From: Erwinia piriflorinigrans CFBP 5888
GTDB lineage: Bacteria; Pseudomonadota; Gammaproteobacteria; Enterobacterales; Enterobacteriaceae
Direction: 5' to 3'
Assembly (NCBI RefSeq): GCF_001050515.1
Contig: NZ_CAHS01000017.1
Coordinates: 62,001-126,000 of the forward strand
Length of the DNA: 64,000 nt
Shown: one piece after another, positions 1 through 64,000 of the stretch
How positions within the stretch are numbered: the stretch's first letter is position 1
How the letters are laid out: each line of letters starts with the position of its first letter
The notes under the pieces: generated by a model
Database searches by the model: none
The model's input: only the letters and a program-made list of their open reading frames with translations
Told to the model about the DNA's origin: nothing
Program-made: the position numbers and the translations under genes

Positions 1-278
1 TTGGCTCCGCTACGGCTTTCGCCACGCATACGGTAGCCAACGGTTGCGCCCGGTTCTTCACCCAACTGTTCCGCCAGCCGCTGGGCGACATTGCGCGCCG
101 CCAGCCTGCGTGGCTCCAGCAGCAGAATACGCCCGTTAAACCCGGCCAGTTGCAGGATCTGTAATGGCAGCCAGGTGGATTTACCCGCCCCGGTCGGGGC
201 CGCCAGCAGGACCTGGGGTGAAGATTGCAGCGCGGTTAACAGTTCGGGTAATACGGCGCTGACCGGTAATGAACTCAC
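1..278 (-). CDS. hrpB: ATP-dependent helicase HrpB, N-terminal part (runs off the window)
   Basis: The first 92 codons of a DEAH-type helicase are visible. Walker A reads APTGAGKST and is followed by LEPRRLAARNVAQRLAEQL, both typical of HrpB. The start is taken as GTG because GGAG stands 7 nt upstream; an ATG slightly further up is out of frame. HrpB is an accessory nucleic-acid helicase of poorly defined role in enterobacteria. It is divergent from thpR, as in E. coli. Family assignment is by remembered similarity; the C-terminal helicase domain is outside the window. Confidence 0.9.
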   Translation of the reverse strand, partial: MSSLPVSAVLPELLTALQSSPQVLLAAPTGAGKSTWLPLQILQLAGFNGRILLLEPRRLAARNVAQRLAEQLGEEPGATVGYRMRGESRSGA

Positions 279-355
279 GTTTTGACTCCATAACAACATG
301 GCCTAAATCTGCTGCGCATTGTAGCATTGGCGCGTTTGATTTACCGGAGGAGCGG

Positions 356-883
356 ATGGGCGAAGCAAAACGGCTATTTTTTGGCCTTGAACTGCCGGAT
401 AGCTGTAAACAGAGCATTATCCAGTGGCGAGCCCAGACCTTTCCGGCGGAAGCAGGTCGCCCGGTAGCCGCCGATGCCCTGCACCTGACGCTGGCATTCC
501 TCGGCGAGGTCAGTGATGAAAAAGCACGGGCGCTGATGCAGCTGGCCGGGCGCATTCAGCAGCCCTCGTTTTCCCTGACGCTGGATGATGCCGGACACTG
601 GCCGCGTTCCGGCGTGGTATGGCTGGGGCCGCGCCAGGCGCCGCGCGGACTGCTTCAGCTGGCGCAGTTATTACGCTCGCAGGCGGCGCGCAGTGGCTGC
701 GCCCAACCTGCACAATCGTTTCATCCCCATGTCACTATATTGCGCCAGGCTACGCAGTCGGTCGTGCTACCGTCGCACAGCTTTCACGGCTCGCTGCCCG
801 TAGAGCGTTTTGTGCTGTTTCAGTCGCAGTTTACCGGTGGGCGTACCCGCTATAAGGCAATCGCCGCATGGCCACTGTTATAA
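356..883 (+). CDS. thpR: RNA 2',3'-cyclic phosphodiesterase ThpR (LigT)
   Basis: This 175-residue cytoplasmic enzyme belongs to the 2H phosphoesterases. The two HxTx motifs are present as HLTL (residues 43-46) and HVTI (125-128), the catalytic pair of the family. It hydrolyses 2',3'-cyclic phosphate RNA ends and was first described as a 2'-5' RNA ligase. The frame is open upstream to 269, but ATG 356 has GGAGG about 8 nt upstream and gives the usual family length. sfsA follows closely, which suggests cotranscription of thpR and sfsA. Confidence 0.92.
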   Translation: MGEAKRLFFGLELPDSCKQSIIQWRAQTFPAEAGRPVAADALHLTLAFLGEVSDEKARALMQLAGRIQQPSFSLTLDDAGHWPRSGVVWLGPRQAPRGLLQLAQLLRSQAARSGCAQPAQSFHPHVTILRQATQSVVLPSHSFHGSLPVERFVLFQSQFTGGRTRYKAIAAWPLL

Positions 884-892
884 GGAATGGCG

Positions 893-1597
893 ATGAATTT
901 TAGCCCCGTTTTACGCCCCGCGCGGCTGGTGAAACGTTACAAACGCTTTCTGGCGGACGTGGTAACCCCCGAAGGAGACGCGCTGACCATTCACTGCGCC
1001 AACACCGGCGCGATGACCGGATGCGCCACGCCGGGCGATACCGTCTGGTACTCCACATCAGACAGCCTGACGCGCAAATATCCGCACAGCTGGGAGCTGA
1101 CAGAGACGCAGCAGGGCCATTGGATTTGCGTCAATACCTTACGCGCCAATGGGTTAGTGCGTGAGGCGCTGAACGTCGGGCAGATTGCCGAGCTGGCCGG
1201 TTACTCAACGCTGCTGCCGGAAGTGAAGTACGGTCACGAAAAAAGCCGTATTGACTTCCTCTTACAGGCAGACAGTCGCCGCAACTGCTATATTGAAGTC
1301 AAATCGGTAACATTGTTACAACAGGGCAAAGGATATTTCCCGGATGCGGTGACCACACGCGGGCAGAAGCATCTGCGCGAACTGATTCACATCGCTGAAT
1401 CTGGCCAGCGTGCGGTGCTGTTTTTCGCCGTGCTGCATTCGGGTATTGATGACGTTTCACCCGCAAGGCATATCGATGTGCGTTATGCCGAATTGCTGGA
1501 ACAGGCGCGTGAAAAGGGTGTCGAAGTTCTATGTTATAAGGCGCAGTTATCCCCGCAGGGGATTATGCTGCAGGGTGCCCTGAAAGGGGAGTTGTAA
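893..1597 (+). CDS. sfsA: DNA/RNA nuclease SfsA (sugar fermentation stimulation protein)
   Basis: The 234-residue product matches E. coli SfsA in length and in blocks such as [20 protein letters not shown] and [18 protein letters not shown]. SfsA is a DNA-binding protein originally tied to maltose gene expression and later described as a nuclease-like fold. ATG 893 is preferred over ATG 887 because AAGGA then has a 6-nt spacer, and the length then equals that of E. coli. It lies 9 nt after thpR and upstream of dksA, the standard enterobacterial order. Confidence 0.93.
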
Positions 1598-1900
1598 AAT
1601 ATCGCGCAATTTGCTTTTATACGGCGCTTATCTCTCTGCCGTTTACCCATTGCTCACTATAAAACGGTGTAGCAGCGGTTTGCAGGCGGACCGCAGGTTG
1701 CCAAATACGCTTTTCTTTGCATGGCTGTCAAGGCATGTTGAGGAAAAATTGCTAACATTGACCGCTTCTGTTATTTATAGCGACCTGTTTTTTCCCCTTG
1801 TGGGATCGATACCCGGGTATTTGGCGTGCAGGAAAGGGCTTACGCCCCTGCCCCCTGAATATTGAAGGGTGTGTAGTGCGTGTTATCCAGGAGACACAAC
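1598..1900. other. sfsA-dksA intergenic region
   Basis: About 300 bp with no credible gene. It should contain the dksA promoter(s). AT-rich stretches and a TTGACC hexamer near 1758 are visible, but I cannot place a well-spaced -10 with confidence. A good ribosome-binding site (CCAGGAGA) precedes dksA. Confidence 0.5.
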
Positions 1901-2356
1901 ATGCAAGAAGGGCAAAGCCGTAAAACTTCGTCACTGAGTATTCTCGCCATCGCTGGGGTGGAGCCGTATCAAGAGAAGCCTGGCGAAGAGTATATGAATG
2001 AGGCCCAGCTGGGGCACTTCAGGAAAATTCTTGAAGCGTGGCGTAATCAGCTTCGGGATGAAGTCGATCGTACGGTCACACATATGCAGGACGAAGCTGC
2101 TAACTTCCCGGATCCGGTAGACCGTGCCGCTCAGGAAGAAGAGTTCAGTCTTGAACTGCGTAACCGCGACCGCGAACGCAAGTTGATCAAAAAGATCGAG
2201 AAAACCCTGAAAAAGGTTGAAGACGACGATTTTGGCTACTGCGAATCCTGTGGCGTTGAAATCGGTATCCGTCGTCTTGAAGCGCGTCCTACCGCCGATC
2301 TGTGCATCGACTGTAAAACGCTGGCGGAAATCCGCGAAAAGCAGATGGCTGGCTAA
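1901..2356 (+). CDS. dksA: RNA polymerase-binding transcription factor DksA
   Basis: The 151-residue protein is nearly identical to E. coli DksA as remembered. The coiled-coil region carries the tip motif [14 protein letters not shown] (here [15 protein letters not shown]) with the conserved Asp pair. The C-terminal zinc finger has four cysteines in CESCG and CIDCK. DksA enters the RNA polymerase secondary channel and works with ppGpp in the stringent response. The start is fixed by GGAGA 9 nt upstream. A hairpin follows before gluQ. Confidence 0.97.
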
Positions 2357-2371
2357 CGGCCTATAGATTGT

Positions 2372-2411
2372 GCAGTGAAGCAGGAAACCCCTCCCGTTTG
2401 CGCTTCACTGC
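2372..2411 (+). terminator. Hairpin between dksA and gluQ
   Basis: A 10-bp perfect stem (GCAGTGAAGC with GCTTCACTGC) encloses a 20-nt loop and is followed by a short T-rich run. E. coli and Shigella have a terminator at the same place that limits gluQ expression from the dksA promoter. The same role is inferred here. Confidence 0.7.
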
Positions 2412-2426
2412 CCATCTTTCCTCAAT

Positions 2427-3335
2427 ATGTCATCATCCTATATCGGGCGTTTTGCCCCATCCCCCTCCGGCGACCTGCATTTTGGTTCACTGATTGCGGC
2501 TTTAGGCAGTTATCTTCAGGCGCGCGCGCAGGACGGCATCTGGCGGGTTCGCATCGAAGATATCGACCCACCGCGTGAAGTGCCCGGTGCGGCAACGCGT
2601 ATTTTGCAACAGCTGGAAAACTACGGCCTTGAGTGGGACGGCGAAGTGCTGTGGCAGTCGCAGCGCTATGAGGCTTATCGCGCCGCCCTTGACCAACTTC
2701 AGCAACTGGGGATGAGCTATTACTGCACCTGCTCACGTAGCCGTATTCAGCAGTGCGGCGGGCTGTATGACGGCCACTGCCGGGAACGGCACCGTGGCCC
2801 TGATCAGGCCGCCATGCGCCTGAAAGTAGACAACCCAGTACTGGCTTTTCACGACCAGCTGCGCGGCTGCATCCAGGCTGACCCGAAACTGGCGCGGGAA
2901 GACTTTATTATTCACCGCCGCGATGGCCTGTTTGCTTACAATCTGGCGGTAGTGGTGGACGATCATTTTCAGGGCATCACTGAAGTCGTTCGTGGTGCGG
3001 ATTTGATTGAGCCAACGGTGCGGCAAATCGCCCTTTATCAGCAGTTTGGCTGGCTCACGCCGCGCCATTTACATCTGCCGCTGGCAATCAATCACGACGG
3101 GAATAAACTGTCGAAGCAAAATCATGCGCCGTCGTTGCCGACGGGCGATGTACGCCCTGTGCTAGTACAGGCACTGCATTTTCTCGGCCAGGCTATAACG
3201 GATGAGTGGCGGGACATGACCCCCGCCACGCTGTTACAGCAGGCAATTATCGGTTGGCAGCAGGCTAAAATCCCCAGAAACAACGCCATGCTGACGGATA
3301 CGACGACTTCGGCATTCTCAAACGGCTCACTCTGA
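2427..3335 (+). CDS. gluQ: Glutamyl-Q tRNA(Asp) synthetase GluQ
   Basis: This 302-residue paralogue of glutamyl-tRNA synthetase lacks the anticodon-binding half, as is normal for the family. The HIGH-like motif is HFGS (18-21) and the KMSKS-like motif is KLSKQ. Zinc ligands are visible as YYCTC (C100, C102) and further down at GHC. The enzyme attaches glutamate to queuosine at position 34 of tRNA(Asp). Its location directly after dksA and before pcnB is conserved in enterobacteria. Confidence 0.94.
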
Positions 3336-3393
3336 GCTATGATTAGCCGCTGTTTTTATCGACCAGATTTTTTTGTCACTATCGAGGTGTCCC

Positions 3394-4824
3394 ATTTTTA
3401 CCCGAGTTGCTAATTTTTGCCGAAAAGTCCTCAGTCGCGAAGAAGTCGCACCAACCGAGGTCGCGGAAGTGCGTCAGGTGGCGATCGTCCCGCGTGACAG
3501 TCATAACATCTCGCGCAAGGACATCAGTGAAAATGCCCTCAAGGTGCTCTATCGCCTGAATAAAGCGGGATATGAAGCTTACCTGGTTGGCGGCGGCGTG
3601 CGCGATTTGCTGCTGGGTAAAAAGCCGAAAGACTTCGATGTGACCACCAACGCCACGCCGGATCAGATGCGTAAGTTATTCCGCAACTGCCGCCTGGTGG
3701 GTCGGCGCTTCCGCCTCGCCCATGTGATGTTCGGCCCGGAAATTATCGAGGTCGCCACCTTCCGTGGTCACCACGAAGCTGAACAGCAGGTTTCTGAAGA
3801 TCGTAACACCTCACAGCGCGACCAGAATGGCATGCTACTGCGGGATAACATTTTCGGTACGATTGAAGATGACGCCCAGCGCCGCGATCTGACGATTAAC
3901 AGCCTCTATTACAGCGTTGCCGATTTCACGGTTCGTGATTATGTGGGTGGCCTGAGCGATCTGCAACAGGGCATCATCCGCATGATTGGTGACCCGGAAA
4001 CCCGCTACCGTGAAGATCCGGTACGCATGCTGCGCGTAGTGCGCTTTGCCGCCAAGCTGGATATGAGCATCGCCGCCGAGACCGGGGAACCGATCCCGCG
4101 CCTGGCGACCCTGTTGCACGATATTCCCCCGGCGCGTCTGTTCGAAGAGACGCTGAAGTTGCTACAGGCCGGTTATGGTCACAGCACTTACCTCAAGCTG
4201 CTTGAATATCAGCTGTTCCAGCCGTTGTTCCCGACGATTACCCGCTACGTTACCGAACAGGGTGACAGTAACATGGAGCGGATGATCCTGCTGGTGCTGA
4301 AAAATACCGATACGCGCATCCATAGTCAGATGCGCGTGAATCCGGCCTTCCTGTTTGCCGCAATGTTCTGGTATCCCCAGCTGGAAATGGCACAGAAAAT
4401 TGCTCAGGAGAGCGGCCTCGTCTATTACGATGCTTTCGCGCTGGCGATGAATGAAGTGCTGGATGAAGCCTGTCGCTCTCTGGCGATCCCTAAACGCATT
4501 ACCACACTGGTGCGCGATATCTGGCAGCTCCAGCTGCGCCTGTCACGTCGCCACGGTAAACGCGCGTGGAAGCTGATGGAGCATCCTAAGTTCCGCGCCG
4601 CCTACGATCTGCTGGCGCTGCGTGCCGAAGTGGAAAATAACCACGAGCTACAGCGTCTGACGACCTGGTGGAGCGAGTTCCAGGTCTCCGCACCGCCGCA
4701 GCAGAAGACGATGATGAACACCCTCGGCGACGATCCGGCTCCGCGCCGCCGCACCCGCCGTCCGCGCAAACGCGTACCCGGCAACGCACGTCGCGACAGC
4801 AGTAACAGCAATCGCCAGCAATGA
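3394..4824 (+). CDS. pcnB: Poly(A) polymerase I PcnB, probable AUU start
   Basis: This 476-residue nucleotidyltransferase polyadenylates RNA 3' ends and so promotes decay. The core motif [20 protein letters not shown] (residues 64-83) contains the catalytic DFD. The C-terminal tail [10 protein letters not shown] is basic. No ATG or GTG sits where the family begins. The codon aligned with the E. coli start is ATT at 3394, with GAGGT 5 nt upstream, exactly as in E. coli where translation is known to start at AUU. A TTG at 3373 is the only other candidate and lacks a ribosome-binding site. pcnB overlaps folK by 4 nt. Confidence 0.93.
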
Positions 4825-5300
4825 CCCGCGTTTATCTGGCGTTGGGCAGTAATCTGGCCGACCCGCTGCATCAGGTGCAATCCGCGCTTGATGCGTTGGC
4901 GGCGATGCCGGATTGCCGGCTGGTTGCCATCTCTTCGCTGTACCGCACGCCACCTTACGGCCCTGCGGATCAACCCGATTTTCTCAACGCGGCTGTCGCC
5001 ATCGATACCGGTCTTGACGCTGAAACGCTGCTCGATCATACCCAACGTATTGAGCTGGAGCAGGGGCGCATACGCAAGGCGCACCGCTGGGGGCCACGCA
5101 CGCTCGACCTTGATATTATGCTGTTCGGTGAGCAGACGCTAAATACGCCTCGCCTGACGGTGCCGCATTACGATATGCATAACCGGGCCTTTATGTTGAA
5201 GCCACTGCTGGAGATAGCGCCCGCGCTCTGCCTGCCGGACGGCAGGCGGCTGGCTGATATATTGGCTACCCTCGACAGCAGTGCCATTCGTCCCTGGTGA
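4821..5300 (+). CDS. folK: 6-hydroxymethyl-7,8-dihydropterin pyrophosphokinase FolK
   Basis: The 159-residue folate enzyme transfers pyrophosphate from ATP to hydroxymethyl-dihydropterin. Family hallmarks are YLALGSNL at the N terminus and [15 protein letters not shown] in the middle, the latter containing the two Mg-binding Asp residues. The start overlaps the pcnB stop (ATGA), which indicates translational coupling. panB follows after a short gap, as in E. coli. Confidence 0.95.
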
Positions 5301-5377
5301 ACCATTATACAGCGGCTATGCACCCCTATTTCATTGCTTTAAACTACGCCAAACAGAAGATTCCTGATGAGGATACG

Positions 5378-6172
5378 ATGAAACCGACTACCGTCTCGAC
5401 GTTACGCCAGTGGAAACAGCAGGGAGAGAAATTCGCCTCTATCACCGCTTATGATTTTAGTTTTGCCCGCCTGTTTGCCGATGAAGGTATTCAGGTGATG
5501 CTGGTAGGCGACTCGCTGGGTATGGTGGTACAGGGCCACGATTCGACGCTGCCGGTGACCGTTGCCGATATTGTTTACCATACCGAAGCGGTGCGCCGTG
5601 GGGCACCCGCCGCGCTGCTGCTCGCCGACCTGCCTTTTATGAGTTACAGCACTCCGCAACAGACCTTTGACAGCGCGGCGCAGCTGATGCGTGCTGGCGC
5701 AAACATGATCAAACTGGAAGGCGGAAAATGGCTGGCGGAGACGGTTAAACAGCTGACCGAGCGTGCTGTTCCGGTCTGCGGCCATCTCGGTTTGACCCCG
5801 CAGTCGGTGAATATTTTCGGCGGTTATAAGGTTCAGGGTCGAGAAGCGGAAGCCGCCGACCGACTGCTGGATGACGCCCTGGCGCTGGAAGCCGCTGGTA
5901 TGCAGCTGCTGGTGCTGGAGTGCGTACCGACAGCGCTGGCAAAACGCGTGACCGACGCGCTGACCGTGCCGGTGATTGGCATCGGTGCCGGTAATGCCAC
6001 CGATGGTCAGATCCTGGTGATGCACGATGCCTTTGGGATCACCGGTGGCCATATTCCTAAATTTGCTAAAAACTTCCTCGCCGAAACCGGCGATATTCGC
6101 GCCGCAGCGCGTCAATATGCGGAAGAAGTGAAAGCCGGTAGCTACCCGGCAGAAGAACACAGCTTTCAGTAA
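5378..6172 (+). CDS. panB: 3-methyl-2-oxobutanoate hydroxymethyltransferase PanB
   Basis: This 264-residue enzyme catalyses the first committed step of pantothenate synthesis, making ketopantoate from ketoisovalerate and methylene-THF. The metal ligands are in place: D45 (VGDSLGM), D84 (LLADLPF) and E114 (IKLEGG). The frame is open from 5297, but ATG 5378 has GAGG at the right distance and gives the family length. panC starts 16 nt after the stop, so panBC form an operon. Confidence 0.96.
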
Positions 6173-6187
6173 CCGAGGAGTCACAGC

Positions 6188-7042
6188 GTGCTGATTATTG
6201 AAACCCTGCCGATGCTGCGCCGTGAAGTGCGGCGCTGGCGTCAGGATGGCAAACGTGTTGCGCTGGTTCCCACGATGGGAAACCTGCATGACGGGCATAT
6301 GACGCTGGTCGATGAAGCGCGTGAGCGTGCGGATATCGTTATCGTGTCGATTTTTGTTAATCCGATGCAGTTTGAACGCCCTGACGATCTGGCACGTTAT
6401 CCGCGCACCCTTCAGCAGGATTGCGAAAAGCTGAATCGCCGTGGCGTCGATCTGGTTTTCTCCCCTGCTCCCGGGGATATTTATCCTCAAGGGCTGGATG
6501 AACAGACCTTTGTTGATGTTCCCAGCCTTTCTACGCTGTTAGAAGGTGCCAGCCGCCCCGGTCATTTTCGCGGCGTATCCACCATTGTTAGCAAGCTGTT
6601 TAACCTGGTGCAGCCGGATCTCGCCTGCTTTGGTGAAAAAGATTATCAGCAGCTGGCGCTGATCCGCAGAATGGTGGCGGATATGGGCTACGATATTGAT
6701 ATTATCGGCGTGCCCACCGTGCGCGCCAAAGATGGCCTGGCGCTCAGTTCTCGCAACGGCTACCTGACGGCGGAAGAGCGTAAAATCGCCCCTGAACTCA
6801 GTAAAGTGATGCAGCAAATCGCTGAACGGCTTATTCAGGGAGAGCGCCATATTGAAGAGACGATTGCTCATGCAGAAAACGCGTTGGCTGAGAAGGGCTT
6901 ACGGGCCGATGGCCTGGCGATAGTCGATGCCGATACCCTACTGCCGCTGAATGTCGACAGCCAGCGAGCGGTGATTTTAATGGCCGCATGGCTCGGTAAG
7001 GCACGTCTGATTGATAATCAGCAGGTCGATCTCACGCAGTAG
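6188..7042 (+). CDS. panC: Pantoate-beta-alanine ligase PanC
   Basis: The 284-residue synthetase joins pantoate and beta-alanine using ATP. The nucleotide-binding HIGH-type motif is [12 protein letters not shown] (29-40), and a KMSKS-like LSSRNGYL occurs near residue 185. The start is GTG, with CCGAGGAG upstream. It follows panB directly and precedes panD by about 60 nt. Confidence 0.96.
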
Positions 7043-7106
7043 ACAGCAGCGCCGGTTCAGATAATACTGGCGCTAGTTTTTTGAATTGATTGCAGAGTAA
7101 TGAATG

Positions 7107-7487
7107 ATGAATCGTACTATGTTGCAGGGCAAACTCCACCGGGTGAAAGTGACCCAGGCAGACCTGAATTACGAAGGCTCCTGCGCCATCGACCAGGATT
7201 TTCTCGACGCTTCCGGCATTCTGCAATACGAAGCTATCGATATTTATAACGTGAATAACGGCCAGCGTTTCTCTACCTATGCTATCGCCGCCGAACGCGG
7301 TTCTAAAATCATCTCAGTGAACGGCGCAGCAGCACGCTGCGCCTGTGAGGGCGACCTGCTGATTATCTGTTCTTACGTGCAGATGTCGGATGAGCAGGCG
7401 CGCGCCTGGCAGCCTAAAGTCGCTTATTTCGAAGGTGATAATCAGATGAAACGCGTAGCGAAAGCGGTGCCGGTTCAGGTCGCCTGA
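7107..7487 (+). CDS. panD: Aspartate 1-decarboxylase PanD (pyruvoyl enzyme precursor)
   Basis: This 126-residue pro-enzyme cleaves itself between G24 and S25 in the motif YEGSCAID, which creates the pyruvoyl group used to make beta-alanine. There are two tandem ATGs; the second (used here) gives the E. coli length and better spacing to AGAG. The protein completes the panBCD set. A hairpin lies between it and the convergent yadH. Confidence 0.95.
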
Positions 7488-7521
7488 TCTGATCTGCGCC
7501 CTTAACCAGGGCCATATTCAG

Positions 7522-7556
7522 ACAAGGGCCGAACGGTTTTGCCGTCCGGCCCTTGT
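7522..7556. terminator. Hairpin between convergent panD and yadH
   Basis: An imperfect 15-bp inverted repeat (ACAAGGGCCG paired with CGGCCCTTGT, one mismatch further in) has a short T-rich loop. No U-run follows on either side. Its position between converging genes suggests a bidirectional terminator. Confidence 0.6.
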
Positions 7557-7563
7557 GATATCA

Positions 7564-8334
7564 TCAGGTACGCAGCCCTCGCCCACGCTGAATTAATCCC
7601 CACACTACCGCATAAAACACCAGAATAAACCCCACCAGCACACCGATGGTGAAGCCCAGCGGCACGTCATTGATGCCGAGAAAACCGTAGCGGAAGCCGC
7701 TGATCATGTAGACGATCGGATTCAGCTTCGACACCATCTGCCACACCGGCGGCAGCAGCGACAGGGAATAAAACACGCCGCCAAGATAGGTTAACGGTGT
7801 CAACACGAAGGTCGGGATCAGGCTGATATCATCAAAGGTTCGGGCAAACACCGCGTTCAGCAGGCCCGCCAGCGAGAACAGTATCGCCGTCAGCAGCAGC
7901 GTAACCGCCACCATCAGCCACGAGTGAACGTGAAACGGCACGAAGAACAGCGAGATGGCCGTCACCAGCACGCCAACACAGATCCCCCGGGCCACGCCGC
8001 CGCCAACATAGCCAGCAATAATCACATGGGTTGGCACCGGAGCTACCAGCAGCTCCTCAATGTTGCGCTGAAATTTGGCGCTGAAGAATGAGGATGCCAC
8101 GTTGGCATAGGCATTGGTGATCACCGCCATCATAATCAGCCCCGGCACGATAAACTGCATGTAGCTAAAACCGTGCATTTCACCAATGCGTGAACCGATC
8201 AGGTTGCCAAAAATAATAAAGTAGAGCGTCATAGTGATAACCGGCGGTACCAGCGTCTGGATCCAGATACGCGCAAAACGGTTAACTTCCTTGCCCCAGA
8301 TACTCTTCAGGGCCACCCAGTACAAATGTGTCAT
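7564..8334 (-). CDS. yadH: ABC transporter permease YadH
   Basis: The 256-residue ABC-2 type inner-membrane protein has about six hydrophobic segments. It matches E. coli YadH in blocks such as TMTLYFIIFGNLIGSRIG and LTPLTYLGGVFYSLSLLPP. It pairs with the ATPase YadG, whose stop it overlaps by 4 nt. The substrate is unknown. The order yadG-yadH next to panD and can is conserved. Confidence 0.93.
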   Translation of the reverse strand: MTHLYWVALKSIWGKEVNRFARIWIQTLVPPVITMTLYFIIFGNLIGSRIGEMHGFSYMQFIVPGLIMMAVITNAYANVASSFFSAKFQRNIEELLVAPVPTHVIIAGYVGGGVARGICVGVLVTAISLFFVPFHVHSWLMVAVTLLLTAILFSLAGLLNAVFARTFDDISLIPTFVLTPLTYLGGVFYSLSLLPPVWQMVSKLNPIVYMISGFRYGFLGINDVPLGFTIGVLVGFILVFYAVVWGLIQRGRGLRT

Positions 8335-9257
8335 GCTTTGTCTCCTTTGCGACCGTTTACCAGGTCAACAAACAGCTCCTCAAGGCGGTTTGCCTTGTTG
8401 CGCATACTCAAAACCTGCACGCCCTGATGGCTAAGCTGGCTAAAGACGCTGTTTAAGCCCTGCTCGCGCAGCACTTCGACCTCCAGGGTTGTGGTGTCGG
8501 TTAGCCGGTACTGAAAGCCTTCCAGCTTAGGCAGCGGACTTTTTGCTGCCAGATCGAGGATAAAAGTTTCCGATTTCAGTTTAGCCAGCAGCCCCTTCAT
8601 CGAGGTGTTTTCCACCAGTTCACCATGCTGGATAATGCCGATATTGCGACACAGCATCTCAGCTTCTTCCAGGTAATGCGTGGTGAGAATAATAGTGGTT
8701 CCCTGCGCATTCAGTTCTTGCAGGAAGGTCCACATTGAGCGGCGCAGTTCAATATCAACCCCGGCAGTCGGTTCATCCAGGATCAGCAGTTTCGGTTCAT
8801 GCATCAGGGCGCGGGCAATCATCAGACGGCGCTTCATTCCGCCCGACAGCATACGCGCACGCTCGTGACGTTTGCCCCACAGATCCAACTGCGTCAGGTA
8901 TTTTTCAGCCCGTTGCAGCGCAACCGCCTTTTCCACGCCGTATAATCCGGCCTGGCTCACCACAATCTGCATGACGGTTTCGAACTGGTTAAAATTGAAT
9001 TCCTGCGGCACCAGCCCCAGCTGTCGTTTCGCATTAACCACGTCTTTTTGCAGGTCATAACCGAACACCCGCACCTTTCCGGTGGTTTTATTCACCAGCG
9101 AGCTGATAATGCCTATAGTGGTCGATTTACCGGCGCCGTTAGGGCCGAGCAGGGCATAGAAATCACCGGCTTCGACGGCAAGGTCAATGCCCTTTAGCGC
9201 CTGAACCCCGCCCTGATAGGTTTTGGTTAGCTTTTCAAGTTCCAGTGCATAAGTCAT
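8331..9257 (-). CDS. yadG: ABC transporter ATP-binding protein YadG
   Basis: This 308-residue ATPase shows Walker A GPNGAGKST, signature LSGGMKRR and Walker B LLILDEPTAGVD, then the H-loop region TTHYLEEAE. It energises the YadH permease; together they form a putative exporter of unknown substrate. It is divergent from can. Confidence 0.93.
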   Translation of the reverse strand: MTYALELEKLTKTYQGGVQALKGIDLAVEAGDFYALLGPNGAGKSTTIGIISSLVNKTTGKVRVFGYDLQKDVVNAKRQLGLVPQEFNFNQFETVMQIVVSQAGLYGVEKAVALQRAEKYLTQLDLWGKRHERARMLSGGMKRRLMIARALMHEPKLLILDEPTAGVDIELRRSMWTFLQELNAQGTTIILTTHYLEEAEMLCRNIGIIQHGELVENTSMKGLLAKLKSETFILDLAAKSPLPKLEGFQYRLTDTTTLEVEVLREQGLNSVFSQLSHQGVQVLSMRNKANRLEELFVDLVNGRKGDKA

Positions 9258-9477
9258 AAGTTAAAAAGTGCCCTGTTTTAGGTATATCCGCAGCGTTTAG
9301 AGCAGCAGTGAAATGTGCGGAAGTGGTTTCTCTTCATCACCGATTTGTCGGGATGCAGCTCCCCGCGCCCCTTGTGCAACTCGATTTTCGGTTATTGATT
9401 TCTTGTTAGTCGTTTTCAATTATGCTGCGCTGGCCTATATTGTTGCCACGCATTTTGAGCTATTGGTCAACACCCTT

Positions 9478-10140
9478 ATGAAAGATATTAATACCCTTAT
9501 CAGCAACAATCGCCAGTGGTCCAGACTGCTCAAAGAAGAAGATCCCGGCTTTTTTGAACGCCTTTCTCTGGCGCAAAAGCCTCGATTTCTTTGGATCGGC
9601 TGCTCAGACAGCCGCGTACCCGCCGAGCGGCTGACCGGGCTGGAGCCGGGCGAACTGTTCGTTCACCGCAACGTCGCCAACCTGGTTGTCCACACGGATT
9701 TAAACTGCCTGTCGGTGGTGCAATACGCGGTTGAAGTGCTGGAAGTGGAACACATTATCATCTGTGGCCACTACGGCTGCGGCGGCGTTCAGGCGGCGTT
9801 GGAAAACCCGGAACTGGGGCTGATTGACAACTGGCTGCTGCATATCCGCGATTTATGGTACAAGCATAGCGCGTTATTGGGCGAACTGCCGCCGGAGAAG
9901 CGCGTGGACAAGCTCTGTGAGATTAATGTAATCGAACAGGTGTACAACCTGGGTCACTCTACTATCATGCAGTCCGCATGGAAGCGCGGCCAACAGGTTA
10001 ATCTTCATGGCTGGGTATACGGCATCCAGGATGGCTACCTGCGCGACCTGGAAGTCTCGGCCACCAACCGCGAAACGCTGGAACAGCGATACCGCCACGG
10101 CATAGCCAATTTGCTTAACGACCCGGACCTTAACCCGTAA
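9478..10140 (+). CDS. can: Beta-class carbonic anhydrase Can
   Basis: The 220-residue zinc enzyme interconverts CO2 and bicarbonate in the cytoplasm. Zinc-site residues are visible as C42 and D44 in GCSDSR and H98 and C101 in CGHYGCGG. The frame is open further upstream, but [11 protein letters not shown] aligns with the E. coli N terminus, so ATG 9478 is chosen although its ribosome-binding site is weak. It converges with hpt. Confidence 0.95.
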
Positions 10141-10201
10141 TTTGCCTACTGCCGCAAGCATCAGGCTGACCCGAATTCACAAAAGCCGCTTATGTTATAA
10201 C

Positions 10202-10220
10202 AGGCCGGAATGTCCGGCCT
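10202..10220. terminator. Bidirectional hairpin between can and hpt
   Basis: A perfect 8-bp stem AGGCCGGA/TCCGGCCT with a 3-nt loop lies between converging genes. Tails are only mildly T-rich, so terminator function is inferred from position. Confidence 0.6.
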
Positions 10221-10252
10221 TAGTCGATCGTGCTGTTGCGCGCCTGACGGGA

Positions 10253-10789
10253 TTATTCGTCCAGCAACACCACTTTGCCCACATACGGCAGATGACGATA
10301 GCGCTGGGCGTAATCAATTCCGTAACCCACCACGAATTCATCGGGGATGGCAAAACCCACGTACTCAACCGGCACATCCACCTCACGCCTTGAAGGCTTA
10401 TCTAGCAGGGTACAGATGGCCATTGATTTTGGCCCACGCAGGCTAAGGATTTCACGTACTTTGCTCAACGTATTACCTGAATCGATAATATCCTCAACGA
10501 TAAGCACATCCTTACCGCGAATATCTTCGTCCAAATCCTTGAGGATTTTCACATCACGGGAGCTGGTCGTGCTGTTGCCATAGCTGGAAGCGGTCATAAA
10601 ATCGACTTCGTGGGAAACGTCAATGGCGCGGCAAAGATCGGCCATAAACATAAAGGAGCCGCGTAGCAGGCCCACCAGCACCATATCACTGCCGCTGTCG
10701 CGGTAGTGCTCACTGATTTGCAGACCTAATTCGGTAATACGGGAGGCGATCTCAGCTTCGGAGATCATAACTTCAACGGTGTGTTTCAT
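10253..10789 (-). CDS. hpt: Hypoxanthine phosphoribosyltransferase Hpt
   Basis: This 178-residue purine-salvage enzyme converts hypoxanthine (and guanine) to nucleotides with PRPP. The PRPP-binding motif [13 protein letters not shown] is near residue 100, and the flexible loop region [13 protein letters not shown] precedes it. The start MKHTVEVMI equals that of E. coli; the frame is open upstream, but those codons are not conserved. In E. coli gcd and cueO follow; here a large accessory block is inserted instead. Confidence 0.96.
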
Positions 10790-11042
10790 TATTAGCGCTT
10801 CGTCGATGGCTTCAGGAAAGCGACAAAGTTTACCACACTTCGTCGTCTTTACGCTCATCGTTGCGCAACAAGACAGAGCCATTGCTCTCAGCAGACATAC
10901 AGACTGCTATACGTCAAGATAGCCCTATTTCATAGCGCATAATGGTTTAACCTTAGAGCAATTATTCATTTATCACCGCATCTGGCCCTGTGTTAGCTTA
11001 GCCACCATAATGATAAAACACGCCTCTCTGGCAGGAGATTTA

Positions 11043-12323
11043 ATGCCTTCCTCACACTCTAAAAAAACGCATATTGGCCAGCGCGAGCTACAGCCTGAAA
11101 CCCAGATGCTGAATTACGGCTATGACCCGGCGCTATCTGAAGGCGCGGTCAAACCGCCGGTGTTTCTGACCTCAACCTTTATCTTTAACAGTGCTGAAGA
11201 AGGGCGTGACTTCTTTGACTATGTGTCCGGGCGACGTGAGCCACCAGCCGGGGAAGGCAACGGGCTGGTTTATTCGCGTTTTAACCATCCCAACAGCGAA
11301 ATTGTTGAAGACAGACTGGCTATCTATGAACGTACCGAAAGTGCGGCGCTGTTCTCGTCCGGCATGTCAGCTATCGCGACCACACTGCTAACCTTTGTCA
11401 GGCCCGGCGATACCATCCTCCATTCGCAGCCGCTGTACGGCGGTAGCGAGACGCTACTCAGTAAAACCTTTGGCAACCTCGGCGTGGCGGCCGTTGGCTT
11501 TGCCGATGGGATCGATGAAGCATCGGTGCAGGCGGCGGCAGATAAAGCGATGGCCCAGGGGCGTGTGTCGGCGATCCTGATTGAGTCCCCGGCCAACCCG
11601 ACCAATAGCCTGGTGGACATTACCTTAATGAAGCGCGTAGCCGATCGTATTGAACAGCAGCAGCAGCACCGTCCGGTCATCGCTTGCGATAATACTCTGC
11701 TCGGCCCGGTATTCTCACGGCCGATCGAACATGGCGCGGATATCTCACTTTACTCGCTGACCAAGTATGTGGGTGGACACTCCGATCTTATCGCCGGAGC
11801 AGCAATCGGAAACCGGGCGTTGATCCGCCAGGTAAAAGCATTGCGCAGCGCCATCGGCACGCAGCTCGATCCGCACTCCAGTTGGATGATTGGGCGCTCG
11901 CTGGAAACCCTTGCGCTGCGCATGGAGCGTGCTAACGACAATGCTGCTGCTGTAGCAGAGTTCCTGCACAGACATCCTCAGGTCGAACAGATCCACTACC
12001 TGCCGTTCCTCAGCCCGGACTCAGCGGCAGGAAAAATCTTTAGCGCTCAGTGTAGCGGGGCCGGCTCGACTTTCTCTTTTGATATCCGTGGCGGTCAGGA
12101 TGCGGCATTCCGCTTTCTCAATAATCTGCAACTGTTCAAGCTGGCGGTCAGCCTGGGGGGTACGGAGTCTCTTGCCAGCCATCCGGCCAGCACCACTCAT
12201 TCCGGGGTAGCACTGGAAGTCCGTGAACGCATTGGCATTAAATCGACCACCATCCGCTTATCTATTGGTATTGAGAATAAGGATGATCTGATTGAGGATC
12301 TGCGGCTGGCGCTGGGCGTGTAA
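11043..12323 (+). CDS. Cystathionine gamma-synthase-family PLP enzyme
   Basis: The 426-residue protein belongs to the Cys/Met metabolism PLP-dependent family (gamma-synthases, gamma-lyases, O-acetylhomoserine sulfhydrylases). The PLP lysine is K241 in [14 protein letters not shown]. Other family marks are [14 protein letters not shown] and LYGGSETLL, and [13 protein letters not shown] near the C terminus. AGGAGA 7 nt upstream fixes the ATG. It stands alone, so the exact substrate (methionine gamma-lyase-like or a synthase) cannot be told. A 10-bp hairpin follows. Confidence 0.85.
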
Positions 12324-12635
12324 CGTTCAACGTCAGCGCGGTCATCGCAAGGTAACATCAGCAGATTGGTGAAAGCCATTGGCTTATCTCGACTCATGAT
12401 GACATTTCCCTGATGCCCTGTGGGCAGCATACCCACAGGGCTGTGCGCTGGCGCTTGCTTGAAAAGTCAGTATTTAGCGCATACTCCGTAAGCCTGTTTG
12501 CAACAAAATTTTTTACATTCAAACCAATAAAAACAGACGTATTTATCACAACCATTTGAATTAAAAAATAGAATTATTATCAGATCCGTTAAATCGTATT
12601 ATTTTCTCACATTGGATTATTTATCCACCACCATT
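12324..12635. other. Intergenic region between convergent genes
   Basis: About 310 bp without a gene. It holds the hairpin at 12415-12441 and then drops sharply in G+C, marking the beginning of AT-rich accessory DNA. Confidence 0.5.
12415..12441 (+). terminator. Hairpin after the PLP enzyme gene
   Basis: A perfect 10-bp stem GCCCTGTGGG/CCCACAGGGC with a 7-nt loop, about 90 nt after the stop codon. No U-run follows, so rho-independent activity is uncertain. Confidence 0.5.
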
Positions 12636-13370
12636 TTATTGGGAGGCCGACATACTCTTTTCTGAAGGAGAACTGCTTTTCGCATTTAATAAAAGTTTTA
12701 GATCCCGGTGAAAGGGCCTACCAAGCAGAAAGAAATGAGAAATGTTTTTGCAACCCACCTTTGAGAGGGCGGATAACTTATGAGCACTCACCGTTTTCTG
12801 GCAAATATTTAGCTGTAAACTAATCTCATTTTCTTTTTCCCCTCTAAATAGCTCAAGAATAATATTCATCTCTCTGTTTGTCAGACCTCTTTTTCTTTCA
12901 AACTTAGGGTGCCATTTGGCTAAATTCATTTTAAATTTATTAGAAGCCAACTCTGAGAAAAATGATGAACTTAATTTCCTGTCAACCTTGCATAATCCGG
13001 GATAAAGCATATCTGTAATAATCTCTTGAAAGACATTCGATGTCAGCATCACCACATCTTCAGGCTTTCTATTTTTTATCATTTTGTCATAAAAAGAAGT
13101 CTCATTGCTTGATTTGAAAAAGACCCAGGAGAGCATATCAATGACGAGTATGGCATCCGCACATACGCTTTCTTTCATAAACTGGTCAAAACCTAAGGCT
13201 GTCATGGTCAGACTATTTGGATTGGAATACTTCAACCCCAGATAAAAATAGCTATCATCAGTCACTAACACTATTTTTTTGGCCGAGCCTAATCTTTGAG
13301 CGTAAATGTCCATAATTCCCTCTTCGATAACAACTTCCATCATTCCATTTAAGCCTCTATCAGAAACCAA
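12636..13370 (-). CDS. LuxR-type DNA-binding regulator with an unassigned N-terminal domain
   Basis: The roughly 245-residue protein ends in a LuxR-type helix-turn-helix (about residues 168-222, RGLTNREMNIILELFRGEKE then NICQKTVSAHK). The N-terminal part has a response-regulator-like alternation (KIVLVTDDSYF, DAILVIDMLSW, DVVMLTSNVF), but no clear phospho-acceptor pattern. This resembles RcsA/BglJ-type orphan regulators. The start is uncertain: TTG 13370 lacks a ribosome-binding site and ATG 13343 has GAGG 10 nt upstream. Base composition is AT-rich relative to the backbone. Target genes are unknown. Confidence 0.7.
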   Translation of the reverse strand: MVSDRGLNGMMEVVIEEGIMDIYAQRLGSAKKIVLVTDDSYFYLGLKYSNPNSLTMTALGFDQFMKESVCADAILVIDMLSWVFFKSSNETSFYDKMIKNRKPEDVVMLTSNVFQEIITDMLYPGLCKVDRKLSSSFFSELASNKFKMNLAKWHPKFERKRGLTNREMNIILELFRGEKENEISLQLNICQKTVSAHKLSALSKVGCKNISHFFLLGRPFHRDLKLLLNAKSSSPSEKSMSASQ

Positions 13371-13484
13371 AAACAGATCATTTTCAATACCTTAAACCAA
13401 AGCCTTTTTGACTTCACAAGTCATTGATCTATTTTGAGCTTATGTTAACGTTACCTCGCTATTTACTGGAAAGGATATCTGTAA

Positions 13485-13637
13485 ATGTTAGGAATCATAA
13501 TAGTGATCGCCCTGTTATTCACCCTCGCTGTAAGTCTTATTTTACATTTTACTCAGACTAAAAAACGTCAACCATACCTATTAAGAGAGCACCGTAGAAG
13601 AAAAAACAAAAAAAGGAGTATATTTGGCAAGCATTGA
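13485..13637 (+). CDS. 50-residue single-pass membrane peptide
   Basis: A short ORF with an AAAGGA ribosome-binding site 9 nt upstream encodes one hydrophobic helix (residues 2-22, IIIVIALLFTLAVSLIL) followed by a very basic tail (RREHRRRKNKKR-like, residues 34-44). The layout predicts an inner-membrane anchor with a cytoplasmic positive tail. It is divergent from the LuxR-type gene, and a plausible terminator lies about 120 nt downstream. I do not recognise a family; no function is claimed. Confidence 0.55.
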   Translation: MLGIIIVIALLFTLAVSLILHFTQTKKRQPYLLREHRRRKNKKRSIFGKH

Positions 13638-13756
13638 ATTTTCTGGAACAGACAAAACAATAACAACCATAAAATCACCACTAAAAAAATAAAACAATCA
13701 CAGCGGATAATATAAAAAATCGAATAAGGTTATTATTTTTCGGTTTGAAAAAAACC

Positions 13757-13807
13757 AAAACCCCGAATTAAGCGCTATCAAATTAAGAACTTTAACCGGG
13801 GTTTTTT
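13757..13807 (+). terminator. Probable intrinsic terminator
   Basis: AAAACCCCG pairs with CGGGGTTTT, and TTTTTTCTT follows on the plus strand. It would end a transcript of the 50-residue peptide gene. Confidence 0.65.
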
Positions 13808-14250
13808 CTTACTTACATTCATTACAGTTTAACGTGATACTGCAACGAGCCGTATATTGACTGCATTTAATTGTGCGGATTTCGTAGCATCAGAAGCAGT
13901 CGCTCAATCTGATATAGAGATGTAAGGGGTAATGATTCTGCTTATCACCCCTGCATTCATATCAAGTGAGGAACCCCATCCTTGTCTGTATCCACCCTCT
14001 CTTCACGCTTTTCCCGTGAAGTCACATTCATCCGTTCCTGATGATGGAAGAATAGCGCTCACAGACAGGCTTTTCGGTTACAAATAAAGAGTGGTGCATA
14101 CTCTTTGAGGGCAGAAAAAAATTAATGTTCTGCCTGGCACATTAAGCTGTAATGCAGAATTTCCCGGAATTGATGAGCAACATGACAAACGGAGATATGT
14201 CCCTGATGATATGTAAGGTGCTTTATCAAATCATCAGGGCACGGGGAGGT
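13808..14250. other. Gene-free AT-rich interval
   Basis: I see no supported gene. A short imperfect palindrome (AGGGGT...ACCCCT near 13926-13953) is the only structure noticed. Confidence 0.4.
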
Positions 14251-14979
14251 TCAGATTAGCGGCATATAGGGGTTAAGATTAATAAACCGATTAGGGGCAT
14301 ATTTGTCATAACCGTGATTTCTGCAATACTCTATCATCTGGCTTAATGCACTGACGCCAACTTTGTCGTAAATAGAGTGGAGGTAGTTTTCCACCGTATT
14401 GTGAGAAATGTTCAATTTTTTAGCAATTTCTTTCGCGCTTAATGATTGCAGCGCAAAGAAGACCACATCGAACTCCCTGTCGGTGAACAGGTCGGTGGGT
14501 TTACCAAATGATAATGATTCAGGACATTTATTATTCTCGAGGTGATACATCGAGTAAATCTCTAACTTTTTAGCCCGCCCCACTACGCCAATCGATTTGC
14601 CATCTTTGACCAGCGGTGTGACGTCTGCCAGAAATGGCTGAATCAGCTTTTCCTTGCCGCCATACATAAATGTCATTAGCGTTGGAATCACTTTCTGGCT
14701 CTCCATGACATTCCTGTCATTAGCCTGAATGATATCAGCAATCTCTGACCAATAAACCGGACACTCGCTATCAAGTTTTCCTTCGGGATTGAACCCTTTG
14801 GGTAATCCGCTGTAGTGAAGTCCGTAGTCATTCATATAAATAAACCTGGACTCATGATCTTTTATGTACCAGAACTCATTACTATGTTCCATATATGAAA
14901 TCAGAGCATCGAAACTTCTCGATCGGATATCCATATCCTTATTAAGTGAAAACTCCATATAGTTACTCCCCTTATCCAT
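14251..14979 (-). CDS. PAS-LuxR type transcriptional regulator
   Basis: The 242-residue protein has an N-terminal PAS-like sensor (about residues 20-135, including EFWYIKDHESRFIYMNDYGL, DVTPLVKDGKSIGVVGRA). A LuxR HTH follows at about 163-220 (LFTDREFDVVFFALQSLSAK). AGAGGAAATT directly upstream supports the first ATG. Such PAS-HTH proteins are common orphan regulators in enterobacteria. It lies 1.3 kb beyond the other LuxR-type gene in the same orientation, both in AT-rich DNA next to the CRISPR locus. Ligand and targets are unknown. Confidence 0.75.
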   Translation of the reverse strand: MDKGSNYMEFSLNKDMDIRSRSFDALISYMEHSNEFWYIKDHESRFIYMNDYGLHYSGLPKGFNPEGKLDSECPVYWSEIADIIQANDRNVMESQKVIPTLMTFMYGGKEKLIQPFLADVTPLVKDGKSIGVVGRAKKLEIYSMYHLENNKCPESLSFGKPTDLFTDREFDVVFFALQSLSAKEIAKKLNISHNTVENYLHSIYDKVGVSALSQMIEYCRNHGYDKYAPNRFINLNPYMPLI

Positions 14980-15459
14980 AATTTCCTCTCTGTAACCGTC
15001 AGATACGGTGTTTTTTTCATCTTCGGAGGAGGTTACGCCTTGATTTAAGGGATCTCAAGCAGTTCTTTTCTACGCTCTGGCACTCATCACTATCATTAGT
15101 TTAACTTATTGAAATATCGATAAACAGAGCGAGAATGGGGTAACAGAAAGCGACAAGCTATTATCATTAATTAGAAATTTTATCAAGGGTGGTTTTTAAG
15201 GGTAACACCCCTCTTTTTTTAGTAATAATATCTATATCAGTTTAGAGAAGACAAATTATACATCGTCATACCAGGGACTTAATTTCATAAATAAATTATA
15301 AATATCACTCTTCGCTACACTTTATAACCTGTTCTTAATTAAGCGCTATTTCAGCGACGGACCGCAACAATTTCCTATCCTGTTTTCTGCACCATCCGCT
15401 ACGATCGTTAAGTGCCAAAGCAGTGCAGCAGTCAGTGCGACTACTGTAGATGGCTATGG
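14980..15459. other. AT-rich region between the PAS-LuxR gene and CRISPR array 1
   Basis: About 480 bp with no gene. It should hold the promoter of the PAS-LuxR gene. Near 15409-15437 a stretch faintly resembles a further decayed CRISPR repeat, but the match is too weak to count. Confidence 0.4.
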
Positions 15460-15908
15460 ATTTAAGATTGCCTGTACGACAGTGAACGTCGATTTCGTAA
15501 CTATTCCACGCTATTTCCCTTTTTAAGCTGCCTGTGCGGCAGTGAACATCAAATGTCCAGCGGCATCTTTTCGCAAATGCCTCTAAGCTGCCTGTGCGGC
15601 AGTGAACGTGCAGGCGGTACGCCAGATTGCTGTGCCGTGCTTCTAAGCTGCCTGTGCGGCAGTGAACACGGCCGTTTCACCCGCCGCGTGGATGTCGAGC
15701 TTCTAAGCTGCCTGTGCGGCAGTGAACTTAATGGCCGGGCGTGGTGCATTCCACGGAAACTTCTAAGCTGCCTGTGCGGCAGTGAACTCCATCATCGCCC
15801 ACGGGTTGTTCGTTGAATTCTTCTAAGCTGCCTGTGCGGCAGTGAACAACTTAGCGCTGCAATGTTAGCCCTGATTGCAGCTTCTAAGCTGCCTGTGCGG
15901 CAGTGAAC
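15460..15908 (-). CRISPR. CRISPR array 1, type I-F repeats (8 repeats, 7 spacers)
   Basis: 28-bp repeats (window strand core TAAGCTGCCTGTGCGGCAGT) recur every 60 bp with 32-nt spacers; the spacer nearest cas6f is 33 nt. On the minus strand they read as the canonical I-F form GTTCACTGCC...CTTAGAA, so transcription runs leftward from a leader at the high-coordinate end. The two low-coordinate repeats (15460-15487 and 15520-15547) are degenerate, the first strongly, as expected for the trailer end. The hairpin stem CTGCC/GGCAG is intact in the others. The array lies directly after cas6f, the usual I-F layout. Confidence 0.96.
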
Positions 15909-16039
15909 CGTTAGTAATACAAACTAACCCGCTATAAAACAAGCTAAAAACCCTGAATCCGCTTTAAAACCCTTTTTTACCACTTACCGCTAACGCCACC
16001 TGAAATCAACAGGTTAGCGTTAGCGGAAAAAAAAAAGGG
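15909..16039 (-). promoter_or_regulatory. Leader of CRISPR array 1 with an extended inverted repeat
   Basis: The AT-rich leader separates cas6f from the first repeat. It shares CGTTA...CTAAC and an AAACCCTTTTTT motif with the leader of array 2 at a similar distance (54 and 60 nt) from the repeat. Inside it, 15987-16026 forms a hairpin (CCGCTAACGC with GCGTTAGCGG, extended by CACCTG/CAGGT). Outer arms at 15965-15978 and 16031-16044 (ACCCTTTTTT and AAAAAAGGGT) are also complementary. It may end the cas transcript and start the array transcript. Confidence 0.7.
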
Positions 16040-16594
16040 TTAAAACCAGGGCACGGTGGCCGTGGCACTTAGCCCGTAGGAGCTAAAGCTGCCCTCGCAG
16101 CGGGCGGACAGCAGCGGGCCATGCTCAATAAACAGCCGCCAGGCGTGACCATTTGAACCACTCTTTATCTGCAAATAGGGTAAATCGCTGCGCTGCTCGT
16201 TAACCACGCTGATCCGCTCTGCGGCCTGCGCTTCGTTGAGCCAGCCCTTATTGACCGAGCGGCGGCGCAGGCGTTCAGCACTGCTTTTAACCTGTACACG
16301 CCGCACGCTGCGCCACACGGCTTGCGGTGGAACCGGGGCGATATCGGTACAGGAGATATAATCGGTTAACCCCCTGTCCCAACCGCTGTGCTGCAAGGCA
16401 TGTAAATCATCCTGCGTACCGTGCAGCCGGATGCGGTCGCCCAGCGTCACCTTGACGCCGGGGAAGCTGATACCGATACGGCCATTCGCCGTCTGCCTCA
16501 GCACCTGATGCAGGCGCATAAACACCTGTGCCAGCAGTACCGCTTCACCGATCTCCTCATCCACCCGCACGCGAATATCCTGATAGCGATCCAT
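16040..16594 (-). CDS. cas6f: CRISPR endoribonuclease Cas6f (Csy4)
   Basis: This 184-residue I-F crRNA-processing enzyme cuts at the 3' base of the repeat hairpin and stays bound. The N terminus MDRYQDIRV matches the family, the catalytic histidine is H29 in FMRLHQVLR, and the arginine-rich helix SSAERLRRRSV contacts the stem. The C terminus ends in the typical VPWF. The second of two tandem ATGs is chosen because it fits the family start and gives AAGGGGG a usable spacer. It follows csy3 after a very short gap. Confidence 0.95.
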   Translation of the reverse strand: MDRYQDIRVRVDEEIGEAVLLAQVFMRLHQVLRQTANGRIGISFPGVKVTLGDRIRLHGTQDDLHALQHSGWDRGLTDYISCTDIAPVPPQAVWRSVRRVQVKSSAERLRRRSVNKGWLNEAQAAERISVVNEQRSDLPYLQIKSGSNGHAWRLFIEHGPLLSARCEGSFSSYGLSATATVPWF

Positions 16595-16603
16595 CATGCC
16601 CCC

Positions 16604-17608
16604 TTACTCGCTTTTCTCGCCAAATACGCCACCACGGATTAAAATCGCCATCACGTAGTGCTGCTGCTCCATATCCGGTTGTTTATCTTTGGTCACCCAG
16701 TTATCCAGCAGGGTATAAAAATCCATTTTCTTTATCGGCTGACGATAAGCGATTCCCCGGCTGGTCACCGAACCGTAAGGTTCAACGGAGATCGGCCCTA
16801 CGTCCAGTTCATCCGCGTCCGGATACCAGCTATCGATGGTGCGCAGCGCATTGCCAATCTTCTGCGAGTGAATGGCCGCCGTGTCGTCAATCTGGTAGAG
16901 CAGCTTGCTTTTTTTACTGTTGCCATCCAGCACCAGCTCCTGCGAAGGGAATACCTCCTGGCCGTTACCGAGATAGACCTGGGCTTCGACGTTAAACAGC
17001 GCAAAGCTGTTGCCGCTCAATCCCTGTTCTATCGCCTGTGCCAGCTCCAGTAAATCGCCCTGCGGCTGGCTGAATGCCAGTAGGCTGTAGTTATGGCCGT
17101 CAAACTTCCAGCGCTTTTCGCCGCTGGTTACCTGCACCGCAACACGCCCGGCACCCAGGCGGTTACGCCATAAGAAGCGCCCGTTAGCGATGTTTTCAGC
17201 GTAGCGTGCGGCAAGCGTGCTGAAGCCGTGCTGAGCAATATAGCCGTCAATCACCGCCGCCAGCGCCGCCTGATACGCCCTGTCGTTACATACCGCTGGT
17301 GTGGCAAGATCGCCCAACACGCGCAGGGTAAAACAGACTTTCAGGCTGTCGCAGTTATAAGGCAACGCGGCCACATCAACCTTCTGAAGATTCGGTTTTT
17401 GGATCTCAGCATCCAGTTTTAGCGGATCGCTGGCGATGGCGTTTTTCAGGCGGTTGGAAATAGTGCCGCGTACCGCTTTCTCCTGAATTTTTATCGGCGT
17501 CCAGTTTTGCTTATCCTGCCATTTCCCGGCCAGCATAATGGCATCAGAGTTAGATAACTTGCGCTCGAAGGCCAGCACGGAGGCGGTTTTAATAGCTGAT
17601 TTAGCCAT
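16604..17608 (-). CDS. csy3: Type I-F Cascade backbone protein Csy3 (Cas7f)
   Basis: The 334-residue Cas7-family subunit forms the six-copy backbone along the guide. It matches P. aeruginosa Csy3 in [43 protein letters not shown] and the C-terminal [10 protein letters not shown] and IRGGVFGE blocks. It sits between csy2 and cas6f in one operon. Confidence 0.96.
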
Positions 17609-17631
17609 AATTATTTCCTTATAAGGTCAAA

Positions 17632-18573
17632 TTAGTTGTAGTTGATGTCATCATCTTCATCGTCAGGATAATCCTGGTCGCACGCCGTTTGTTCGCCACG
17701 GCACAGGTAATAGTCGTCCTGATGGTGATAGCGCCACAGCAGATGGCGTAAATCATCGATGCGGTGCAGCCCGCGCCACTCGCCCACGCCGTACACCGCC
17801 TCGGTAAAACGAAACGGCGTTTCCGTATCGCGGCTGTTGGCCACCTCTCCCGGCGGATAGAGCGGCGAGATGGCGCGATAGCCGGTCATCAGCGGCACCA
17901 GGTAGCCTGCGCCGGGTTTCGGCTGGTATTGCCACTGCACATTGCTGTCCGCTGGCGTTGCCCCGTCATCCGCCTGCATTTTTAAGGCGGCAAAATCGAG
18001 CCATGCATCCAGCATCTCCGCCTGCGGCTGCTGGTCGTGGTGCTGCGCCAGCAGCGCGGAGCGATCCAGTAAGGCGAAACCGGGCAGCAGGCGGCGCATG
18101 ATTTTGCGCGTCTCGCCGTCATCCTGCGGCCAGCCGCCGATCTGCACCTGGCCGACCGAGGTGACCGTACCGCCAGCCAGCCGTAAGCGCTGACACAGAT
18201 TAGCCAGCGTTTGCGTTAGCTCTGCCACCCCCTGTTCGCCACCGGCAATGCTGCCGTGACACTCCATCAGCAGTGAAACCGTCATATGCATGCGCCCTTC
18301 TTCATTAAAGGCGGCGGTTTTCGCTTCTTTGGTCAACGGATTACGCGTGAGTGCAAACTGGTAGTCGTGCCCTGACGTATAGGCATGTACCTGCTGCTGA
18401 TGGCAAATCACCCCACAGCCGGACAGAGTGATATTGTGGCTCTGCTGTAGCTTGCGCGATAAGGCATGGGTAAAGCCGAGAAAATGAGTGATGGCCGGAA
18501 AGCCCCAGGTCAGGCCGGCAATGGCATTGGCGTTTTCAACCCGCAGATGGCGTAAGACAATCAGCGCGCTCAT
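17632..18573 (-). CDS. csy2: Type I-F Cascade subunit Csy2 (Cas5f)
   Basis: The 313-residue Cas5-type protein caps the 5' handle of the crRNA together with Csy1. Family features include the N-terminal [20 protein letters not shown] and [19 protein letters not shown], and the C-terminal [19 protein letters not shown]. The start overlaps the csy1 stop by 4 nt, indicating coupled translation. The tail is acidic (DDEDDDI). Confidence 0.95.
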
Positions 18574-19907
18574 GGCAGATCCTCCGCAAGGTCTTTTTCC
18601 AGCTCGCGCAGCCGCTGCTTAAACAACAGAGCGGTTGAGAAGTGACGGCGTTCCGTCTCGCCCATATTCAGCCTGTCACTGTGTAAATGACGGCTTAGCC
18701 AGTGGCCGAAATCACGCGCCACTTCGTTTTTCCAGTCGCCGCCCTCACGTTCGAACTGAAATTCCGTATCATCCTGGCTGCGCCACGGGTCAAGCCACAG
18801 CTGCTGCGAACGTTTTAGTACGCAGTCTGGATGCGCGCTCCAGCCACGCAGTTCCGTCTGGTTCTGCACCCCGGCGACATAGTTAAACAGGATATCGATA
18901 ATTTCATCGGTCATCGCCAGCCGCTGCTGGCGAATGTCCAGCGGCTTGACACGCCGTAAAAAGCGGCCCAGTCGCTGAATGACCGGCCACGCCTGGCGGG
19001 AAAAGTCGTTAGAGGAATTAAAGATCGATTTGTGTTGTGACGGCGGGCGGTTCTGGGTTTGCCACACCGGCGGGGCGCAGGGCAATAACCAAACTTTTCC
19101 GCCGCGTACGCTGTTTAAATAGGAGATATTCTGCGGCTTGGTGCCGCCGAACTGGGTAATGGCGGTACCCGGAAAAGTCACCAGCGCTTCACCATGCCAG
19201 CTTTTGGCTTTCAGCGCCGCTCGCGCCGCTTTGGTCTCTTCACTAAATTTGGTGCTGATAATACGTTGATTCAGGGCATGGGCCAGCGAGGAAGAGAACA
19301 GCGGGCTAAGCAGATGATACTGCCCGTCAGCAATGGGAAAGTAGATCTGTTTGGCCAGCTTATGGCTGGCAGGCTGGCGATCAACCAGCACCTGCTTAAA
19401 TCCGCTTACCCAGCTGGCGCACAGTTCAGGATCATCGGTGAGCGACTCCAGTGCCGAGTAGTCGCCACGTTGCAGGCTGGCAATTAATGAATCCCCTTCC
19501 ACCTCGCTTTGCAGCAGTTTGGCAACGTCGAGAGCGGCAGCATTGCAGGCGATATCAAGCGCCGACTTTTGCAGGGTTACGGTGGAGAGATACGCTTCAT
19601 GCTGACCGCTGCCGCTGGTAAATATGCTGCTGCCGCGTGCATCGCTATGGGTAAATTTTACGGCGTGTGTCACCAGCTTGATCTGCCCGGCGCGGCTGGC
19701 GGCATCACTAAGCCAGGCCTGCGGCTGGTACTTTTGCTCCAGCTCGGCGCGCTGTTGCTGAAGCTGCTGGCGCAGCACGCTGATTGCATCCTCTGACGCT
19801 AACGCGGCCAGTTTTTTCGCGCTCTCTTTATCAAACGCTTCCAGCTTTGCCGTTTTCCGGGCGGCAATATAGCTGGTGATAAAAGACGCCAGGGTTTCTC
19901 GCAGCAT
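18570..19907 (-). CDS. csy1: Type I-F Cascade large subunit Csy1 (Cas8f)
   Basis: This 445-residue subunit recognises the PAM and holds the crRNA 5' end. It shows family blocks [38 protein letters not shown] and [15 protein letters not shown] 6 nt before ATG 19907 decides the start; the frame runs on to 19928. It is the first gene of csy1-csy2-csy3-cas6f and is preceded by a small hydrophobic ORF on the same strand. Its promoter region contains the match to the mini-CRISPR guide. Confidence 0.96.
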
Positions 19908-19952
19908 ATGATCTCCTTTGCTATGCATGCACTGAATTAAACTCCAAAATCC

Positions 19953-20075
19953 CTATAACCTTATGATATTTAAGTTAACATTAATACTGAGGGAATCGAT
20001 CTGTGAATTACAGGCCAGTATGATGATAGCCAAACTTATGACGACCCAAAGTAAATTTCTAAGCAGCACACTCAA
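19953..20075 (-). CDS. 40-codon hydrophobic peptide upstream of csy1 (CreT-like candidate)
   Basis: Directly after AGGAG (20083-20087) an ORF opens with TTG (7-nt spacing) or GTG 20078 (4-nt spacing). It runs 40 codons: a short N-terminal stretch with one Arg, a hydrophobic helix LLWVVISLAIIILAC and a polar tail. ILAC at residues 19-22 resembles a weak lipobox. No family is recognised. The ORF lies between its presumed promoter (20100-20128) and csy1. A target for the nearby mini-CRISPR guide covers the -10 to start-of-transcription zone. By analogy with creT of CreTA modules it could encode or be a toxin; it could also be only a csy1 leader peptide. Confidence 0.45.
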   Translation of the reverse strand: MSVLLRNLLWVVISLAIIILACNSQIDSLSINVNLNIIRL

Positions 20076-20084
20076 CACATCACT

Positions 20085-20110
20085 CCTAAATTTAAAAAAC
20101 CTATATTTTT
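20085..20110 (+). promoter_or_regulatory. PAM plus protospacer-like target of the mini-CRISPR guide, over the csy1/small-ORF promoter
   Basis: CC at 20085-20086 is followed by TAAATTTAAA, identical to guide positions 1-10. With a 1-nt offset, CTATATTTT is also shared. CC immediately 5' of the protospacer is the type I-F PAM. On the minus strand the target covers a candidate -10 (TATAGG, 20100-20105) and the likely transcription start, and the PAM complement lies in the AGGAG ribosome-binding site of the 40-codon ORF. Confidence 0.7.
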
Positions 20111-20128
20111 AAGATACTCCAGTCTGAA
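20100..20128 (-). promoter_or_regulatory. Candidate promoter of the small ORF and csy1 operon
   Basis: TTCAGA (20123-20128) and TATAGG (20100-20105) are separated by 17 nt, each 4 of 6 to consensus. It is the best sigma70-like pair upstream of csy1 and overlaps the guide target. Confidence 0.45.
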
Positions 20129-20208
20129 GCGCAGTGCCACCAAGTTTGCGGAATTTTATGCCCGGCGTGTGGGAAGCTGCTGATTCTGGCTCAGCATGGT
20201 TAAAAATC

Positions 20209-20237
20209 TTGATAGCGGGAAAAGTAATGCTGTACTC
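20209..20237 (+). promoter_or_regulatory. Candidate promoter of the mini-CRISPR
   Basis: TTGATA (20209-20214), a 17-nt spacer and TGTACT (20232-20237), with TG at 20229-20230 forming an extended -10. The predicted start falls at about the first degenerate repeat. Confidence 0.55.
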
Positions 20238-20242
20238 TTGCC

Positions 20243-20319
20243 AGCACTGCTGAACAAGCAGCTTAGAAATAAATTTAAAATATCTATATTTTCCCACTGC
20301 CGAACAGGCAGAAACTGAT
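20243..20319 (+). ncRNA. Mini-CRISPR: two degenerate I-F repeats flanking a 21-nt guide (CreA/CreR-like)
   Basis: The first degenerate repeat (20243-20270) keeps 22 of 28 positions of the array repeat, including the full 5'-handle CTTAGAAA. Its hairpin CTGCT/AGCAG carries a compensatory change of the normal CTGCC/GGCAG. The second (20292-20319) keeps CACTGCC and the CTGCC/GGCAG hairpin but loses the sequence after the Cas6f cut site, which is not needed there. Between them is TAAATTTAAA... (20271-20291). It reads on the plus strand, opposite to the two arrays and the cas genes. Cas6f cleavage would release one short crRNA-like guide. This matches the design of CreA antitoxin RNAs and cas-autoregulatory CreR RNAs known from other type I systems. 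Confidence 0.75.
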
Positions 20320-20335
20320 TGATTTTGATAAAAAA

Positions 20336-20357
20336 ACGGCACCCTTACGGATGCCGT
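20336..20357. terminator. Bidirectional intrinsic terminator between mini-CRISPR and brnA
   Basis: ACGGCACCC pairs with GGATGCCGT (one mismatch) around TTAC. On the minus strand TTTTTTT follows, ending brnTA. On the plus strand a TCTCTTTTCTTC tail would end the mini-CRISPR transcript. Confidence 0.8.
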
Positions 20358-20367
20358 TCTCTTTTCT

Positions 20368-20664
20368 TCAGAGCTTTATTTCTGTTGGCTGATGGGTCTT
20401 TAACCAATCCTGTAGCGCCATATCCATCCGCGTTTGCCAGCCCGCGCCCGATGCCTTAAACGCACCGATCACCTCCGGCGTATAGCGCACGCTTACCGCT
20501 ATCTTTGGCTGTGCTTTTTGCGGACGACCGCGCTTTTTCAACGGCTTCAGTTTCAGCTGCGGATCTTCCAGAAGCATGCTGTCTTCATCATCCGCCACGG
20601 CGGCATAAATTTTTGCGTCTTCTTCTGCGCTGGGGAAGACGGTTCCCGGTTTAAGTTTCGGCAT
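20368..20664 (-). CDS. brnA: BrnA-family antitoxin
   Basis: The 98-residue partner of BrnT has an acidic N-terminal half (ADDEDSMLLEDP) and a C-terminal ribbon-helix-helix-type segment (KIAVSVRYTPEVIGAFKASG, then GWQTRMDMALQDWL). This is the BrnA/DUF4415 pattern. ATG 20664 has AAGGAG upstream and overlaps the end of brnT by 14 nt, typical for this pair. It neutralises BrnT and probably represses the shared promoter. Confidence 0.85.
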   Translation of the reverse strand: MPKLKPGTVFPSAEEDAKIYAAVADDEDSMLLEDPQLKLKPLKKRGRPQKAQPKIAVSVRYTPEVIGAFKASGAGWQTRMDMALQDWLKTHQPTEIKL

Positions 20665-20929
20665 AACGCTGAATCTCCTTCCTGGTGGCAAGGCGCAAAC
20701 TGATTATCCGGTAAACCTCTTCATGCTCGGTGAAACAGACGGAAAAAATTCTATTACCCAGCCTGGCAAGGCCATAGGTTAAACCAATCAACCGGATTTC
20801 ATCAAAAGGCTGCCGATTATCTTCATATACGACCATTTCATCCCAGTCCAGCAAGGCGCTGTCAGCGAGTGAGTAGCCGTGCTTACGTCTGTTTTTCACA
20901 TCCTTGTCAGGATCGTAGCAGATATCCAT
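20651..20929 (-). CDS. brnT: BrnT-family toxin (DUF497)
   Basis: This 92-residue RelE-fold RNase-like toxin has family marks: DPDKDVKNRRKHGYSLADS at the N terminus, IRLIGLTYG with RLGNRIFSVCFTE in the core, and IISLRLATRKEIQRY at the end. BrnT inhibits translation by RNA cleavage. The pair has its own promoter and is inserted between cas2-3 and csy1 in the same orientation. It could stabilise the CRISPR locus, which is an inference. Confidence 0.88.
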   Translation of the reverse strand: MDICYDPDKDVKNRRKHGYSLADSALLDWDEMVVYEDNRQPFDEIRLIGLTYGLARLGNRIFSVCFTEHEEVYRIISLRLATRKEIQRYAET

Positions 20930-20934
20930 AGATT

Positions 20935-20962
20935 AATGTACCTACAAAAAAGATAAAGTCAA
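20935..20962 (-). promoter_or_regulatory. Candidate brnTA promoter
   Basis: TTGACT and TACATT with a 16-nt spacer stand just upstream of brnT, so the pair can be transcribed independently of cas2-3. Confidence 0.55.
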
Positions 20963-21002
20963 AATCCCTGTGACCGGCAGCGCATACCGCCTGGCTGGCA
21001 AT

Positions 21003-24000
21003 CTACTCCGGCTGAAACACGCCTAATAGCGGATGAAAGTGCCATTCTTCGCTCTCAGGCAGAGTGCGCAGCACGATTTCACCAAAGCGCAGACTGACCT
21101 CCTCCAGCTCCATCGTCAGGCTGTCGGCCAGCTGCTGCCAGACCTGCTGATAGTCCGGGGTAATCCAGGCACTGACCCCGGCAGCGAACGTCAGATCGGG
21201 ATAGGCGATCATGCTCTTTTTGCGCCCGGACGGGCCATCGTCAGGCTGCCAGATTTCTGGCTGATCACCCTCCTCGGCTATCAGCATAAAGTGCATATCT
21301 TCAGGCGTTGACTGACGAAACGGCTTACGCCGCTGCATTTCGCCACACCAGCTGGCCTGTTCGCGCCACCATAAGGCCGCACAGTACTCATTCGGCTCTT
21401 TCTGCTTTCCCTGCAACTCCACCATCAGTCGCTGGTGTTCCAGATCGGCCAGGTTAGCAAACAATGGACCTTTACCCACTTTTTGCCGGGACTGAATTCG
21501 TGGAATCGCGCTGATTGTCTGATACTGCTCTTTGTCGAGGATCTTCTGTAAATCGTGGCTCGCCAGCATATAGCCTTTTTGCTCAAACCCTGGCTTGCAG
21601 TAGGTCGGTTTCTGGCTATCCTGCGCCTTTAATGAGCAAATATTCTGCTGCAAAATATGCACATTTTCGCTCTGTGCTTCCTGCTGACGATGGCGCTGTA
21701 CCCTGCCCGCCAGCTGGATCAGCGATCGCATTGAGCTGGGTTCGGCAATCGCCCAGTCGTAATCGTGATCGCGACCCACTTCCGCTACCGAGGTCGCCAG
21801 CACTACAAACAGATGATGCTGTTGCGGATGCTGCTCCATCGCTTCGGCGATCTCCGCCACCTGCCAGATCGCATCGGGCTGATGGCGAGTTAAGGTGGCA
21901 TCCAACCGCTGTTCAAAATGCGAACGCATCGCCAGCGGGTGCCGACTGTGATAAACACAGTAATGAATATGAGTATCTTCCGCTGCCTCAGTCGCCAGCA
22001 GCTGCTGAGCAACGGCCACCAGTGGATTGATATTGGCGAAGCGCACCACGCCTACCGATACCGTTTTGGGCAACTCCTTATGGCGCTGATGGTGAGCATG
22101 ATGCAGCGTCATCATCGACTGCAAAATGACCTGCGCCATATGGGGGTAAATCGTCGCCTCATCCCGCGCGGGGGGAGCCACCGGCGCTATCCAGCCACGC
22201 CTCAGTACCGGCTGTTTAGACAGCCAGCCGACTCGCCTCGCAACAAACTCTTGATGCTTTTGCATAAACTCCTGCGGCAGGCTCGGCTGGGCGGTAAGCA
22301 CCTTCTCTGCAACATTTTCATCAAACCATGCGCAGCAAATATTGCCGTCAACGGGCAGGCCACAGGCGTGCTGGAAGATCTCGCGCCCGCTGCGGTAAGC
22401 GTTAAACAGCGCCAGTACCAGCGCGGGCGCCAGGGTTGCCGAGGAGAGCAGCACGCGCGAACCCAGCATACCTGCCCAGTTCACCAGCCGACACAGCGCG
22501 GGCAGATCGTCGATATCAAAATCGTCCGGCTCGTCGAGGACCAGATCCGAGGTTAACAGTCTTAGCATCGGCGCTATCTGCCTGCCGCCGCGTAACCCTT
22601 CGGTCGCCCCGATTAAATGATCGATGGTAGTCACCAGCACCGGAGCGCTCAGCAGCTTATTTAACTTAGTATTACCTTTGAGCCAGCGGCTTAAGCCCCC
22701 TTCATCAAGGCTGCCGTCGTAGCTGACGTACTGGTTTTCCTCTAGCAACGCCTCTGCTGATTCACTGCCGGTATCGTGCGAAACCGGGCTATCTTTAGCC
22801 TGCTGATGCAGCTGGGTCACCGCCTGTGAACCCACCAGTACCGCCAGATCGTCCTGTTCCAGCTTCAATTTTTCCCGCAGCGCATCGCCGGTTTGCAGCG
22901 TTAAGGTGCGTAGCCCCAGCGCCACCGCAAAGCGACAGCCTTTTTGTTCGTCGCTCAGCGCATACATAATGCGCGCATTGGCAAAGGTTTTACCGCAGCC
23001 GGTCGACGCCATATTAATGCCGAAAAAACCCTGTTGAAAGGCGCTCTCGCGCAGATCGCAGGTCTCCTGCCAGGCATTATCCTGCCAGCGGAACTTCTCA
23101 TCTGTGCTGCGTTTTTTAAATCCTTTATGACGGGTAATCGCTGGCAGGGTTTTGCGTAAATGCGGCAGGCTACGCGCCAGCAGCAGAGCATTTTGCGCCA
23201 CGCCGATATTATGCTCGTCCAGCCGCTGCTTCAGGCTGCCGCTGTCGCGGTCGGTATTGGCATACAGCAGACAGTCCGCGTCCTGCCAGCCCGGCGTAGC
23301 CGGTTGCGCGGAGTAGACGTGATCGGCCAGCATTAATGCCAGCCGCGCCATATGGCAGCTAAAGCGCTGATTGATATCGATTTGTGCCAGCCACGCTGGC
23401 TGAGCCAGCAGGCGCTGTGCCAGCTTGTGCGCTTTGCCACACCAGCGGCCGCTGCGCATCGGCGTCCCCTGCGGGAACTGCCACTGTTCCTGAAGATCGG
23501 CGGGTTTCCAGTCCTGATGATGATTGGCGGCGTTCCAAAGCGCATCCAGCTCCCTGATCAGCCAGCCATCGCAGTGTTCCAAGTCAGGCGGTAAATATGA
23601 AGCTGACTTTGATAAATCATTCTTTTTCGGGTAAACCGGCATACGGTGATGGGAGAGGATCAGCCACGCCACCACGCGCGCCACTGGCGATAAGGGGGCA
23701 AAAGGATTTGTAGTGTCCATCAGACCATCTTTTTCCAGCCCGGTCAGCATCGCCTGCTCATCCTGTGGCTCTATCTCACTAAGGGCAGCAATCCATGTCA
23801 GATCGTCACGCCCCGCAACCCAGGCACAGAACAGCCGCAGCGAAACCCACTCATGGCGGTAGGGCTGACAGCCTTTGATCCCTTTTTTCCCAACAAGCAT
23901 CTGCTGAAACAAGCTGTTGGACTTACCAAAATCATGAAACAACCCGGCAATAGCGGCCAGCAGGCTGACAGCCTCGACGCTGTGCCAGCTGTTTTCATCA

Positions 24001-24302
24001 GCGCTTTTCAGCACATCGCGCGAGGTGGTATCCGTTGGCACCCCGCCTTGCACGTTAAAACGGCGCAGATTGCCAACAACCCACAGCAGTTCGCTCTGTC
24101 CGGTGCTTTTTATCTGGTGGCAGGCCACGGCGGTATTGCGCCGTGCGGTTTTGCGCAGCAGCTTACGCAAGGTCAACAGCCCCTGTTGCGTAATGGCGGT
24201 TTGCCAGCAGCGGTCGCCTTTACGTTCGGCAAACTGATCGAGGATACGGCGGCTCTCTTCCAGCGCACGTTTGTTACACTGAGCAATCAATAAAACATTC
24301 AT
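21003..24302 (-). CDS. cas2-3: Cas2-Cas3 fusion nuclease-helicase, type I-F
   Basis: The 1099-residue protein is typical of I-F. A Cas2-like domain occupies about residues 1-95. An HD nuclease has HD at 123-124 (LFHDFGKS) and downstream histidines (YRHEWVS, SHHRMP). An SF2 helicase has Walker A STGCGKT (433-439), DEPD near 595, SSAT and a motif VI QLAGRVQRHRQ. It joins adaptation (with Cas1) and target degradation. The start overlaps the cas1 stop by 4 nt. No active-site loss is seen. Confidence 0.97.
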   Translation of the reverse strand: MNVLLIAQCNKRALEESRRILDQFAERKGDRCWQTAITQQGLLTLRKLLRKTARRNTAVACHQIKSTGQSELLWVVGNLRRFNVQGGVPTDTTSRDVLKSADENSWHSVEAVSLLAAIAGLFHDFGKSNSLFQQMLVGKKGIKGCQPYRHEWVSLRLFCAWVAGRDDLTWIAALSEIEPQDEQAMLTGLEKDGLMDTTNPFAPLSPVARVVAWLILSHHRMPVYPKKNDLSKSASYLPPDLEHCDGWLIRELDALWNAANHHQDWKPADLQEQWQFPQGTPMRSGRWCGKAHKLAQRLLAQPAWLAQIDINQRFSCHMARLALMLADHVYSAQPATPGWQDADCLLYANTDRDSGSLKQRLDEHNIGVAQNALLLARSLPHLRKTLPAITRHKGFKKRSTDEKFRWQDNAWQETCDLRESAFQQGFFGINMASTGCGKTFANARIMYALSDEQKGCRFAVALGLRTLTLQTGDALREKLKLEQDDLAVLVGSQAVTQLHQQAKDSPVSHDTGSESAEALLEENQYVSYDGSLDEGGLSRWLKGNTKLNKLLSAPVLVTTIDHLIGATEGLRGGRQIAPMLRLLTSDLVLDEPDDFDIDDLPALCRLVNWAGMLGSRVLLSSATLAPALVLALFNAYRSGREIFQHACGLPVDGNICCAWFDENVAEKVLTAQPSLPQEFMQKHQEFVARRVGWLSKQPVLRRGWIAPVAPPARDEATIYPHMAQVILQSMMTLHHAHHQRHKELPKTVSVGVVRFANINPLVAVAQQLLATEAAEDTHIHYCVYHSRHPLAMRSHFEQRLDATLTRHQPDAIWQVAEIAEAMEQHPQQHHLFVVLATSVAEVGRDHDYDWAIAEPSSMRSLIQLAGRVQRHRQQEAQSENVHILQQNICSLKAQDSQKPTYCKPGFEQKGYMLASHDLQKILDKEQYQTISAIPRIQSRQKVGKGPLFANLADLEHQRLMVELQGKQKEPNEYCAALWWREQASWCGEMQRRKPFRQSTPEDMHFMLIAEEGDQPEIWQPDDGPSGRKKSMIAYPDLTFAAGVSAWITPDYQQVWQQLADSLTMELEEVSLRFGEIVLRTLPESEEWHFHPLLGVFQPE

Positions 24303-25276
24303 TTTCCCACCTGGCTGTGCTGTCGGGCGGTGGCTTCCAGCGCGGCGATCATCGTATCTAACGCTTCAGCATTTTGCAGGCTGGTCAGGCAGCGCTGGCG
24401 GAACTCCTGCTCCTCTTCGCCCGCCATTGCGGCAAGAAACGCCTGTGGCAGAATCAACGCGTCCTTAATCAGATCGGCAACGTCAAACACCAGCCCACCA
24501 CGGCGGGTTTTGCCATGCAGCACCGGCAGCCCGTGCGGCAATCCTATTACCCAGCAGGCGACCGCCGCCAGGCCGTAGGCAAGATAATTGCCATGATCGA
24601 GAAAACGGTTGGCCGCATCGCTGCCGCCACCGCGTTTGGCACGGACAAAATCGCCGTAGTTCGCCGCCTGTGCCGCCAGTTTATATAGCGCTTTGGTCAT
24701 CACCGCTTCAAGAGCCAGCAGATCGGTGCTGTTGTTACAGCGCGCCAAGCCCTGTTCAAAGCGGTCAAGGATCGCCGTTAGCCTGGGTTCGCTAAGAGTA
24801 AAATTCTGCTCACGCATCATTTTGCTACCCAGCCATGACTGGCGTATCTGACTGATGCGCACGCGCTGAAACGCAATGGCGGTGCTGAGCCGTTTCTGCT
24901 CATCGAACCAGAAGCTGACCCAGTGCTGAAGATATTCAGTGGGGCGGTATTCACTTTGTGAGTTGAGCCACGAGACGTCGACCTCAACTTCATTGGCCGC
25001 ATACAGCGGCGTTCCGCCGCCGCCGCAAAACCCGACCAGGACCCCGGCGCGGGCAAACTCACGCATAGCCGCCTGGGTTACCGATGTGCCGGTACCCAGC
25101 ATCACCACCGTGGTATTGGCAATGGGAATATTCCAGTACAGAGACTGTTTACCTTCGTCGGTGACATATTCCACCCGGCCGCCGTTCACCAGCACCCGGC
25201 AGTATTGCAGATAATAAATATTGCTGCGTTTTGAGTGCAGAATGGTTTTTAAATCTGAAGGCTTAATCATTTCCAT
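24299..25276 (-). CDS. cas1: CRISPR integrase Cas1 (type I-F)
   Basis: The 325-residue integrase inserts new spacers together with Cas2-3. Family blocks LHSKRSNIYYLQYCRVLV, GTGTSVTQAAMREFARAGVL and HGNYLAYGLAAVACWVIGLP are present. The metal-binding region includes E in EAVMTKALYK, H in VLHGKTRRGGLVFD and the acidic VADLIKDA. AAGGA 8 nt before ATG 25276 sets the start; the frame extends 38 codons upstream without a good start signal. Confidence 0.95.
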   Translation of the reverse strand: MEMIKPSDLKTILHSKRSNIYYLQYCRVLVNGGRVEYVTDEGKQSLYWNIPIANTTVVMLGTGTSVTQAAMREFARAGVLVGFCGGGGTPLYAANEVEVDVSWLNSQSEYRPTEYLQHWVSFWFDEQKRLSTAIAFQRVRISQIRQSWLGSKMMREQNFTLSEPRLTAILDRFEQGLARCNNSTDLLALEAVMTKALYKLAAQAANYGDFVRAKRGGGSDAANRFLDHGNYLAYGLAAVACWVIGLPHGLPVLHGKTRRGGLVFDVADLIKDALILPQAFLAAMAGEEEQEFRQRCLTSLQNAEALDTMIAALEATARQHSQVGK

Positions 25277-25801
25277 ATGGAGCTTCCTTGTGGCAGGGTT
25301 ATTTGCTTGCTGATATCGGTGAAGTGGTGATATTCCCTGGATTAGTGATGTAGAACATACCATAACGTGTCGAAATCTGCCGCCGCGCACAGGGGCTATA
25401 TCGGCTATAAATAGTTGGCGGGCATGTCACGGTGTTGAGCTGAAAGTCATAACCTTCCTTTTTTTCTTCACCAACGAATCTACCCCTGCCCCTCATGAAC
25501 TGGATAGCTATAGTGGTAGTCGTAGCGGTTTTGGCCGATATTGATTCGCATTAACGCTGGCTGAAGCGTTATTTGTCATATCATCGAAAAGCCAAGAGGA
25601 TTAATTCGCTCTGAAAGTTCCCGTAGTTAAACAGTCTTCGCCTTTTGCCTCTATAATCTTGTCAAAGGTAAAAAAACGGCGCACCTTGTTGTGTGACCAT
25701 GATTATAATTATTAAAATATTAAGCCAATTGTTGATTACATATGTTGACAAGGAAATTTTCAGTAGTCAGGATTGATTGCTCATATAATGAGGGATTAAA
25801 T
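25277..25801. other. Intergenic region between cas1 and the microcin cassette
   Basis: About 525 bp between divergent units, AT-rich, expected to hold the promoters of cas1 and of the microcin genes. A 19-codon hydrophobic ORF (ATG 25495) was noticed but has no ribosome-binding site. Nothing else is supported. Confidence 0.45.
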
Positions 25802-25984
25802 ATGAAGACGACAGTCACTTGGATTTTCTTTTTTTTAATATTTTACCTTTCCATGTGGTTTTTCAGTAAGATTTTTTCCAGTGATTTTGATCATGTCGAT
25901 ACAGTATCGTTCTCTATAGTTATGTCCGGAATAATGGCAATTTTTTTTAGTAAAATTAAAAAAAACGTCATCCGTAAATCATAA
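25802..25984 (+). CDS. Small two-helix membrane protein, probable microcin immunity protein
   Basis: The 60-residue product has two hydrophobic segments (about 6-25 and 38-50) and a basic C terminus (KIKKNVIRKS). GAGGGA stands 6 nt before the ATG. It lies 22 nt upstream of a microcin-like precursor on the same strand. In the microcin V system, too, a small membrane immunity protein is encoded next to the precursor gene. The function is inferred from context only; no sequence family is recognised. Confidence 0.6.
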   Translation: MKTTVTWIFFFLIFYLSMWFFSKIFSSDFDHVDTVSFSIVMSGIMAIFFSKIKKNVIRKS

Positions 25985-26006
25985 ACACATTTTAAGAGGG
26001 ATATTT

Positions 26007-26300
26007 ATGAATGAGTTAATTCACATTGAATTGACAGCAGTTTCTGGCGGTGATGATTTTAGCTATGTGGGTTTAGCTGGCGCAGTCGGAGCAGGTGCCG
26101 TAACAGGCGCACTGACCGGTGCGGCCTTAGGTGGCATTGGTGCTGGTCCTGGTGCCATAGGTGGTGCGGCTATTGCCGGGGCTGGGTATAGCGCAAATCA
26201 TTTGGTGCAGGGGGCCATTGATCATGATCCCTCATGGTGGGGATGGGGGTACGCGACCTTATGTGAACAGAAAGGTATGGGAGTAGGGTACAGTTGCTGA
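26007..26300 (+). CDS. Class II microcin precursor with double-glycine leader
   Basis: The 97-residue precursor begins with a 15-residue leader ending in VSGG (ELTAVSGG), the signal processed by peptidase-containing ABC exporters. The 82-residue mature part is rich in Gly and Ala (GLAGAVGAGAVTGALTGAAL, GAIGGAAIAGAG). It ends with two cysteines in LCEQKGMGVGYSC, which could form a disulfide as in microcin V. A strong ribosome-binding site (AAGAGGGA) precedes it. No exporter genes are nearby, so secretion would need a system elsewhere. Confidence 0.8.
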   Translation: MNELIHIELTAVSGGDDFSYVGLAGAVGAGAVTGALTGAALGGIGAGPGAIGGAAIAGAGYSANHLVQGAIDHDPSWWGWGYATLCEQKGMGVGYSC

Positions 26301-26320
26301 AAAGCTATATCCTGTAACTC

Positions 26321-26605
26321 TTAGCCTACAGAGTAAATAACAGGAACAATAGGCCTGTAATTTCCTTTAAAATACACGGGAGTCCAGAGGGGGGGGTTAG
26401 AATAGTTTTTTATATTGCCTTCCACGGCCAAATATTGATTGCTGGAATGGTATATATATTTTTCGGTCCAGAAACCCTCCTGTACTCCAAAACGTAGATC
26501 CTCAAACTTATACTTGGTTAATGCTGTTTTCAACCGCTTGTTAACGATAACACTGGAAACGGTTCCTGCTGTCGCTCTGCTCCAAATAATATCAGGGGGG
26601 CACAT
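26321..26605 (-). pseudogene. Probable 3' remnant of a gene cut by the trailer end of array 2
   Basis: The frame (up to 94 codons) resembles a protein C terminus of the DUF1629/immunity type (PDIIWSRATAGTVSSVIVNK, then RLKTALTKY) by vague recollection. Its first Met lies inside the degenerate last repeat of array 2, without a ribosome-binding site, and the frame stays open into the array. The 5' part therefore seems to be missing. It converges with the microcin gene. Confidence 0.4.
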
Positions 26606-27585
26606 GCGCTGCCTGTACGGTAGTGAACGATAATGGATTTTGCATCAATAGCGGAGTTTTTTAAGCTGCCTGTACGGCAGTGAACGGGTTCCACTTGTTG
26701 CTCACTACATTTCGGTACTTCTAAGCTGCCTGTACGGCAGTGACCCCACGCGATTGCGTAGCATATCCACAGGTAGTCTTCTAAGCTGCCTGTACGGCAG
26801 TGAACAAGTTACGTTGTGGTTAAGGCCGGAACAGCCGCTTCTAAGCTGCCTGTACGGCAGTGAACAAATGGCAGAGGGTTACCCACCGAGCAGAATACTT
26901 CTAAGCTGCCTGTACGGCAGTGAACGTTGGCAAAAATAAACCCATCCATTTCTACAGCTTCTAAGCTGCCTGTACGGCAGTGAACTGGTGGGTATCAGAT
27001 GCCTGGATTCTCCGGGTCTTCTAAGCTGCCTGTACGGCAGTGAACTCGATTACTCCAGCACTACAGCCACACAATGACTTCTAAGCTGCCTGTACGGCAG
27101 TGAACACGGCTACCGACCAAAACCGGCATTTCTCCAACTTCTAAGCTGCCTGTACGGCAGTGAACTTTGCTGGCTAAAGCACCACCCCGATCCCCATCTT
27201 CTAAGCTGCCTGTACGGCAGTGAACATAAATGTACTTATATCTTGCTTCAATTTCAGCTTCTAAGCTGCCTGTACGGCAGTGAACGCTTTTTGATGGCGC
27301 TTTTTCCGGTGGTGGTGCTTCTAAGCTGCCTGTACGGCAGTGAACAATGCCTACGGTCGTTTGTTATGTATGCCACTCTTCTAAGCTGCCTGTACGGCAG
27401 TGAACCTTTATTGCTGCCTCAGCAACACACACTGGAACTTCTAAGCTGCCTGTACGGCAGTGAACTAGTACGGCGGGTCGGTAGCAATCAGATCGATCTT
27501 CTAAGCTGCCTGTACGGCAGTGAACGAGAGGTCACCACCTTTAACGGCGTTTCTCCGCTTCTAAGCTGCCTGTACGGCAGTGAAC
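26601..27585 (-). CRISPR. CRISPR array 2, type I-F repeats (17 repeats, 16 spacers)
   Basis: 28-bp repeats (window core TAAGCTGCCTGTACGGCAGT) occur at a strict 60-bp period with 32-nt spacers. The outermost low-coordinate unit has a 29-nt spacer. The repeats at 26601 and 26658 are degenerate and the one at 26718 ends GACC, so the trailer is at the low-coordinate end. Transcription is leftward from the leader near 27586. The repeat differs from array 1 by one loop base (A instead of G). No two spacers are obviously alike. Confidence 0.97.
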
Positions 27586-27771
27586 CGTTACTCTACAACG
27601 CTAACCTGCTTAGCGCATTCACTTTTTCCCACTTTCACTGTGCTAAACCCTTTTTTTCTCCCTGATAATCTCGCTATATAAATCAATAAGTTGAATACGA
27701 GCGAAAAAAAAGGGTCCGCCGGGCGTTAACCATTCCCCGGCAATTCCCCCGGTAGCAACCGCCCACTTTTA
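27586..27771 (-). promoter_or_regulatory. Leader region of CRISPR array 2
   Basis: The sequence next to the first repeat starts CGTTACT...GCTAACC and carries CTAAACCCTTTTTTT at 60 nt, both shared in form with the array 1 leader. An AT-rich stretch (AATCTCGCTATATAAATCAA) follows. The far end also serves as the cueO 3' region. Confidence 0.65.
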
Positions 27772-29382
27772 TCACGCCACGGTAAAGCCCAACATCATCC
27801 CGGTATCTTCGTGTTCCAGCAGATGACAGTGGGCCATGTAGGCATTCGCTTTGTCGGCCTGATGGTTAAAACGCAGCAACACCTCGCTGCGGCCCCCTTC
27901 GACACGCACCGTATCTTTCCAGCCGCTGCGGTGCGCGGCAGGAGGCTTGCCGTTCTCCGACAGAATGCGGAACTGGGTGCCGTGAATATGGAACGGATGC
28001 AGCATCTCATCGCCTTCGCCCGAGATCGTCCACTTCTCATACACGCCCTGCCTGACTTCAAACGACGGTTTATTCATATCAAACGCCACGCCGTTAATCT
28101 GATTGCCATTGTGGAAATCAACCTCTTTTTGCGCGGAATGATTGCCGTGATCCATTCCTGCCATCTCTCCGTGATCCATCGCCGGCATTGCGTCTTGATG
28201 CGCACCGGCTTTTTTCTCGCTGTCGTGTGCATCCATACTCATGCCGGCCATCGATGCATGACCGTATTTATCCATTAACGCCTGCATACCGCGACGATCC
28301 AGCTCCGGGTCCATCATCAGCTGTAGCCGGCGGGTGTTCAGCCCCTGCGATAAGGAGATAGCGGGCAGATCGACCAGCTTATCCGGCAGCGTACCGCTGG
28401 CCTGTATCTGCAAAGGAACAATCGACAGTACCGGCAACGGCTGATTAAAGGGCGCCAGCGTCATGCCCATTTGCCGTACCGGCAGGGTTTGCAGGTCAAA
28501 CGCTTTACCATCAGCCGTATTCACCAGCACTTCATAGCGTTCACCCGGCATCATCGGCAACTCGCTGACCTGCACCGGTTCCCCCAGCAGACCGCCATCA
28601 CTGGCAATCACATACATCGGGCGTTTATCGCTGGTGGTCAGATTTAGCGAGCGCGCATTGCAGCCGTTCAGCAGGCGCAGTCGTAGCCAGCCGCGCGGAA
28701 CGCCGTGCTGCGGATAGATCGCCCCGTTAGTCAGCATGGTATCGCCAAACCAGCCCGCCGCCGCGCTCATGATATCCAACTGATAATCGATGCGGCTGCC
28801 GTCGGCGCTCAGGCGCTTATCCTGGAGGATCAGCGGGATATCATCGATGCCCCACTGTTTTGGCAACAGCAGCCTGCCGCTTTCCGGGTCGTTAACCAAT
28901 ACCAGCCCGGCCAGCCCCTGCGCTACCTGATAACCGGTGCGGCCATGCTGATGCGGATGGAACCAGCAGGTTGCCGCCGGCTGATCGGGGGTGAAAGTGA
29001 CGCGGCGGCTACGGTTTGGCTCAATGCGCGCCTGTGGCCCGCCGTCGACATCGCCCGGTAATTCAAGGCCATGCCAGTGTACCGTGGTGGCCTCAGGCAG
29101 GCGGTTATGGACGGTGATATTCACCTCTTTGCCGCGTTCCAGTTGGATAGCCGGGCCAAGCAGATTACCGTTATAGCCCCAGGTAGGAACGCGGTTGCCG
29201 TGCCAGCTGCTGCTGCCCGTCTGGGCTGTCAGACTGATTTCACTGCGCGCATCGGGGGTCAATAAGGTGGGGATCGGCAATAGCGGTCGCTGCTCTGCCG
29301 CCATCAACGTGCGGCTCCAGCCTGTTAGCGCACTGGCTGCGCCCAGCGCGGCGGTGAGTTTGATAAAATCACGACGTTGCAT
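27772..29382 (-). CDS. cueO: Multicopper oxidase CueO (periplasmic copper tolerance)
   Basis: The 536-residue cuprous oxidase carries a Tat signal (RRDFIK at 3-8). Copper-site motifs are HWHG (102-105), HPHQH (142-146), HPFHIHG and [13 protein letters not shown] near the C terminus. A Met/His-rich insert (about 370-425, with MAGMSMDAH and AGMDHGNH) is the CueO substrate-copper region. It oxidises Cu(I) in the periplasm. It marks the return to backbone gene order after the CRISPR island. Confidence 0.96.
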
Positions 29383-29562
29383 TATCCATTCCTTTTTATG
29401 CTGGCGTTAGTGAGCGTCAGCATAAACCCTGCCCCAGCGGGAAGGTCAAGCGTGCAATAAATGTCGTGAGGAGAGGATTCAGGAATTTTCCACGGTAAAA
29501 GTGGCTGGTGCCTGACGTGAACTATGCTAACGTCTGATGATGGCAGACGTTAGAGATTAATC

Positions 29563-29910
29563 ATGAAGAAAAGCATCAAAGCTCTTTTACTGTTTGGGCT
29601 GTTTGGCTGCTCCTCTTCCAGCTTTGCGATCAGCGAACCGGAAGCAGAAGATTTGGCAGATTTAACCGCAGTATTTGTTTATTTAAAGAATGATTGTGGC
29701 TATCAGAACCTTCCCGATAGCCAGATACGCCGCGCGCTGCTCTTTTTTGCCCAGCAAAATCGCTGGGATTTAAGCAACTACACCAGTTTTAATATGAAAG
29801 CTCTGGGCGAAGACAGCTATCGTGACCTTAGCGGTATTGCCATTCCTAACGATACTAAATGTAAATCGTTGGCGCGTGACTCCCTGAATCTGCTGGCCTG
29901 GGTGAAGTAA
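29563..29910 (+). CDS. yacC: YacC-like secreted pilotin-family protein
   Basis: The 115-residue protein has a signal peptide (MKKSIKALLLFGLFGCSSSSFA) with a possible lipobox near FGC. The mature part is close to E. coli YacC (ADLTAVFVYLKNDCGYQNLP, LGEDSYRDLSGI). Two cysteines of the mature part could pair. YacC resembles GspS-type pilotins; the role here is unknown. It lies between cueO and speE, as in E. coli. Confidence 0.85.
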   Translation: MKKSIKALLLFGLFGCSSSSFAISEPEAEDLADLTAVFVYLKNDCGYQNLPDSQIRRALLFFAQQNRWDLSNYTSFNMKALGEDSYRDLSGIAIPNDTKCKSLARDSLNLLAWVK

Positions 29911-30006
29911 GTTCACCTTATCCCTCCTGCCGGGCAGTAGACCGTGCAACTAAGGCGATAAATAGCTATCATACTGCGCCCATTTTCATGAAAAGGAATG
30001 CCCATC

Positions 30007-30864
30007 ATGGCGACTAATGAAATGTGGTATGAGACGCTTCATACCGGATTCGGGCAGTATTTTTCTGTCGACAATATCATTTACCGCGAAAAAACCGATC
30101 ATCAGGATCTGGTGATTTTTGAAAATGCAGCCCTGGGTCGCATTATGGCATTGGACGGCGTGGTGCAAACCACCGAACGCGATGAATTCATCTATCATGA
30201 GATGATGACCCACGTTCCCCTGCTGGCTCACGGTGCGCCAAAGCGCGTGCTGATCATCGGTGGCGGAGATGGCGCAATGCTGCGTGAAGTGTGCCGTCAT
30301 AAAAACATCGAACAGATCACTATGGTTGAAATCGATGCGGGCGTGGTGACGTTTTGCAAGCAGTACCTGCCGAATCATAACGCCGGAGCCTATGATGATG
30401 CACGTTTCAAGCTGGTCATTGATGATGGTGTAAACTTCGTTAATCAAACCAGTGATAAATTCGACGTGATTATCTCTGACTGTACCGATCCGATCGGGCC
30501 AGGAGAAAGTCTGTTTACTTCGGAGTTTTATCAGGGATGTCGCCGCTGTCTGAATCAGGACGGCATTTTTGTGGCGCAGAACGGCGTTTGTTTCCTGCAA
30601 CAGGATGAAGCGGTCAACAGCCATCGTAAACTGAGCCACTATTTTGGCGATGTCAGTTTCTACCAGGCTGCGATCCCGACCTACTACGGCGGTATTATGA
30701 CTTTTGCCTGGGCAAGCGATAACCCTGCGCTGCGACAGCTGGATACGGCCACACTTACCGCGCGCTTCTCTGAAGCAGGCCTGAACTGTCGTTATTACAA
30801 TCCGGCAATCCATACTGGCAGCTTTGCCCTGCCGCAATATTTGTTAAATGCGCTGGCAGACTAG
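30007..30864 (+). CDS. speE: Spermidine synthase SpeE
   Basis: The 285-residue aminopropyltransferase makes spermidine from putrescine and decarboxylated SAM. Hallmarks are [11 protein letters not shown] (SAM-type fold), VEIDAGVV, and the active-site region [17 protein letters not shown] 30007 is preferred over 29998 because AGGA then has proper spacing. speD follows in the same operon. Confidence 0.96.
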
Positions 30865-30885
30865 CCGGGCATTTTAAGGGGGTGA

Positions 30886-31689
30886 ATGAAATTGCAAAAG
30901 CTGAAATTACATGGCTTCAACAATCTGACCAAAAGCCTGAGCTTTTGTATCTACGATATCTGCTACGCGAACACAGAAGCTGAACGCGACGGGTATATTG
31001 CGTACATTGATGAACAGTACAATGCTAACCGCCTGACCGAAATCCTGAGTGAAACCTGCTCAATTATCGGTGCCAACGTGCTGAATATTGCGCGTCAGGA
31101 TTATGAACCACAGGGTGCCAGCGTCACCATTTTGGTCAGTGAAGAACCCATTGACCCGCGTGATATCGATACTTCAGAGCATCCAGGCCCGCTGCCGAAC
31201 TCGGTCGTTGCCCACTTGGATAAAAGCCATATCTGTGTGCATACCTACCCGGAAAGCCACCCCGAGGGCGGTCTTTGTACGTTCCGTGCTGATATCGAAG
31301 TGTCCACCTGTGGTGTGATTTCGCCGTTAAAGGCGTTGAACTATTTAATACACCAGCTCGAATCTGACATTGTCACTATCGACTATCGCGTGCGCGGCTT
31401 TACCCGTGACGTCAACGGCGTTAAGCATTTTATCGATCATGAAATCAATTCGATTCAGAACTTTATGTCGGAAGATATGAAGTCAATGTATGACATGATG
31501 GATGTGAACGTGTATCAGGAAAATATGTTCCACACCAAAATGCTGCTGAAAGAGTTTGATCTTAAACATTACCTGTTTAATACCAAACCGGAAGATCTCA
31601 GCGCACAGGAACATAAACGCATTACCGATCTGTTATGGAAAGAGATGCGCGAGATTTATTACGGTCGAAATATACCGGCCATCGGATAA
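30886..31689 (+). CDS. speD: S-adenosylmethionine decarboxylase SpeD (pyruvoyl pro-enzyme)
   Basis: The 267-residue precursor cleaves itself at Lys113-Ser114 in [15 protein letters not shown], giving the pyruvoyl cofactor. It supplies the aminopropyl donor for SpeE. AAGGGGG precedes the ATG. It is two codons longer at the N terminus than E. coli SpeD; a TTG two codons in is an alternative start. A GCGGCC/GGCCGC hairpin ends the operon. Confidence 0.96.
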
Positions 31690-31717
31690 TCTCGCCGCAG
31701 CACATTGCTACGACCAG

Positions 31718-31738
31718 GCGGCCGCAAGGCCGCTTTTG
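31718..31738 (+). terminator. speED terminator
   Basis: GCGGCC-GCAA-GGCCGC hairpin followed by TTTTGTG, about 30 nt after speD. Confidence 0.8.
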
Positions 31739-31794
31739 TGATTAACCCGCTCAACCAGAGTTCTGACAACGCTCAATTAAGCCGTTCGTCTTTG

Positions 31795-32157
31795 CTAGCG
31801 CCCCAGTAAAAAAGCCCGGTAAGCGGCGATGACCATCAAAAAGTCTTCGACACCACAGAATGACAGACTCTCTTCATCGTAGTAGTTCATCCCCTCTTCC
31901 ATTTCATCCCCTTCGAACCCAAGCTGATTAGCCCGGATCATCACCTGTTCCTCATCAAGCAACAGCGTATACTCCCGGCCTACCCGCTGCCATTGACGTT
32001 CGCTGCCTTTGACTTGGGCTATCGCCGCTTCCACCTCTGCCAGGAGGCCGGTATCGCCATTAACCTCATCATTAAACCAGTGGCCAATAGCCTCATGGCC
32101 CATCGACATGCGAACTTTCACCACTCCGGTGACATCTGTTAAAAATTCATATTCCAT
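31795..32157 (-). CDS. yacL: YacL family protein (UPF0231)
   Basis: The 120-residue acidic protein is highly similar to E. coli YacL ([40 protein letters not shown]). No biochemical function is known. It is located between speD and acnB, as in E. coli. Confidence 0.9.
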
Positions 32158-32287
32158 AGTGCTTTCCTTCCGGCCAACTGACTGCGCACGCTGAAATCAT
32201 TTTGCGCGTCCGGCTGATGAATACTGAGCGTTAGTGCGCATTATCGCAGCCCGTGGGCGGAAAAGCAGTGCTTTTGCTTCAGACGAA

Positions 32288-32315
32288 AAAAAACCGGGAC
32301 TGCGCCCGGTTTTTC
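32288..32315 (-). terminator. acnB terminator
   Basis: AAAACCGGG/CCCGGTTTT stem with a T-run on the minus strand, right after the acnB stop codon. Confidence 0.85.
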
Positions 32316-32329
32316 AGCAATGACGGGAA

Positions 32330-34927
32330 TTAAACAGCCGTCTGGAAAATCACCGCTTCCGCTTTGTCGGTATACTGCGTCAGCTGGTCAAAGTTCAGAT
32401 AGCGATAGGTATCCACGGCCGTTTTATCCACCTGATCCATAAACGTCTGATACTCATCTGGCGTAGGCAGTTTACCCAACAGCGACGCCACCGCTGACAG
32501 CTCGGCTGATGCCAGGAAAACATTTGCCCCGGTGCCAAGACGATTCGGGAAGTTACGCGTTGAGGTCGACACCACGGTCGCGCCATCCGCCACCCGAGCC
32601 TGGTTCCCCATGCAAAGCGAACAACCGGGGATTTCAATACGCGCACCGCTTTTGCCGAACACGCTGTAGTAACCCTCTTCAGTCAACTGCGCCGCATCCA
32701 TTTTGGTCGGTGGTGCCACCCAAAGACGGGTTGGCAGCTGGCCTTTATGGCTATCCAGCAGCTTACCGGCAGCGCGGAAGTGACCGATGTTGGTCATGCA
32801 TGAACCAATAAACACTTCGTCGATTTTGGTTCCCTGCACATCAGACAGCAGACGGGCATCGTCCGGATCGTTTGGCGCGCACAGAATTGGCTCTTTGATC
32901 TCTGCCAGATCGATGTCGATCACCGCTGCATAATCTGCATCAGCATCGCCTTCCAGCAGCTGAGGATCGGCCAGCCATTTTTCCATGCCCTGAATGCGGC
33001 GCTCAATCGTACGGCGGTCGCCGTAACCTTCCGAGATCATCCACTTCAGCAACACGATATTGGAGTTGAGATACTCAATAATCGGATCTTTGCCAAGCTT
33101 AATGGTACAGCCTGCGGCAGAGCGCTCTGCGGAAGCGTCAGACAGCTCAAAGGCCTGCTCGACCTTCAGATCCGGCAGTCCTTCGATTTCGAGGATGCGA
33201 CCAGAGAAGATGTTTTTCTTACCTTTCTTCTCTACGGTCAGCAGGCCTGCTTTGATCGCATACAGCGGAATGGCATGAACCAGATCGCGCAGGGTAATAC
33301 CCGGCTGCATTTTGCCTTTAAAGCGAACCAATACCGACTCTGGCATATCCAGCGGCATCACGCCGGTCGCAGCGGCGAATGCCACCAAACCAGAACCCGC
33401 CGGGAAAGAGATACCGATTGGGAAACGCGTGTGGGAATCACCGCCTGTACCGACGGTATCCGGCAGCAGCATACGGTTCAGCCAGCTATGGATAATGCCA
33501 TCGCCGGGACGCAGCGACACGCCACCACGGTTCATAATAAAGTCGGGCAGTGTATGGTGAGTGGTCACATCCACAGGCTTAGGATAAGCCGCAGTATGAC
33601 AGAAAGACTGCATCACCAGATCCGCAGAGAAGCCCAGACAAGCCAGGTCTTTAAGCTCATCGCGGGTCATTGGGCCAGTGGTATCCTGAGAACCTACTGA
33701 CGTCATTTTAGGCTCACAGTAAGCGCCAGGACGAACGCCCTCAACACCGCAGGCGCGACCGACCATCTTCTGCGCCAGTGAGAAACCACGCGTGCTGGCC
33801 GCAACGTCTTTCGCCTGACGGAACACATCGCTGTGCGGCAGGCCTAAAGATTCGCGCGCTTTGGTGGTCAAACCACGGCCGATAATCAGCGGAATACGGC
33901 CACCGGCACGGACTTCATCCAATAGCACTTCGGTTTTAAGCTCAAAATTAGCCAGCACTTCGCCGTTTTCGTGATGACGTACTTCGCCTTTATAGGGATA
34001 GATATCAATCACATCGCCCATATTCAGACAATCGACGTCGACTTCAATCGGTAACGCACCGGCATCTTCCATCGTGTTAAAGAAAATCGGTGCGATTTTG
34101 CCGCCGAGGCACACGCCGCCGCCCTTCTTATTGGGGACATAGGGAATATCATCGCCCATAAACCACAGCACCGAGTTGGTCGCCGATTTACGCGAAGAGC
34201 CGGTACCAACCACATCACCCACATAAGCCAGCGGGAAACCTTTTTCTTGTAAGGCATCGATCTGCTTGATGGGGCCTACATTGCCAGCGTCATCGGGTTC
34301 GATGCCTTCACGCGCGTTTTTCAGCATTGCCAGCGCGTGCAGTGGAATATCCGGGCGGGACCAGGCATCCGGCGCTGGGGAAAGATCGTCGGTATTGGTC
34401 TCGCCGGTCACTTTAAACACGGTGACGGTAATTTTTTCTGCCAGCTTAGGACGTTTCAGGAACCACTCGGCGTCAGCCCACGACTGAATAATTTTTTTGG
34501 CGTGTGGGTTGCCCGCTTTCGCTTTATCTTCAACATCATAGAAGTTATCGAACATCAGCAGCGTATGGGAAAGGGATGCAGCAGCAAGCGGGGCCAGTTT
34601 TTCATCATCAAGCGCATCGATCAGCGCATGAATGTTATATCCGCCCTGCATGGTACCCAGCAGCTCAATCGCTTTTTCAGGAGTAACCAGAGGAGAAGTC
34701 GCTTCACCCTTCGCGACGGCGGCCAGGAAACCGGCTTTGACATACGCCGCTTCGTCAACACCCGGCGGCACTCGATTGATTAACAGATCGGACAGAAATT
34801 CTTCTTCGCCCGCAGGAGGGGCTTTTAGCAGTTCAACCAGCGCGGCCATTTGGGAAGCATCTAATGGTTTAGGAACAATCCCCTGGGCTGCACGCTCGGC
34901 AACGTGCTTACGGTATTCTTCTAGCAC
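32330..34927 (-). CDS. acnB: Aconitate hydratase B (bifunctional with 2-methylisocitrate dehydratase)
   Basis: The 865-residue TCA-cycle enzyme has the same length as E. coli AcnB. Cluster cysteines appear in [12 protein letters not shown] (about 710) and [12 protein letters not shown] (about 769 and 772). The N-terminal HEAT-like domain and the swivel region ([13 protein letters not shown]) are intact. AcnB also binds its own mRNA when iron is short in E. coli; no such element was sought here. Confidence 0.97.
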
Positions 34928-35797
34928 GACGTTCTCCTCGCTCTCATTGTATTTGGCATACCGGGCTACCTCAGTCGCAGCTCACAGTGAGAACAATCCT
35001 ATGCGTAGGGTAAGGTGCCCGGTTGTGCGGAGGGCAGCATAGCAGGAATTCATCATCTTGTTAATCCGTTTACAAAATGGCAACATCATTCATCCGACTG
35101 TTTCCCCGGAAAAACAATCAGCTTGCCAGATACTTAATCCATTTTTTTGAACAAAACATAAAGATTATTCTTATCAATGTCTTAAAAAACGGCAAATGTA
35201 TCATTCAGAAGCAGGCTGTGCCTTATCCAGTAGCGTGGCAGTGATATAGGATCACCAAAAAACGCTGTCGCACCTGGAAGTCAATATGCCAGTCAATCAC
35301 CTCTGCCGATTAATTAACGTTCGGCAAGCGAAAAGCCCCCTGTTCAAACGCAAATTCCCACGCAGCTAAACCTGTCAAAAATTTATCACTGCTGCCCGAC
35401 GGGTAAATTTATGGTATATTTCGACAAGAGGAATACTTCATATTAAATAACTTAATTTTCACAAAGTCACTACGGCTGTTTGCATTTATGAAAATCGATA
35501 TACAATTTTCCAGGCCATGCCCGAGACTTGCTATTAAAAAGGTCCGACATTGATACTGAAAAAATTCAATCATCAATCACATCAATTCCTCCAATTTTTT
35601 AAACACCTTACACAATAGTCATAATTAAGAAAAAATAATCGAGTAACACATGAGTGTCACCCAGAAAAAACAGGGTTGTTACAAGTATTAAAATGATAAT
35701 CATAAGTGAATTTTCAATACCAGGCTGAAATAACCATTCCCTGAACTACTGCTTTTAACTATAATTAGCAAAACTTATGTTTTCAAGGGAAGCACAA
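34928..35797. other. AT-rich intergenic region between acnB and the ToxR-like operon
   Basis: About 870 bp between divergent genes without a supported ORF. It must hold the acnB promoter on one side and the promoter of the regulator operon on the other. A Fur-box-like sequence lies at 35691-35708. The composition is clearly more AT-rich than acnB. Confidence 0.5.
35691..35708 (+). promoter_or_regulatory. Fur-box-like palindrome upstream of the ToxR-like gene
   Basis: AATGATAATCAT matches the 12-base core of the 19-bp Fur consensus; the outer bases fit less well. It is about 90 nt before the regulator start, which suggests iron-responsive control. Confidence 0.4.
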
Positions 35798-36556
35798 ATG
35801 CGCGTGTATTTCAAACCCGACAATTGTATTTTGAGCAATGATGAGAGGAGCATCAAAATAACCATTCAGGAAGCGAGGTGCCTGGTGTATTTCGTTAAAA
35901 ATGAGGGGAAACTCATAAAAAGAGAAACACTCCTGCAAGAGTGCTGGGTTAAACGCGGAGTGACGGTTTCCGATAGTGCTGTCAGGCAAAGTCTTTATCG
36001 GTTGAGGCGGGCACTTGAAGATGCCGGACTGCCGACCATGACGTTAACAACTCAGGCGAGAAAAGGCCATATTCTACAAAAAGGAAGCATCACCTTAATC
36101 CACTCCGATACAAACATGGACGCTCATATTGATAGTGGCATTAATCATAGCATGGGGAAACTGACAAATCAGGAGACATGCAAGAACATTAAACCTCATC
36201 TACCCGTTACAACCCTGTTACCGATTGCTAAATTATTATTGTTATTTATCGTATTGTTCCTTGCCGGATTCTGTTCGCACCAGAAAACAATGTTAACCGA
36301 TATTAAATATCATCATTCAGAAGAAAAAGAAGGGCGAATCTATTTTTATCGTAAAAATCATACTTCCCCTCAAAGCACTATCGAAAGGATTAATTACTGG
36401 TTGAAAAAAAAGCACGTCAATTACGATGATATGAAATTCGTATATCTTAGTAACGCATGGGGGGGTAACACGTCCTTTTACCTTTGCAACAGTGAAATCG
36501 GTAGCACGGGTAGTGATTGCACCTCCGTTACGATTATTGGAGAACATCATCCGTGA
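35798..36556 (+). CDS. ToxR/CadC-like membrane-anchored transcriptional regulator
   Basis: The 252-residue protein has an N-terminal winged-helix domain of the OmpR/PhoB type (about 1-95, LIKRETLLQECWVKRG, SDSAVRQSLYRLRRAL). One membrane helix follows at about 145-162 (IAKLLLLFIVLFLAGF), then a short periplasmic part with two cysteines. ATG 35798 has AAGGGA 8 nt upstream; the upstream ATG has none. The stop overlaps the start of the FidL-like gene. This arrangement recalls MarT-FidL of Salmonella SPI-3. The signal and targets are unknown. Confidence 0.8.
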   Translation: MRVYFKPDNCILSNDERSIKITIQEARCLVYFVKNEGKLIKRETLLQECWVKRGVTVSDSAVRQSLYRLRRALEDAGLPTMTLTTQARKGHILQKGSITLIHSDTNMDAHIDSGINHSMGKLTNQETCKNIKPHLPVTTLLPIAKLLLLFIVLFLAGFCSHQKTMLTDIKYHHSEEKEGRIYFYRKNHTSPQSTIERINYWLKKKHVNYDDMKFVYLSNAWGGNTSFYLCNSEIGSTGSDCTSVTIIGEHHP

Positions 36557-37017
36557 TAAAAATTTACGTTATTTTTGCATCACTTTTCACCTTCGCATGT
36601 GGCTGGTTTTTTTTTACGTGGGTATCAACTTACACGATGAAAGACTGCATCTCTAAAAATATCATCATCTATGATGAACCTGACAGATATATTGTCAGCC
36701 GCAGCACCTGGTACACTTGGTGGAGTGGCAATGAACACAAATATTCTGCACAGGTACTTATTGATGGCCCACAGGGAAAGTTAGAGAGCTTTTCTTCAGA
36801 GAGGGTTATCGAAACTGAGTACCGTTTCAATTTCGACTCAATCAACGTCAGTACCATCAAATCATTCAGAATCGCGGGGCCGTTAATCAACGACCCACGT
36901 ACAGAGAAGTATATCGACCCACAAGCCAAAGAGGGATTTACCGGGCGTTTATACCTTTTCCGTTATAAAGATAGCTGTATCCTTTCCGGCTTTAAGGGAA
37001 TCCTGCTTAATCTCTGA
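36553..37017 (+). CDS. FidL-like inner-membrane protein
   Basis: The 154-residue protein has one N-terminal membrane helix (about 3-22) and a periplasmic domain with two cysteines. It starts with GTG overlapping the stop of the ToxR-like gene by 4 nt (GTGA), so the two are coupled. FidL-type proteins accompany MarT-type regulators in enterobacteria, probably as sensing partners. Assignment is mainly by context and topology. Confidence 0.65.
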   Translation: MIKIYVIFASLFTFACGWFFFTWVSTYTMKDCISKNIIIYDEPDRYIVSRSTWYTWWSGNEHKYSAQVLIDGPQGKLESFSSERVIETEYRFNFDSINVSTIKSFRIAGPLINDPRTEKYIDPQAKEGFTGRLYLFRYKDSCILSGFKGILLNL

Positions 37018-37255
37018 CTGTAACCGGAATAGCAGGATAATTCTGTCAATACGGTCAGCATGTGACGCTCGCAAACTATCTCACTGATCTTAGAAAGTTT
37101 TTCACCGCCCTCTGTTTCTACCAACTTTTCCCCACGCTAAAACGCGCACGGATCCGCGACTTAAAACGGGGGAAATCGGGTTGATACGCGGTCAAATATA
37201 AGGGGCAAAGGGCTTAGCAAATATCTTTAATAGAGCGGAAGAGACAATCTGGAGG

Positions 37256-37350
37256 CGAAAAAAACCCGGTCTGTAAAACCGGGTTATTTTTCTCTTCCGA
37301 AGTGGTTGGTGGCCACTTTGAGAAGCGGTGCTGCCTGTACCTGCTAACTG
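37256..37350 (-). ncRNA. Candidate antitoxin small RNA (type I toxin-antitoxin)
   Basis: A strong promoter on the minus strand (TTGACC at 37380-37385, 17-nt spacer, TACTAT at 37357-37362) predicts a start near 37350. A terminator AACCCGGT/ACCGGGTT with a T-run ends at about 37256, giving a transcript of about 95 nt. Its first bases (minus strand of 37328-37348) are perfectly complementary over 21 nt to 37547-37567 in the leader of the small hydrophobic ORF. This is the layout of OhsC-ShoB, OrzO-ZorO and AgrB-DinQ. No protein is encoded. Confidence 0.7.
37263..37285 (-). terminator. Terminator of the candidate antitoxin RNA
   Basis: AACCCGGT/ACCGGGTT stem, 7-nt loop. The minus strand continues with eight T. 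The plus strand also has ATTTTTCT, so it may act in both directions (for the FidL-like operon too). Confidence 0.85.
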
Positions 37351-37356
37351 TTTTTG

Positions 37357-37385
37357 ATAGTAATGCTAAGCGCTACGCAGGTCAA
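37357..37385 (-). promoter_or_regulatory. Promoter of the candidate antitoxin RNA
   Basis: TTGACC, 17 nt, TACTAT; near-consensus spacing and -35. The predicted start places the complementary segment at the very 5' end of the RNA. Confidence 0.65.
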
Positions 37386-37396
37386 CATTTCAGCGA

Positions 37397-37426
37397 TTGA
37401 AATGATGTCGGTGGCGCGTTTATATT
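37397..37426 (+). promoter_or_regulatory. Promoter of the candidate type I toxin
   Basis: TTGAAA (37397-37402) and TATATT (37421-37426), spacer 18 nt, each 5 of 6 to consensus. It would give a leader of about 210 nt before the small ORF. Confidence 0.6.
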
Positions 37427-37546
37427 CGTACTTCGTTAGCAATCGTACGTGGTTGCAGCCTCTTTACGTGGGTTTGGGCGCAGATACGCAAGTTTCAAAC
37501 CCGATCGGCAACAGGTGGTGCTGTCCGGTTTGCTTCCACGCAATGA

Positions 37547-37567
37547 GTGCTGCCTGTACCTGCTAAC
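37547..37567 (+). promoter_or_regulatory. Antitoxin pairing site in the toxin mRNA leader
   Basis: This 21-nt sequence (starting GTGCTGCCTGTACC) is an exact direct copy of 37328-37348. Since the RNA from 37350 is read on the other strand, the two RNAs can pair fully over this stretch. Confidence 0.65.
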
Positions 37568-37643
37568 AACCGGTACGCGCCGTGAAGGGTAGCCCAAAAG
37601 CATTCACCGGCTGCGCGCACTCTCCTTGATGAAGGAGATGCAA

Positions 37644-37739
37644 GTGATAACGCTGGGAGCAATCCTGCTGATATTGCAAATACTGCACGTCAGTTTGCTG
37701 ATTATCGTTGCCATTAAGCAACTGACCGGACGCCCATAA
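37644..37739 (+). CDS. 31-residue hydrophobic peptide, candidate type I toxin
   Basis: The peptide is almost one membrane helix (LGAILLILQILHVSLLIIVA) with a short basic tail (KQLTGR). This is the size and character of ZorO, DinQ or ShoB, although I see no direct homology. GTG 37644 lies 6 nt after AAGGAG; ATG 37638 in frame touches the ribosome-binding site and is less likely. The hairpin CTCCTT-GATG-AAGGAG buries the ribosome-binding site, as expected for a toxin mRNA that needs processing. A strong terminator follows. Confidence 0.6.
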   Translation: MITLGAILLILQILHVSLLIIVAIKQLTGRP

Positions 37740-37758
37740 GGGTTGAAGGGACTTGAAT

Positions 37759-37790
37759 AAGGCAGGGAGTTAACCGCCCCCTGCCTTTAT
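37759..37790 (+). terminator. Terminator after the toxin ORF
   Basis: AAGGCAGGG/CCCTGCCTT 9-bp stem followed by TATT, 20 nt after the ORF. Confidence 0.75.
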
Positions 37791-37867
37791 TCGTGGGCGC
37801 TTTCCGGGTTACAGACTACGGCGTGATACACTCTCACGCTCTCTGCCCATTCTTAGCGGAAGCCGTA

Positions 37868-38650
37868 ATGAATACCGATAACCCAATAACCCCGCTGGTG
37901 CTGTACGATCGCCCGACTGAACATGTGGTGCGCCTGACGCTGAATCGCCCTGCCCGGCGCAATGCCTATAATGCGCAGATGGTTAGCGAACTGGAGCAGT
38001 GGCTGACCTGGTGCGAACGGCAGTCGGCGGTGCGCACGGTGATCCTGACAGGTTGCGGCGAGGCGTTTTGCAGCGGCGCAGATCTGCACGAGGCGTTCAC
38101 CCACGGCGGTGAGGGGCTGCGTAACTCACGCGGCGGCTATCATCCGCTCCAGCATCTGCCACGGCGCAAAATCTGGATTGCTGCGCTCAATGGTCATGCT
38201 ATTGGCGGCGGGCTGGAGATGGCGCTGGCGTGCGATTTTATCGTCGCCAGTGAGGACTCCCGTATTGCCCTACCGGAAGTGCGCCACGGGCTGCTGCCGC
38301 TGGGCGGGGCCATCAGCCAGCTGGCGGCGCGTCTGCCGCCGAATATTGCCCGTGAGCTGCTGCTGACCGGTGAGACGATGGAGGCCCAGCGCGCGCTGGC
38401 ACTGGGTTTGTTTAACCAGGTGGTGAATGCAGAACGGCTGGCAGACACTGCGCTGGCGCTGGCTGAACGCCTCAACCAGGCCGCACCGCTGGCGATACAG
38501 GCCTGCAATGCCCTGCTGAACCAGGCGCTGGCTGCCGATATCTGTCAGCAGGGCGACAGGGAATTGCAGCAGTTACAGCGCAGCGAGGATTACCAGGAGA
38601 GCCTGCGTGCGTTTGCCGAACGCCGCGCCGCGCAGTGGCAGGGGCGCTGA
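37868..38650 (+). CDS. Enoyl-CoA hydratase/isomerase family protein
   Basis: The 260-residue crotonase-fold protein has oxyanion-hole segments CSGADLHEAF (with upstream NAYNAQM) and GHAIGGGLEMALACDFIVA. A Glu in LPEVRHGLLPLGG matches one catalytic position; the second usual Glu is not obvious (GGAISQL). It probably hydrates or isomerises an acyl-CoA. GGAAG precedes ATG 37868. It converges with the thiolase gene and belongs to a set of acyl-CoA enzymes at 38-45 kb. Confidence 0.82.
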   Translation: MNTDNPITPLVLYDRPTEHVVRLTLNRPARRNAYNAQMVSELEQWLTWCERQSAVRTVILTGCGEAFCSGADLHEAFTHGGEGLRNSRGGYHPLQHLPRRKIWIAALNGHAIGGGLEMALACDFIVASEDSRIALPEVRHGLLPLGGAISQLAARLPPNIARELLLTGETMEAQRALALGLFNQVVNAERLADTALALAERLNQAAPLAIQACNALLNQALAADICQQGDRELQQLQRSEDYQESLRAFAERRAAQWQGR

Positions 38651-38651
38651 T

Positions 38652-39848
38652 TTACAGCTGCACGCCCTGAAACAATGCGCTCAGCCCCAGCCCGCCAGCG
38701 ATCCCCAGCATCGCCAGCCCGTAGCCTTCGCTCCGCCGCTGGCTAACCAGCTGGCTGAACAGCCGCGTCACCATGATCGCCCCGGAAGCACCGTATGGAT
38801 GCCCCAAAGCAATCGCGCCCCCCTGCGGGTTGATCCTGTGTTCATCAATGCCGAGCGCATCTACCGATGCCAGCACCTGGGCGGCAAAGGCTTCATTGAA
38901 TTCGATCGCCTCAACCCTCTCCAGCGTCAGGCCCGGCTGACGCAGCAGCAGTTTTTGCGTGGCGGGAACCGGGCCGAGGCCGAGTAAATTCGGGTCCACG
39001 CCCGCGCTACAGGCATCGGCAAACAGCAGCCCCTGGGTGAAGCCGCACTCCCGCGCCCTGCGTCGGCTCATCACCAGCAGCAGCGCAGCCCCGTCATTCA
39101 GCGGGCAGCAGTTACCCGCCGTTACCGAGCCATCGGCGGCAAATCCCGGCGGTAACGCCGCCAGTTGTTCCAGCGAGGTGTCAGGACGCGGACACTCGTC
39201 GTTTTCAACCCGCTGGTGGTTAACGTCAAGCGGGACGATCTCCTCACGGAATGCGCCCTGCTGCGCGGCGGCCAGCGCGCGCTGGTGGCTGCGCAGCGCA
39301 AAACGATCCTGCCGTTCCCGGCTGATGGCGTACTGACGCGCGACGTTTTCGGCGGCGATGCCCATGTCAGGATCGCCGATCTCATCCGGCGAAAAACGTG
39401 CGCGCGGATAAAAACGCGGCATCTGCTTTAGCGTGGCAGGCTTCTCCACCCGCCAGGGCGCGTTGCTGACGCTCTCCACGCCGCCGGCCAGATAGCATTC
39501 TCCCGCCCTGGCCTGCACCAGCCGGCAGGCGTTGATCACCGCTTCCAGCCCCGAGCCGCACTGCCTGTCCACCGTCACGGCGGGAACCGTCAGCGGCACG
39601 CCCGCCCCCAGCGCCGCCAGCCGCGCAATATTGCCGCCGCCGCCGGTGGCATTGCCGATAATCACCTCATCAATCGCCGCCATACCTGCTGGCAACAGCT
39701 TGTTAAACAGGGGGGCCAGCAGCGCCTCCGGCGGCATGCTGGCCAGAGAACCATAAGCCCTGCCGACAGGAGTACGGCAGGCAGCCACGATCACCGGCTG
39801 CCAGTCATCCTCAGGCTGATAATTCAGTAAGCTCTGTGCAGCTGCCAT
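38652..39848 (-). CDS. Thiolase-family protein lacking the second catalytic cysteine
   Basis: The 398-residue thiolase fold has the nucleophile in DRQCGSGLEAV, the motif NEAFA and the catalytic His in GGAIALGHPYGASGA. The C-terminal motif normally reading CIGGG is GIAGG here, so the acid/base Cys is replaced by Gly. It may still act as an acyltransferase or condensing enzyme with altered chemistry. AGAGGA precedes the start, which overlaps the ligase gene by 38 nt. It is the third gene of a thioesterase-ligase-thiolase operon. Confidence 0.82.
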   Translation of the reverse strand: MAAAQSLLNYQPEDDWQPVIVAACRTPVGRAYGSLASMPPEALLAPLFNKLLPAGMAAIDEVIIGNATGGGGNIARLAALGAGVPLTVPAVTVDRQCGSGLEAVINACRLVQARAGECYLAGGVESVSNAPWRVEKPATLKQMPRFYPRARFSPDEIGDPDMGIAAENVARQYAISRERQDRFALRSHQRALAAAQQGAFREEIVPLDVNHQRVENDECPRPDTSLEQLAALPPGFAADGSVTAGNCCPLNDGAALLLVMSRRRARECGFTQGLLFADACSAGVDPNLLGLGPVPATQKLLLRQPGLTLERVEAIEFNEAFAAQVLASVDALGIDEHRINPQGGAIALGHPYGASGAIMVTRLFSQLVSQRRSEGYGLAMLGIAGGLGLSALFQGVQL

Positions 39849-41313
39849 CTTTGATCCTCTGTTCCAGCTCGGCGCGTTTGATTTTTCCGCTCGACGTTAG
39901 CGGCCAATATTTAATCTGATAGTAGTGACGGGGACGTTTATATTTTGCCAGCAACAGGCGACTTTGCTGCGGCAGCTGGTGGATAACATCGTCACCGGCT
40001 TCAATCACCGCCACCATTTTTTTACCCAGATAAGCATCATCGACCGCAATCACCACCGCTTCAGTCACGCCGGGCAGGCTTTTAATCACCGATTCAATTT
40101 CAGACAGATAGATATTATTGCCACCGCTGAGGATCATATTTCCCCGGCGGCCAATAAGATGCAGGCGCTGCTGCGCGTCGAGATAACCGATATCGGCAAC
40201 CGTGGCTCCCCACGGCCGTTTTTTGAAGGCGCTGTCGTCATCGCCCCATAAATAGCCGTCAATAATCTGTTCGCTGGACAACCAGATAGTGCCCGGCTGC
40301 CCGGCAGGCAATAATTCACCCTCGTCATTGCGGATGGCGATCTCCGTCGCGGGAAAAGCCTGCCCAACGCTGGCCAGCGATGCGCTGATATGGTCATCAT
40401 CGAGGGTGGAAACGGCAACAAAGCCCAGCTCGGAGGCACCGTAATACTCCTGCATGACCGCCTGCGGGAACAGCGCCCTGGCCAGACGCCAGTGATTAAG
40501 CTCCAGCTTGGCTCCGGCGCTCAGCAGAGAGCGCAAGCCGGGATAATCTGACTGCGCGGCGGCGGCGGCCAGCCCGGCGATCATCGTCGGCACCACCACC
40601 AGGCGCTCAATCTGCTGCTGCGCCAATAGCATCAGCACCGCCTGCGGCTGCCAGCGCGCGGTGCTGTAAAAACAGCCGCCCGCATAAAGGGTTTCATTCA
40701 GGCAGTAAAGCCCGATACCGTGCGACAGCGGGCCGGGGAACAGCGTCGATGGGGCATCCGCCAGCCGAAAGATCTCCACACCGTTTTCAAAGCTGCAACG
40801 CCAGGATCGACGCGAGCGGATAAACGCCTTTGGCAGGCTGGTGGTGCCGGAGGTAAAGCCGATGAGAAACGGCGTTGCCGCCTGCATCTCCGCGCAGAAA
40901 GCGCTATCGTCGGCGACCGGCTGCGCATGCTGCCAGCCATCCAGCGCCAGCCAGCGGATCTCCAACCGCTGCGCCAGCGCGATCAGTCGGCGATCCTGGC
41001 GTTGCAGCAGCAGCAGGTCCGGTTTCAGGCGATTAAATATGTCGCGCAGATTATCTTCCGGCGTCAGCGGATCGATAACCGCCGCCGTAAACGGCTGCGC
41101 GGTCGCCGCCAGCCAGGCAATGGGAAAGGTCGTATCATTGGCGCTGGCGATCGCCACCACGCCTTTGGCTAACGACAGCTGGCAAAGATGCTGATACAGC
41201 GCGTTTGAACTTTGCCACAGCTGAAGCCAGCTCAGCGTCTCGCCATCGATATTCAGCGCAACATTATGTGGCTGATTTACCGCATGGCGCTGCACGCGAT
41301 CCTGTACCGGCAT
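39811..41313 (-). CDS. AMP-forming acyl-CoA ligase family enzyme
   Basis: The 500-residue ANL-superfamily enzyme shows the P-loop FTSGTTSLPKAF, the YYGASELG motif, the hinge GRRGNMILSGGNNIY and a C-terminal SSGKIKRAEL with the catalytic Lys. It would activate a carboxylic acid to its CoA (or carrier-bound) thioester. It starts 1 nt from the end of the thioesterase gene and overlaps the thiolase. The substrate is unknown. Confidence 0.88.
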   Translation of the reverse strand: MPVQDRVQRHAVNQPHNVALNIDGETLSWLQLWQSSNALYQHLCQLSLAKGVVAIASANDTTFPIAWLAATAQPFTAAVIDPLTPEDNLRDIFNRLKPDLLLLQRQDRRLIALAQRLEIRWLALDGWQHAQPVADDSAFCAEMQAATPFLIGFTSGTTSLPKAFIRSRRSWRCSFENGVEIFRLADAPSTLFPGPLSHGIGLYCLNETLYAGGCFYSTARWQPQAVLMLLAQQQIERLVVVPTMIAGLAAAAAQSDYPGLRSLLSAGAKLELNHWRLARALFPQAVMQEYYGASELGFVAVSTLDDDHISASLASVGQAFPATEIAIRNDEGELLPAGQPGTIWLSSEQIIDGYLWGDDDSAFKKRPWGATVADIGYLDAQQRLHLIGRRGNMILSGGNNIYLSEIESVIKSLPGVTEAVVIAVDDAYLGKKMVAVIEAGDDVIHQLPQQSRLLLAKYKRPRHYYQIKYWPLTSSGKIKRAELEQRIKDGSCTELTELSA

Positions 41314-41747
41314 CAGACGCTGGCCTCAATAAATGGCAGGTGCTGGCGCAATGCGGCACGGGTGTTATCCGGGATCGGGCAGGGGTTATTATCCCGTGGA
41401 TTAACGCATACCCAGATGAGTTTCCCTTCGGCACAAAGCGTGCTTTTATCCGCCAGCAGCAGTTTTATGGCGAAAATCACGCTGCTGTTGCCCAGTTTTT
41501 CGACAGCCACCTGCGGCATCACTTCGTCATCCACCGTCAGCGGATGGTGGAACGTTGCCTCACATTTTTTCACATGATAGGCTACGCCAGCGCTCTGTGG
41601 ACGGAATAATGGCAGCAGATGGTGGCGGCGAAAGGCGTTAACCACCGCGTCTTCAAAGTAATCTAAATAGACCGAATTGTGCACATGACCATTCAAATCA
41701 ATATCCCGCATTGAGATACGAAACGTTTCGCTGTCGCGCTGCTGCAT
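41313..41747 (-). CDS. 4HBT/hot-dog acyl-CoA thioesterase
   Basis: The 144-residue hot-dog protein has the typical RDIDLNGHVHNSVYLDYFEDA motif with its catalytic Asp region. It could release acyl groups from CoA. It is the first gene of the operon with the CoA ligase and thiolase. The divergent reductase gene starts 46 nt away. Confidence 0.85.
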   Translation of the reverse strand: MQQRDSETFRISMRDIDLNGHVHNSVYLDYFEDAVVNAFRRHHLLPLFRPQSAGVAYHVKKCEATFHHPLTVDDEVMPQVAVEKLGNSSVIFAIKLLLADKSTLCAEGKLIWVCVNPRDNNPCPIPDNTRAALRQHLPFIEASV

Positions 41748-41760
41748 AAAAAAAGCTCAC

Positions 41761-41769
41761 CTGTAAACC
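41761..41769 (+). promoter_or_regulatory. BirA-box-like half site in the thioesterase/reductase intergenic region
   Basis: CTGTAAACC matches 8 of 9 bases of the left arm of the biotin repressor operator; the right arm is not present at the usual distance. Weak evidence only. Confidence 0.15.
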
Positions 41770-41793
41770 GAGTCACACTGAAGAAAAGATACC

Positions 41794-42780
41794 ATGAAAG
41801 CCAGTTTATTCACCAGAGCGATGGTCCGCGAGTTTGGTCATATTGAAGATATCCTGCGGCTTGAACAGGCCGAACTGCCTGAACTCGCCGCCGGGCAGGT
41901 ACGGGTAAAAATGTCTTTTGCCACCATTAACCCTTCCGATGTGATCACTATTTCCGGTGCCTACCGCTCGCGTATTGCCCTGCCCTTTGTGCCGGGTTTT
42001 GAAGGCGTGGGAAGCATCTGCCAAAGTGCCGATCCGACGCTGGCAGTCGGCCAGCGCGTGCTGCCGGTGGGCAGCATGGGGGCCTGGCAAAACTACAAAG
42101 ACAGCGAGGCACAGTGGTGTTTTACCCTGCCTGATTTCGTCAGCGATCGTCAGGCGGCCACCGGCTACGTCAACCCAATGACCGCGCTGCTGATGCTGAG
42201 TGAAGAGCTGAACTTCACCCCCGGTATGCGCATTATTATCAATGCGGCCAATTCAGCTATCGGCAAAATGCTGATCCGCATCGCCAACCATAGGGGGCTG
42301 GAGCCGATTGCCATCGTGCGTAAGGCGGAAAACCTCGGGCTGTTTGCCGGTTACGCCACCCAACGGCTGCTGAACAGCAGTGCGCCGGATTATCCCCAGG
42401 CGCTGGCCGCTCTGCAACGCAGCGGCGGCGTGGCGGCGATCTTCGACTGTATCGGCGGTGAAGAGTCGCTGACGCTGGCTCAGGCACTGGCCCCCGGCGG
42501 GCAGTTTATCCACTATGGCCTGCTGTCGGGCCAGCCAATCCCGCCAGCCTTCTGGCGCAGCCGCCCCGACATTCGTTTTTCCCATTTCCATCTGCGCATG
42601 TGGGTACACAGCCACGACAAGGCGGTGGTACAAGACAAAATCGATGAGGTGATGGCGCTGATCCGTGACGGGGTGATTGCCACCGAGGTTGTCGCCGAAT
42701 ATGCGCTGGCGGAAATTGATAAAGCCGTTGCTGCTGTGAAGTCGGGTACGCTGAAAGGCAAGATCTTACTGCGGCTGTAA
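41794..42780 (+). CDS. MDR-family oxidoreductase, enoyl reductase-like
   Basis: The 328-residue medium-chain dehydrogenase/reductase lacks zinc ligands. It has the substrate-domain motif NPSDVITISGAYR and FVPGFEGVG, and a dinucleotide fold (INAANSAIGKMLIRIA). The overall pattern resembles mitochondrial 2-enoyl-CoA/ACP reductases (Etr1/MECR) and quinone reductases. Context with thiolase, SDR and hydratase fits an enoyl reductase. It is divergent from the thioesterase operon. Confidence 0.78.
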   Translation: MKASLFTRAMVREFGHIEDILRLEQAELPELAAGQVRVKMSFATINPSDVITISGAYRSRIALPFVPGFEGVGSICQSADPTLAVGQRVLPVGSMGAWQNYKDSEAQWCFTLPDFVSDRQAATGYVNPMTALLMLSEELNFTPGMRIIINAANSAIGKMLIRIANHRGLEPIAIVRKAENLGLFAGYATQRLLNSSAPDYPQALAALQRSGGVAAIFDCIGGEESLTLAQALAPGGQFIHYGLLSGQPIPPAFWRSRPDIRFSHFHLRMWVHSHDKAVVQDKIDEVMALIRDGVIATEVVAEYALAEIDKAVAAVKSGTLKGKILLRL

Positions 42781-42820
42781 GCATGGACGGAGCGGAAAAA
42801 TCCGCTCCGTCCCATTGGCG

Positions 42821-43360
42821 TTATTCCAGAGTTGGCCAAGCGCGCCGCACCGTGCGTACGATAGCCACCACCAGCACCACTTTCACCAGGTCGCCCGGCA
42901 GGAACCCCAACGATGCAACGGCCGCCTGCTTCAGGGAGATGCCCGCCACGGCGGCAATCCACGGGATGCCAATGGCGTAGATCAGCGCCAGCCCGCCCAG
43001 CGTAATAATCAGCAGCTCTTTCACCCGCGTCAGGGAACGAAGGCTGCGGCGATAGAGCCAGCCAATCAGCAGCGCCGCCAGCGGCCAGGCGAGAATAAAG
43101 CCGCCGCTGGGGCCAATAAAGATGCCAAACCCACCGCGCCCTCCGGCCAGCAGCGGTAGCCCGATGGCCACCAGCAGGTCAAACAGTACCATTGCCAGCG
43201 CGCCGCGTTTCGCTCCGGCAATCGCCCCGGCAAACATGCAGCCCATTGACTGGGCGGTGATCGGCACGCCAATTACCGGCAGATTAAATGCCGGGAACAG
43301 GCCCAGTGCCGCCGTCATCGCAGCAAACAGCGCGATATACACAATATCTTTGGTGGACAT
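42821..43360 (-). CDS. bioY: Biotin transporter substrate-binding protein BioY
   Basis: The 179-residue S-component has about six membrane helices. The family signature GGRGGFGIFIGPSGGFILAWP is present, along with IPITAQS-like VPITAQSMGCMFAGA near the N terminus. It captures biotin at the membrane. ATG 43360 matches the family start (MSTKDIVYIALFAAM); the frame is open upstream. It is the last gene of the SDR-bioM-bioN-bioY unit. Confidence 0.93.
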   Translation of the reverse strand: MSTKDIVYIALFAAMTAALGLFPAFNLPVIGVPITAQSMGCMFAGAIAGAKRGALAMVLFDLLVAIGLPLLAGGRGGFGIFIGPSGGFILAWPLAALLIGWLYRRSLRSLTRVKELLIITLGGLALIYAIGIPWIAAVAGISLKQAAVASLGFLPGDLVKVVLVVAIVRTVRRAWPTLE

Positions 43361-43370
43361 AAATACTCTC

Positions 43371-43988
43371 TCAGGTTTTACGTTGCGGCTGCGGGTCGTA
43401 AGCGCGGGCTTCCAGCGCAGCGGCGATATCATCAGCCATTTTCAAGGTGCGCACAATCACCGGCACGGCGACGGCCAGAATGCTGTTATCCAGTCCACGT
43501 GCTCTTTGCGCTTCGCGCACGTCAACCGTAATGGCCGCCAGCACCGGGATAAAACGTAACGCCAGTGCCAACGCCAGGCTGATTTTTGCCGGGTTAATGC
43601 GTATATAGCGCAACCAGAACAGCCCTTTTTCCAGCGCCTCAATCATCGCGCTGGTGCGGGTGGTGAGCGTTACCAGCGCCGCCATCAGCATTAACGCCGC
43701 CAGGCGCACTATCACCAGCAGGCCGGACTGCCAGCTCACCATCCACCACTGCACGGCAAACAGCAGCAGCAATAGCCACAACAGCGGCTTGAGTTGCAGC
43801 AGCAGGGTGCGCACGGGAATATGCGCCAGCGGATAAAACAGCACGATGACCAGCAGTGCAGCAACGGCAAATTCCAGCCGGGGAAAAATAAACAGTAGCG
43901 TGCCCAGCGCCGCCAGCGCCATGATCTTGATCCCCGGCGGCAGGCGGTGGATCGCTGAATCTCCCGGCAGGTAATCACTCACCGTCAT
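43371..43988 (-). CDS. bioN: ECF transporter T-component BioN
   Basis: The 205-residue CbiQ/EcfT-type membrane protein has several hydrophobic helices and the coupling motif AQRARG near residue 165. It links BioY to the ATPase BioM. The start overlaps the end of bioM by 4 nt. Confidence 0.9.
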
Positions 43989-44659
43989 GACATCATCCTG
44001 ATATAGGCATTCAGCGCCACGGCGGGGAGATCATCTGCCACCACCTGACCGCCATCAAATACCAGCACGCGGTCAAAATCCTGTAAGAAGTCCAGATCGT
44101 GCGACACCACGATAGCGGTTTGCTCCAGTCCGGCAATCGCTTCGGCAATGCGGCGCTTGTTGCGCAGATCGAGCAGCGTGGTCGGTTCGTCAAACACGAT
44201 ATATTGCGGCTCCATCACCAGCACCCCCGAAATCGCCAGCAGCTGCTTTTGTCCACCGCTTAGCAGGTGTGCCGGGTGCTGACGCAGATCCTGCATATCG
44301 TAGCGCGCCAGCGCGGCGTCGGTGCGTTCGCGGATCGTCGCTTTCGACAGCCCGAGATTCTTCATGCCGAAAGCCAGATCCTCTTCCACCAGCGGAAAAA
44401 CAATCTGATTATCCGGGTTCTGAAACACAAACCCCACTTTACGCCGCACCGCTTTGCCGTGCTGGCGGGTATTCAGGCCATCAACCAGCACCTCGCCCTG
44501 CTTCGGCAGCAGCAGGCCGTTCAGCAACCGGGCAAAGGTACTTTTGCCGCAGCCATTGCTGCCGACGATGCCGATGCGCTTTTCAGTCAGTTGTAAATTG
44601 ATGTTGTTGAGTACCTGACGCTCACCGAACGCGTGAGATACTCCCTGTAGTTCCAGCAT
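43985..44659 (-). CDS. bioM: ECF transporter ATPase BioM
   Basis: The 224-residue ATPase has Walker [11 protein letters not shown], signature [10 protein letters not shown] and Walker [14 protein letters not shown], then the H-loop VSHDLDF. It energises BioY-BioN. It lies 13 nt downstream of the SDR gene, so the four genes are probably cotranscribed. Confidence 0.93.
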
Positions 44660-44672
44660 GAAAGCTCCTGAG

Positions 44673-45377
44673 TCAGACGGGTTGACGCGGGCGCGGCTGA
44701 CGCCCGATGGTCAACAGATCGACCACCGCCGCCGGCGACAGCGACATGACAAAATCGACGGCGCGACAGATATCGGCGGTGCTCAGCATCTCGTGCGTTT
44801 CCAGGCCGCTACCCTGTGCCATATCGGTATCCACCACGTCCGGGCACAGAGTGGTGACCTTAATCCCCTGCGCGCCCAGCTCGCGGGCAATGGAGCGGCT
44901 GTAGCCCACCAGCGCATGTTTGCTGGCGGCATAGCTGGCAACGCTACCATAAGGCTGAACGCCGCTAACTGATGCAAGGTTAAAGATGCGGCCTTCAGAC
45001 GATTGCAGCAGCCACGGGGTACACAGCTGGCAAAGGTGGTGGATGGCGGTGACGTTGGTCGCCAGCAGCGCGCTGAAGTCGGCCAGCGGGGTTTGCGTTG
45101 AACCCGGGCGGAAAATCCCGGCGGCGTTGATCAGCACATCAAGCTGCTGATGCGCTGCCAGCGCCTGCTGAAGCTGTCGTGCCGCCGCCGGATAATCACA
45201 GAGATCCAGCGCCAGCGTCTGCACGCGCTGCGCATCAAAGGTAGCGGTCAATGCCGCCAGCCGCTGCGCATCACGCGCCACTAAAATCAGGTGGTAGCCC
45301 TGCGCATAAAAATGGCGGGCAAGATGGTGACCGATACCACGGGAGGCACCGGTGATCAGGGCAACTTTCTCGGACAC
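44673..45377 (-). CDS. Short-chain dehydrogenase/reductase
   Basis: The 234-residue SDR has the cofactor motif [16 protein letters not shown] (INAAGIF), a Ser in [18 protein letters not shown] and the YxxxK pair. The LVARDAQRL segment after the fold favours NADP. It is the first gene before bioM-bioN-bioY. In this setting it may reduce a 3-ketoacyl thioester, which is an inference from the neighbours. Confidence 0.85.
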
Positions 45378-45440
45378 AACGCGCCTTTCAATCGCTATTC
45401 AAAGGCTGCAAAGATACGCTATTTTGCCGCAGAAATGCAA

Positions 45441-45462
45441 AACGGCCCCCGCTGGAGCCGTT
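45441..45462 (-). terminator. lpdA terminator
   Basis: AACGGC/GCCGTT stem after the lpdA stop codon with TTTT on the minus strand. Confidence 0.7.
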
Positions 45463-45483
45463 ATTTTCTACGCCAATCGCGAG

Positions 45484-46911
45484 TTATTTCTTTTTCGCTT
45501 TCGGGTTCGGCAGGTCGGTAATGCTGCCTTCGAAGATTTCCGCCGCCAGGCCAACCGATTCATGCAGGGTTGGGTGCGCGTGGATGGTCAGTGCGATATC
45601 TTCCGCATCACAGCCCATTTCGATGGCCAGACCGATTTCACCCAGCAGTTCGCCGCCGTTGGTGCCGACAATCGCACCACCGATAATACGGTGCGTGGTT
45701 TTGTCGAAGATAAGCTTGGTCATGCCGTCTGCACAGTCGGAAGCGATAGCGCGACCTGAAGCTGCCCACGGGAAGGTGGACGTTTCATAGCTGATGCCCT
45801 TCTCTTTCGCTTCTTTCTCGGTCAGACCAACCCAGGCAACTTCTGGCTCGGTGTAGGCGATGGATGGGATCACTTTCGGATCGAAGTAGTGTTTCTTACC
45901 GGAGATCACTTCTGCCGCTACGTGGCCTTCATGCACGCCTTTGTGCGCCAGCATTGGCTGACCGACGATATCGCCGATGGCGAAAATGTGCGGCACGTTG
46001 GTACGCATCTGCTTATCCACGCGGATAAAGCCACGGTCGTCCACTTCAACACCGGCTTTGCCCGCGTCCAGACCTTTACCGTTTGGTACACGGCCAATGG
46101 CGACCAGCACCGCGTCGTATCGCTGTGGCTCTGACGGCGCTTTTTTGCCTTCCATCGTGACATAGATACCGTCTTCTTTCGCTTCAACGGCAGTCACTTT
46201 GGTTTCCAGCATCAGGTTGAACTGCTTGGAAATACGTTTGGTGAAGACTTTCACCACGTCTTTATCCGCAGCAGGGATCACCTGATCAAACATCTCTACC
46301 ACGTCGATCTGTGAACCCAGCGCGTGATAAACGGTTCCCATTTCCAGGCCGATAATGCCGCCGCCCATCACCAGCAGGCGCTCTGGCACTTCTTTCAGCT
46401 CCAGCGCATCGGTGGAATCCCAAACGCGTGGGTCTTCGTGCGGAATAAACGGCAGTTCAATCGGACGTGAACCGGCAGCGATAATCGCATTGTCGAAAGT
46501 GATGGTGGTTTTCGAACCATCTTCTGCGGTCACTTCCAGCGTGTTGGCGGCGGTGAATTTACCGAGCCCGTTAACCACGTTCACCTTACGGCCTTTCGCC
46601 ATTCCGGCCAAACCGCCGGTCAGCTGAGAGATAACTTTCTCTTTCCAGCCGCGAATTTTATCAACGTCAGTCTGCGGCTTGCCGAAGACAATGCCGTGTG
46701 CTTCCAGCGCTTTCGCTTCTTCAATCACTTTGGCAACGTGCAGCAAGGCTTTAGAAGGGATACAGCCAACATTCAGACAAACACCGCCCAGGGTGCTGTA
46801 GCGCTCAACGATAACGGTCTCCAGACCTAAATCAGCTGCACGGAATGCCGCAGAGTAGCCTGCAGGACCTGCCCCAAGTACCACGACCTGAGTTTTAATT
46901 TCTGTACTCAT
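45484..46911 (-). CDS. lpdA: Dihydrolipoyl dehydrogenase LpdA (E3)
   Basis: The 475-residue FAD-dependent E3 of the pyruvate and 2-oxoglutarate dehydrogenase complexes is nearly identical to the E. coli protein. The redox disulfide is in GGVCLNVGCIPSK. The FAD motif is GAGPAGYSAA, the NAD site is GGGIIGLEMG, and the C-terminal HAHPTLHES has the active His. The second of two ATGs is chosen to match E. coli. Confidence 0.97.
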   Translation of the reverse strand: MSTEIKTQVVVLGAGPAGYSAAFRAADLGLETVIVERYSTLGGVCLNVGCIPSKALLHVAKVIEEAKALEAHGIVFGKPQTDVDKIRGWKEKVISQLTGGLAGMAKGRKVNVVNGLGKFTAANTLEVTAEDGSKTTITFDNAIIAAGSRPIELPFIPHEDPRVWDSTDALELKEVPERLLVMGGGIIGLEMGTVYHALGSQIDVVEMFDQVIPAADKDVVKVFTKRISKQFNLMLETKVTAVEAKEDGIYVTMEGKKAPSEPQRYDAVLVAIGRVPNGKGLDAGKAGVEVDDRGFIRVDKQMRTNVPHIFAIGDIVGQPMLAHKGVHEGHVAAEVISGKKHYFDPKVIPSIAYTEPEVAWVGLTEKEAKEKGISYETSTFPWAASGRAIASDCADGMTKLIFDKTTHRIIGGAIVGTNGGELLGEIGLAIEMGCDAEDIALTIHAHPTLHESVGLAAEIFEGSITDLPNPKAKKK

Positions 46912-47044
46912 CATGACCTCTTAATTGATAGTCCGGCGGGTCAGACTTTAATTCAACGTCCTTCATCCACCGGGACGCGTTCACCGCAAGAGTTTACAGA
47001 ATTGTTAATAAACTGCAAACCACGGTGCCACGAATCTTTACAAC

Positions 47045-47066
47045 AAGGCCGGCTTACGCCGGCCTT
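47045..47066 (-). terminator. Hairpin between aceF and lpdA
   Basis: Perfect 9-bp stem AAGGCCGGC/GCCGGCCTT with a 4-nt loop, just after the aceF stop. It may attenuate read-through into lpdA, which in E. coli has its own promoter. Confidence 0.65.
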
Positions 47067-47077
47067 AATCAATGGTC

Positions 47078-48676
47078 CTACATCACCAGACGGCGGATGT
47101 CGGCCAGGGTGTTATTAATGATGGTTATGAAGCGCGCACCATCCGCACCGTCGATCACCCGGTGGTCGAAGGAGAGTGAAATCGGCATCATCAGACGCGG
47201 CATAAACTCTTTACCATTCCACACCGGCTCCATCGCCGACTTGGATACGCCGAGGATAGCCACTTCCGGCGCGTTAACGATTGGCGCAAAGTGGGTGGTG
47301 CCCAGGCCGCCAATGCTGGAGATGGTGAAGCAACCGCCCTGCATTTCGCCGGCGGTCAGTTTGCCATCACGCGCTTTTTTGGAGATGGCGGTCAGTTCAC
47401 GCGACAGCTCAACAATCCCTTTTTTGTTGACGTCTTTGAATACCGGAACCACCAGGCCATTTGGCGTATCAACCGCCACGCCGATGTTGATGTATTTTTT
47501 CAGCGTCAGTTTCTGCGCATCTTCGGACAGCGAGCTGTTAAAGCGCGGCATCTGCTCAAGCGCAGCGGCAACGGCTTTCATGATGAACACCACCGGGGTG
47601 AACTTCACGTCCAGCTTACGCTTCTCTGCTTCGGCATTCTGCTGTTTGCGGAACGCTTCCAGATCGGTGATATCGGTTTTGTCGAAGTGGGTAACGTGCG
47701 GGATCATCACCCAGTTACGGCTCAGGTTAGCACCAGAGATTTTCTGAATGCGGCCCAGCTCCACTTCTTCAACTTCACCAAACTTGCTGTAGTCGATTTT
47801 CGGCCACGGCAGCATGCCCGGCATTCCGCCACCGGCAGGCGCCGGGGCTTCGGCGCGGTTCACCGCGTCTTTCACGTAGCTCTGCACGTCTTCTTTCAGA
47901 ATACGTGATTTACGTCCGGTGCCCTTGACCTTCGCCAGGTTAACGCCGAATTCACGCGCCAGACGGCGGATAACCGGGGTGGCGTGCACGTAGGCGTCGT
48001 TTTCAGCAAATTCAGACTTCGCTTCTGCTTTAGCAGGAGCCGCTGCCGGAGCGGCTTTTTCTTCCTGCTTAGCCGCAGCTGGCGCTGGCGCTTCACTCTT
48101 AGCCGCCGGAGCAGCGGCTGGAGCCGCGCCCTCGACGTCAAAGACCATCACCAGAGAACCGGTGCTGACTTTATCGCCTGCGCTGATTTTGATCTCTTTA
48201 ACCGTACCGGCGAAAGGTGCAGGTACTTCCATTGAGGCTTTGTCGCCTTCAACGGTGAGGATTGACTGCTCGGCTTCCACTTTGTCGCCGACTTTCACCA
48301 TGATCTCGGTGACTTCAACTTCATCGCCGCCGATATCCGGTACGTTCACTTCTTTTGCCGCGCTGGCAGCCGCCGGGGCCGCAGCAGGCGCGGCCGGAGC
48401 CGCTTCCTGCTTCTCTTGCGCGGCAGCCGGTGCTGGCGCATCGCCAGCCGCTTCGAAGATCATAACCAGTTTACCGGTTTCAACCCGGTCGCCGGTGGCG
48501 ATTTTGATCTCTTTCACCACGCCAGCCTGCGGCGAAGGCACTTCCATTGAAGCTTTGTCGCCTTCAACCACCAGTATTGACTGCTCAACTTCTACCGTGT
48601 CGCCAACCTTGACCAGGATCTCGGTGACTTCAACTTCGTCTGCCCCGATATCAGGAACATTAATTTCGATAGCCAT
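47078..48676 (-). CDS. aceF: Pyruvate dehydrogenase E2, dihydrolipoyl acetyltransferase AceF (two lipoyl domains)
   Basis: The 532-residue E2 core subunit has two lipoyl domains, each with GDKASME (lysine near 41 and 144), separated by Ala/Pro-rich linkers. An E3-binding domain ([20 protein letters not shown]) and the acetyltransferase domain ending in [15 protein letters not shown] follow. E. coli AceF has three lipoyl domains and about 630 residues, so this one is shorter by one repeat. It lies in the pdhR-aceE-aceF-lpdA set. Confidence 0.96.
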
Positions 48677-48690
48677 TACTCTATTACCTC

Positions 48691-51354
48691 TTATGCCAGA
48701 CGCGGGTTAACTTTATCAGCATCGATGTCGAATCTGGCGATCGCTTCAGCAACGACTTTCTTATCGATTTCGCCACGTTTAGCCAGTTCACCCAGCGCTG
48801 CAACCACTACGTAAGACGCGTCCACTTCGAAGTGGTGACGCAGATTTTCACGACTGTCTGAACGACCGAAACCGTCAGTACCCAGTACGCGATAATCGCT
48901 GGCCGGAATAAAGCTGCGCACCTGCTCGGCAAACAGCTTCATGTAGTCGGTAGATGCCACGGCAGGCGCATCATTCATCACCTGAGCGATGTACGGTACG
49001 CGGGCTTCCTCGGTTGGGTGCAGCATATTCCAGCGCTCACAATCCTGACCGTCACGCGCCAGTTCGGTGAACGACGTCACGCTGTACACGTCAGAACCGA
49101 CGCCATAGTCTTTCGCCAGAATCTCTGCCGCTTCACGGACGTGACGCAGAATAGAGCCTGAACCCAGTAGCTGTACTTTGCCTTTGCTACCTTCAATCGT
49201 GTCCAGCTTGTAGATACCCTTACGGATACCCTCTTCTGCACCGGCCGGCATAGCAGGCATATGGTAGTTTTCGTTCAGCGTGGTGATGTAGTAGTAAACG
49301 TTTTCCTGCGCTTCACCGTACATACGCACCAGGCCATCGTGCATGATAACCGCCACTTCATAGGCGTAGGCCGGATCGTAGGAGATACAGTTCGGGATAG
49401 TCAGCGACTGAATGTGGCTGTGGCCATCTTCATGCTGCAAGCCTTCACCGTTCAGGGTGGTACGACCGGAGGTGCCGCCGACCAGGAAGCCGCGCGCCTG
49501 CTGGTCACCCGCTGCCCAGCACAGATCGCCGATACGCTGGAAGCCGAACATCGAGTAGTAGATATAGAATGGGATCATTGGCAGATTGTTGGTGCTGTAA
49601 GACGTTGCCGCCGCCAGCCAGGATGCGCCTGCCCCCAGTTCGTTGATCCCTTCCTGTAGGATCTGACCTTTCTCATCTTCTTTATAATAAGCAACCTGCT
49701 CACGGTCCTGCGGGGTGTACTGCTGGCCGTTCGGGCTGTAAATACCGATCTGACGGAACAGGCCTTCCATCCCGAAGGTACGCGCTTCGTCGGCAATGAT
49801 TGGCACCAGGCGATCTTTGATCGATGGGTTCTTCAGCATCACGTTCAGGGCGCGCACGAAGGCGATAGTGGTTGAGATCTCTTTGTTCTGCTCATCCAGC
49901 AGCTGGCGGAAATCCTCCAGCGCCGGCATTTCCAGCTTCTCGCTGAATTTCGCTTCGCGCGTTGGCAGGTAACCGCCCAGTTTTTCGCGCTGACCGTGCA
50001 GATAGTTATGCTCGTCTGACCCTTTTTCGAAGGTCACATACGGCAGTTTTTCGATGTTGGCATCGTCAACCGGCACGTTGAAACGATCGCGGATGTAGCG
50101 TACGCCATCCATGTTCATTTTCTTCACCTGGTGGGCAATGTTTTTGCCCTCGGCGGTTTCACCCATACCGTAACCTTTCACGGTATGCGCGAGGATCACC
50201 ACCGGCTTACCTTTGGTGTCCTGCGCTTTTTTCAGCGCGGCGTAGATTTTCTTCGGATCGTGACCGCCACGGTTCAGTGACCAGATCTCGTCGTCGGTCA
50301 TATCTTTCACCAGCTCGGCGGTTTCCGGATAGCGACCGAAGAAGTGCTCACGCACGTAGGCACCGCTTTTCGATTTGAAGGTCTGGTAGTCACCGTCAAC
50401 GGTTTCGTTCATCAGCTGGATCAGTTTGCCGCTGGTATCTTTGCGCAGCAGCTCGTCCCAACGACCGCCCCAGATCACTTTGATCACTTCCCAACCGGCG
50501 CCACCAAAGATGCCGTCCAGTTCGTTGATGATCTTGCCGTTACCGGTGACCGGACCGTCCAGGCGCTGTAGGTTACAGTTGATGATGAACACCAGGTTAT
50601 CCAGTTTTTCACGGGTGGCGATGGTGATCGCCCCTTTGGATTCCGGTTCATCCATCTCGCCGTCGCCGAGGAAGGCGTAAACGGTCTGCGCAGAAGTGTC
50701 TTTCAGGCCACGGTGTTCCAGATATTTCAGGAATTTAGCCTGATAGATAGCCCCCAGTGGGCCAAGGCCCATAGAAACGGTCGGGAACTGCCAGAAGTCA
50801 GGCATCAGTTTAGGATGCGGGTAAGAGGAGAGGCCTTTACCGTGCACTTCCTGACGGAAGTTGTTCAGCTGGTCTTCGGTCAGACGGCCTTCAAGGAAGG
50901 CACGAGCGTATACGCCCGGAGAGATATGGCCCTGGAAGTACACCAGATCGCCGCCGTCTTTTTCGGTGCGCGCACGGAAGAAGTGGTTAAAGCACACTTC
51001 ATACACGGTGGCAGAAGACTGGAAGGAGGACATATGACCACCCAGTTCCAGATCTTTTTTCGACGCACGCAGAACGGTCATGATCGCATTCCAGCGGATA
51101 GCGGAACGGATACGGCGCTCTAAAGAAGCGTTGCCAGGATACTCCGGCTCATCTTCAACGGCAATAGAGTTGATGTAGTTACTGGCGGACGTACCGGCAG
51201 CCACATTAACGCCACCTTTACGTGCTCCGCTCAATACCTGGTCGATCAGATACTGCGCACGCTCAACACCTTCTTCACGGATGACCGACTCGATCGCTTC
51301 TAACCAGTCGCGAGTTTCAATCGGATCCACGTCATTGTTTAAACGTTCTGACAT
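48691..51354 (-). CDS. aceE: Pyruvate dehydrogenase E1 component AceE
   Basis: The 887-residue ThDP enzyme decarboxylates pyruvate and acetylates the lipoyl groups of AceF. The ThDP-binding motif [10 protein letters not shown] with downstream [14 protein letters not shown] is intact, and its length equals that of E. coli. It is preceded by a long perfect hairpin in the pdhR-aceE gap and followed by aceF after 14 nt. Confidence 0.97.
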
Positions 51355-51396
51355 GGGGGTATTCCTTATCTGTGTCTAATTTCGTTAAATTGTCTG

Positions 51397-51448
51397 GAAC
51401 CTGTCTCTCTGTGCTCTTGTTTGCGATAAAGCACAGAGAGACAGGTTC
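51397..51448 (-). repeat. Perfect 19-bp inverted repeat in the pdhR-aceE gap
   Basis: GAACCTGTCTCTCTGTGCT (51397-51415) is exactly mirrored at 51430-51448 around a 14-nt loop. No U-run follows on the minus strand, so it is not a standard terminator. It lies inside the pdh operon, 42 nt before aceE. Confidence 0.85.
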
Positions 51449-51498
51449 TTGGTGAGTCACATACCGTTTTCGGGTACGCGCCGCGTTATATCTACGCG

Positions 51499-52263
51499 TT
51501 AGTCCTTACGTTGCTGCAAACGGCGCAAGGAGCGTTCTCTACGACTTTGCTCCCGACTTCTGTCCAGCAATACTTCCTCGATAAACGCCAGATGGCGGTG
51601 TGAAGCTTCACGCGCCTTTTCCGGCTCGCGTGCCACAATCGCCGTGAAAATACTGGCGCGATGTTCGCTAACCCGCGCCAGGGTTTCACGGCGCGCGTAG
51701 AGCATTTCAAAGTTCTGCCTGACGTTCAGTTCCAGCATCGGTCCCATGCTACGCAATAAATGCAGCAGCACGACATTATGTGCCGCTTCTGTGACAGCAA
51801 TCTGATACTGCATCACGGCATCCGCTTCCGCATCCAGATCGCCATTTTGCTGGGCGGTTTGAATCTGAAAATGACAGTCGCGAATACGTGCCAGATCTTC
51901 ATCAGTGCCGCGCAGCGCGGCGTAATAGGCAGCAATGCCTTCCAACGCGTGACGCGTTTCTAACAGGTCAAACTGGGATTCAGAATGGCTGGCCAGTAAT
52001 TCAGCCAGCGGGTCACTAAGACTTTTCCACAGACTCTTCTGCACGAAAGTGCCACCGCCCTGACGGCGTAATAGTAGCCCCTTCGCTTCCAGACGCTGAA
52101 TAGCTTCACGCAGTGATGGACGGGAGACGTCAAACTGCAATGCCAGCTCACGCTCGGGCAGCAGCTTTTCTCCGGGACGCAGCGTCCCTTCCATAATCAG
52201 GGACTCAAGCTGTTGCTCAATAGCATCAGAGAGCTTTGGTTGGCGGATCTTGCTGTAGGCCAT
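51499..52263 (-). CDS. pdhR: Pyruvate dehydrogenase repressor PdhR
   Basis: The 254-residue GntR/FadR-type repressor has a winged helix ([20 protein letters not shown]) and an all-helical pyruvate-sensing domain. It begins [13 protein letters not shown] as in E. coli, so the second ATG is used. Pyruvate releases it from DNA. An operator palindrome lies 32 nt upstream, which indicates autoregulation of pdhR-aceEF-lpdA. Confidence 0.97.
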
Positions 52264-52294
52264 CATCCCTTCTCTATACGATTAGCCGAAGTAA

Positions 52295-52309
52295 ATTGGT
52301 CATACCAAT
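52295..52309 (-). promoter_or_regulatory. PdhR operator
   Basis: ATTGGTCATACCAAT is a perfect palindrome around three bases and fits the known PdhR box (ATTGGT-N3-ACCAAT). It is placed just upstream of pdhR. Confidence 0.9.
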
Positions 52310-52819
52310 TTCAAAAAGGTGCCAGTAAACTAACAAAGTATTCACCTGATGTCCATATGGTAACCCGTGGAAACCAGACCTTGCTCTCATACCCTGGCGG
52401 CGCTCAGGCATCCTGTTACCGTTATCTCAAGTGGATAAAAAGCCGTGATCTAAAGTTGTTACATAAGATCGTTTTTTTGAATCGAGGCAGCGAGTTAGTG
52501 CAAAAATCGCGGTGCGTCATAAGAGAATATTATTCGTCATTCTGGTGGATTTGTGACAAAAGAAGGAGGTCGTGTTATCTGATACACACGCTGTTTTTTT
52601 ACGCAACCTTACTCATATAATGCGAAACCGGGTGCATTAGCCGGCCCTTACCACTATTCTCTGCGCTGGGATAGCTTCTGACCGATATTTTGCTTATCAG
52701 AGACGTAAAGATTTCGATACATTGCAACATCAGGATGAAAAGCACAGCTAATAACTCTGCGGCTTTAGCATGGCAGAGATTGAAAGCCTGACACAGGCAC
52801 TAATAAGAAAGAGGTTTCT
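52310..52819. other. pdhR-aroP divergent intergenic region
   Basis: About 510 bp with promoters for both genes. Apart from the PdhR box, a TyrR-like sequence CGTAAA-N6-GATACA at 52704-52721 could control aroP, as TyrR does in E. coli; the match is weak. No gene is seen. Confidence 0.4.
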
Positions 52820-54175
52820 ATGGAACAACAGCAGGCCGACACGCTGAAGCGCGGCTTAAAAAATCGCCATATCCAGCTGATTGCGTTGGGGGGAGCCGTC
52901 GGAACAGGACTCTTTCTCGGTAGCGCCTCGGTCATCCAATCCGCAGGCCCCGGCGTCATACTTGGCTATGCCCTCGCTGGATTTATTGCCTTCCTGATTA
53001 TGCGCCAGCTGGGCGAAATGGTGGTGGAAGAGCCGGTCGCCGGTAGCTTTAGCCACTTCGCCTACAAGTACTGGGGTAACTTTGCCGGTTTCGCCTCTGG
53101 CTGGAACTACTGGGTGCTGTATGTGCTGGTGGCGATGGCTGAACTGACCGCCGTAGGTAAATATATTCAATTCTGGTACCCGGAAATCCCCACCTGGATG
53201 TCTGCTGCCGCCTTCTTCGTGCTGATCAACGCCATCAACCTGACTAACGTGAAGGTTTTTGGCGAGATGGAGTTCTGGTTCGCCATTATTAAAGTGGTGG
53301 CGGTGGTCGCCATGATCCTGTTCGGCTGCTGGCTGCTGTTTAGCGGTCACGGTGGGCCACAGGCTACCGTGCGTAACCTGTGGCAACACGGCGGCTTCCT
53401 GCCTCATGGATTTACCGGGTTGGTGATGATGATGGCGATCATTATGTTCTCATTCGGCGGCCTGGAGCTGGTCGGAATTACCGCAGCCGAAGCGGATAAC
53501 CCGGAAACCAGCATCCCCAAAGCCACTAATCAAGTGATTTACCGCATCCTGATTTTCTATGTTGGCTCGCTGACCGTGCTGCTTTCACTGATGCCGTGGA
53601 CGCGGGTCACCGCCGATACCAGCCCGTTCGTGCTGATCTTCCACGAACTGGGTGATGCGCTGGTAGCTAACGCCCTGAACGTGGTGATCCTCACCGCCGC
53701 GCTGTCGGTGTATAACAGCTGCGTTTACTGTAACAGCCGCATGCTGTTTGGCCTCGCGCAGCAGGGCAACGCCCCCAAAGCCCTGCTGAAAGTCGACCGT
53801 CGCGGCGTCCCGGTGGTATCCATTTTCTTCTCTGCCGTTGCTACCGCCTTCTGCGTGCTGCTCAACTACCTGATGCCGGGCGAGGCCTTTGGTCTACTGA
53901 TGGCGCTGGTGGTATCAGCTCTGGTCATCAACTGGGCCATGATCAGCCTGGCACATATGAAATTTCGCCGTAAGAAAGACCACCAGGGGATAAATACCCG
54001 CTTCCCGGCGCTGTTCTATCCGTTAGGTAACTGGCTCTGCCTGCTGTTTATGGCGGCGATTCTGGTGCTGATGGCCATCACGCCGGGTATGGCTATCTCC
54101 GTCTGGCTGATCCCAGTATGGGTGCTGATCCTTGCGGTAGGTTACTGGGTTAAAACCCGCACCCAGCGCGCTTAA
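52820..54175 (+). CDS. aroP: Aromatic amino acid permease AroP
   Basis: The 451-residue APC-family transporter has 12 predicted membrane helices. Family features are HIQLIALGGAVGTGLFLGSA at the first helix and SYNSCVYCNSRML-like VYNSCVYCNSRMLFGLA. It imports Phe, Tyr and Trp with protons. AAGAAAGAGG precedes the ATG. It is divergent from pdhR, as in E. coli. Confidence 0.95.
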   Translation: MEQQQADTLKRGLKNRHIQLIALGGAVGTGLFLGSASVIQSAGPGVILGYALAGFIAFLIMRQLGEMVVEEPVAGSFSHFAYKYWGNFAGFASGWNYWVLYVLVAMAELTAVGKYIQFWYPEIPTWMSAAAFFVLINAINLTNVKVFGEMEFWFAIIKVVAVVAMILFGCWLLFSGHGGPQATVRNLWQHGGFLPHGFTGLVMMMAIIMFSFGGLELVGITAAEADNPETSIPKATNQVIYRILIFYVGSLTVLLSLMPWTRVTADTSPFVLIFHELGDALVANALNVVILTAALSVYNSCVYCNSRMLFGLAQQGNAPKALLKVDRRGVPVVSIFFSAVATAFCVLLNYLMPGEAFGLLMALVVSALVINWAMISLAHMKFRRKKDHQGINTRFPALFYPLGNWLCLLFMAAILVLMAITPGMAISVWLIPVWVLILAVGYWVKTRTQRA

Positions 54176-54193
54176 TCATCACGCCCGCTTCTG

Positions 54194-54218
54194 ATCCGGC
54201 CAGCCCCGCTGGCCGGAT
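54194..54218 (+). terminator. aroP terminator
   Basis: ATCCGGCCAGC/GCTGGCCGGAT stem of 11 bp with a short loop and TTCCTAAT after it. Confidence 0.75.
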
Positions 54219-54951
54219 TCCTAATCGATGCCAGATTGAAGGCTTTAAATGCATTAAATTAAGAATCTCTGAAGCGGATTGTGGTGGTCGCGTAAGCCTT
54301 TAATTTTTTTATTCTTCGCTTTAACGGTGATATTTTCCATATTCATCTTACAGAGACAAATAAGAAAAAACCGCATAAAATAACAATATAACTTACGGAA
54401 AATAACGGTACTCACTTAACAGATTTATTTCTATAAACATGCGGCCATCTATTGATAGATTGTTGTTAATCACTTACCTCTTGTCTGCATAATCGTCTGC
54501 ATAATCACACGTCATGCCATATCCCAAAACTTACCTTATAAATACTCATTGCTGAATATTTTTTGTGATGCATATCTATATTTATAAAAAAAAACCGCTA
54601 AAGAATGAACTAATCCGCTATTCTCTGCTTATTAAAACATCAATAAATTATCACTCCTCCTTTAAACTTAAAGGACCATCATGGCTGGCTCTGTTGTCTT
54701 GCCTGCAAGTATTGCTGTATATCGGTTTGATGTCCGATGCAGCAGAATGCGGCGTTAAGTAACCTGTTTAAATTGAAATTCAGGTTCTGTCGCTCGCGTG
54801 TTATATCCCGATACGTCGGTATATCAGTGACGAAAGGATAATTCCTACTGTTCTTTATCTTTTCATTCCTGGCCACGACGGTTCAGATATCAACGCAGCT
54901 CAGATCCCGATTGATAAGTAAGTAATTGCTACTGGGTGATGAGGATAAATG
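54219..54951. other. AT-rich region upstream of the omptin gene
   Basis: About 730 bp without a supported gene. It contains an interrupted palindrome AACCTG...CAGGTT (54761-54786) and a TGTTTA hexamer inside it. This could be half of a PhoP box, of interest because several omptins are PhoP-controlled. The second half-site is not convincing. Confidence 0.4.
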
Positions 54952-55893
54952 ATGATGCGATTAAAAATAAGGGCGATAGTGCTTTTCGCACCGATGGCTT
55001 TCACCGCAGTGGCAAATGCGGAAAACGCCTTTTTTACCCCTGAGAAAGTCAGTGTGGATATGGGATTAGGGAGCCTGAGCGGCGAGAGCAAAATGCACGT
55101 TTACGATCCACAAATTGGTGGACAAAAGATCTATCAGGCCAACTGGAAATACAACAATGCGGCCATTCTAAAAGGTTCACTTGACTGGGATCTTATGCCG
55201 TGGGTATCCGTTGGCGCTGCGGGCTGGACGACTATCGCCAGCCGTGGTGGTAATAGGCATAGTAGCCTTCAGGAAGATGCCAGAGTGGGGCAGTTGGCCA
55301 CTGAATATGATAATCCGACCCCCTTAAACTACGCCAACCAGTTCGATCTTAATATTAAAGGATGGCTGCTAAACGAACCTGATTACCGCCTGGGCGTTAT
55401 GGCTGGTTATCAGGAGAGCCGCTACAGCTTTACATCGTTTGGTAACTTTACTGGCTATATTGATCAAGATACAGGCCTCCCGGTTTACAACCCCGTGCAC
55501 GACGTCGCTTTAAATGGCTATAAGCAGCGGTCTAAAATACCTTACGTTGGCCTGACAGGGAGCTATCGCTACCAACGTTTCGAGTTCGGCGCCACCTTCA
55601 AGTATAGTGGCTGGGTACAATCTAATGACCGCGAAGAAAGTTACTTTCAGGAACATACAAGCACAGGTAAGGTTAATAGTCAGAAATACTACTCTCTGGC
55701 GGCAAACGCCGGTTACTACGTAACCCCCAACGCGATGCTTTACCTGGAAGGAATCTGGAACCGCACAACCAACAAAATTGGAAACAGAATCACCGATAAT
55801 CGTCCCGAAGGCACTACAGTTGTAGATGATTTCAGCAGAGGCATTGAGAACTCTAGTTTTATGACCTCGATCGGCCTGAAATACACTTTCTGA
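54952..55893 (+). CDS. Omptin-family outer-membrane protein with substituted catalytic residues
   Basis: The 313-residue protein has a signal peptide (ends VANA) and follows OmpT/Pla closely: LDWDLMPWVSVGAAGWTTIA, NYANQFDLNIKGWLLNEPDY, RLGVMAGYQESRYSFT, GLTGSYRYQRFE, FKYSGWV and a terminal GLKYTF. Omptins use two dyads, Asp83/Asp85 and Asp210/His212 (OmpT numbering). Here the first region reads GGNRHSSLQEDA instead of GGNMVDQDWMD, and the DEH of the second reads EES. The barrel is probably intact but proteolysis is doubtful. GAGG lies 7 nt before the chosen ATG, the second of three. Confidence 0.85.
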   Translation: MMRLKIRAIVLFAPMAFTAVANAENAFFTPEKVSVDMGLGSLSGESKMHVYDPQIGGQKIYQANWKYNNAAILKGSLDWDLMPWVSVGAAGWTTIASRGGNRHSSLQEDARVGQLATEYDNPTPLNYANQFDLNIKGWLLNEPDYRLGVMAGYQESRYSFTSFGNFTGYIDQDTGLPVYNPVHDVALNGYKQRSKIPYVGLTGSYRYQRFEFGATFKYSGWVQSNDREESYFQEHTSTGKVNSQKYYSLAANAGYYVTPNAMLYLEGIWNRTTNKIGNRITDNRPEGTTVVDDFSRGIENSSFMTSIGLKYTF

Positions 55894-56478
55894 TACTATT
55901 CAGCCGGACTGCCGGTCCGGCTTCTCTGATGTCATTGCACAGTTCGCTACCTACCACCAGCCGGTTTCTGTTTAATAATGAGTCATGCCAGCTTAAAATC
56001 CCGCACCCGATATTTCGCAATAATATAGGCAAGCGCTGGAATGTAATTATTTACGCCCACTCAACCAAGCCCGCATAATATTCAATTTATAGTTATTTTA
56101 TGGCCCGGCATCACTTAAGAAACGTCGTTATTAGAAATCTACCATCAAGGGATTTAAAATTTAAATAAACCCACAAGAAATGATGAAAATAAGATTGTTT
56201 TTTATAAAAAATATCGCTAGCCATTCCTTTTCAGTTATGTATTAACCCCTAATCTAAAACACTGGCATCACGTTATTCACCGCCAAGCCATCGAATCTTA
56301 AAATCCATTTCAATCACTCTTGCGAATGAAAATAAAATTAGGTCAACCATTATGTAAAAAGACTTAAAACAAATAACGGCATCCACTAACCACCCACAGA
56401 GCGGGCATATTTTCAAACTATTTTTAGTAAAAAAGATAACATATCAAATACATCCCCCCACTAATTAATGGAAAAAAT
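55894..56478. other. AT-rich gap between omptin gene and the zincin gene
   Basis: A 7-bp stem AGCCGGA/TCCGGCT (55902-55922) may end the omptin transcript. The remaining 550 bp are AT-rich with no gene. I looked for a HrpL-type promoter (GGAACC...CCACNNA): CCACCCA occurs near 56390 but without the upstream half. Confidence 0.45.
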
Positions 56479-59400
56479 ATGAAAACCCCAGCAAATCAGC
56501 AGCACGGGTACGAATATAGCAGCCAGAAAACACAGGATGAATTCGTTAAACAGCTGGCGAACCAGCCCGGGCTGCACAGCGGCAATACCACCCGCCAGAA
56601 TTTATGTCGGTTAGGGCTGCATTACCTCTCTTCAACCCCCCTGTCGTTCCAGAGTCAGGGTAACCGCGTCATCTCTGGCAACAAAACCAACCTGACTTCA
56701 GCGGTTTATCCTCACCCGCATCACGACCACTGCCCGCACTGGCAGGCTCCCCCCCGGTGCAGGATACGCACAGAGGGTGCACGAAGCGCCCAGCGGGAAA
56801 AATCCACCCCGTCGTTGCAGGATCCACATGATAAAATCATATCAATCTCGCCGCTGTCAGCCACTACAGCAAAAAGGGTTAATAACGGTATAACCGGGCT
56901 ACTCAACCTGATAACCGGCTGCTTGTATCAGACAGACGGATTTATCAATTATTATGACCCGTTAAAAATCCCGATGGCAGAGGCTGCTGTTTTGCGAGTC
57001 CCTGTTCAGCACAAGCAAAAGCAGAGAATTATTGCGACGACCAACGAAAAATTCCCGGAGCCTGAACCCCAGTCAAACCCAAAACAGCATATCGATTTTA
57101 TGGAATCAGCACGGGAAGCACTGGCTCAGAATTATGAAAATTATTATAAAAAATTCCCGTCACTGAAAAATATCGCCGCCACTCTTCTGCAAGAGAAAAT
57201 AAAGCAGCGCTTTCATTTAAATATTAACCCTGACGAGACTTACTTTGTACACTTCAAGGAACAGGGTAATAACGCTGGTAAAATTACTTTTTTTGAGCCG
57301 TTATCAAAGAAAACGCTTACGCAATGTCTTTTTACCAATTTCGACAGTGACTTCTGGGATAACTATGTATGGGTAGATGCGATCAGTGCCATCTATGATG
57401 CCTCATATTTACAGAACCATAGCGATAAGTTTGATTTTGCCGACAGAATAAATATCGACGCCACCAAATTTGCCGATCTGGTATGGAGTATTGATTTTTA
57501 TGGTTATGCTAAAGAAAAACTGGTAGAGCGCTACAGCCACAAAGATGAACAGATCAAACATCTTTTTATCAAATTTATCCATCACCTGGATAGCAGCCAG
57601 CTGGATAATGAATCAGCCGGGGATATTCTCAGCGCAGTGGGTTTGACAGAAGATAATAACGTCACCGCCAGACTTTTTGCTATCAACGGATATACCGCCG
57701 CGAACGCTTTTGTCTTTAAAAACCGTCACACTTGCCGGGTCACTCTCTACTTCCCCAAAAGTAAGACTAAACTTATCTCCTTCAGAGATGATTTTGAGCT
57801 GCGCAGGTGGGTAGTCAATGCCTGTGGAACGCAAGCGGGTCGGGCGGAGATAGCCTCTCACTTTAGCTTTGCTAACAGACAGGATGGCCTTATTTACAAG
57901 GGCATTGATACCTGGCTGAACACCCTTAATAACGACAGCAGTTACCTTGACAGAATTATGACAATATCAGCCCCGGTTTCATCCACACTTTTCTTTGCTG
58001 AACACCTCAAAGGCATAACGGATAAAGCACTGTCTGATCTCAAGTTACAGGTAAAATCAGATGCCAGAGTCTCTCTTCAGATGTGGGAAGAGGCGATAGA
58101 CGCATCAAATATTATCCCCAACCCGATATCACCTTTTTTATCCCTCGCCGTGCATATTGGGCATATGATTAGCGCCGTCACCTATAAAGAGAAAATGCAG
58201 GAATGGAGCAATATAAAAAACGATGCCGTCAATATTCTCATGATGATATTTTTGGATAAGGTCATATCCTTTCCTGATATGGAAGGATATGAGTTTATAG
58301 GATCGATAAAAAAAGTGGATGAGAAAACGGCATTCGAAACACTCCATAAAAGAACGAGTAGAAATGGACTGTCGGTATTCGAGGATGTCAGATATATTTA
58401 TCATGAACCCACAACTGCTCGTGGTTTGTCAGCTGAAGAAATCGAGCGTATCAGAGCGATTGACGCGTTCTTACCGATAAGAAAAACGGCATTTACTGAA
58501 GATATATTGACTCTGAACAGGGACTTGAATAACTATATAAGCCATGATTTACAGGGTTATCCATATGATTTTTTTTGCGGTTTAGGTGACGATACAACCC
58601 TGCCTTCTTACATAAAACTTGCCCGCAAAAAATACAGAGTGGCTTTTGCATCCGCAAAGGAGAATCTGGCTATCGCCATAAGCAGGGTTCATGATATTTC
58701 TTATGAAAAAGAGATAAAGGAGTACCTTGCCATGTCTCTTAACTCTCACAATGACAAAACACTCAGCGAAGCTATATTCAGACTTAAAGAACAGCTACGG
58801 CTTGCCCGTGATTTTCTTAGTGAATCTGAAATAAAAGAGTACGATAATATAGTTATTGTCTCTACAAGGCGTATTACGGACGAGTTCGCCCCGGTTCATT
58901 CCCGTAGCAGGATTGAAGACCAAAACCATCTTAAACGTATACCACTGGCTTTCACATTTGTGGAAGACCCGTTACGCAGGATATTTATTATGCTTGACTC
59001 CACCGTAGAGAATAACACAGCGGGTAGTTCTATTATGGCGATGAACGTTAACTACCTGGACTCCACTATTCTTCATGAAGCATCCCACCTGGCATCTGAC
59101 ACTTTAGATATCTGTTATAACGAAATACACGAAGAAATATTCCTACCCGGTAACACCCGCGCACTGCGTCGAAAAATAAACGACAAAATAGAAAGTGGCG
59201 ATATAAAAAATAATATTCACTTTAACAAGTTCATGCGTGAAGCCTATCGGGCATTTGGTATAGACCAGCTTATTGATAGCGAATCTGGATTAAATATCAT
59301 AAAGACCACCCCAATGCTAAAGTCCAACCTGATAATGGATAATGCTGATACCTTCGTCGCTCATATTAAACGACTGGCAAATATGAATAATAATAAAAAG

Positions 59401-59523
59401 ACCAAAAGAGAGGCTGATGAAGATAATGCCGGTGATGCCGATAAATACCGTTATCTTGGTTTAATATTTATCGCCTCGGCAGAACATTCTGCTAAAAATG
59501 CATCATCCAAACTGTACCCGTGA
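56479..59523 (+). CDS. 1014-residue protein with C-terminal zincin motif, possible toxin or effector
   Basis: No family is recognised over most of the length. The N-terminal 100 residues are rich in Gln, Ser, Asn and His, without signal peptide. A long mixed alpha/beta region follows. HEASH (866-870, ILHEASHLASDT) fits HExxH, and NADTF at 955-959 could supply a third, aspartate-type ligand, as in M35/M91-like peptidases. KKTKREADEDN near residue 975 is charged. Codon composition is AT-rich compared with the flanking backbone genes. It stands alone between the omptin gene and ampE. A secreted effector or polymorphic toxin is plausible but not shown. Confidence 0.7.
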   Translation: MKTPANQQHGYEYSSQKTQDEFVKQLANQPGLHSGNTTRQNLCRLGLHYLSSTPLSFQSQGNRVISGNKTNLTSAVYPHPHHDHCPHWQAPPRCRIRTEGARSAQREKSTPSLQDPHDKIISISPLSATTAKRVNNGITGLLNLITGCLYQTDGFINYYDPLKIPMAEAAVLRVPVQHKQKQRIIATTNEKFPEPEPQSNPKQHIDFMESAREALAQNYENYYKKFPSLKNIAATLLQEKIKQRFHLNINPDETYFVHFKEQGNNAGKITFFEPLSKKTLTQCLFTNFDSDFWDNYVWVDAISAIYDASYLQNHSDKFDFADRINIDATKFADLVWSIDFYGYAKEKLVERYSHKDEQIKHLFIKFIHHLDSSQLDNESAGDILSAVGLTEDNNVTARLFAINGYTAANAFVFKNRHTCRVTLYFPKSKTKLISFRDDFELRRWVVNACGTQAGRAEIASHFSFANRQDGLIYKGIDTWLNTLNNDSSYLDRIMTISAPVSSTLFFAEHLKGITDKALSDLKLQVKSDARVSLQMWEEAIDASNIIPNPISPFLSLAVHIGHMISAVTYKEKMQEWSNIKNDAVNILMMIFLDKVISFPDMEGYEFIGSIKKVDEKTAFETLHKRTSRNGLSVFEDVRYIYHEPTTARGLSAEEIERIRAIDAFLPIRKTAFTEDILTLNRDLNNYISHDLQGYPYDFFCGLGDDTTLPSYIKLARKKYRVAFASAKENLAIAISRVHDISYEKEIKEYLAMSLNSHNDKTLSEAIFRLKEQLRLARDFLSESEIKEYDNIVIVSTRRITDEFAPVHSRSRIEDQNHLKRIPLAFTFVEDPLRRIFIMLDSTVENNTAGSSIMAMNVNYLDSTILHEASHLASDTLDICYNEIHEEIFLPGNTRALRRKINDKIESGDIKNNIHFNKFMREAYRAFGIDQLIDSESGLNIIKTTPMLKSNLIMDNADTFVAHIKRLANMNNNKKTKREADEDNAGDADKYRYLGLIFIASAEHSAKNASSKLYP

Positions 59524-59600
59524 GCACAGTCCGCCGACTGGCATAAAGCCGTTACGCCAGTATTTATCCATCAGCCGCGAAACCACAGCATGTCCGCGTA

Positions 59601-60455
59601 TTAAAGCAGCGTGCCGTAAATCGTCAGTAATGCCACCACTACGACCAATACCAGGGACACTTTTTTGGCCAAAGCTACCGCTACGCGTGGGGTCTCAACT
59701 TTATCCATATGAGGATCGCGCACCAGCGAAAAGTGCGCTAACCGGGTCAATACCTGGTACTGTGGAGTATGGCGATCTCCCATTGAGGCAAACCATGCAG
59801 GCAGTGCACGCTCACCATGCCCCAGCAATGCATAGGCGACGCCTACCAGCCGCACCGGGAGCCAGTCAACCCAGTGCAAAATGGCATCAACGCCTGACTG
59901 AGCGCGGGCCAGAGGCTCTGGCATACGCGCCAGCCAACTCTGCCAGCTGCGAAGAAACGCATACCCCACCAATAGTACAGGCCCCCAGCTGCCACCAACC
60001 ACGAACCAGAACAACGGGGCCAGATAAAAGCGGTAGTTAATCCATAACAGCGCACTTTGCAGTTCGCGCAGATATTCACGCTCGTCGCAGTCTACTGGCA
60101 CGCCGTGGATCATCGTTAACTCATCTGCCATCGCATTATGTGCCGCAGTTTCGTTGTGACCGGCCGCTTTCAGATAGGCATGATAGTGTAAACGTACCGA
60201 GCCAGCCCCAATACATAACAGCCCTACCAGTATCCAAAACAGCAGTTTAGGTATCCCAAAAAGCAACCCTTTCAATGCCAACAGACAGAGCGCCGCCAGC
60301 CCCATAACCACCAACAGCATCAGCAGTGTGCGCGCCAGAGAAAAGTGCTTACGAGCACGGAACAGGGGTATCAAATGATGATCAAGCTGCCAGTGTTCGC
60401 CCAGCTTAAATAGACGTTCCCATCCCAGAACCAGTAATAAACTAAATAATGTCAT
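59601..60455 (-). CDS. ampE: Inner-membrane protein AmpE
   Basis: The 284-residue membrane protein is close to E. coli AmpE ([53 protein letters not shown]). It contains four hydrophobic segments. It is linked to beta-lactamase regulation with AmpD; a signalling role is suspected. The start overlaps the ampD stop by 4 nt. Confidence 0.95.
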
Positions 60456-61027
60456 TCCTTAATTCCCGTTGTCTTGGTATGAACGTGAGTTGCCAGGCCA
60501 GTGCGAAAACGCAGCCAGTCGAAAGATGGGCCGGGGTCGGTTTTACGCTGTGGGGCAATATTACTGTGCCCGGTAATATGATCTGCCATTAACGGATATT
60601 TCTGTACCAGTAATTCAGTTACCGCCTGTAATGCCCGATATTGTGCATCGGTATAAGGCAGCGTATCCGTGCCTTCCAGCTCTATACCAATCGAAAAATC
60701 ATTGCAGGCTTCGCGCCCCTGATAGCTGGAAATGCCGGCATGCCAGGCCCGCAGGTGAAACGGCACGTACTGTACGATCTCGCCATCACGGCGGATCAGA
60801 CAGTGCGCAGAGACCTGAAGCCGACAGATCCCGGTAAAATAGGGGTGAACACCGGCATCAAGCTGGCCGGTAAACAGCGCATCAATCCACGGGCCGCCAA
60901 ACTCCCCGGGTGGCAGGCTGATGTTATGAATGACGAGCAGTGAAGGCGCTTCATCATTCGGTCGCTGATTAACATGCGGCGACGGCACGCGCCGGATGCC
61001 CTCAATCCAGCCATCTTGCAGCTGCAT
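60452..61027 (-). CDS. ampD: 1,6-anhydro-N-acetylmuramyl-L-alanine amidase AmpD
   Basis: The 191-residue cytoplasmic zinc amidase recycles cell-wall fragments. Zinc ligands are visible at H34 (VIHNIS), H154 (GHSNIAP) and D164 ([10 protein letters not shown]). By removing anhydro-muropeptides it keeps AmpR-controlled beta-lactamase genes off. It is the first gene of ampDE. Confidence 0.96.
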
Positions 61028-61118
61028 ACCCTGCTCTCCTCTCTTTTAACGGCAGCAGATTAGCCTGTTTTTTCTGCTTAATCGTGCTTAAGTGACCTGC
61101 GTTTTGCTTTTCACCTTA

Positions 61119-62021
61119 TCAACTTGCAGCCGTCTTTGACAGCCGTGGAACCAACTGTGCCAGTAGGATTTCACGCAGACGCTCGGCTGCGGGCGGAATA
61201 ATCTCTTGCCCCTGATGCAGCACGATCCCCAGTTCAGCCACTTTGGGCAACAAGGGATGGTGCAATATTTGTAGCCCGGCAGGCAGGCCAAATTCACTAC
61301 GTAATGTCACCCCCAGCCTGGCCGTGGCCGCCGCCCATATTCCACTCAGGCTGCGGCTGGTAAATGCCACACGCCAGGGAATAGCCGCATTATCAAGTGC
61401 ATCTATCGCACGCATACGAATCAGGCAAGGCGCATCAAATAATAGCAGCGGCAAAGGTTCACCCTGTGCCAGCCATCGCTCAGGCCGCGTCTCTTCACAG
61501 CCAATCCAACCCAGGGCAGCCGCCGGTAGTGGCTGCATAAAGCGTGTATTCAGTTCGCCCTGCCAGCACAATGCCAAGTCAAGCTCTCCCTGATGGATCC
61601 CTTGCAGCAGCTGCGCATTACCACCAATAGATACTGATACCTGCACCAGTGGATGAGCACGGGAAAACTGGCCGAGCACTTCCGACAACAGCGCCTCGCC
61701 AAAATCCTCCTGCAAACCAATACGCACGCTACCGGCAATATTCCGTCCAGCCAATGTGCTGAAAGCCTCATCGTTCAGTGCCAGCAGGCGACGCCCATAG
61801 GCCATCAACAGCTCACCATTTTCGGTTAGCTCCAGCCGCCGTCCAGCTTTATGCAAAAGAGGTAAACCGCTTTGTTGCTCCAGTTTTTTCAATTGCGCGC
61901 TGACGGCTGAAGTAGAGCGGTTCAGGCGGCGAGCCGCCAATGCAAAGCTTCCCAGTTCCATACCCAGAACAAAACTGCGTAACGCTTCCAGATCAAAAGT
62001 TACGGGCCTAAATGACGCCAT
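61119..62021 (-). CDS. LysR-type transcriptional regulator
   Basis: The 300-residue regulator has an N-terminal winged helix (SFVLGMELGSFALAARRLNR, STSAVSAQLKKLEQ) and a periplasmic-binding-like effector domain (GSVRIGLQEDFGEALLSEVL). AGGATG precedes the ATG. It is divergent from the DUF4865 gene, a pairing seen in other proteobacteria, and probably controls it. The inducer is unknown. Confidence 0.9.
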   Translation of the reverse strand: MASFRPVTFDLEALRSFVLGMELGSFALAARRLNRSTSAVSAQLKKLEQQSGLPLLHKAGRRLELTENGELLMAYGRRLLALNDEAFSTLAGRNIAGSVRIGLQEDFGEALLSEVLGQFSRAHPLVQVSVSIGGNAQLLQGIHQGELDLALCWQGELNTRFMQPLPAAALGWIGCEETRPERWLAQGEPLPLLLFDAPCLIRMRAIDALDNAAIPWRVAFTSRSLSGIWAAATARLGVTLRSEFGLPAGLQILHHPLLPKVAELGIVLHQGQEIIPPAAERLREILLAQLVPRLSKTAAS

Positions 62022-62124
62022 TAATCATCCTGCTTTTCGGGATTATTGATGCTGAATTATGCGATTTTATAAACTATTTATCAGGATTATGCTGCAACTC
62101 TGTTTCAGATAATGGAATTTCACG

Positions 62125-62265
62125 ATGAATCTCTCTCAAAATGAACGCAATTTAATCTGCCGTGTTTTTTCTCTGGTCGGCGCTCCCCAGTGCCTTAAAT
62201 ATTCGGAATACGGGTTATTCGCCAGCGATGAAAATTTTCACCATCCAGCGGAGAAGCAACCATGA
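62125..62265 (+). CDS. Possible 46-codon ORF coupled to the DUF4865 gene
   Basis: ATG has GGAA 7 nt upstream, and the stop overlaps the next start as ATGA. The product (MNLSQNERNLICRVFSLVGA...) has no family I know. In some genomes a tautomerase gene stands at this place; no similarity is evident. It may be a leader or a chance ORF. Confidence 0.35.
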   Translation: MNLSQNERNLICRVFSLVGAPQCLKYSEYGLFASDENFHHPAEKQP

Positions 62266-62810
62266 TTGCCATGCAATATCGCTTCCGCCTGCCCGTCGAC
62301 TATGACATGAGCATCATTACTACCCGTATTCTGGAAAACGGCCATCAGCTTGATAGCTTTCCAGGACTGTTGCTGAAAGCCTGGTGCTATGCGAGAAGCA
62401 GCGACCTGCTTTGTACGGATGAACCGCTTTATGCACCATTTTACCTCTGGCAGGACAGTAGCAGTATGGCAGATTTTCTTACTGGCAGCGGCTTCCGGCG
62501 GTTGGTGCAGGATTTCGGCCGTCCACAAATTGACAGCTGGCTGGTGCTGGACTATCGACCAGCCGCTGAACTTTCGCAATCGGCTTTTGCCCGCCGCATC
62601 ATTACGCCCGTTTTGCCTCGAGAGGATTTGGCACAGTGCCGTTGTTCAAGTGACATCATCGGTGAAAACACGACGCAAATCGTTGCCCTGGATATGCAAC
62701 ATTGGCGGCGGTTAAACTTTCAATTAAGCCCGCTCGCGTTCACTGACCGTGCCGACACTGAGCGTTACCGGGTAGGTCATCTCTCCCTCCCGCATCACAT
62801 AACGCCGTAG
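62262..62810 (+). CDS. DUF4865 family protein
   Basis: The 182-residue protein matches the DUF4865 pattern as remembered: MIAMQYRFRLPVDYDM at the start, FPGLLLKAWCYA, YAPFYLWQDSSSMADFLTG and a FGRPQIDSWLVLD segment. GGAGAAG lies upstream. The function is not known; it is usually found next to LysR regulators, as here. Confidence 0.8.
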   Translation: MIAMQYRFRLPVDYDMSIITTRILENGHQLDSFPGLLLKAWCYARSSDLLCTDEPLYAPFYLWQDSSSMADFLTGSGFRRLVQDFGRPQIDSWLVLDYRPAAELSQSAFARRIITPVLPREDLAQCRCSSDIIGENTTQIVALDMQHWRRLNFQLSPLAFTDRADTERYRVGHLSLPHHITP

Positions 62811-62886
62811 TCCAGGCGCTGGCTGGCAAGGCCAGAATAAACACGTTAGCATGTAGCCTCTTAGTTCCCCGACCTTTCGGAGTTAG

Positions 62887-63780
<894 letters not shown>

Positions 63781-63802
63781 CTCGTCTATCTTGTTTTACC
63801 CC

Positions 63803-63830
63803 AGGCCAGCCATTAGCGCTGGCCTTTTTA
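63803..63830 (+). terminator. nadC terminator
   Basis: AGGCCAGC/GCTGGCCT stem with a 7-nt loop and TTTTTA after it. Confidence 0.85.
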
Positions 63831-63994
63831 CCTGAAAAATAGTGTTTTTGCGTGACGGCTTCAGGCAATGAAGTTATGTCATGTAACGAACGCGAATACC
63901 TTGCGGCGACCGTCTGAAACTGGGCATTTGCCGCTGGCATAAGCCTGTTGCTCCAAACTATTGTGCTGACCTCTTAACCAACAGGAGGTTTGCC

Positions 63995-64000
63995 ATGACC
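63995..64000 (+). CDS. First two codons of the next gene (ppdD expected from synteny)
   Basis: AGGAGG is placed 7 nt before an ATG at the window edge. In E. coli the gene after nadC is the prepilin ppdD. Only ATGACC is visible, so identity rests on synteny alone. Confidence 0.4.

Follow-up and report, generated by a model that had tools for sequence, protein, structure and literature searches.

A candidate type I-F CreTA addiction module with a predicted membrane-peptide toxin in the cas locus of Erwinia piriflorinigrans

Among the closest described systems, the type I-F CreTA module of Acinetobacter sp. WCHA45, which lies in the gap between cas3 and csy1, has been tested experimentally: the antitoxin function of its CreA RNA requires the Csy complex, and Cas1 and Cas3 are dispensable (PMC10097628). 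For the toxin ORF of a module from Citrobacter rodentium, no homologue is reported and no family is described in the available text of the study (PMC12055562). CreR and CrePA have also been reviewed (PMC12948488). A sequence-only reading of the locus presented here had proposed that a CreA/CreR-like guide sends Cascade to a promoter without cleavage, and had inferred that this occurs in a type I-F system. The core of that idea has strong support in our comparative data, although the gene lying under the target is not csy1; its occurrence in type I-F had already been tested in Acinetobacter and so is no new inference (PMC10097628).

We interpret the locus as a type I-F CreTA addiction module, in which the membrane-peptide toxin creT is guarded by a crRNA-like CreA, and we assign this reading a probability of slightly more than three in four. 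The anatomy of the module, the covariation of guide and target with its pattern of bases flipped by Csy, the conservation of the peptide at protein level, and the linkage in E. coli between an intact peptide and a one-piece csy operon are established by sequence comparison. Transcription of CreA and creT, repression, toxicity, and action at the membrane are what we infer.

The stretch of DNA analyzed, hereafter the window, comprises 64,000 nucleotides of the E. piriflorinigrans CFBP 5888 genome (contig NZ_CAHS01000017.1, positions 62,001 to 126,000). Its csy1-4, cas2/3, and cas1 genes give near-full-length profile matches, so that the complete type I effector operon that accompanies CreTA modules is present (Table 1). 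A second toxin-antitoxin pair, BrnTA, is inserted between cas2/3 and creTA at 20368 to 20932, with the PF04365 and PF14384 domains side by side as is characteristic of BrnTA. On reading the sequences by eye, we saw a BrnA-like end beside creTA also in two relatives, G018 and G032. On the cas strand, the terminator-like hairpin between brnA and creA has a fold energy of −23.9 kcal/mol (z −7.6), and on the plus strand one of −13.5 kcal/mol (z −4.0); these energies refer to the window alone, the equivalents in G018 and G032 being recognized by reading the sequence. A pattern-based terminator scan did not list this hairpin.

Table 1. Features of the cas locus and of the putative creTA module, in window coordinates
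Feature	Positions	Strand	Basis
CRISPR array downstream of csy4, orientation opposite to creA	15460..15908	-	
csy4 (cas6f), nuclease proposed to process CreA	16040..16597	-	PADLOC
csy3 (cas7f)	16604..17608	-	PADLOC
csy2 (cas5f)	17632..18573	-	PADLOC
csy1 (cas8f), start probably 19907	18570..19928	-	Pfam Cas_Csy1, PADLOC Cas8f
creT, hydrophobic peptide of 41 aa (GTG) or 40 aa (TTG at 20075), candidate CRISPR-repressed toxin	19953..20078	-	
Shine-Dalgarno AGGAG of creT	20083..20087	-	sequence
CC PAM of the target	20085..20086	+	
Target of the CreA guide (protospacer strand), PAM edge overlapping the creT Shine-Dalgarno	20087..20109	+	
Candidate creT/csy1 promoter, GTGGCA-18-TATCTT, just upstream of the target	20111..20140	-	relaxed scan, 8/12
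Candidate creA promoter, TTGATA-16-TGTACT, TG ahead of the -10	20209..20236	+	top match of relaxed scan
psiR1, degenerate I-F repeat with Csy4 hairpin, CTTAGAAA 5' handle at 20262-20269	20242..20269	+	
Predicted mature CreA-like RNA, 50 nt (8 + 22 + 20)	20262..20311	+	Csy4 cleavage rules
psiS, 22-nt AT-rich guide of CreA	20270..20291	+	20/22 identity to 20087-20108
psiR2, degenerate I-F repeat, hairpin retained and handle gone, source of the 20-nt 3' handle	20292..20319	+	
Bidirectional terminator-like hairpin between brnA and creA	20326..20370	.	fold energies
brnA, antitoxin gene of a type II TA pair within the cas locus	20368..20691	-	Pfam PF14384, 60 bits
brnT, toxin gene partnering brnA (tested frame)	20660..20932	-	Pfam PF04365, 59.5 bits
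cas2/3 fusion (cas3f)	21003..24302	-	Pfam, PADLOC
cas1 (cas1f)	24299..25390	-	Pfam, PADLOC
CRISPR array upstream of cas1, orientation opposite to creA	26601..27585	-	

The mini-CRISPR shows the arrangement expected of CreTA, a short guide flanked by two degenerate repeats in which a Cas6 hairpin and a 5' handle persist. As had been noticed from the letters, its repeats face opposite to those of the real arrays. psiR1, placed one base too high by the sequence-only reading (20243 to 20270), is indeed a degenerate I-F repeat with a hairpin: it differs from the I-F repeat at 6 of 28 positions, and its predicted hairpin has a 5-bp stem and a 5-nt loop, with an energy like that of shuffled sequences (z −0.9; 31 of 200 shuffles as good). 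The Rfam family CRISPR-DR4 matches it at 20245 to 20269 with 30.5 bits (E 1.5e-4), under the gathering score of 35 bits. The exact handle claimed for psiR1 is there in the form of CTTAGAAA, which we take to be the canonical I-F handle, yet among the 25 listed repeats of the arrays, CTTAGAAG is the ending of 20. The coordinates given for psiR2 were right, as was the description of a hairpin kept (5-bp stem; −8.6 kcal/mol; z −3.3 against shuffles) and post-cut bases lost. The guide, which had been counted as 21 nt, measures 22 nt and includes a single G or C. Both hexamers of the candidate creA promoter are present in the close relatives G018 and G032, as read from their sequences. None of the 22 spacers extracted from the two arrays matched the cas3-csy1 gap at 20 or more positions. 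We placed the ends of the CreA RNA by the rule of an 8-nt and a 20-nt handle, as in PMC10097628.

A near copy of the psiR1 repeat end (GCAGCTTAGAAAT, 20258 to 20270) was seen on the minus strand inside creT, at 20055 to 20067, where the sequence reads GCTGCTTAGAAAT. This copy has no hairpin ahead of it and is seen in G018 as well; it is possibly a coincidence or a trace of the origin of the module.

Guide and target are identical at 20 of 22 positions, or at 21 of 23 when 20270 to 20292 is compared with 20087 to 20109, with mismatches at positions 12 and 14 only. The match of the first 10 nt to 20087 to 20096 that had been reported therefore stands, but its extent was underestimated; the CC directly preceding the target on the correct strand was recognized properly. 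When the stretch from 19929 to 20241 was dinucleotide shuffled 5000 times, CC-flanked matches did not exceed 18 of 23, a value reached in 2 shuffles, and no other site in the 64-kb window matched the guide at 18 or more positions. A partial guide match to a PAM-flanked site adjoining the creT start, another hallmark of CreTA, is thus present. The claim that the target covers the best promoter on the csy1 side was generous: the stricter scan returned no promoter at the target or upstream of csy1, and the relaxed scan of the creT/csy1 strand gave three candidates matching at 8 of 12 positions. One of these is the hexamer pair just upstream of the target (20140 to 20111), and a similar pair is found at about the same place in G018 and G032.

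Between the target and csy1 lies creT, an unannotated gene that the sequence-only reading had overlooked and that has GTG or TTG, but no ATG, as its possible start codon. The equivalent start is absent from G032, where a 37-aa ORF beginning with GTG remains. Another ORF considered as creT, located on the plus strand upstream of psiR1 (20158 to 20253, 31 aa), was rejected, its ATG being missing in G018 and G032.

To place the locus among its relatives, we surveyed cas3-csy1 gaps. Csy1 was found in 60 of 392 genomes of the family and in 10 of 37 genomes of the genus. The first 59 loci (L014 to L072) consist of 50 of the 61 family matches, the 11 weakest being omitted, and 9 further loci of the genus; with 80 named loci retained of 159 found, 139 gaps were obtained, 110 of them unique. 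Gap lengths are bimodal (54 short and 56 long unique gaps, the long ones including near relatives and loci whose cas3 end was not located, so that a fixed stretch was used). Modules were detected as a hairpin and a handle with at most two changes, together with a CC-flanked target; in its strict form, the detector required at least 9 matches over positions 1 to 5 and 7 to 11. Strict modules occur in 41 of the 56 long gaps, in none of the 54 short ones, and in 1 of 1120 shuffled sequences, and the loose threshold raised these numbers to 42 of 56 long gaps and 104 of 2240 shuffles. No module was detected at the loose threshold in 14 long gaps (L027, L037, L050, L060, and L085, for example), yet one of the 14, L067, does hold a module, the gap sequence first taken having been incomplete. 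A class-wide sample of 369 genomes, 32 of which have Csy1, yielded modules in 9 of the 29 loci scanned besides that of the window (shuffles, 1 of 580).

The best target is on the creA strand in 35 of 42 modules and on the other strand in the remaining 7, some of which may be chance matches. In five of the seven, the long-gap modules of L032, L089, L095, L112, and L149, which include Photorhabdus, the best opposite-strand target is about 390 to 1640 bases away, beyond creA. One 65-aa ORF of L149 has no Pfam family. CreA modules were also seen outside Enterobacterales in L135 (Gammaproteobacteria UBA6173) and L136 (Alishewanella aestuarii), where the ORFs are longer and less hydrophobic. By eye, all that the 150-nt gap of L029 and L103 seems to retain is the end portion of a creT-like peptide, with creA undetected, as if a single deletion had removed the antitoxin together with the N terminus of the toxin.

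Across 34 nonredundant modules, guides agree with their own targets at 15.0 of 20 positions and with the targets of other modules at 7.7, and the own target ranked first in 27 of the 34; G032 is an exception, with a match of 10 of 20 and its own target in sixth place. Since positions 1 to 5 and 7 to 10 were used for module selection, their match rate is biased upwards. Positions 6 and 11 to 20, which served as tie-breakers only and not for selection, give a score of 6.24 for own pairs, against a maximum of 4.65 in 20,000 permutations. By position, position 11 matches in all 34 modules, and positions 6, 12, and 18 match in 16, 9, and 12 of them, respectively. The module of Pantoea coffeiphila, a 35th found later, is mismatched at positions 6 and 11.

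Across seven hand-chosen clusters, in which within-cluster pairs are not independent, we counted 46 two-sided changes that kept pairing versus 11 one-sided ones at positions 1 to 5 and 7 to 11, and 1 versus 56 at positions 6, 12, and 18. Without the diverged Cedecea cluster and L018, the counts are 22 versus 4 and 1 versus 52, respectively. The alignment of relatives that had been suggested as a check on covariation of guide seed and target thus revealed co-change, as expected of CreTA, in the close clusters. In G032, which belongs to the clade of the window, positions 4 and 11 are altered in guide and target alike. Positions 13 to 17, with 15 two-sided versus 58 one-sided changes, do not covary, so that tight pairing ends at about position 11. 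In type I-F effector complexes, every sixth base is flipped out, and the freedom of positions 6, 12, and 18 is therefore a footprint of Csy-type recognition.

To look for the peptide elsewhere, we examined 33 of the 35 modules with a creA-strand target, namely, those with less than 400 nt between target and csy1. An ORF of 25 to 80 aa containing a strongly hydrophobic stretch is present on the cas strand in 29 of them, on the reverse strand in 3 of 33, and in 186 of 3300 shuffles. Two of the four modules lacking such an ORF, L056 and L062, have hydrophobic ORFs of 20 aa, under the length limit. The ORFs are mostly 40 to 58 aa long and hydrophobic, and the peptides, although diverse, share a common layout: an often basic N terminus, one hydrophobic span that often ends in KP and, in many, a SIFSI-like motif at the C terminus. 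Comparison at the sequence level shows protein-level purifying selection on them, with dN/dS values of 0.08 to 0.41 in 17 of 17 pairs from five close clusters and 0.23 for creT of the window versus G018. In all, 23 pairs were compared, G032 with its altered N terminus being left out; of the six pairs in the distant Cedecea/Leclercia cluster, four had saturated synonymous sites and two gave 0.29.

A database search with the creT peptide of the window returned no homologue candidate, and a search with an alignment of 19 peptides retrieved 15 proteins with E values of 0.1 or less; those that bear a name come from Pectobacterium, Yersinia, Leclercia, and Photorhabdus and are labeled hypothetical or uncharacterized. 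No Pfam family came near the cut-off for four peptides (best E, 0.17), no PADLOC family was found for two, and no report of the hydrophobic creT family appeared among the top-ranked results of a search of open-licence literature.

In the class-wide sample, none of the nine modules has a strongly hydrophobic ORF. The peptide is thus mainly an Enterobacterales feature and separable from CreA. Outside this order, the CreA module of Stenoxybacter acetivorans (L123) is followed downstream by a hydrophobic ORF of 35 aa that contains KP. In Pantoea coffeiphila (L073, 1472 to 3500), we observed a CreA-like mini-CRISPR with a CC-flanked target (9 matches over positions 1 to 5 and 7 to 11) and, downstream of the target and before csy1, a DUF6088/AbiEi-like gene followed by an AbiEii gene, a possible swap of the guarded toxin. 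With the peptide in Enterobacterales and AbiE-like genes in this Pantoea, CreA seems to guard different cargo across lineages.

E. coli offers a comparison within one species, the gap being carried by 237 of 5426 genomes. One lineage, of 37 genomes, has a gap 100.0% identical to that of E. coli 503025, where the intact peptide ORF was confirmed by reading two genomes, and in all 37 of these accessions csy1-4 is in one piece at 99.9 to 100% identity. The csy DNA of this lineage is found in 39 genomes, 37 of which were returned by the gap search; in SZQ1, one of the two extra genomes, the cas3 end, the module, csy1, and csy2 are missing, which looks like one deletion. In the other lineage (B; about 200 genomes), the peptide ORF was frameshifted in all five genomes inspected. 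Its defects include an internal stop in csy2 (UTI89 and APEC O1), IS100 inside the csy stretch (two genomes), and a truncated cas3 (STEC299), and csy1-4 carries no defect flag in muskdeer13-4 and FDAARGOS_1253, two of the five inspected. These genomes, which represent few independent events, would lend indirect support to addiction, as the pattern matches the prediction that the toxin is lost first and the effector then decays.

In the proposed mechanism, CreA would be transcribed from its candidate promoter, and Csy4 would cut both hairpins to release the 50-nt guide RNA. CreA would then take the Csy complex to 20085 to 20109, where it would cover the ribosome-binding site and start region of creT and so block this gene; as pairing spans only about 17 to 22 nt, versus the usual 32, cleavage by Cas2/3 would not be expected. 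Loss or mutation of the Csy complex, or its inhibition by an anti-CRISPR, would allow the peptide to be made and to harm the cell, and this harm would protect csy1-4 from loss. The terminator-like hairpin would separate cas1-cas2/3-brnTA from creT-csy1-4. Given such a hairpin between the two gene groups, a single promoter probably serves creT and csy1-4, and repression by CreA would extend to both. Probably, then, CreA also tunes csy1-4 in the manner of a CreR.

The guide could instead be a CreR-type autorepressor that serves to repress csy1-4, the small ORF being a leader peptide or a harmless accessory protein. The target is, after all, upstream of csy1 and on the strand of that gene, 45 nt separate the creT stop from the csy1 start on their common strand, the terminator-like hairpin would isolate csy1-4 from the cas1 promoter, and CreR RNAs are published for types I-B, I-E, and V-A (Liu et al. 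2023, via PMC13131331 and PMC12737573). We nevertheless hold this to be unlikely in view of the hydrophobic ORF that intervenes between target and csy1 in so many modules, the purifying selection on the peptides, and the occurrence of the intact peptide with one-piece csy1-4 in E. coli. As the nearest gene under the target is creT and not csy1, CreA is likelier to be an antitoxin than a pure autorepressor; given the 45-nt spacing on one strand and the terminator-like hairpin upstream, autorepression may accompany that role.

Were creT an RNA toxin, the small ORF would provide translation-initiation signals only, and precedents exist in the CreT of Acinetobacter and of haloarchaea, which act as RNA despite their mini-ORFs (PMC10097628; PMC8501985). 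The length, hydrophobicity, and protein-level selection of the ORFs found here make this improbable, as does CreT of C. rodentium, which is toxic only if translated (PMC12055562). Some features would suit a fossil, a decayed repeat pair with a chance or vestigial match that is now functionless: psiR2 is devoid of the bases after the cut, the guide is almost free of G and C, the psiR1 hairpin is no more stable than shuffles, and the 150-nt gap of L029 holds, by eye, a creT-like remnant only. We consider decay very improbable, however, because the match of guide and target is far above that of shuffles and two-sided changes have occurred in close relatives, two of them in G032.

With the CreTA addiction module as the preferred reading, it is tempting to go further and regard the cas3-csy1 gap of I-F loci as a general slot in which CreA guards exchangeable toxins, namely, membrane peptides in Enterobacterales, an AbiE-like pair in Pantoea coffeiphila, and others elsewhere. 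In the clade of the window, one Csy-bound site would control both the peptide and csy1-4, as a terminator sets these apart from the cas1 promoter. This is a tentative proposal, to which we give somewhat less than even odds. Antitoxin and cas autorepressor would then form one circuit, and a fall in Csy would induce the toxin and replacement Csy together, racing each other. What appears to be new is the family of hydrophobic, presumably translated peptides, its spread in Enterobacterales, the signature of covariation, and a control that the peptide gene likely shares with csy1-4. If the CreTA reading is correct, addiction to CRISPR would be common among Enterobacterales type I-F loci, those of E. 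coli lineages among them, and the guarded toxin would often be a translated membrane peptide and not an RNA. The module is a candidate for an alarm, built into the locus, against anti-CRISPRs, and it may be part of the reason that some I-F loci resist deletion. The signature (pairing at positions 1 to 5 and 7 to 11 and more weakly to about 17, with 6, 12, and 18 free) could be used to search for modules without relying on toxin homology. E. coli would be the natural comparison, with an intact-peptide, one-piece csy lineage on one side and, on the other, a broken peptide and several genomes with eroding cas or csy genes.

The Hok, Ldr, and TisB type I toxins are small, single-span hydrophobic peptides encoded beside a small RNA. 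In contrast to these, CreA would be a DNA-targeting guide and not antisense to the peptide mRNA, and the peptides have no Pfam family near the cut-off. CrePA (Shu et al. 2025) resembles the module in that a crRNA-like antitoxin represses a protein toxin, but CreP is described as typically a KilA-N protein (PMC12737573); of the peptides studied here, the four searched in Pfam have no family near the cut-off, and the two searched in PADLOC have none. CreR RNAs (Liu et al. 2023) are alike in having a mini-CRISPR guide at a promoter that possibly serves cas genes; they are described as generally uncoupled from a toxin gene (PMC13131331, PMC12737573), whereas the window has a small ORF between target and csy1. 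The C. rodentium module likewise lies between cas3 and the first Cascade gene, with creA on the opposite strand, and its 96-bp ORF is toxic only when translated; the toxin is repressed by Cascade, on which the module depends, and the system is of type I-E with another PAM (PMC12055562). The comparison with it is by described features. The Acinetobacter I-F CreTA shares with our locus the cas3-csy1 gap, the order psiR1-psiS (20 nt)-psiR2, the CC PAM, and a guide that pairs incompletely, at 17 of 20 positions with 6, 11, and 18 mismatched; its creT lies past the target and runs divergently from creA (PMC10097628). The BrnTA pair of our locus is not mentioned for it in the available text, and there a 33-bp mini-ORF that functions as RNA makes up creT, unlike the hydrophobic peptide of the window with its protein-level selection (PMC10097628). 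The module would thus work like CreTA as far as the sequence features tested go, and protein-level selection and the analogy with C. rodentium argue for a translated toxin rather than an RNA toxin.
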